A stretch of DNA of 22,957 nt from a virus. Location: positions 1-22,957 of IMG/VR virus record IMGVR_UViG_3300048904_000067. One strand, written 5' to 3'. Below the pieces are notes generated by a model. That model had not been told where the DNA came from, ran no database searches, and saw only the letters and a list, made by a program, of their open reading frames with translations. Positions within the stretch are counted from its first letter, which is position 1, and each line of letters starts with the position of its first letter. Positions 1 to 22,957 of the stretch are shown piece by piece. The translations under genes were made by a program, and so were the position numbers.

Positions 1-1
1 C

Positions 2-1711
2 ACTAGTATTTTTTCTGGATTTGATAGTCAAATTGGCTGGGGACAGTCTATTTATGAGCCTATTCGCAAAGCATTAGTTAATGCTGGTGCTGTTGCAGAA
101 AATGTTGCTGCATTAGTTGAAGAAGCAAAGCTTGACGTTATTCAGGTTCCGAACCTGATTAGCTACATGAACAATGATGAAAGTCAAAGTAAGCTTATTT
201 CTCGCTTTTCTTTGGCTTCATTGCTCAAAGCCAACAACAATATGCTTCTGTTGGGTGGCGACGAAAAGTTTGATCGCAAGCAGATTTCTTTTGCTCAATT
301 ACCTGAGATCATGAATGCGAACCTCCAGATTGCTTCTGGTGCTGCTGACATTCCCATTGTTCGTTTACTTGGCCAGTCGCCTAGTGGTCTTAACGCTAGT
401 GGTGACACTGATATGCGTATGCATTATGATAAGATCAAATCGCATCAGACGAATGATCTTAAGGAAGGTTGCCTCGTTGATTTAGACGAGGCTTTTATTC
501 GTTGTGCGCTTGGCGGCCGTCCTCCAGAAATTGATTATGAGTTTGATTCTCTGTGGCAGATGTCACAGACGGAACTTGCTGATGTTAGTTTAAAGAAATC
601 TCAAGCTTTCATGCAGATTAATGGGCTTGGTTTGTTTGCTCCTGAGGAATTACGGCCAGCTGTTGCAGACGTTATTGTTGATGATGGGTTCTTGCCGACA
701 CTTGACCAACATCTTCTTACTGAAGAAGAGGCAAACAACATTATTGAAGAACAGCAAAAGCAGCAGCTTGAGCAGCAACAAAAGCTTGGTGGATCATCTG
801 ATCCGAATAATCCGGACAAAGGTGGAAACCTTCCACAAAATCAAACTCCACAATCTGATTCTGATTGGATTGAATTTTTAGATGCAAATCCTGATGTCAT
901 GTATGAAGATTCTTTTGAAGAAACAGCGCATCCGCGTGGTCCTGGCGGACGTTGGTCTGATAAACCCGGCATGGGCAATAAGAGCAAACACCTTCCTTGG
1001 TGGAAGCAAGAGAGAGTGAACAGTCAACTTTCTAAAGAAAAAGAACTTAAGCCGGAGTCTGCCAAGGAAACTACTAAGGGACCAACACCCGGGACTGGTG
1101 GAATGGGCGGCAAACCAAAATATGCTTTATCTCTTGAAATCTTGAATGAGGCAGCAAAGAGCGCTCTCCCGAAAGAGAATAAAGTTTATAAAGGTGGGGA
1201 GCCAGTTGAGACTAAGACAAAGATTGGAAAGCAGGACACCGGGAAACTTGCAGAACAGCACGTTCTTAATTGGTTAAAAGAGCAAGGCTTGAAAGATGCA
1301 CAGCCGCTAAACTCTAAACTTTCCAATTATCCTGTCGATTTGTTTGCTGGCAACTTGCTTATCGAGGTTAAGGGTGGTCTTGTATCCAATAGCAAAAAAG
1401 CTCGCAGATGGCGTGCGTCTATTGGACAACCAAGTAAAACAGAACAAGCACATTTGGATACTCTTACTCCAGAAGAAAAGTTTGCGCATAATGCAGCAAA
1501 AGACCAAGCGATTATGGATCGCAAGCAAGCTGTTCTAGACGAGTATGCGCAGAAACTTAATCAGCCAGTTAAGGGCATTACAATCACAACAATCTTCCAT
1601 CCTGACGAAAAGACCTTCGATTTGCATGTATTTGAAGGTTTTCATAAGATAATCCATTGGGATTCAGAAGAGGCTAAAAATGCCTACAGAGGAACTTTCA
1701 AACACTCCTAA
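2..1711 (+). CDS. Portal protein (DUF1073 type) with C-terminal PD-(D/E)XK-like nuclease domain, 5' partial
   Basis: The frame is open from the left edge, so the start lies outside; 569 residues are visible, and the ATG at 167 is internal. The portal is the dodecameric head vertex through which DNA passes. The first 220 or so visible residues carry DUF1073 hallmarks: SPSGLNASGDTDMR, conserved hydrophobic helices and a C-terminal helix ending near VDDGFLPTL. A Gln-rich linker (about 725-850) follows, then HPRGPGGRW at 929-955, a linker motif I associate with phage head-protein fusions. The last 160 residues look like a PD-(D/E)XK nuclease: a helix with LAEQ (Glu codon 1253), YPVD (Asp codon 1337) and IEVKGG (Glu codon 1364, Lys codon 1370). 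The portal assignment is strong. The nuclease fold is inferred from motif order and spacing. The 3' end overlaps the next gene by 32 bases. Confidence 0.85.
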   Translation, partial: TSIFSGFDSQIGWGQSIYEPIRKALVNAGAVAENVAALVEEAKLDVIQVPNLISYMNNDESQSKLISRFSLASLLKANNNMLLLGGDEKFDRKQISFAQLPEIMNANLQIASGAADIPIVRLLGQSPSGLNASGDTDMRMHYDKIKSHQTNDLKEGCLVDLDEAFIRCALGGRPPEIDYEFDSLWQMSQTELADVSLKKSQAFMQINGLGLFAPEELRPAVADVIVDDGFLPTLDQHLLTEEEANNIIEEQQKQQLEQQQKLGGSSDPNNPDKGGNLPQNQTPQSDSDWIEFLDANPDVMYEDSFEETAHPRGPGGRWSDKPGMGNKSKHLPWWKQERVNSQLSKEKELKPESAKETTKGPTPGTGGMGGKPKYALSLEILNEAAKSALPKENKVYKGGEPVETKTKIGKQDTGKLAEQHVLNWLKEQGLKDAQPLNSKLSNYPVDLFAGNLLIEVKGGLVSNSKKARRWRASIGQPSKTEQAHLDTLTPEEKFAHNAAKDQAIMDRKQAVLDEYAQKLNQPVKGITITTIFHPDEKTFDLHVFEGFHKIIHWDSEEAKNAYRGTFKHS

Positions 1712-1874
1712 GCCTATCAATCATGTTGATCTTCCGCCCGAAGTGCAGGTAGAAATTGATCAATATGAGAAGGACTTAAGAGAAGAGCTAGATCAAGTTC
1801 TTGGCGTTGTTCGTAATCAACAAGGCGAGATTGTTGGCGCTCGTGATGGCTTGAAAGAAGAAGCTAATGCCTAA
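1680..1874 (+). CDS. Small acidic hypothetical protein (64 aa)
   Basis: A 64-residue product that I do not recognise. It starts inside the 3' end of the portal gene in another frame, behind a good Shine-Dalgarno (AGAAGAGG, 1666-1673, 6 bases before ATG). The N-terminus is proline-rich (TPKPINHVDLPPEV) and the remainder is a charged, probably helical stretch rich in Glu, Asp, Gln and Arg. No membrane segment, signal peptide or cysteines are seen. Its stop overlaps the start of the next ORF in the string ATGCCTAA, so the two are likely translationally coupled. The ribosome binding site and tight packing argue that it is real; no function can be assigned. Confidence 0.6.
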   Translation: MPTEELSNTPKPINHVDLPPEVQVEIDQYEKDLREELDQVLGVVRNQQGEIVGARDGLKEEANA

Positions 1875-2070
1875 CAAGTATTGTAATGAATGTCATGGTC
1901 GCGGTTGGGTATGGGCTCCAATTTATGGGAAAGTTGCGGGAAATTTTGTTCCAAAGGAAGGACCTACTGAGCCGTTAGAACCAAAAGCTTATAAGACATA
2001 CTGTATGTCTTGTTTGCGAAGAATTGATAATATTAATAGAATAGCATCTAGAGAAGAAAGTAATGCCTAA
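1867..2070 (+). CDS. Small zinc-ribbon-like protein (67 aa)
   Basis: A 67-residue protein with two CxxC knuckles: Cys6/Cys9 in CNECHGRGW, resembling the CxxCxGxG zinc knuckle of DnaJ, and Cys46/Cys49 in YCMSC. The 36-residue spacing fits one four-cysteine zinc site. A basic tail (CLRRIDNINRIASREE) follows the second knuckle. Start and stop both lie in nearly identical junctions: the upstream gene ends and this one starts in ATGCCTAA (1867-1874), and this gene ends and the next starts in ATGCCTAA (2063-2070). Zinc binding is inferred from cysteine spacing. Role unknown; a small nucleic-acid-binding protein or a folding element are both possible. Confidence 0.65.
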   Translation: MPNKYCNECHGRGWVWAPIYGKVAGNFVPKEGPTEPLEPKAYKTYCMSCLRRIDNINRIASREESNA

Positions 2071-2872
2071 TTTTTTTGGATACTATGGAAATGCCTACAC
2101 TGGTCTTGGTGATGTTACTGGCATCACCAAGTCTTACAGCAATCTTGTTTGGATCGATCCTGCACAGGAGAGCGACCAAACCTTATTGCAAAAATTTGAG
2201 AATGCGAAGACTTATCAACAAAAAGTGATCCTCGTTGTAACGACCTTTATTTTCAAGTATCCATCAACTGAATTGCTTCCAGATGGCGCTAAACGTTTTC
2301 TTGATTTATATTCAAAGATTTCTAAATACAATGGAATTATTTTAGCCTATTTTCTTTTTGACGAACCGTATAGAAGCGATGATAATCACATTCATCTTGG
2401 ATCAAAAGCAGTAACACTAAACTTAGATGCTGCTCACGTAATTGTTGAAAATTACACAACTAAACCAACAATGATTAGTGGGGCTGGCAATGAATTTGAC
2501 AAGTTTGGTTTGCCAAAGCTGGTTAACGTTATTGGCATGTATAGGCATTCTTATAATACTGCTGGTTATCAATTGACTTGGTCTTATATGAACTTGCTTG
2601 TAAAGAAGAAAGCATATCAAAAGATCATTGCTGTTGCCGATTCATTTGAATGGCCTGATAAGCCAATCAACATGAGTGTTGAAAACCGCATTATTAATTT
2701 AAACAATACTTGGAAATGGCTCATTAAGTATTTTGGTAAAGACGTTATTGGCGTCTGTCCTTTTCTTTATCAGTCCAGCCCTATGGGACAGGGTGCCGAT
2801 AACATGCCGAATGTGCGCGAATATATGAGAAATTGGGCTGAAGAAATTTTAGGATTGCAAGGTGTTGCATAA
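2063..2872 (+). CDS. Putative TIM-barrel (glycoside-hydrolase-like) protein, 269 aa
   Basis: The alternation of hydrophobic strands and helices looks like a (beta/alpha)8 barrel: FFGYYGNAYTG near residue 4, KVILVVTTFIF near 54, GIILAYFLFDEPY at about 91-103, NVIGMYRHSY, KIIAVADSFEWP and DVIGVCPFLY. The FDEP segment (Asp100, Glu101) at the end of the predicted fourth strand is where retaining glycosidases of the GH-A clan carry their acid/base Glu. I infer a glycosidase-like or carbohydrate-binding barrel, perhaps acting on capsule or lipopolysaccharide. No signal peptide or membrane helix is seen. It overlaps the zinc-ribbon ORF by 8 bases and precedes the spike-like gene by 15, suggesting both serve the same receptor or decoration function. 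Activity is uncertain. Confidence 0.55.
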   Translation: MPNFFGYYGNAYTGLGDVTGITKSYSNLVWIDPAQESDQTLLQKFENAKTYQQKVILVVTTFIFKYPSTELLPDGAKRFLDLYSKISKYNGIILAYFLFDEPYRSDDNHIHLGSKAVTLNLDAAHVIVENYTTKPTMISGAGNEFDKFGLPKLVNVIGMYRHSYNTAGYQLTWSYMNLLVKKKAYQKIIAVADSFEWPDKPINMSVENRIINLNNTWKWLIKYFGKDVIGVCPFLYQSSPMGQGADNMPNVREYMRNWAEEILGLQGVA

Positions 2873-2887
2873 ATAAAGGCTATTGTA

Positions 2888-5740
2888 ATGGCAGACGTTA
2901 ACATTGTCTCAAGACTGCCTCGCGTTGTAGTGCAGAGAATAAGTGAGATAGGAGCTATAAGGAGAATTATTCCTTATGGTGCCCCTCCAAATTTTTATAT
3001 TTATGCAGACAAATCAGACGACATTTCTGTAAATGATCAAATTGAATACTTACCCCAAGGTTCCTATGGGAAGTTTGTAAGTGTAAGAAATAAAAAAGTA
3101 ACACCTGTCAACTTCCCTCCTGAAATTACTACTAAGATTATCACTGAAATAAGCCCAGTGATTAGCATTATAGTTCCTGCATATTATAACGTTACTATAG
3201 AGACCTCTACTCTTACCTTCAGTGGCAAGGCGGCCTCTTTTACTTGGAAACTGCTTAAGTTGCCATTGGCAACCGGTTCTATTCTTTTATCTGGCAAGAG
3301 TTTAGGTCTTGTTAAGTCCAAGACTTTGTCTTTAGCGAAAGCAAACCTTACTTTTTCTGGCAAAAGTCTTTCTGGTGCTCTATCTAAAAAACTCCAGTTA
3401 TCTACAGGCTCCAGTGCCTTTTCTGGCATTTCTCAAACACTTAACAAAGGTGGTAGAATAATTTTACCAGCCAAAGGAACTATTGCTCTTTCTGGTAAGT
3501 CTGCTGGATTAGCTGTGGGGAGAAAATTAGCATTTAGTAAACAAGACATTTCTGTTGTCGGCAGGAGCGTTACATTAACCTCAGGAAGTTTACGTAAGAT
3601 TACTGCAACAAAGAAAGATATTTTACTATCTGGCCAAGCTATTCCTGATTTGCCTGCTGCGGGAAATCTTTTCACAGCTTCCTTCGGAAGTTCCGTTTCT
3701 CCATTTACTCAAAAAATTCTATCGACAACGACGCCATATTACACTTTAAGCAATGCTACGGTCGTAACAGGCTTTTTTAGTGGTGCTGCCAGAATAGTTG
3801 CAGATAGCGGCACTGGAATAGTAAATCCTCTTTTAAGTTATCAGCTTTCTGGTTTGATTCCGGGACAACAATACAAAGTAGACGTGGTATTTTCTAATAA
3901 TTCTGGTATAGCAATTGTTACTGCCGATACAGATCAAAATACCTTTAATGATGCTGGAAATTTTAATCAATTAAATAGGATTATGACAACCAATTCTTCA
4001 GGAACTTTGACACTTGTATTTATAGCCTCTTCTGTAAATTATTTAAGAGTTGGTTTGGCAGGTGGAAGCGGTAGTGTCGATATAGCCTCCGTTACATTAA
4101 CTCGCTCATTTGCAGGCAATTTACTTTCTGGAAAGTTCTGGCGTACAGATGGGCGAGGGATGTTCTCTGATTTCCTTTCAAGTTATGATGACAGAACTTC
4201 AACAAATTGGAGAGGTTTTTTAGGCTCAGTTGTAAGTGATACATCTAATGTAACTCAATTTGATAATGCACTTCAAGCTAGGGCTGCACTTATAGGACAG
4301 GCGGCGCAAAAGGAAGGAATACAGGCAGTAATTATTTGGGATTTATGTGGATCAGAATTTAGACATACTACTCAATATATTGGTGCGCCAGACGAATTAG
4401 CCGTTTGGGCGCCCGAAATGTTGCAGACTGTTGGTGGGGTGACAATTGTTAAAAGATATATTGATAAATTGAAAAGTTATGGTTTAAGAGTTGGTGTTTG
4501 TTTGCGTATTCAAACAATTCCCCGTGGCACTACCTTACCAACTATTCCTGCTGCTGGTATATATAATTTATATCCATTTGTTAAAACAAATAATCCCTTA
4601 CATCAAAGGATGATGGTTGCCTATGAAAGTCCTCCAGGAACTTGGGGATGGTATGATTGGGAGTCAGCGCATCCTGATGATGGCGCTGGACAATTAAATG
4701 TTTCTACTAGTCAAGACAAGTTAGATGCAAGACAGAGAGTAATTGATAGAATTACTTACTGTAAGAATACTTGGGGAATATCAATATTTTATGTCGATAC
4801 GACCGTTTGGGAATATGGCGATCCGATAGAGACAATAGGTTTTTGGGATGTCATCCAAGCTGCCCACCCAGACGTTATGATATGTCCAGAAAATGAAACA
4901 TGGGATGCTTATAATTACACTACACCATATGGAGAGTTTAGGATTGGTGATTTATCCCCTGGAGGAGGAGGCTTTTTCCCGGACAATCCACAATCCCAAA
5001 TGCTATTGAGTATTGCTCAGGGGCCGCAAGATTATTATCATTATTCTAGAGACAACTTACAAAAGCAATATCTTGCTAGAAAAATCACTCCATTGGCCTT
5101 TTGGGCCGATCCTCTTGGTGTAGCAAGAATTAGAGACATTCGTGGCAATGTTCCGTGGCAGACTAGCGTTGCTTGGGACCCTAATAATGCTGGCAGTGGA
5201 ATATATACATTATCGAATAGCAATCTAACTGCTACTGTTTCTGGCCAAGATTCAGTTTATAATACTATTAGGGCACTTGGTCCTAAACTTTCTGGAAAGT
5301 GGCACGTTGAATTTGAACTAATTATCGTTGCTAGTGGAGCGCACTTTGGATTAATTTCTGAAACAGACTCTTTAGATATTTGGATAGGAGCCACTCGTTC
5401 AATTGGTGTTTATAACAACGATGTTTGGTATCAAGGTAATCAATACTTTACTTTATCTCCTGGCTCAATATCTAATGGTGTTAGGGGTGTTATTGAAGTT
5501 GATTTGACTTTAGCAACTCCAATGTTTTGGGTTGCTTTTGGAGCAGGCGGAAATTGGAACAACAATTCATCTGCTAATCCTGCTACTGGTGTTGGAGGAT
5601 ACGGAATTGAAACACTGAACGGCGGGCCTATTTATCCAGCTTTTAATGGATTTAGAATTGGAAATGGATGCACAATTAAGGCGAAGCTAGTTGACTTTAT
5701 TAGGTCTCCAAGTTCAGGATTTAGTCCTTGGGGAATATGA
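2888..5740 (+). CDS. Spike/fibre-like protein with repeat array, glycoside-hydrolase-like barrel and SPRY-like C-terminus (950 aa)
   Basis: Start supported by AAAGG 8 bases before ATG. Architecture read from the translation: a short N-terminal domain (about 1-105); seven 22-24 residue repeats each containing S-G-K or a variant (about 110-250); a beta-sandwich, carbohydrate-binding-like domain (about 258-405); a TIM-barrel-like region (about 415-750) with AVIIWDLCG, RVGVCLRIQT, IFYVDTT (Asp637) and ICPENET (Glu668), compatible with a GH-D/GH31-like active site; and a SPRY/concanavalin-like domain (about 758-940) with GKWHVEFE, HFGLIS and YPAFNGFRIGNG. I infer a virion-attached receptor-binding or glycan-degrading protein. 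Its position between portal and MuF is unusual for a tail spike, so it could decorate the head or neck. Domain identities are by eye. Confidence 0.7.
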   Translation: MADVNIVSRLPRVVVQRISEIGAIRRIIPYGAPPNFYIYADKSDDISVNDQIEYLPQGSYGKFVSVRNKKVTPVNFPPEITTKIITEISPVISIIVPAYYNVTIETSTLTFSGKAASFTWKLLKLPLATGSILLSGKSLGLVKSKTLSLAKANLTFSGKSLSGALSKKLQLSTGSSAFSGISQTLNKGGRIILPAKGTIALSGKSAGLAVGRKLAFSKQDISVVGRSVTLTSGSLRKITATKKDILLSGQAIPDLPAAGNLFTASFGSSVSPFTQKILSTTTPYYTLSNATVVTGFFSGAARIVADSGTGIVNPLLSYQLSGLIPGQQYKVDVVFSNNSGIAIVTADTDQNTFNDAGNFNQLNRIMTTNSSGTLTLVFIASSVNYLRVGLAGGSGSVDIASVTLTRSFAGNLLSGKFWRTDGRGMFSDFLSSYDDRTSTNWRGFLGSVVSDTSNVTQFDNALQARAALIGQAAQKEGIQAVIIWDLCGSEFRHTTQYIGAPDELAVWAPEMLQTVGGVTIVKRYIDKLKSYGLRVGVCLRIQTIPRGTTLPTIPAAGIYNLYPFVKTNNPLHQRMMVAYESPPGTWGWYDWESAHPDDGAGQLNVSTSQDKLDARQRVIDRITYCKNTWGISIFYVDTTVWEYGDPIETIGFWDVIQAAHPDVMICPENETWDAYNYTTPYGEFRIGDLSPGGGGFFPDNPQSQMLLSIAQGPQDYYHYSRDNLQKQYLARKITPLAFWADPLGVARIRDIRGNVPWQTSVAWDPNNAGSGIYTLSNSNLTATVSGQDSVYNTIRALGPKLSGKWHVEFELIIVASGAHFGLISETDSLDIWIGATRSIGVYNNDVWYQGNQYFTLSPGSISNGVRGVIEVDLTLATPMFWVAFGAGGNWNNNSSANPATGVGGYGIETLNGGPIYPAFNGFRIGNGCTIKAKLVDFIRSPSSGFSPWGI
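3221..3661 (+). repeat. Seven-unit SGK repeat array within the spike-like gene
   Basis: Degenerate tandem repeats whose S-G-(K/Q/I) codons (VGR in unit 6) start at 3221, 3290, 3356, 3422, 3491, 3557 and 3629. The spacings are 69, 66, 66, 69, 66 and 72 bases, or 22-24 residues. The consensus is roughly (F/L)SGK(S/A), a hydrophobic pair, then a basic and a hydrophobic segment. The units are diverged at DNA level, so this is an old protein repeat and not a recent expansion. Repeats of this kind usually form an elongated beta stalk in virion proteins; that role is inferred. Confidence 0.75.
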
Positions 5741-5743
5741 GTA

Positions 5744-6562
5744 ATGAATGGTCTTAATATTCGCACCGCAACAAAAGAACCAACAAAGCTTATTGCTTTG
5801 CGACCACCTAAATCTGTGGAGCTTGCTATAGAGCAGATAATTTTAACTGTAATAAAAGAAGCAAATAGCCTAATATTTGGAGCAGGCGAGGGACCTTCTC
5901 ATTTCTTAGAGATTAAGCGCAGTCTTACTCAAGACGGTCGCATTCAAATCAAAGACTATACTTCGCCTTTTGATTTGTTCATGGATGTTTTTCGGATGCA
6001 TCTTGAGGCAGCCGTTGGTGCTGCTCAATCAAAATTTGCTCAAGTGATAACGAATGAGGAAAAAAGACACCGTAACAGATTCGCAGCTGCTGTAAAGGTT
6101 CGATACGGAATTGATGTTGAATCATTATTGTCTGGAACAGAAACAAGAAAGTTGATTGAGAATCAAGTAAGGAAATCAGTAGCGCTCATAAGGGGACTGT
6201 CAGATGATATGACAAAACAAGTCGAGTTCACAATACTTGATGCAGCCCAACGAAGACAGTCTAGAACTACACTTTCCGAACGACTTAGAAAGACTATGCA
6301 GATTACAAGAAAGCGTGCACGTCTTATCGCAAAAGACCAAACGGCGTCATTCAACGGAGCGCTTAATCAAGCAAGGCAAACTCAAATCGGAATAGACCGT
6401 TATATTTGGGAAACCATGCAGGATGAAAGAGTGCGTCACGAACATGCTAAGCGCCACGGCAAAACATTTTATTGGTCGCAACCTCCGGAAGATGGCCATC
6501 CTGGCGAACCGATCAATTGCCGGTGCACTGCCATTCCCCTTGCGGTGCAATTAGGCCGATGA
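5744..6562 (+). CDS. MuF-like head morphogenesis protein (SPP1 gp7 family)
   Basis: Minor head protein assembled with the portal in procapsids; in relatives a few copies are injected with or bound near DNA. The 272-residue product ends in the classic MuF C-terminal domain: ARLIAKDQTASFNGALNQAR, YIWETMQDERVRHEHAKRHG and PINCRCTAIPL with Cys259 and Cys261. The N-terminal 170 residues are helical, as usual in the family. ATG lies 3 bases past the spike stop; a GGGG sequence 10 bases upstream may serve as ribosome binding site. In most phages of this type MuF directly follows portal, so the preceding 4 kb appears inserted. The stop overlaps a possible ATG (ATGA), but the following 108 bases contain no gene I can support. 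Confidence 0.9.
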   Translation: MNGLNIRTATKEPTKLIALRPPKSVELAIEQIILTVIKEANSLIFGAGEGPSHFLEIKRSLTQDGRIQIKDYTSPFDLFMDVFRMHLEAAVGAAQSKFAQVITNEEKRHRNRFAAAVKVRYGIDVESLLSGTETRKLIENQVRKSVALIRGLSDDMTKQVEFTILDAAQRRQSRTTLSERLRKTMQITRKRARLIAKDQTASFNGALNQARQTQIGIDRYIWETMQDERVRHEHAKRHGKTFYWSQPPEDGHPGEPINCRCTAIPLAVQLGR

Positions 6563-6670
6563 ATTTCAATGATATGCCTTGCGGAACCAATTCGCTTCCG
6601 CTACATTCGTTTGTAGGACGGGGCAAGGGCAAGCCGAGGGAACCGCGCTCAGGACAAACGGAACCTCATA

Positions 6671-7867
6671 GTGCATACGTTTGACGGTAAACCCGTCTTT
6701 TTCGAAGACGCCGCCATTGCGACGAAAAAGCGCACTCGCGAGGGATTCCTCGTTGCCGAGGTTCGCGCTGCGCGCAGTGGCATATACAGATATGCGGGTG
6801 CGGAAGTCGGCCGTCCAGAAATGGATACGGTTCGCGTCTATCGCCCCGAATCCACAGTCTTCGACAAGAAGACATTAGCATCATTCACTTCATTAACGAT
6901 TACGAATGATCATCCGCCCGAGATGGTCAATTCAAAAAATTGGGCAAAATACGCCGCTGGAAACACTGGCGACGAAATCTTACGTGATGGCGAATTTATT
7001 CGAATACCCATCATTGTAAAAGACCAAAAAGCCATTGATGAAGTTGAATCCGGGAAAGTCGGACTTTCCTATGGATACACTTGCGACTTAGAATTTAGTC
7101 CGGGTGAAGTGAATGGCGAACATTACGACGCCATTCAAAAATCCTTGACTGGAAATCATCTTGCAATTGTTCACGCTGGCCGTGCAGGGCCACAATGTAA
7201 AATTGGTGATTCAGGAGAAGATCAAATGCCCGATAATATTCGTAAGATTCTCGTTGACGGTTTTTCTGTGAGCGTCACTGACGAATCTGAGCGCGCTATT
7301 CTCAATCTTCAGGATAAGATTAAGAAGCTCGAAAATGCCTATGCAGATTCGGCACAAGCTAATCTCAAGCTCGCAAATGATACTGGCAATGAAATTAAGT
7401 CCTTGAAGGACGCAGTTGCCGCTAAGGATGCAGAACTTGGCAAGAAAGATGCCGAGATTAAGCTTCTGAAGGACAAGCAAGACGACACTACGCATTTCGA
7501 GCAAGCTGTTGCTGATCGCATGGATGTCGTTTCTAGGGCTAAGAAGCTCGGAATTGATGATGCGGCATGCAAGGGCAAAAAGAATTCTGAGATTGTGCGC
7601 CTTGCTGTTCAGAAAAAGATGGGTGATAGCGCAGTTAAGGATAAGTCGGACGATTATGTTCGTGCCTCTTTTGACTTGTTGTCGGATAATGGTGGCGTGA
7701 ATACTGACGATCCTGTGGCTGCTCATATGCGCGATTCTAAGCCGCATTATTCTACATTTACAAATGATGCGGCTGATGGCCGTGAAGCTGCGCATAAGAA
7801 GATGTTGGACGATCTTTCTAACGCTTGGAAAGACCCGTCTCCCATTTCGAATGGCGTGCGCAACTAA
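6671..7867 (+). CDS. DUF2213 protein: probable prohead protease fused to scaffold
   Basis: A 398-residue protein starting with GTG; the frame is closed by TAG at 6614, no ATG fits, and MHTFDGKP matches the expected family N-terminus. The first 185 residues show the DUF2213 pattern TREGFLVAEVRAARSG, TNDHPPEMVN (His81) and GLSYGYTCDLE (Ser133). A His and a Ser in these settings resemble the Ser/His dyad of HK97-type prohead proteases, so I infer a maturation protease. Residues 205-280 form a long charged coiled coil (IKKLENAYADSAQANLKLAN, KDAELGKKDAEIKLLKDKQ), as expected of a scaffold. A strong internal start at codon 186 probably makes the scaffold alone. The next genes are cement and major capsid protein, the normal order. 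The ribosome binding site of the GTG is weak. Confidence 0.85.
   Translation: MHTFDGKPVFFEDAAIATKKRTREGFLVAEVRAARSGIYRYAGAEVGRPEMDTVRVYRPESTVFDKKTLASFTSLTITNDHPPEMVNSKNWAKYAAGNTGDEILRDGEFIRIPIIVKDQKAIDEVESGKVGLSYGYTCDLEFSPGEVNGEHYDAIQKSLTGNHLAIVHAGRAGPQCKIGDSGEDQMPDNIRKILVDGFSVSVTDESERAILNLQDKIKKLENAYADSAQANLKLANDTGNEIKSLKDAVAAKDAELGKKDAEIKLLKDKQDDTTHFEQAVADRMDVVSRAKKLGIDDAACKGKKNSEIVRLAVQKKMGDSAVKDKSDDYVRASFDLLSDNGGVNTDDPVAAHMRDSKPHYSTFTNDAADGREAAHKKMLDDLSNAWKDPSPISNGVRN
7213..7217 (+). promoter_or_regulatory. Shine-Dalgarno AGGAG for internal scaffold start
   Basis: AGGAG followed by AAGATCAA and ATG: 8-base spacing inside a coding region. It decides the nested start at 7226 and is one of the best ribosome binding sites in the window, whereas the GTG start of the longer protein has only a weak one. 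Confidence 0.6.
7226..7867 (+). CDS. Nested scaffold protein from internal in-frame start (213 aa)
   Basis: ATG 7226-7228 lies in frame inside the DUF2213 gene, exactly between the protease-like domain and the coiled coil. It has a better initiation region than the full-length GTG: AGGAG at 7213-7217, 8 bases before ATG, followed by Met-Pro as in ten other genes here. The product (MPDNIRKIL to the shared stop) is the coiled-coil half. Lambda C/Nu3 is the precedent for an overlapping scaffold made from an internal start in a protease gene. Internal initiation is inferred from sequence; the alternative is release of the scaffold by proteolysis alone. Confidence 0.55.
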   Translation: MPDNIRKILVDGFSVSVTDESERAILNLQDKIKKLENAYADSAQANLKLANDTGNEIKSLKDAVAAKDAELGKKDAEIKLLKDKQDDTTHFEQAVADRMDVVSRAKKLGIDDAACKGKKNSEIVRLAVQKKMGDSAVKDKSDDYVRASFDLLSDNGGVNTDDPVAAHMRDSKPHYSTFTNDAADGREAAHKKMLDDLSNAWKDPSPISNGVRN

Positions 7868-7895
7868 GTTATTTCGCATATAGGGATTCTTAAAA

Positions 7896-8342
7896 ATGCC
7901 CGCAGTTCAAACTTCTTATGCTCAAACGATCCTTCCCGCTGTAGAGGGAATGATTGCGAATAGCGAACCTCATAACATTATCTCGCGTCAGCTTGAGTCT
8001 GCCGCTGGAATTGGTTTTGGCAAGGTTTGCGTTCAGGGTACTGCTGACGAACAGATTCGAGTTTCTGAAGCAACTCGAAAGTTTCGTGGCATTACTGTCA
8101 TGTCGCATAATGCCGGTAAGGGCATTGCAGACGCTTACGACCAATATGAGACCGTGCCAGTTCTAGAGCGCGGTACTATTTGGGTTATGGCGTCGGTTGC
8201 TGTTGCTGTCGGCGATCAAGCCTATTATGTGCCAGCTACTGGCGTTCTTACGAACGTTGCAACGTCGAATACCGCCATTCCTGACGGTTTCTTCGATTCG
8301 TCCACTACTGGCGCAGGTCTTGCGATTCTTCGCATTGGCTAA
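7896..8342 (+). CDS. Head decoration / structural cement protein (Gp24-like)
   Basis: A 148-residue protein, the usual size of capsid cement proteins of this module, placed directly before the DUF2184 capsid gene. It shows a short N-terminal arm, IISRQLESAAGIGFGKVCVQG, GITVMSHNAGKG, VLERGTIWVMASVAVAVGDQ and a glycine-rich beta end; such segments (a GxV beta core plus a 'VLRRGxIWV'-type strand) are characteristic of the family. Cement proteins sit on or between capsomers and stabilise the expanded head. Ribosome binding site AGGGA is 8 bases before ATG. No membrane segments or cysteine clusters are present. Family assignment is by pattern recognition and position. Confidence 0.75.
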   Translation: MPAVQTSYAQTILPAVEGMIANSEPHNIISRQLESAAGIGFGKVCVQGTADEQIRVSEATRKFRGITVMSHNAGKGIADAYDQYETVPVLERGTIWVMASVAVAVGDQAYYVPATGVLTNVATSNTAIPDGFFDSSTTGAGLAILRIG

Positions 8343-8370
8343 TGCTTTATTGAATTAAAGGAAAGCTTCG

Positions 8371-9321
8371 ATGCCCATCATGCAATTACAGGATGCTCCG
8401 CAACGGGCGCTCTCGTTTCTGTTAAATCAGACGATGCGCATCGAACGCGAAGCTTATGCTGTTCGTTACCCTGATATTCAGTATCCGCAGCTTGTTCCGG
8501 TTGATACTACTGGGCCAGCTTGGGTCAAAGGCGTAACCTACTTTAGTTCTGATATGGTCGGACGCGCGAAATGGTTTGCTGCTCGTGGTCAAGATATTCC
8601 GCATGCGGAAGTCTTACGCGAGAAGTTTGAGACCGTTATCGGTATGGGCGCGGTTGGTTACGATTACGACATTGAAGAGCTTGCTACTGCTCAGATGCAA
8701 GGAGTTGACCTTCGTTCTGATAAAGCAGCTGCTGCCCGTCGTGCTTCGGAAGAGTTTATTGACAAGGTTGCCATCACTGGTGATACTACAAAGAACTATC
8801 TTGGTCTTGTTAATCAGACTTCCGTTACAGCTGGTTCTGTTGCTGCAACCGGAACTGGATCGACCACGACTTGGTCGACTAAGACTGCTGACAATATCTT
8901 AGCGGATATTAATGCAGTTCTCACTTCTCAGTTCAATACTACTTATGGGGCTGAGATGGCGAATACGCTTCTCATTCCCTATTCTCGTCTCCTTGCAATC
9001 TCCACGATGCGTATTGACACGTATAATACGCAGACTGTTCTTGACTGGATGGGACAGAATAATATTTATACTCGCCAAACTGGCCAACCTCTTACCATTC
9101 GTGGAATTTGGGGTTTGGATACTGCCGGTTCTGGTGCTACTGCACGTATGGTTGCTTATCGGCGCTCGCCTGATGTTCTTGTCATGCAGATGCCGATGCC
9201 ATTTCAGTTCTTGCCGCCTTGGCAACAAGCGCCATTACTTTTCGAGGTTCCTGGCATTATGCGTATTTCTGGCGTTGACGTTCGCCGTCCGCAAGCAATG
9301 CGTTATGGTGATGGAATCTAA
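8371..9321 (+). CDS. Major capsid protein (DUF2184 family)
   Basis: A 316-residue product with features of the DUF2184 capsid family (HK97 fold): N-terminal AxRALSFLLNQTMRIEREAY, GPAWVKGVTYFSSDMVGRAK, EVLREKFETVIGMGAVGYDY, a long helix LRSDKAAAARRASEEFIDKV followed by a nucleotide-loop-like GDTTKNYLGLVNQ, then NTLLIPYSRLLAI and the C-terminal FEVPGIMRISGVDVRRPQAM. It is the likely most abundant virion protein. Start supported by AAAGGAAAG ending 5 bases before ATG. The position after the protease/scaffold and cement genes is canonical. Codon use is regular and no truncation is seen. Confidence 0.88.
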   Translation: MPIMQLQDAPQRALSFLLNQTMRIEREAYAVRYPDIQYPQLVPVDTTGPAWVKGVTYFSSDMVGRAKWFAARGQDIPHAEVLREKFETVIGMGAVGYDYDIEELATAQMQGVDLRSDKAAAARRASEEFIDKVAITGDTTKNYLGLVNQTSVTAGSVAATGTGSTTTWSTKTADNILADINAVLTSQFNTTYGAEMANTLLIPYSRLLAISTMRIDTYNTQTVLDWMGQNNIYTRQTGQPLTIRGIWGLDTAGSGATARMVAYRRSPDVLVMQMPMPFQFLPPWQQAPLLFEVPGIMRISGVDVRRPQAMRYGDGI

Positions 9322-9323
9322 CA

Positions 9324-9355
9324 TTTAAGTTTGGAGAAGAACAATGGAACTTAAA
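9324..9355 (+). promoter_or_regulatory. Stem-loop presenting RBS and start of the coiled-coil gene
   Basis: TTTAAGTT (9324-9331) is the perfect reverse complement of AACTTAAA (9348-9355), giving an 8-bp stem plus one possible wobble pair. The 14-16 base loop holds GGAGAAG and the ATG at 9344. The stem is AT-rich, so stability is modest. It might delay or present the initiation site after the highly expressed capsid gene. Confidence 0.35.
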
Positions 9356-9952
9356 AATAATTCCCCCGGCGCTCGCATTGTTAATCGCGACACGGGACGC
9401 AAGAACCAAGCTGGCGATAAGGTTGGTGAACAGGTTCTTGTGATGCCGGGCCAAGTCCTTAAGGACTTTACGCCAGTCAATCCCAATGATCCTGTTTTCG
9501 TTGGGATGTGTGAAGATGGCCAGCTTGTTGTTGATGGCAAGAATGCTTCCAAGTCTTCTAATGCAGAAGCAGAGCTTGCTAAGAGGCGCGAAGAGCTTGA
9601 CAAGCAAGCTTATGAGCTTCAGAAGCAGGCTAATGAGCTTGCACGTCAACGCGAGGAATTGAAGCATCTTCGTAATCCGATGGATGTTACTAATCGCGAA
9701 GCTGCAATGATTGCAGGCACTATGGTTGCTGATCCTTTACCGCCCGGTACTGATACTAAGGGCGGCAAGGAAAGCGAAGAAGCATTGCGCCGTGCTGGAA
9801 TTGATCCCAAGGAAGCACAAGGCGCAAATCCTGCCACTGGTGGGGCTGACAAGGTACATCTTGATCATAAGGCACAAGATGCGCAAGGCCAGCAAGCTAA
9901 GGATGCAGCAGCTTCTAAGCAACCCCAGCAGCCGCAACCGCCCAAGAAGTAA
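9344..9952 (+). CDS. Coiled-coil, Gln/Pro-rich head accessory protein (202 aa)
   Basis: I do not recognise a family. Residues 1-65 look like a small beta domain (SPGARIVNRDTG, EQVLVMPGQVLKDF, FVGMCEDGQLVVDG). About 68-108 is a strong coiled coil of Ala, Glu, Leu, Arg and Gln (EAELAKRREELDKQAYELQK). The rest is low-complexity and probably disordered, rich in Gly, Ala, Gln and Lys, ending QPQQPQPPKK. A globular head, coiled-coil shaft and disordered tail after the capsid gene suggest a head fibre or decoration protein; that is inference from architecture and position. GGAGAAG precedes ATG. Start and ribosome binding site lie in the loop of an 8-bp stem. Confidence 0.65.
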   Translation: MELKNNSPGARIVNRDTGRKNQAGDKVGEQVLVMPGQVLKDFTPVNPNDPVFVGMCEDGQLVVDGKNASKSSNAEAELAKRREELDKQAYELQKQANELARQREELKHLRNPMDVTNREAAMIAGTMVADPLPPGTDTKGGKESEEALRRAGIDPKEAQGANPATGGADKVHLDHKAQDAQGQQAKDAAASKQPQQPQPPKK

Positions 9953-10378
9953 ATGCCGGATTATGTATCTCCGGGAGTCGCTGACTTTTTAGATAGATTC
10001 CCGGAATTTCGTGATCAGGACGATTCAGTAATTGAACTTGTCCTGGCAGATGCTAATGCCCTCGTAACTTCAAACTGGATTCCAAGTTTGCGAGTTATGG
10101 GGGTGTTACTCTTGACTGCGCATATTCTCTATATAGAGAATTTAATCGCATATAAGACTAAAAATACACAAGGAATTACTGGAACCAAATCTTCTGGTAT
10201 TATAACAAGTCAAAAAGTTGGTCCGCTTTCTGTTAATTACGCACAAAAAACAGAATTTAGCGGGACGCCAGTAGTCAAGACTGATCTTGCTAGTGCTGAC
10301 CTAAGCTCTTCTCCATATGGCTTAAGATTCTTGGAATTACTGCACTTAAGCGAACCTGCCGCTATTTTAGTGGTATAA
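9953..10378 (+). CDS. Head-tail connector protein (DUF4054)
   Basis: A 141-residue protein with the DUF4054 signature: FLDRFPEFRDQDDSVIELVL followed by ADANALVTSNW, then VMGVLLLTAHILYIENLI. A Gly/Ser/Thr-rich middle and a C-terminal YGLRFLELLHLSEPA motif follow, as in gp6/gp15-type adaptors that bind beneath the portal. ATG follows the preceding stop directly (TAAATG), with AAGAAG upstream, so coupling is expected. The stop codon is embedded in TGGTATAAT, a perfect extended -10 promoter element for the next gene. The family assignment is fairly secure from motif and position. Confidence 0.8.
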   Translation: MPDYVSPGVADFLDRFPEFRDQDDSVIELVLADANALVTSNWIPSLRVMGVLLLTAHILYIENLIAYKTKNTQGITGTKSSGIITSQKVGPLSVNYAQKTEFSGTPVVKTDLASADLSSSPYGLRFLELLHLSEPAAILVV

Positions 10379-10379
10379 T
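10371..10379 (+). promoter_or_regulatory. Extended -10 promoter candidate upstream of the thermonuclease gene
   Basis: TGGTATAAT matches the extended -10 consensus TGnTATAAT exactly. No convincing -35 lies 16-18 bases upstream, which extended -10 promoters can tolerate. A start 6-8 bases downstream would fall at or just before the ATG at 10387, giving a leaderless or nearly leaderless transcript. The downstream gene has no visible Shine-Dalgarno, which fits. Confidence 0.4.
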
Positions 10380-10386
10380 TCCACAA

Positions 10387-10731
10387 ATGTATGAATATTC
10401 AGCTAAATGTATCAGGGTTGTTGACGGCGATACTGTTGATCTTGATATCGATCTTGGCTTAGATATTCATCATCAGGTTAGAGTGAGGTTGTACGGAATA
10501 AACACTCCAGAACTTCATTCGTCTGTTCCTGAAGAGCAAGCAAAAGCAAGACAAGCTAGGTTGTTTTTGATGACCCTTTTAGGAAGCGAAGATTTGATAA
10601 TTAAGACAGAGAAAGACAAAACAGAGAAATATGGCAGATATCTTGCCGAAATCTTTACAGATGGCGACCCTGTTTCAATGAATCAAAAACTATTAGATGC
10701 TGGTCTTGCTGTTCCATACTTTGGAAAGTAA
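10387..10731 (+). CDS. Thermonuclease-like (staphylococcal nuclease homologue) protein
   Basis: A 114-residue single-domain SNase fold without signal peptide. Motifs: CIRVVDGDTVDLDI (Asp13, Asp15), VRLYGINTPE (Arg34, Asn39, Glu42) and EKYGRYLAEIF (Arg84). Relative to S. aureus nuclease, the Asp21, Arg35, Glu43 and Arg87 equivalents are kept, and the calcium ligand Asp40 is Asn, a replacement I believe also occurs in other family members. It should be a calcium-dependent DNA/RNA endonuclease acting in the cytoplasm unless packaged in virions. It sits between connector and tail-completion genes with its own promoter candidate and a non-Met-Pro/Ala start, so it looks like an inserted cargo gene (moron). 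Activity with Asn39 is uncertain. Confidence 0.85.
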   Translation: MYEYSAKCIRVVDGDTVDLDIDLGLDIHHQVRVRLYGINTPELHSSVPEEQAKARQARLFLMTLLGSEDLIIKTEKDKTEKYGRYLAEIFTDGDPVSMNQKLLDAGLAVPYFGK

Positions 10732-10736
10732 ATTTC

Positions 10737-11204
10737 ATGCCTGTCGAATTCGTAGTAACGAATAGAAAAGGCGATATGTTCAAGGCTGTCGAGGAAATCG
10801 GCGCATCTGAAGTTGTTGTTGGTTTTGCAAATAAAGTTCATAAAAACAGTAATCTTCGCATTGCTCAACTTGCTTATCTTATGGAAACAGGAAGTCCTGC
10901 CGCAAATCTTCCAGCCCGTCCGTTCTTTTTTCCGGGACTTTTGAACGCTAGGCAAGAAATCAAATCATTGTCAAAATATTACGGCGCTTTGGCCGCACTT
11001 GGAAATAGAGGCGCGGTCACTAGTGGCCTTGATGCGATAGGCCAAGCGGCTGTAAACTCCATCCGCCGTAAACTTTTAAGGGGTCCTTTTGCGCCTCTCG
11101 CGCCCGCAACGGTAAAGAAGAAAGGTCACGACATTCCTTTGATAGACACTGGGGAATTATTGGAATCGATTACTTACCGCGTTCGTAGAAGTTCTAAGCG
11201 ATAA
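10737..11204 (+). CDS. Tail completion / HK97 gp10-like neck protein
   Basis: A 155-residue basic protein. Features resembling gp10-like or virion-morphogenesis tail-completion proteins are a helical N-terminal region, AYLMETGSPAANLPARPFFFPG (fragments YLMETG and PARPFFFPG match the usual 'E.G....PARPFL' pattern) and the C-terminal PLIDTGELLESITYRVR, the familiar 'L.DTG.L..S..Y.V' end. In relatives this protein joins heads and tails. GGAAAG lies 9 bases before the ATG, inside the end of the thermonuclease gene. The C-terminus is Arg/Ser/Lys-rich. I am fairly sure of the family; the precise role in this phage is inferred. Confidence 0.78.
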   Translation: MPVEFVVTNRKGDMFKAVEEIGASEVVVGFANKVHKNSNLRIAQLAYLMETGSPAANLPARPFFFPGLLNARQEIKSLSKYYGALAALGNRGAVTSGLDAIGQAAVNSIRRKLLRGPFAPLAPATVKKKGHDIPLIDTGELLESITYRVRRSSKR

Positions 11205-11210
11205 CCTTCC

Positions 11211-11597
11211 ATGCCTGCTTTTAATGCTACTCCATTATTGAATAATCCTGACTTTAAAGTTCCTGGTGGTTTTACTATTAGGAAATATACTATAACAGAA
11301 GATGATAATGGCATTGGTGTTAAAACACACAATGATGTTCATGCAGAAGGCGTCATAGTTCCTTCCGGTTCTTTGGGAATGGAGCGAACGGCCGAGACCG
11401 AAAGACAAGGATCAGGAATTACCGTGTATACAGAAACTCCAATTTCTACAGGTGACGCTTCAATTGGCCAACCGGCTGATGATGTCATTTGGAATAATCT
11501 CTTGTGGCAAGTAGTTTCCCAAGACGATTACTCGATTTGGGGCTTTAATGTAGCGGAAGCAATAATGCAGGACCCTGGAGGAAGGTCAATTGCCTAA
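11211..11597 (+). CDS. Putative neck / head-closure protein (128 aa)
   Basis: A 128-residue product that I recognise only by position, between the gp10-like and tail-terminator genes. The sequence is mostly beta: FTIRKYTITEDDNGIG, AEGVIVPSGS, GSGITVYTETP, DDVIWNNLLWQVVSQDDYS and WGFNVAEAIMQ. The end, in which a strand leads to a measured interface residue pattern ('W.V....Y..WGF'), resembles small head-closure or neck proteins. It has no Shine-Dalgarno (ACCTTCC before ATG), so it depends on coupling to the preceding gene 6 bases upstream. Its stop lies in TTGCCTAA with the next start, and the stem over the next ribosome binding site begins inside its last codons. Confidence 0.6.
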   Translation: MPAFNATPLLNNPDFKVPGGFTIRKYTITEDDNGIGVKTHNDVHAEGVIVPSGSLGMERTAETERQGSGITVYTETPISTGDASIGQPADDVIWNNLLWQVVSQDDYSIWGFNVAEAIMQDPGGRSIA

Positions 11598-11621
11598 CAC
11601 ATCAGCCTCCGGGGGCTTTTT
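11573..11621 (+). promoter_or_regulatory. GC-rich stem over the tail terminator RBS with terminator-like U-run
   Basis: CCCTGGAGG (11573-11581) pairs with CCTCCGGGG (11606-11614): nine pairs including one G-U. The left arm contains the Shine-Dalgarno GGAGG, and the loop holds the TTG start (11590). TTTTT follows at 11617-11621. A shorter, mutually exclusive hairpin, AGCCU-CCGG-GGGCU (11604-11617), abuts the U-run like an intrinsic terminator. This may be a translational or transcriptional attenuator at the head/tail gene boundary. Confidence 0.45.
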
Positions 11622-12222
11622 ACTTCCGACAAATACACAACCTGCCTCAGATTTTGACATTGATAGGCAGCTGAATGTATTTATTGCTGGTACAGCAGGC
11701 TTACCGGGTTCTTTAGTTCGTCCGCGTTGGCAGCCGGAACCGCCAACGATACCTGCACCATCAGTAGATTGGATTGCATTTGGCAAGACAAAAGAAGTAA
11801 AGCAGCCTGGATCGCCATATATTCGTCATGTTCCAATAGATGAAAACGATCCGGATGATGTTGGACAAGATAGACTTTTTCATATTGGTTATCTTTATTA
11901 TTTAGCCTCTTTTTATGGGCCAAATTGCGAAAAGATCGCTGGCTTGTTTTCTGACGGTGTAGATGTAAACCAAAATCATGAAGTTTTAGCTCCGTTAGGA
12001 CTAAACTTACGTGAAATTGGTGATCAAATTCTTGTACCAGAACAGGTCAATAAAGTCTGGTATAGGCGAGTAGATATGGAACTAATGTTCGAACACACTT
12101 ATGTGCGCGAATATGCGGTTCAAAATATCATCGAAGCTCTTGGTGAAATTCACACTCAAAGACCGGGTGAAGATTCCACCATTGTTGATGTTACTTGGGA
12201 TACGGAGAACATTCTGCCGTGA
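11590..12222 (+). CDS. Tail terminator / neck protein (LIC_12616-like)
   Basis: A 210-residue product starting with TTG, supported by an excellent GGAGGAAGG (11577-11585) 4 bases upstream; no other start fits the upstream overlap TTGCCTAA. Motifs are IDRQLNVFIAGTAGLPGSLV, PAPSVDWIAFG, the acidic DENDPDDVGQDRLFHIGYLY, then a domain ending VDMELMFEHTYVREYAVQNI. The last 'D.......R.Y.V..I..A.G.I' pattern is typical of phage tail-terminator proteins of the LIC_12616/gp12 type, which cap the tail tube and set the head-joining interface. Placement immediately before the sheath (ignoring the inserted endonuclease) agrees. The family is assigned from pattern and context. Confidence 0.72.
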   Translation: MPNTSASGGFLLPTNTQPASDFDIDRQLNVFIAGTAGLPGSLVRPRWQPEPPTIPAPSVDWIAFGKTKEVKQPGSPYIRHVPIDENDPDDVGQDRLFHIGYLYYLASFYGPNCEKIAGLFSDGVDVNQNHEVLAPLGLNLREIGDQILVPEQVNKVWYRRVDMELMFEHTYVREYAVQNIIEALGEIHTQRPGEDSTIVDVTWDTENILP

Positions 12223-13034
12223 AGTCTATGAAGTATATTTATCGGATCGTTAATCTTATTAACGGTAAGATGTATATTGGCTGGACAGATAATCCCTCGC
12301 GTCGATTTAAGGCGCATACTAATTGTGCACTTAAAGGAGATGGGTTTTCATTGCATAAGGCAATGAGAAAATATGGGATTGAAAATTTTGAGTTTGAAGT
12401 ATTAAGGTCATATAATTGTGATAATGAAGAAATCCATAGAAAAGAAAGAGCATTTATTAATGTTTATGATACTCTGGCTCCCGCTGGATATAATTTAACT
12501 TTGGGCGGTGATGGCGCTTCTGGATATAAACACAGTGAAGAAACTAAAAAGTTTATGTCTACTTTGAAAGCTGGTAAGCCGACAAGTGAAGCCCATCGTA
12601 AAGCAATTTCTGTTGCTCAAATGGGCAATAAATTAAGACTTGGTAAGAAAGATCCTCCTGAGAGGATAGAGGCTAAACGTCAAGCTATGCTTGGCAATAC
12701 AAATACTAAGGGAACAAAGTTATCAGAAGAACATAGAAAGAAGCTTAGTGAGGCTAAAATTGGAAATAAGATTAGGCTTGGCAAGAAAGATTCTCCTGAA
12801 AGGATTGAGTCTAAACGCCAGTTTATGATTGGTAATACTTATGCGAGCGGCAATAAGGGAACTAAGCGTGGCCCTATGTCTGAAGAAACTCGCGAAAAGA
12901 TTAGGCAAGCTAAGGTAGGCAAGCCTACTGGTATTTCGCCCAATAAGGGGCGAAAGTTTAGTGATGAAACCAAGGCAAAAATGCGCGAGGCGCACCTTCG
13001 CCGTTGGGATCGTTTGCGAAATCCCGAGGGTTAG
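12219..13034 (+). CDS. GIY-YIG homing endonuclease with NUMOD3 repeats
   Basis: A free-standing homing endonuclease that cuts allelic DNA lacking the gene. Numbering from Met at 12228: a GIY-like strand (KYIYRIVN, 2-9), YIG (16-18), Arg26, KYGIENFEFEVL, catalytic Glu73 in HRKERAFI and Asn89 in GYNLTLGG, all as in I-TevI-like nucleases. Residues 95 onward carry five NUMOD3-type DNA-binding repeats (H/S-EE-T/H-K/R motifs) and a basic tail. The start is GTG 12219 in the overlap GTGA, with GGAG 11 bases upstream (271 aa), or ATG 12228 (268 aa). It separates tail terminator from sheath, is AT-rich and has a Met/Val-Lys start unlike its neighbours, all signs of horizontal insertion. It looks intact. 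Confidence 0.92.
   Translation: MKSMKYIYRIVNLINGKMYIGWTDNPSRRFKAHTNCALKGDGFSLHKAMRKYGIENFEFEVLRSYNCDNEEIHRKERAFINVYDTLAPAGYNLTLGGDGASGYKHSEETKKFMSTLKAGKPTSEAHRKAISVAQMGNKLRLGKKDPPERIEAKRQAMLGNTNTKGTKLSEEHRKKLSEAKIGNKIRLGKKDSPERIESKRQFMIGNTYASGNKGTKRGPMSEETREKIRQAKVGKPTGISPNKGRKFSDETKAKMREAHLRRWDRLRNPEG
12624..12839 (+). repeat. Duplicated unit in the DNA-binding half of the homing endonuclease
   Basis: A 26-codon segment at 12624-12701 (starting GNKLRLGKK, with ERIEAKRQAMLGNT) recurs at 12762-12839 (GNKIRLGKK, ERIESKRQFMIGNT), 138 bases apart. Each is linked to a NUMOD3-like motif, so the DNA-binding region grew by duplication of a NUMOD3 plus linker unit. The copies differ at several codons. 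Confidence 0.7.
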
Positions 13035-13044
13035 AACCACCCTC
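13026..13044 (+). promoter_or_regulatory. GC-rich hairpin spanning the homing endonuclease stop codon
   Basis: GAGGGT (13026-13031) and ACCCTC (13039-13044) form a perfect 6-bp stem with a 7-base loop that contains the TAG stop. No U-run follows (ATAGATTG), so it is a poor intrinsic terminator. It may insulate the sheath message or stabilise an RNA end upstream of the sheath ribosome binding site at 13056. Confidence 0.35.
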
Positions 13045-13066
13045 ATAGATTGTATGGAGAAAGTTG

Positions 13067-14554
13067 ATGAACCGCGGGCTCTCAGTCAGTGGGGTAGTAT
13101 CCGTCGATGTGAATATTTCCCCAATTGCAGCAGGTTATCGCAACTTTGGTGTTGCTCTTGTACTTGGTGACAGCGACATCATTGATATTGGAGAACGTGT
13201 TCGTTTCTATCGCACTTTAGATGAAGTTGCAGAAGAGTTTGGAACCTCTACTCCAGAATACAACGCAGCAACTCTCTATTTCTCGCAATTACCGCGGCCC
13301 AATTCTCTCTATATTGGCCGTTGGGCGCGCACTGACACCAAAGCAGTCTTACATGGTGGTGTTCTGAATCCAGCTGACCTTGATATGGTTTCTTGGAATT
13401 CGATTACTAATGGTTCGATGGCCATTACTGTTGGTGGTGTTGCCAAAACATTAACCGGTTTAAACTTTTCCTCTGATACCAACCTTAACCAAGTTGCTGC
13501 AAGAATTCAGGCTGGAACAACTGGCATTGAGGTTACTTGGGATGCCACCTATGACCGATTTGATATTAAATCGGTTGCAACTGGACCAACTAGTGGCGTT
13601 CTGACTTATGCCTCACCAACGGGTTCCGGAACTGATATCTCTGCAAAAATGCAGATGACAAGCACTTTAGCAAATGCTCCTGTTAATGGACAACTTGCTG
13701 AAACCGCTCTTGCTGCGACTCAAGCTTGTGCATCTATGTCTGCTGAATGGTATGCTGTTAGCTTTGCAGCCTCTACTATGCCGACTGACAATGCGCTTGT
13801 TGATGTTTCTGCATATATTGAGGGAACTGAGCGTTCTCGTATGCATATCATCACTTCTCAAGCTTCGGCTTGTCTTGATCCGCTTAACTCAACTGACATT
13901 GGATCGCGTCTTAAGGCAATTCGTTATATGCGCAGCTTTGTGCAGTACAGTAAGTTTAACAAATATGCTGCGCTTTCTGCCTTTGCGCGTGCTGCCACTG
14001 TGGACTTTGAAGCCAATAACACTACTTTGACTTTGAAGTTCAAGCAAGAACCGGGTGTGCAAGTTGAAATCTTGACTGAAACTCAGGCAAGTATTTTAAC
14101 CGACAAGCACATTAACGTCTTCGTGCAGTATGACAACGATACTGCTATTCTGCAAGAAGGCGTTATGAGCAATGGCTACTTCTTTGACGAAGTCCACAAC
14201 TCGGATTGGTTTGCTAATGCTCTGCAAGTAGACGTTTGGAATCTGCTCTACCAGTCCCAAACCAAGATTCCGCAGACCGATCCTGGCATTGCCATGATCA
14301 CCACGGTTTGTGAGGCTACCTGCGAGCGCGCGGTCAATAACGGCATGCTTGCCCCTGGCGTTTGGGGAGGCGGCCCTGTGGGCTTGCTACGGCCCGGAAT
14401 GACCCTTTCGCGAGGCTATTACGTCTTTGCGCCGCTTGTTGCGACGCAACCGGCTGCATTGCGTGAACAGCGTATTGCGCCAACTATTCAGATTTGCGGT
14501 AAGTTTGCTGGTGCAGTGCATTTTGTGAACATCATAGTTAACTTAAACCGATAA
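13067..14554 (+). CDS. Tail sheath protein (DUF3383 family)
   Basis: Forms the contractile outer tail, so the virion is a myovirus. A 495-residue product. I chose ATG 13067 over the adjacent TTG 13064, with GGAG at 13056-13059 7 bases before it. Family features: N-terminal SVSGVVSVDVNISPIAAGYR, VRFYRTLDEVAEEFGTSTPE, YNAATLYFSQLPRPNSLYIG, a middle insertion (about 110-215), then EWYAVSFAAS, KYAALSAFARAATVDFEANN, LKFKQEPGVQ, GYFFDEVHNSDWFANALQVD and a C-terminal RGYYVFAPLVATQPAALRE segment. Length and block order match DUF3383 sheaths. It is separated from the tail terminator gene by the homing endonuclease and followed 2 bases later by a tube gene. Confidence 0.92.
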   Translation: MNRGLSVSGVVSVDVNISPIAAGYRNFGVALVLGDSDIIDIGERVRFYRTLDEVAEEFGTSTPEYNAATLYFSQLPRPNSLYIGRWARTDTKAVLHGGVLNPADLDMVSWNSITNGSMAITVGGVAKTLTGLNFSSDTNLNQVAARIQAGTTGIEVTWDATYDRFDIKSVATGPTSGVLTYASPTGSGTDISAKMQMTSTLANAPVNGQLAETALAATQACASMSAEWYAVSFAASTMPTDNALVDVSAYIEGTERSRMHIITSQASACLDPLNSTDIGSRLKAIRYMRSFVQYSKFNKYAALSAFARAATVDFEANNTTLTLKFKQEPGVQVEILTETQASILTDKHINVFVQYDNDTAILQEGVMSNGYFFDEVHNSDWFANALQVDVWNLLYQSQTKIPQTDPGIAMITTVCEATCERAVNNGMLAPGVWGGGPVGLLRPGMTLSRGYYVFAPLVATQPAALREQRIAPTIQICGKFAGAVHFVNIIVNLNR

Positions 14555-14556
14555 AA

Positions 14557-15009
14557 ATGGCAAGCTATTCTTTCGCTGATGTAATAGCAACCATAGTAGC
14601 TCCCGCTGGCAACATAACGCTGGCGGGAGATACTAGCGGCGCTGTTGCGGATGAAGGAATATCAGTAGAAAAAGCCGAAGACAGAAACACTATGATGGTG
14701 GGATGTCAAGGCGAGATAATGCACTGTAAACACGCAGGAGTTAATGGCGTCATCAGAATACGATTACTTAAGACAAGTTCTAATAACGGTAAGCTAATGA
14801 ATCTTATGAATTCATTAGACGGAGATATGTGGGGCATTGGTCAATTCTCTATTCGTGATCGTGTTAAAGGTGATGTTATTACTGCTGCTGAAGTCGCATT
14901 TACTGGTCCGCCAACTATTGTTTACGGCAAACTTGGTGGAATACAGGAGTGGACTTTTCATGCCGGCTTTATGAGTGCAATGCTTTACGCAGGCTCACCT
15001 ATCAAGTAA
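14557..15009 (+). CDS. Tail tube protein paralogue 1 (DUF3277)
   Basis: A 150-residue member of the DUF3277 tail-tube family: MASYSFADVIATIVAPAGN, EGISVEKAEDRNTMMVGCQG, IRIRLLKTSSNNGKLMNLMN, VAFTGPPTIVYGKLGG and IQEWTFHAGFM. Tube proteins stack as hexameric rings inside the sheath. ATG lies 2 bases past the sheath stop, with no Shine-Dalgarno (ACCGATAAAA), so translation probably depends on reinitiation and should be weaker than that of the following paralogue. It retains the whole fold and is not a pseudogene. It may be a minor tube or initiator ring, or a functional duplicate. Confidence 0.85.
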   Translation: MASYSFADVIATIVAPAGNITLAGDTSGAVADEGISVEKAEDRNTMMVGCQGEIMHCKHAGVNGVIRIRLLKTSSNNGKLMNLMNSLDGDMWGIGQFSIRDRVKGDVITAAEVAFTGPPTIVYGKLGGIQEWTFHAGFMSAMLYAGSPIK

Positions 15010-15029
15010 ACGCTTAGGAGAAAGTTAAA

Positions 15030-15488
15030 ATGGCAAGCTATAGCTTCAAAGATGTTGGCGCTTCCATCGCCGGTCCTGGCGGAAGCATCAACCTTGGTAT
15101 GGGTTCCGGCGCTGCTGAAGAAGGAATTACTTTCGAGCGCACGGAAGATCACAATACGATGGTTACTGGTGCTGATGGCGAAGTAATGCATTCCTTACAC
15201 GTTTCCGATTCCGGAAGCATTAGGGTTCGATTACTGAAGACCTCGCCAATCAATGGTCAATTACTTAATATGTACAAGGCGCAACGCGCATCTGCTTCGC
15301 AATGGGGACAGAATGTTATTTCTGTTCGCGATTTCGTTCGTGGCGATAAGATGGTTGCGAGCGTCGTGTCATTTACTGGGCCTCCAAGTCTTTCTTTTGG
15401 AAAGCTTGGTGCAGTTCAGGAATGGCTGTTTCATGCGGGCCATATTGATCCAACGCTTGATGCTGGCGTTCCTCCCCCGACTATTTAA
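15030..15488 (+). CDS. Tail tube protein paralogue 2 (DUF3277), probably the main tube protein
   Basis: A 152-residue protein with the same blocks as the preceding gene: MASYSFKDVGASIAGPGGS, EEGITFERTEDHNTMVTGAD, IRVRLLKTSPINGQLLN, VSFTGPPSLSFGKLG and VQEWLFHAGHID. The two share their N-terminal MASYSF and RLLKTS, FTGPP, YGKLG/FGKLG and QEW.FHAG blocks but are clearly diverged over the rest. AGGAGAAAG lies just upstream of ATG, by far the better initiation site, so this is the likely major tube subunit. It is followed by the long hairpin over the start of the tail assembly chaperone. Confidence 0.87.
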   Translation: MASYSFKDVGASIAGPGGSINLGMGSGAAEEGITFERTEDHNTMVTGADGEVMHSLHVSDSGSIRVRLLKTSPINGQLLNMYKAQRASASQWGQNVISVRDFVRGDKMVASVVSFTGPPSLSFGKLGAVQEWLFHAGHIDPTLDAGVPPPTI

Positions 15489-15497
15489 CACTTGATC

Positions 15498-15565
15498 GAA
15501 ACGCCAATGAGCGCTAAAGTCTTTAGCTCTACTTTGAGAATGGAGACTTGCGCTCATGGCGTTTC
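15498..15565 (+). promoter_or_regulatory. Long hairpin sequestering the tail assembly chaperone start codon
   Basis: Left arm GAAACGCC-A-ATGAGCGC-TA-AAGTCT (15498-15522) pairs with right arm AGACTT-GCGCTCAT-GGCGTTTC (15544-15565): 8 + 8 + 6 = 22 Watson-Crick pairs with only two bulges (A15506; T15515-A15516) and a 21-base loop. The ATG at 15556 is inside the stem and the Shine-Dalgarno GGAG (15542-15545) straddles loop and stem. A competing hairpin GCTAAA-GTC-TTTAGC (15513-15527... arms 15513-15518 and 15522-15527) uses the left arm and would release the start. It looks like a translational switch. Trigger unknown. Confidence 0.7.
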
Positions 15566-16080
15566 TTAAAATCAATGATGTTGAATATAGGACCGATACC
15601 CTTGATCTTCGTGAACAATTGCATGTAGCGCGCCGATTGCATCCGATTGTTGGTGCAATCAAAGAATCGTTCATGCGAGGTTCTATTTTCTTGCTCAAGT
15701 TTGGGCAGAAAACTGCTGAAGCTTCTAATCCAGAAAATAGCGATCCTGATGCTTCAGACAAGCCAGAACAGGTTACATTAAAATTTGAAGAATTCTTGAA
15801 TGAGATTGATGCAATTGAGCCATTTACTACGGCTTTAGGCAAGATGTCTGATGAAGACACAGATTACATTATGAGCAAATGTCTTGCCAAGTCTTATAGG
15901 ATCAATAGAAATCCAGCAACCGGAGAAGTTGTTGGTTTGCATCCTGTTGTTGATGCAAATGGTCGAATGATGTATGATGACATCAAGCTTGATACTGCAC
16001 TTCAACTAGTATGGAGCGTTGCGAGCGAATCGCTCGGAAATTTTACCTCCGTCAACCGCTTATTCCAGCAGACTGGTTAG
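15556..16080 (+). CDS. Tail assembly chaperone, short form
   Basis: A 174-residue protein; ATG with GGAG 10 bases upstream. It has the size, position (between tube and tape measure) and overlap with an ORF in the -1 frame expected of the G/GT-type chaperones that coat the tape measure during tail assembly. The sequence starts MAFLKINDVEYRTDTLDLRE and continues HVARRLHPIVGAIKES, a charged linker (PENSDPDASDKPEQ), FTTALGKMSDEDTDYIM and LQLVWSVASESLG. No enzymatic motif is seen. The slippery heptamer at 16038-16044 shifts a fraction of ribosomes into the downstream frame to make a 255-residue long form. Expression is probably also controlled by the hairpin over its start codon. Confidence 0.82.
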   Translation: MAFLKINDVEYRTDTLDLREQLHVARRLHPIVGAIKESFMRGSIFLLKFGQKTAEASNPENSDPDASDKPEQVTLKFEEFLNEIDAIEPFTTALGKMSDEDTDYIMSKCLAKSYRINRNPATGEVVGLHPVVDANGRMMYDDIKLDTALQLVWSVASESLGNFTSVNRLFQQTG

Positions 16081-16322
16081 ACCAACAAGTTGTTGATGAA
16101 GGCAGTATTGGTTACACGCCTCTAACGACAACAACTAAAGAGGAATGGCTTTTTCGACCTGTATTTGGCGGTATGTGTTCTTATGAAGACATTGCCTTCA
16201 ATAAGTTTAATCTTGGACATATCGCCGAAATGAATGAACTTTTAGATATAAAAGAGGAGAACGATAGAAGACGAGATGCGGCAATGAAAGCCGCTCAGGC
16301 AGCAGCCGAAGCGCGTTATTAA
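16011..16322 (+). CDS. Tail assembly chaperone C-terminal part (DUF6889-like), expressed by -1 frameshift
   Basis: An overlapping ORF in the -1 frame. Its own ATG at 16011 has no Shine-Dalgarno, and it is most likely translated only as a fusion to the short chaperone from the slippery site at 16038. The frame-shifted part reads YLRQPLIPADWLDQQVVDE, EEWLFRPVFGGMCSYEDIAF, NLGHIAEMNELLDIKEEND and an Ala-rich basic end. The 'RP...GMCSYE.......L..I..MN..LD...EN' pattern matches small proteins annotated next to tape measure genes (DUF6889, from memory). This is the 'T' part of a G/GT pair, which in lambda binds the tape measure and recruits tube protein. It ends 13 bases before the tape measure gene. 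Confidence 0.8.
   Translation: MERCERIARKFYLRQPLIPADWLDQQVVDEGSIGYTPLTTTTKEEWLFRPVFGGMCSYEDIAFNKFNLGHIAEMNELLDIKEENDRRRDAAMKAAQAAAEARY
16022..16036 (+). promoter_or_regulatory. GC-rich hairpin immediately upstream of the slippery site
   Basis: CGAGCG-AAT-CGCTCG is a perfect 6-bp stem with a 3-base loop, ending one base before the AAATTTT heptamer. Elements 5' of slippery sites can lower or raise frameshift efficiency. It would be melted by a translating ribosome and refold behind it, where it could resist backward slippage. The role is inferred. Confidence 0.4.
16038..16044 (+). other. -1 programmed ribosomal frameshift site (AAATTTT)
   Basis: In the zero frame the codons are GGA AAT TTT ACC, so the heptamer reads A AAT TTT, the canonical X XXY YYZ form. 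After slippage the frame reads on through TAC CTC CGT to the stop at 16320-16322 without interruption; the -1 frame is open from 15993. The fusion keeps residues 1-163 of the short form and adds 92, giving 255. Such frameshifts are conserved in tail assembly chaperone genes of dsDNA phages. Confidence 0.85.
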
Positions 16323-16335
16323 AAAGGATTAGGTT

Positions 16336-19221
16336 TTGGCCGAAACAATTCAAGACTGGATTATTTCGCTAAAATATCAAGTCGATGAGCAAAGCGCGCG
16401 TCGGGTTGAGGATATCGCGCGCCGTCTTCGCGCCGGGCAACAAGTAACCTCGCAGGAAATGCGAGAACTTGAAAAGGGGATGAAAGGGCTTGCAAGCCAG
16501 CACGAAAAATCAATGCGACAAATGTCGCAAAGCACTCAACAGCACGGTCAAAAATTCAGCACTGTAGTAAATCAAGTAATTCATCCCTCAATTGTAAAAA
16601 TTACTGCTGCCCTTGGCGCTCTTAGTACCGCCGTTGGTGGATTCAAAGCATTTGAAGGTGTTGTTAAGAACTTACAACAAGTTGGCGATCTTTCTCGTGA
16701 TCTTAACGTTACTGCGTTAAGCTTAAATGCGCTTGACAAATCTCTTCAAAATATTGGCGCAAATCGAGGAACAGCTGCTAGCTTAGTCACAACGCTTCAA
16801 GATGCGGTTCAAAGAAACCGCGGAAACCTTGTCTTGTTGCAAGGCATGGGAGTTACTGCCCGAGAGAATGCAGAAAGAGTTATTGAGCTTTCAAGATTTG
16901 TTAAGCGCGAAGCTGCTGCTAATCGTTTTGATATTGCTGTCCAAAGACTTGCTGAAATTGGCTATAGCGTTGCTGATGCTAGGAGATTGCTCGCCTTAAG
17001 CGAAGAAGATTATAGACGACAACAAGGAATAAGAAGAAGATGGAAACAAGATTCTGCTGATGACATTAAAGCTGCCCAAGATTTAAGGAGAGAATGGGGC
17101 GATTTAATGTCGAACATGGAAGGCGTTCAAGACGCCATCTTTGTTCCGATGATGAAAACAACTGCAAGATTGATCAAGGAAGTAAACAGTCTTATAGCAG
17201 GACACGAAACCGAAATCCGAGCTTTCTTTACGGCCATTACCGAACCAATAGGTCAATGGGCCGAAGGAAAAGCAAAGGATATGCTAGACTATATGAAAAA
17301 GTTGACGGGGGACGAAGGGGCACAAGAGCGCGCTGCTTGGGTAAAGTGGTGGCAAGATACAAAGAAAGAAACTAATGATGTTGTTAGAGATGTTTTGACC
17401 ATTGTTCATGGTGTATCTGAGGCAATTCAATTACTTAGTAAGCTTAATAGAGCAAGAAGAGAGAATATTGAGCGGGTAGAAAACGAAGAAATAGATAAAG
17501 CTGAATCGCGTCGTCGCGATCAACAAAGAGATTATAGGCCCGGAGTAGCAGGTGAACGGGTTCCTGCAAGACATAGACCATATACTTTTATTGAAAGGTT
17601 TATGCGCCATCTCCCTGGCGGAGAGGAGATGGTTCGTACAAATAGAGAAATTGCTGAAGTTAGAGAAGCCGAAGCTGCTGGTGCATCTGCTGCGCCTGCG
17701 CCTGTAATAGGTCACGGAAGATTAGGTGGAGCTGTTGGTGCGACTAGCGTAATACAACAGCAAAAATTACAAGAAGAGGAAGTTAGAGTAACTAGAGATA
17801 ATACTGAAGAAATTAAAAAGAATACACAGGAATTACAAGAACAGCGTCGTTCAAGGGGTTTCTTTGGTACTGCTTGGGATCAAATTAAGAATCTTGTTGG
17901 AATGGGTGGTGGTGAAGGTCCGCCCGATATTAGTGGGCGTGGTAGTGCTGGTGGGGGCGGTATTGCTGGAGGCGGCGGCGGCAGTTCTGGCGATCCTGGC
18001 GCTGGCGCAATTGGCGGAAGAGTAGATCGTGGCGGATTTGAACCAAATCCCGCAGGGCATGTTACACCAACTAAAGGAAGCGCAGCAGTTAATTCTTGGA
18101 TGAATTTCTTAATGAAGCCAGTAAATCAAGGTGGTTTAGGATTTACTAGAGCGCAAGCTGCTGGCCAAGTTGCAAGTCTTCGTGGAGAAAGTGGATCAGG
18201 ACTAGAGGGCGTTTCTAGAACATGGAATGATCCATCTGGAAGTGGAAAACCCGGAATTTCTGGCGGTGTTGCTTCCTGGCGTAATGAACGTTTTCGTGCC
18301 TTACAAGCCCATGCTGCTTCTAAAGGTTTAGATTGGAGAAGTCATGAAGCTCAACAAAGTTTTTATAGAGAAGAAATGCTTGGAAAGTACAGAAACGTTT
18401 ATGATAATCTTAGGCGCTCTCAAACTGCCGCACAAGCTTTAGATGTGCATGTTCGTCAATTCGAGGCTCCTGCGCGTCCTGATCCAGCCATTGCACAAAG
18501 ATCAGGGTATTTAAATGATTTAATGAATAGGAATTTAAATGAACCTCCTAGCGCTTCTCAAGTAAGACAAAGAATTAGAGATATGCAGGGTGGAGAAGGG
18601 GCTGGTAGAATTGATACAAAGGGCGCTGATCCAAGAATTTCCGAAATCGTTGCTGCTGCACAAAAATATTTACCTCCTGGATATAAAGTAGAAACAACAT
18701 CTGGCTTCCGTGGAGGCACTAGACAGTCTTTTCATGGACATGGTAAAGCTAATGATTTTCATATTGTTGATCCACAAGGAAGAATTATTCTTAATAGAGG
18801 AGAAGACCCCACTGGTCTTTATCAACAATTAGCTCGTGGCGCTTATACTGAACAACTTAAAAGATATCCAGAACTAACAGGTAAATTTGCTTGGGGCGGC
18901 GCATTTGGAACGCAACTTGGTGGCGGTGGTGTAAGAGATTTGATGCATTTTGATCTTGGTGGCGAAAGAGGAAGATATGAACAATATCGCTTGAGTAATA
19001 TGGGTCCATTGCAAGCAATGGATAAAGCATTGAATAGCGCTCAACCGATATCGACTCCATCTAATATTTCTAATGATAATTCAAAGTCTGTTACTCAACA
19101 TAATGAGTACAAAACAACAATTAATGCCGAAGATGCTAAGGGCGCAGCAAGTATTTTCAAAGGAGCGGCCGAAAACATTAATCGTCTTAATATGAGCCAG
19201 ATTAAGGGAGTTATCAGATAA
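16336..19221 (+). CDS. Tape measure protein with tail-lysozyme and M15 peptidase domains (961 aa)
   Basis: Sets tail length and probably degrades peptidoglycan at infection. It starts with TTG, with AAGGA and TAGG upstream and no ATG available. Residues 1-75 are coiled coil; 85-105 hydrophobic (KITAALGALSTAVGGF); 105-500 long helical segments rich in Arg and Glu; 535-570 Gly-rich linker. About 580-700 resembles a phage tail lysozyme: AVNSWMNFLMKPVNQGG, AAGQVASLRGESG (probable catalytic Glu618) and VASWRNERF. About 730-880 is an M15-type D-Ala-D-Ala/endopeptidase: SFHGHGKANDFHI fits SxHxxGxAxD (Ser798, His800, Asp807), with DLMHFDLGG supplying His871. The end is a short helix (AASIFKGAAENINRLN). 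It overlaps the next gene in TAATG. Confidence 0.9.
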   Translation: MAETIQDWIISLKYQVDEQSARRVEDIARRLRAGQQVTSQEMRELEKGMKGLASQHEKSMRQMSQSTQQHGQKFSTVVNQVIHPSIVKITAALGALSTAVGGFKAFEGVVKNLQQVGDLSRDLNVTALSLNALDKSLQNIGANRGTAASLVTTLQDAVQRNRGNLVLLQGMGVTARENAERVIELSRFVKREAAANRFDIAVQRLAEIGYSVADARRLLALSEEDYRRQQGIRRRWKQDSADDIKAAQDLRREWGDLMSNMEGVQDAIFVPMMKTTARLIKEVNSLIAGHETEIRAFFTAITEPIGQWAEGKAKDMLDYMKKLTGDEGAQERAAWVKWWQDTKKETNDVVRDVLTIVHGVSEAIQLLSKLNRARRENIERVENEEIDKAESRRRDQQRDYRPGVAGERVPARHRPYTFIERFMRHLPGGEEMVRTNREIAEVREAEAAGASAAPAPVIGHGRLGGAVGATSVIQQQKLQEEEVRVTRDNTEEIKKNTQELQEQRRSRGFFGTAWDQIKNLVGMGGGEGPPDISGRGSAGGGGIAGGGGGSSGDPGAGAIGGRVDRGGFEPNPAGHVTPTKGSAAVNSWMNFLMKPVNQGGLGFTRAQAAGQVASLRGESGSGLEGVSRTWNDPSGSGKPGISGGVASWRNERFRALQAHAASKGLDWRSHEAQQSFYREEMLGKYRNVYDNLRRSQTAAQALDVHVRQFEAPARPDPAIAQRSGYLNDLMNRNLNEPPSASQVRQRIRDMQGGEGAGRIDTKGADPRISEIVAAAQKYLPPGYKVETTSGFRGGTRQSFHGHGKANDFHIVDPQGRIILNRGEDPTGLYQQLARGAYTEQLKRYPELTGKFAWGGAFGTQLGGGGVRDLMHFDLGGERGRYEQYRLSNMGPLQAMDKALNSAQPISTPSNISNDNSKSVTQHNEYKTTINAEDAKGAASIFKGAAENINRLNMSQIKGVIR

Positions 19222-19922
19222 TGGCTGATACTTCCTTACCTCCTTTACCTCCATCGCGTCCAATAAATCTTACTACTGGAACCCCTTCGGCCGGTCCCGT
19301 TCCTGGGGGAAATGTTGGTTCCGGTCCCGGTGATGGTGGTTATGCTCTGATTTACTTTAATCAGTCAAGAATTGGTACACTTGTTCCTGATATTGTCATT
19401 GAGGAGGTCAATGATGATCAGCTTCAGGTTACGGAACATCCTGTCGAGGATGGTGCTGCTGTATCTGATCATGCGTTTTTACGCGCAAAAACGGTAGATA
19501 TGAAAATCGGGTTTGCCGATTATAAGCAAAAACAAATCGGTAGCTCAATTAGAGAATATGAGTTCTTGCTTGCTATTCAGGCCAGAAGAGAACCAATGGA
19601 TGTTACTACTGGAAAGCGTATTTATCGCAATATGCTTCCAATAGGAATTACTGTAACGAACGACCAAAGAACTAAATGGGCAGTAATTGCGACGGTTCGC
19701 CTTCGTGAGGTTAGGATTTCTACAGCGCGAAGTGTTAACACGGCAACGAACACTGCACAAAAACAATCAACCACGCCAGCAACTAATATTGGACAACAAA
19801 TATTACAGAAGCTTACAGAATTTAATGGTCTTTTAGCTCAAGGCGTGCCCGGAAATCCTCCAGATGCAGCAAGTTCTGTTTTACAAGGTTTGGGCGCTTT
19901 ATTTGGAAAGGTAGTCGGTTAA
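19221..19922 (+). CDS. Dit-like baseplate/distal tail protein
   Basis: A 233-residue protein with a Pro/Gly-rich N-terminal 35 residues, then the Dit-like core: DIVIEEVNDDQLQVTEHPVE, GAAVSDHAFLRAKTVDMKIG, a helical EYEFLLAIQARREPMDVTTG and RNMLPIGITVTNDQRTKWAV. The pattern 'D..I.E......V.EHPVE.GA.ISDHA......V.L..G' is typical of Dit-like N-terminal domains, which form the ring joining the tube to the baseplate. The ATG overlaps the tape measure stop (TAATG); AAGGGAG lies 10 bases upstream, and the ATG sits in the loop of a 6-bp stem (19212-19230). The C-terminal region is helical and low in complexity. The family is recognised with good confidence. Confidence 0.85.
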   Translation: MADTSLPPLPPSRPINLTTGTPSAGPVPGGNVGSGPGDGGYALIYFNQSRIGTLVPDIVIEEVNDDQLQVTEHPVEDGAAVSDHAFLRAKTVDMKIGFADYKQKQIGSSIREYEFLLAIQARREPMDVTTGKRIYRNMLPIGITVTNDQRTKWAVIATVRLREVRISTARSVNTATNTAQKQSTTPATNIGQQILQKLTEFNGLLAQGVPGNPPDAASSVLQGLGALFGKVVG

Positions 19923-20432
19923 ATGCCTTGGAAAGTGGCATATGAAGTTCCGCTTCGTCCTACTCCTATTATTCAGAGTATGACAATACATAAGAAAGCT
20001 TTTCAACTTCGAACGCAATATCGTGATGCGAATGAGGCAGGCTGGGTTATTGACTTTCATGATATTACTGATAATCCTAATTTAGTGCTTTTTGAGGGCG
20101 CTCCTTTAGTATCGGGCTTAGATTTACTTTACCAGTATGGATATCTTGGTTTTGATTTTGCAATGATTATGTTATGTCAAAATGGACGATCAACTCCAAC
20201 TTTTGAAAGTTTAGGTATTGAAGATAAATTGGTTATTGTTACTACTGTTACTGATTCTGAATTATTACTTTATGGTTTTGGTGCTGATCCTGTTAAGCCC
20301 GTAGGTTGGTTTTGGCCTGTTCCTTCTCTTGTTCCGTTTAGCAAGCCTTGGGTTGTTTATGATGATAAGTGGAATGATCAAGGGCAATGGTATGATAATT
20401 CGTTCTGGGGAATAGGACAAGGAAGACATTAA
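19923..20432 (+). CDS. Baseplate plug protein (DUF6983-like)
   Basis: A 169-residue protein with the plug pattern: QSMTIHKKAFQLRTQYRDAN, GWVIDFHDITDNPNLVLFEG, APLVSGLDLLYQYGYLGFDF. A phage-specific C-terminal extension (about residues 120-169) is rich in Trp, Pro and Asp. Baseplate plugs sit in the tube lumen at the tip. ATG directly follows the Dit stop (TAAATG), with GGAAAGG upstream. The C-terminal WFWPVPSLVPFSKPW segment is unusual and unassigned. The plug domain is assigned from pattern and its place between Dit and hub. Confidence 0.8.
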   Translation: MPWKVAYEVPLRPTPIIQSMTIHKKAFQLRTQYRDANEAGWVIDFHDITDNPNLVLFEGAPLVSGLDLLYQYGYLGFDFAMIMLCQNGRSTPTFESLGIEDKLVIVTTVTDSELLLYGFGADPVKPVGWFWPVPSLVPFSKPWVVYDDKWNDQGQWYDNSFWGIGQGRH

Positions 20433-20433
20433 C

Positions 20434-20835
20434 ATGGCTCAACAACAATTAAATGACGGCGAGATTGGATTAAGTTTTAGGTCAAAACTTAATGATATGT
20501 TTCGCCAGCTTTTTGGCTTTACGGCCGGCATTCAACAACTTGCGGACGGAACAACGATCAACACAGACTGTACACAATTTGCTAAAGCAAAGGTAGTTTT
20601 GCAAGGCAATCGTACTCTTGCGAATCCAACAAATATGCAAATTGGAGTTGAATATACTTGGTACATTGTACAAGATAATGTTGGTTCAAGATTATTGACA
20701 GCTTATGGGTCCAATTTTACTTGGGTTGGCGGAACTGTTCCTGTTCTTTCTACTGGCGCAAATGCGGTTGACCGCATTAAAGGGGAATGGGACGGTCTTA
20801 AGCTTCGTTGTCGCTTTGAAAAAGGCTTTGCTTAA
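20434..20835 (+). CDS. Small fibre-domain-like baseplate protein (133 aa)
   Basis: A 133-residue protein: a short helix-forming N-terminus (EIGLSFRSKLNDMFRQLFGF), then a beta-rich domain with VVLQGNRTLANPTNMQIGVE, WYIVQDNVGSRLLTAYGSNF and TWVGGTVPVLSTGANAVDRI. That block resembles the 'V.L.GN.TLA.PTN...G......I.QD..GS' beta sandwich found in many phage tail fibres. I infer a small structural or adaptor protein of the baseplate. AGGAAG is 9 bases before ATG and stop-to-start spacing is 1 base. The gene order plug-fibre domain-hub is not the commonest. Function is not assigned beyond structural. Confidence 0.6.
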   Translation: MAQQQLNDGEIGLSFRSKLNDMFRQLFGFTAGIQQLADGTTINTDCTQFAKAKVVLQGNRTLANPTNMQIGVEYTWYIVQDNVGSRLLTAYGSNFTWVGGTVPVLSTGANAVDRIKGEWDGLKLRCRFEKGFA

Positions 20836-20838
20836 AAC

Positions 20839-21921
20839 GTGGCTGATAGACATTGGATAAGGAAGTGCAAAGTTAAGGTTGCTGGCGTTAGCCTTGACTT
20901 ATCCAATATGCATGTAGAGTTTCAAGTTAGGTTGATGGACCATCAATATCCGGATTGGTGTTATATAAGAATGTTCAACCTCTCTAATGATACATCTAAT
21001 GCCATGTTTCAAAAAGGGGCAGGTGTAGAATTGCAAGCTGGATACGAAGAGGGAAGTTTTGGTCTAATCTTTAAAGGGGTTGGACAGCAGCAACGGAGAG
21101 GAAAACTTCCTAACGGAGTTGATAAATACCATGATGTTGTTGCGACTGGCCCAAGGTCTGCATTTCAATATGGGACAGTGAATAAAACTCTCAACGAGGA
21201 TTGGACTTTACAAGATGCTTGGGATGCTGCAACCCAAGTGATGCAACAACTTGGTGCTTCTTTGGGTTTTGTTGATAAATTGCCACAAACGAAATTTAAA
21301 AAACCTATTACTTTGTATGGTATGGCCCGAGATGTAATGAATTGGGTTGCAAATACCTCTAATATGAGTTGGCATTATGATCATGAGGGAAAGATTAATC
21401 TTATTAAAAATGACGGTTTTATGCAAGGCGATACTATGGTAATTAGTGCCGATACAGGAATGGTCGGCTTGCCAGAACAAACCTTGGATGGAATCAATGT
21501 TAAGATTTTCTTAAACCCAAATGTTCGTAAGGGCCAAAAAGTAATGATCGATGAAAAGTCTATTCAGAGACTTATATTTGGTCGCGGCGTTGAAGGTGCG
21601 AATGTTGGGTTGTTTGGTGGAAGCGGAGTTGGCGACCAACAACTGTTTAATTTAAATGTTCCTCAGGACCCTAATAGCCCTCAAGCCGGAACTGCACCAA
21701 GAATATCGACAGATAATATTTACAAGGTAATCAAAGTTGATCATGATGGCAGTATGGAAGGTCAAGAGTGGTATACCACCTTGATTTGTATTGCTCTTAA
21801 CGAAAGTGGTCCGGCTTCTGCTAAATTCGGTGGGGCTGGCGATGCCAATTCTGAGCGCGATACGCCAGAAAAGGATTCGCAACAACAAGGTGGTAGCGGT
21901 GGTGGTGGAGGAGGACCGTAA
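20839..21921 (+). CDS. Baseplate hub protein (gp27/gp44-like)
   Basis: A 360-residue hub on which the spike trimer sits. It starts with GTG at 20839, 3 bases after the preceding stop, giving MADRHWIRKC; the only upstream AG-rich stretch is weak. Features: beta-rich N-terminal tube-like domain (VEFQVRLMDHQYPDWCYIRM, VELQAGYEEGSFGLIFKGVG), helical WTLQDAWDAATQVMQQLG, MARDVMNWVANTSNMSWHYD and DGINVKIFLNPNVRKGQKVM, then IYKVIKVDHDGSMEGQEWYT. The block 'Y.V..V.H.GS..G.EWYT' is typical of phage hub proteins. The C-terminal 30 residues are acidic and Gly/Gln-rich, ending in a poly-glycine tract that overlaps the spike start (TAATG). Confidence 0.85.
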   Translation: MADRHWIRKCKVKVAGVSLDLSNMHVEFQVRLMDHQYPDWCYIRMFNLSNDTSNAMFQKGAGVELQAGYEEGSFGLIFKGVGQQQRRGKLPNGVDKYHDVVATGPRSAFQYGTVNKTLNEDWTLQDAWDAATQVMQQLGASLGFVDKLPQTKFKKPITLYGMARDVMNWVANTSNMSWHYDHEGKINLIKNDGFMQGDTMVISADTGMVGLPEQTLDGINVKIFLNPNVRKGQKVMIDEKSIQRLIFGRGVEGANVGLFGGSGVGDQQLFNLNVPQDPNSPQAGTAPRISTDNIYKVIKVDHDGSMEGQEWYTTLICIALNESGPASAKFGGAGDANSERDTPEKDSQQQGGSGGGGGGP

Positions 21922-22748
21922 TGGCAGATGATGGCGGCGATGAAGTTCTTGGCCGTGATGTTCGAGAAGTTCTAGATGATGAGAGGACAGTATTGGGCGC
22001 GGTTCAGGATGCTTTGCAGGCGCGCATTCATACAGCTTATCCTATTGAATTCGTTGAGTTTGATAAGAAAAAACAAGTTGCTGAAGTTAAAATACAAACT
22101 AAGGGAGTTAGACGCAAGAAAGATGGAACGGTTGAGAAAGTAGAAATCGAAAACATTAAAGGCGCCCCTGTTTACTTTCCATCGGGCGGAAGAGAAGATA
22201 GCCAACAACAGCAGTCGCAACAACAAGCTGCGAATGGAAGCGGTGGTAGTAGTGGAGGAACAAGCGGGGGCGGAACGCAAAAGAAAAAAGATGGATATAT
22301 GTTAACCTTTCCTATTAAGAAAGGTGATCAAGGAATTGCAATTATTGCTTCGCGTGGCTTTGATAAGTGGCACGAAGAAGACGGAATGCAAGATCAAGGC
22401 ACAAGTCGAATGCATCATATCTCTGATATGATGATTCTTCCTGGCATGAAGTCTCGCCCGCGCGCGGAAGATGTAAAAGATGGCGTTGATGATAAGGGTC
22501 CCCAACTACGTTCTGTAAATGGTGATCACAAATATGGGATGGACGAAAACGAAGACGGTGGGCTGTACAGTAAAACAACAGAACACATCAAGAACGGCGC
22601 AGATAAAAACGTTGAAAACGAAGCTGGCAAAGATATGACGCACAAGGCCGGCGAAAACATGAGTCGTGAAACTGGTAAAGTCGAGAGTGCAAAGGCTGGT
22701 AAAGCAATTGTTAAGTCTGCTCCTAAGATTTTGTTGAATTCGACTTGA
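21921..22748 (+). CDS. Baseplate spike protein (Gp138-N/gpV-like) with octad-repeat tip
   Basis: The membrane-piercing spike beneath the hub. A 275-residue product. Residues 1-35 are helical; 36-165 an OB-fold-like domain as in Gp138-type spikes, with YPIEFVEFDKKKQVAEVKI, APVYFPSGG, YMLTFPIKKGDQGIAIIASR and RMHHISDMMILPGM. A Gln/Gly/Ser-rich disordered loop (about 92-120) is inserted in this domain. Residues 222-269 are six 8-residue repeats, probably a narrow beta-helical tip. No enzymatic residues are seen. Start overlaps the hub stop (TAATG). The spike identity is well supported; the tip structure is inferred. Confidence 0.85.
   Translation: MADDGGDEVLGRDVREVLDDERTVLGAVQDALQARIHTAYPIEFVEFDKKKQVAEVKIQTKGVRRKKDGTVEKVEIENIKGAPVYFPSGGREDSQQQQSQQQAANGSGGSSGGTSGGGTQKKKDGYMLTFPIKKGDQGIAIIASRGFDKWHEEDGMQDQGTSRMHHISDMMILPGMKSRPRAEDVKDGVDDKGPQLRSVNGDHKYGMDENEDGGLYSKTTEHIKNGADKNVENEAGKDMTHKAGENMSRETGKVESAKAGKAIVKSAPKILLNST
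22584..22727 (+). repeat. Octapeptide repeats at the spike C-terminus
   Basis: Six 24-base units encode HIKNGADK, NVENEAGK, DMTHKAGE, NMSRETGK, VESAKAGK and AIVKSAPK. The last two positions are usually Gly followed by Lys or Glu. Units begin at 22584, 22608, 22632, 22656, 22680 and 22704. Octad periodicity is the hallmark of the T4 gp5C triple-stranded beta-helix; the DNA copies are diverged. Confidence 0.6.
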
Positions 22749-22773
22749 GGATTGTATAGTAATGACAGTCGAA
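22739..22773 (+). promoter_or_regulatory. Stem-loop around the start of the last gene
   Basis: TTCGACT (22739-22745) and AGTCGAA (22767-22773) form a perfect 7-bp stem. The 21-base loop contains the spike stop codon, the Shine-Dalgarno GAGG and the ATG at 22762. It may control initiation of the downstream gene, but a 7-bp match near one of about 26 starts could be chance. Confidence 0.3.
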
Positions 22774-22957
22774 GAAGACAGGCGTTCCTTGATCAACACT
22801 GTTACGTCTATCCCTCCGAGTGTGTGGGTGTTTCTCATTGGGCAGATGGTTACGGGCGCTTACTGGCTAATTCGTCTTGATAATCGCGTGCAAGAGAATA
22901 CGAAAGTCGTTATTGAAATGGAGCAGAAGGTTAAACAGATTGATTTGTTACAGAAGA
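22762..22957 (+). CDS. Small membrane protein with coiled coil, 3' partial
   Basis: The frame is open to the right edge (65 codons). After a charged N-terminus (MTVEEDRRSLINTVTSIPPS) comes one hydrophobic stretch, VWVFLIGQMVTGAYWLI (about residues 22-38), then a charged helix (RLDNRVQENTKVVIEMEQK) suitable for a coiled coil. The topology resembles single-span phage holin- or lysis-accessory proteins and other small membrane proteins near baseplate or lysis genes; I cannot separate these. GAGG lies 11 bases before ATG. The start overlaps nothing. Confidence 0.6.
   Translation, partial: MTVEEDRRSLINTVTSIPPSVWVFLIGQMVTGAYWLIRLDNRVQENTKVVIEMEQKVKQIDLLQK

Follow-up and report, generated by a model that had tools for sequence, protein, structure and literature searches.

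A strong predicted RNA hairpin fills the spacer between the tail tube and tail assembly chaperone genes of an uncultured phage, enclosing both the chaperone start codon and its Shine-Dalgarno sequence. As judged from folding predictions and comparison with a relative, the RNA structure is real, conserved and oddly placed, and its functional type is a known one. It would act as a cis-acting, start-sequestering mRNA element that lowers chaperone relative to tube, a role to which we assign even chances.

The stretch of DNA analysed, referred to as the window, is IMG/VR record IMGVR_UViG_3300048904_000067 (22,957 bases), the flanking genome lying outside the record. Its gene order is that of a myovirus late operon, encompassing portal, sheath (DUF3383), a tandem pair of tube proteins, chaperone, an extension in the -1 frame, and a protein of tape-measure size carrying a lysozyme domain; the names tube and tape measure are based on family, order and size. 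Domain families bear out the gene identities given in an earlier note on this DNA, with PF11681 for the tube and Phage_TAC_15 (PF21822) for the chaperone. Position 15556 is a secure start for the chaperone, homologues beginning at the same alignment column. An alternative upstream start was rejected, given this agreement and the lack of any in-frame candidate upstream of 15556 in the ORF table of the window. The coordinates of the features are collected in Table 1.

The tandem tube paralogues (14557-15009 and 15030-15488) belong to the same Pfam family and are 49% identical, while the annotated phage relatives inspected carry a single tube gene versus two in the window. An in-frame slippery site, A AAT TTT at 16038-16044, is followed by a -1 frame ORF reaching 16322, constituting a frameshift of the G/G-T type; AAATTTT is present at the same place in the relative described below and in several other phages.

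Table 1. Features at the tube-chaperone junction of the window and a structured RNA at the same junction in related genomes.
Feature	Position	Strand	Details
Tail tube gene	15030..15488	+	PF11681 KPP10_Orf10 / DUF3277, phrog_280; second of tandem pair
Tail assembly chaperone gene	15556..16080	+	Phage_TAC_15 PF21822, phrog_1688; start codon within stem
Core hairpin and stop of bridging ORF	15498..15569	+	Arms 15498-15522 and 15544-15565
Extended imperfect inverted repeat	15482..15587	+	Tube stop region pairs with chaperone codons 6-11
20-codon ORF bridging the tube-chaperone gap	15507..15569	+	In tube frame; overlaps chaperone start by 14 nt
Small competing hairpin	15513..15527	+	6 pairs, 3-nt loop, -2.7 kcal/mol
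Chaperone Shine-Dalgarno GGAG	15542..15545	+	Paired near stem top, 10 nt from ATG
int-alpA RNA match in tube-chaperone spacer	L007 2450-2512; also L151, L014, L008, L037, L172, L009

Predicted fold of the hairpin and burial of the chaperone start

The stem arms of 8, 8 and 6 pairs described in the earlier note were confirmed at their coordinates. The first helix pairs 15498-15505 with 15558-15565 (8 pairs), followed after one bulged A by a second run of 8 pairs, which the folding program draws as 9 + 7 with 15507 bulged. The third pairs 15517-15522 with 15544-15549 (6 pairs) beyond a bulge at 15515-15516. The minimum free energy is -40.6 kcal/mol for 15491-15570 (z -8.6; dinucleotide shuffles) and -40.9 kcal/mol for 15490-15580 (z -8.0), with 0 of 200 shuffles folding as well in either case, so that the description of the pairing as far beyond chance stands. 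When the window is scanned in 100-nt stretches (1143 steps; mean -0.57, sd 1.34), no stretch has a lower z than the hairpin (-8.1), and the same is true (-9.9) of a 3781-step scan across the window phage and related phages. Outer helices, which the earlier note had missed, extend the stem by pairing 15482-15496 with 15571-15587, giving 43 pairs (-48.4 kcal/mol, z -8.9) between the tube stop codon and chaperone codon 11.

The chaperone ATG lies inside the stem, as had been claimed. The Shine-Dalgarno, formerly placed at the stem edge, is itself paired, with an unpaired probability of 0.03 or less, and the pairing probability is about 0.97 or more for both Shine-Dalgarno and AUG. The predicted cost of opening the chaperone start, defined as the energy to make -20 to +14 around it single-stranded, is 35.9 kcal/mol, whereas 24 other window genes need 6.7-18.3 kcal/mol. 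For the chaperone start of the relative it is 24.9 kcal/mol, and these are the two highest values among 161 related junctions (median 10.6). By prediction, a stable stem holds both start codon and Shine-Dalgarno, the defining arrangement of a start-sequestering hairpin.

An intrinsic terminator was considered and rejected, as neither a terminator nor a promoter was found in the hairpin region (the terminator scan being a simple one, for loops of 3-8 only) and, by eye, no U tract lies 3' of the stem. A mobile repeat of the REP/MITE-like type was likewise rejected, the hairpin being single-copy within the 22,957-base record. Elsewhere, an 18-base piece of the arm occurs only in the two contigs of the relative and, once, in an RNA-phage contig (L017), where it lies amid unrelated genes and is apparently a chance match.

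Other structured stretches were observed in these phages. An imperfect inverted repeat at 14581-14660, within codons 1-35 of the first tube gene (-39.0 kcal/mol, z -5.9), is kept in L026 (-46.0) and L027 (-34.9). A strong structure at 17061-17160 (z -7.2), including a 17-nt inverted repeat at 17062-17111, lies in the tape-measure-sized gene. Acinetobacter phage BUCTT20 carries a z -8.1 structure at the end of its chaperone gene (L022 2961-3060), before the next gene at 3164, for which Rfam holds no match.

Conservation and the tube-chaperone junctions of the family

A homologous spacer was found in one diverged relative only, represented by two contigs alike in this region (IMGVR 3300015371_000109 and 3300015374_000443). 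Scans with the chaperone, tube, sheath and tape measure, and by alignment, returned none beyond these; the sequence of a further relative (L028, sheath 79%) stops short of the chaperone. Identity between relative and window is 99% in the tube and 84-90% in the chaperone. The core hairpin of the relative folds at -31.3 kcal/mol (z -6.3) and its extended stem at -36.9 kcal/mol, the outer repeat being mostly kept in L027. Within the 67-nt spacer, 4 of 67 sites are changed versus 34 of 99 fourfold sites in the coding sequence on either side (Fisher p = 1e-5). None of the 25 positions of the 5' arm differs (p = 2e-4 against fourfold sites). Three of the four spacer changes fall at unpaired positions and the fourth converts G-C to G-U, leaving no non-coding pair lost; two more changes, inside the chaperone coding sequence, break one pair each in the relative. 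The stem shows no compensatory double change because just two distinct sequences are known, to which the comparison is limited. The low divergence of the spacer provides evidence, distinct from covariation, that it is probably under constraint. The earlier note had made its proposal depend on conserved and covarying arms; conservation is seen in the sole relative with a homologous spacer.

Across the family, the tube-chaperone junction was located 180 times in prophages, phages and viral contigs, representing 152 distinct start regions. The gap is -4 to +15 nt at most junctions; close gene spacing is associated with translational coupling (PMC12548453), and the near-touching genes suggest such coupling in most relatives. 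The local-fold z is -7.4 in the window and -6.8 in the relative versus a mean near 0 over the 152 junctions. No other junction comes near the local structure of the window, the next best z being -3.0, and the vast majority of the family lack a start-burying hairpin.

Spacers are longer, at 99-115 nt, in a group of Photorhabdus prophages; a soil/Paraburkholderia group has 90-92 nt, and three single cases have 195-254 nt. The spacers of the two groups carry hairpins that leave the chaperone start free, with z of -2.7 to -4.4 in several Photorhabdus cases and -0.9 to -2.6 in the soil group. The soil/Paraburkholderia spacers match the Rfam int-alpA RNA (RF02996) at 30.7 to 38.1 bits, with five of the seven exceeding the gathering score (35.8), and their int-alpA-like fold shows double-sided changes at 4 of 25 predicted pairs. 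The hairpins of the three lineages are unrelated in sequence, and the spacers of the other lineages were not alignable with that of the window for covariation across the family. Structured RNA recurs at the tube-chaperone junction, with start burial peculiar to the lineage of the window.

The viral contig of L007 (IMGVR_UViG_3300047319_000093) holds a second, stronger int-alpA copy of 50.8 bits (L195), adjoining a portal-like gene, and other genomes of the same genus have up to five copies at other places. Among the Photorhabdus prophages, L041, L052, L055, L064, L065 and L057 display a strong stem-loop at about 2970-3040 in a 103-114-nt spacer, with one compensatory pair; others have differently built hairpins in this spacer, and no usable common structure was obtained among 12 Photorhabdus spacers. 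The Photorhabdus hairpin was not a multi-copy repeat in the genomes examined, a set that did not include the genome of the query itself.

Possible mode of action and alternatives

From the predicted strength, burial and conservation of the stem we infer translational repression. The hairpin would hide the chaperone Shine-Dalgarno and AUG, such that ribosomes would hardly initiate there unaided, and chaperone would be made only by ribosomes from upstream that open the stem, or on RNA still folding or cut. The frameshifted G-T product would be limited likewise, via the chaperone, with the outcome that a single late mRNA would yield much tube but little chaperone. The predicted burial is so deep that the start should be almost silent, and an efficient opening step would therefore be required. 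Start-burying structures opened by upstream translation are known from MS2 coat-lysis, f1 VII-IX and rpmI-rplT (PMC12548453). In the window, ribosomes that reinitiate at the tube stop, or read through it, and enter the 20-codon ORF crossing the hairpin might serve this purpose and could restore the coupling suggested for the rest of the family, a plausible guess that we consider unlikely on balance. In silico, a ribosome ending on the tube stop unpairs the stem base only. With the ribosome at the leader AUG, the chaperone AUG is released (unpaired probability 1.0 for the first two bases) but the Shine-Dalgarno only in part, and a ribosome in mid-leader leaves the chaperone AUG paired.

The ORF exists as described earlier, ending 11 bases past the chaperone ATG. 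It is an in-frame continuation of the tube gene past its stop, a point that had been missed, and the tube frame stays open for 26 further codons. The earlier note had built on it, and on the competing hairpin, a bistable switch controlled by a ligand or leader peptide. Both elements are present, and the predicted release of the chaperone AUG by a ribosome on the leader AUG speaks for such a switch. Bistability itself is unsupported because the alternative fold reaches about -2.7 kcal/mol against about -40 kcal/mol. The two exclusive folds of comparable stability that characterize a bistable switch or riboswitch were not found, and on these energies the competing hairpin can only be, at most, a transient folding intermediate until the 3' arm is made. 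Further against a switch, an ATG ORF of this bridging kind arises in about 12% of shuffled spacers, within chance; it has no Shine-Dalgarno; and although it is present in the relative too, its peptide differs there at three residues and is not conserved. Neither the Photorhabdus nor the soil lineage has a bridging ATG ORF. No Rfam family, int-alpA RNA included, matches the hairpin, and the suggested RNA or protein ligand finds no supporting evidence. Taken together, the switch is very improbable.

The position after the tube stop is common to the three lineages, which makes processing or protection of the tube mRNA the strongest rival to start sequestration. RNase III would cut the stem, or the stem would block 3'-5' exonucleases, allowing tube mRNA to outlive the downstream mRNA, with burial of the chaperone start secondary. 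RNase III accepts stems of about this size (22 pairs interrupted by small bulges), so in length the stem of the window would fit such a site. The Photorhabdus hairpins (z down to -4.4) and the int-alpA spacers of the soil/Paraburkholderia group do not cover the start, and these start-free hairpins of the two other long-spacer lineages fit a role at the tube 3' end better. In the window, however, the stem is shifted so that it covers the start of the gene downstream, needless for a pure stabiliser, and the hairpins of the lineages share no sequence; this explanation is somewhat unlikely. A functionless origin, in which an imperfect inverted repeat was perfected by template switching in replication, is consistent with the other strong imperfect inverted repeats of the phage (17061-17160, z -7.2; 14561-14660, z -6), with a tail of structured stretches somewhat heavier than in some relatives, and with the lack of compensatory changes between the two distinct sequences. 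It accounts poorly for a spacer far more conserved than the fourfold sites on either side, for changes that avoid pairs, and for the most extreme structure found being positioned exactly on a start, and is improbable.

The frameshift within the chaperone gene is the main known explanation of how tailed phages obtain hundreds of tube subunits, but few chaperones and tape measures, from a single late transcript. If start sequestration is true, the hairpin would be a second, upstream control on chaperone synthesis. More broadly, and tentatively, this myovirus family may repeatedly install different structured RNAs at the junction (the start-burying hairpin, the Photorhabdus stem-loops and int-alpA RNA), forming an undescribed stoichiometry layer above the G/G-T frameshift; we regard this as possible, well short of even. 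The recurrence of unrelated RNA structures would mark the junction as a site to look for such control in other phages, and it gives context for asking what int-alpA RNA does.

Comparison with known systems

The earlier note knew of no described case at this gene, and a search of the open-access literature, subscription journals being outside its scope, likewise found no described tail-chaperone hairpin. The closest likeness is the MS2 lysis hairpin (PMC12548453), in which a stem in phage mRNA also closes start codon and Shine-Dalgarno and upstream translation is the likely opener. In that RNA phage the upstream gene overlaps the hairpin, whereas in the window the tube stops before the stem and just the 20-codon ORF crosses it. 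The f1 VII-IX and E. coli rpmI-rplT pairs (PMC12548453) similarly place an inhibitory structure around the start of the downstream gene within a compact operon, the rpmI-rplT spacing of +52 being close to the 67 nt of the window. Coupling was shown there by experiment, for other genes, while for the window we infer it.

Within sister prophages, int-alpA RNA (RF02996) resembles the hairpin as a structured RNA in the tube-chaperone spacer, but its covariance model has no match in the window, and the two structures are not homologous by these tests. Tube protein is required in great surplus, with about 192 copies in lambda, a phage that controls its gpG:gpGT ratio as well (PMC5009743). The lambda G/G-T genes (PMC5009743) are of the same kind as the chaperone gene of the window, and both systems have a -1 slippery site; the control published for lambda is a frameshift close to the 3' end, whereas the hairpin of the window would add an upstream level.
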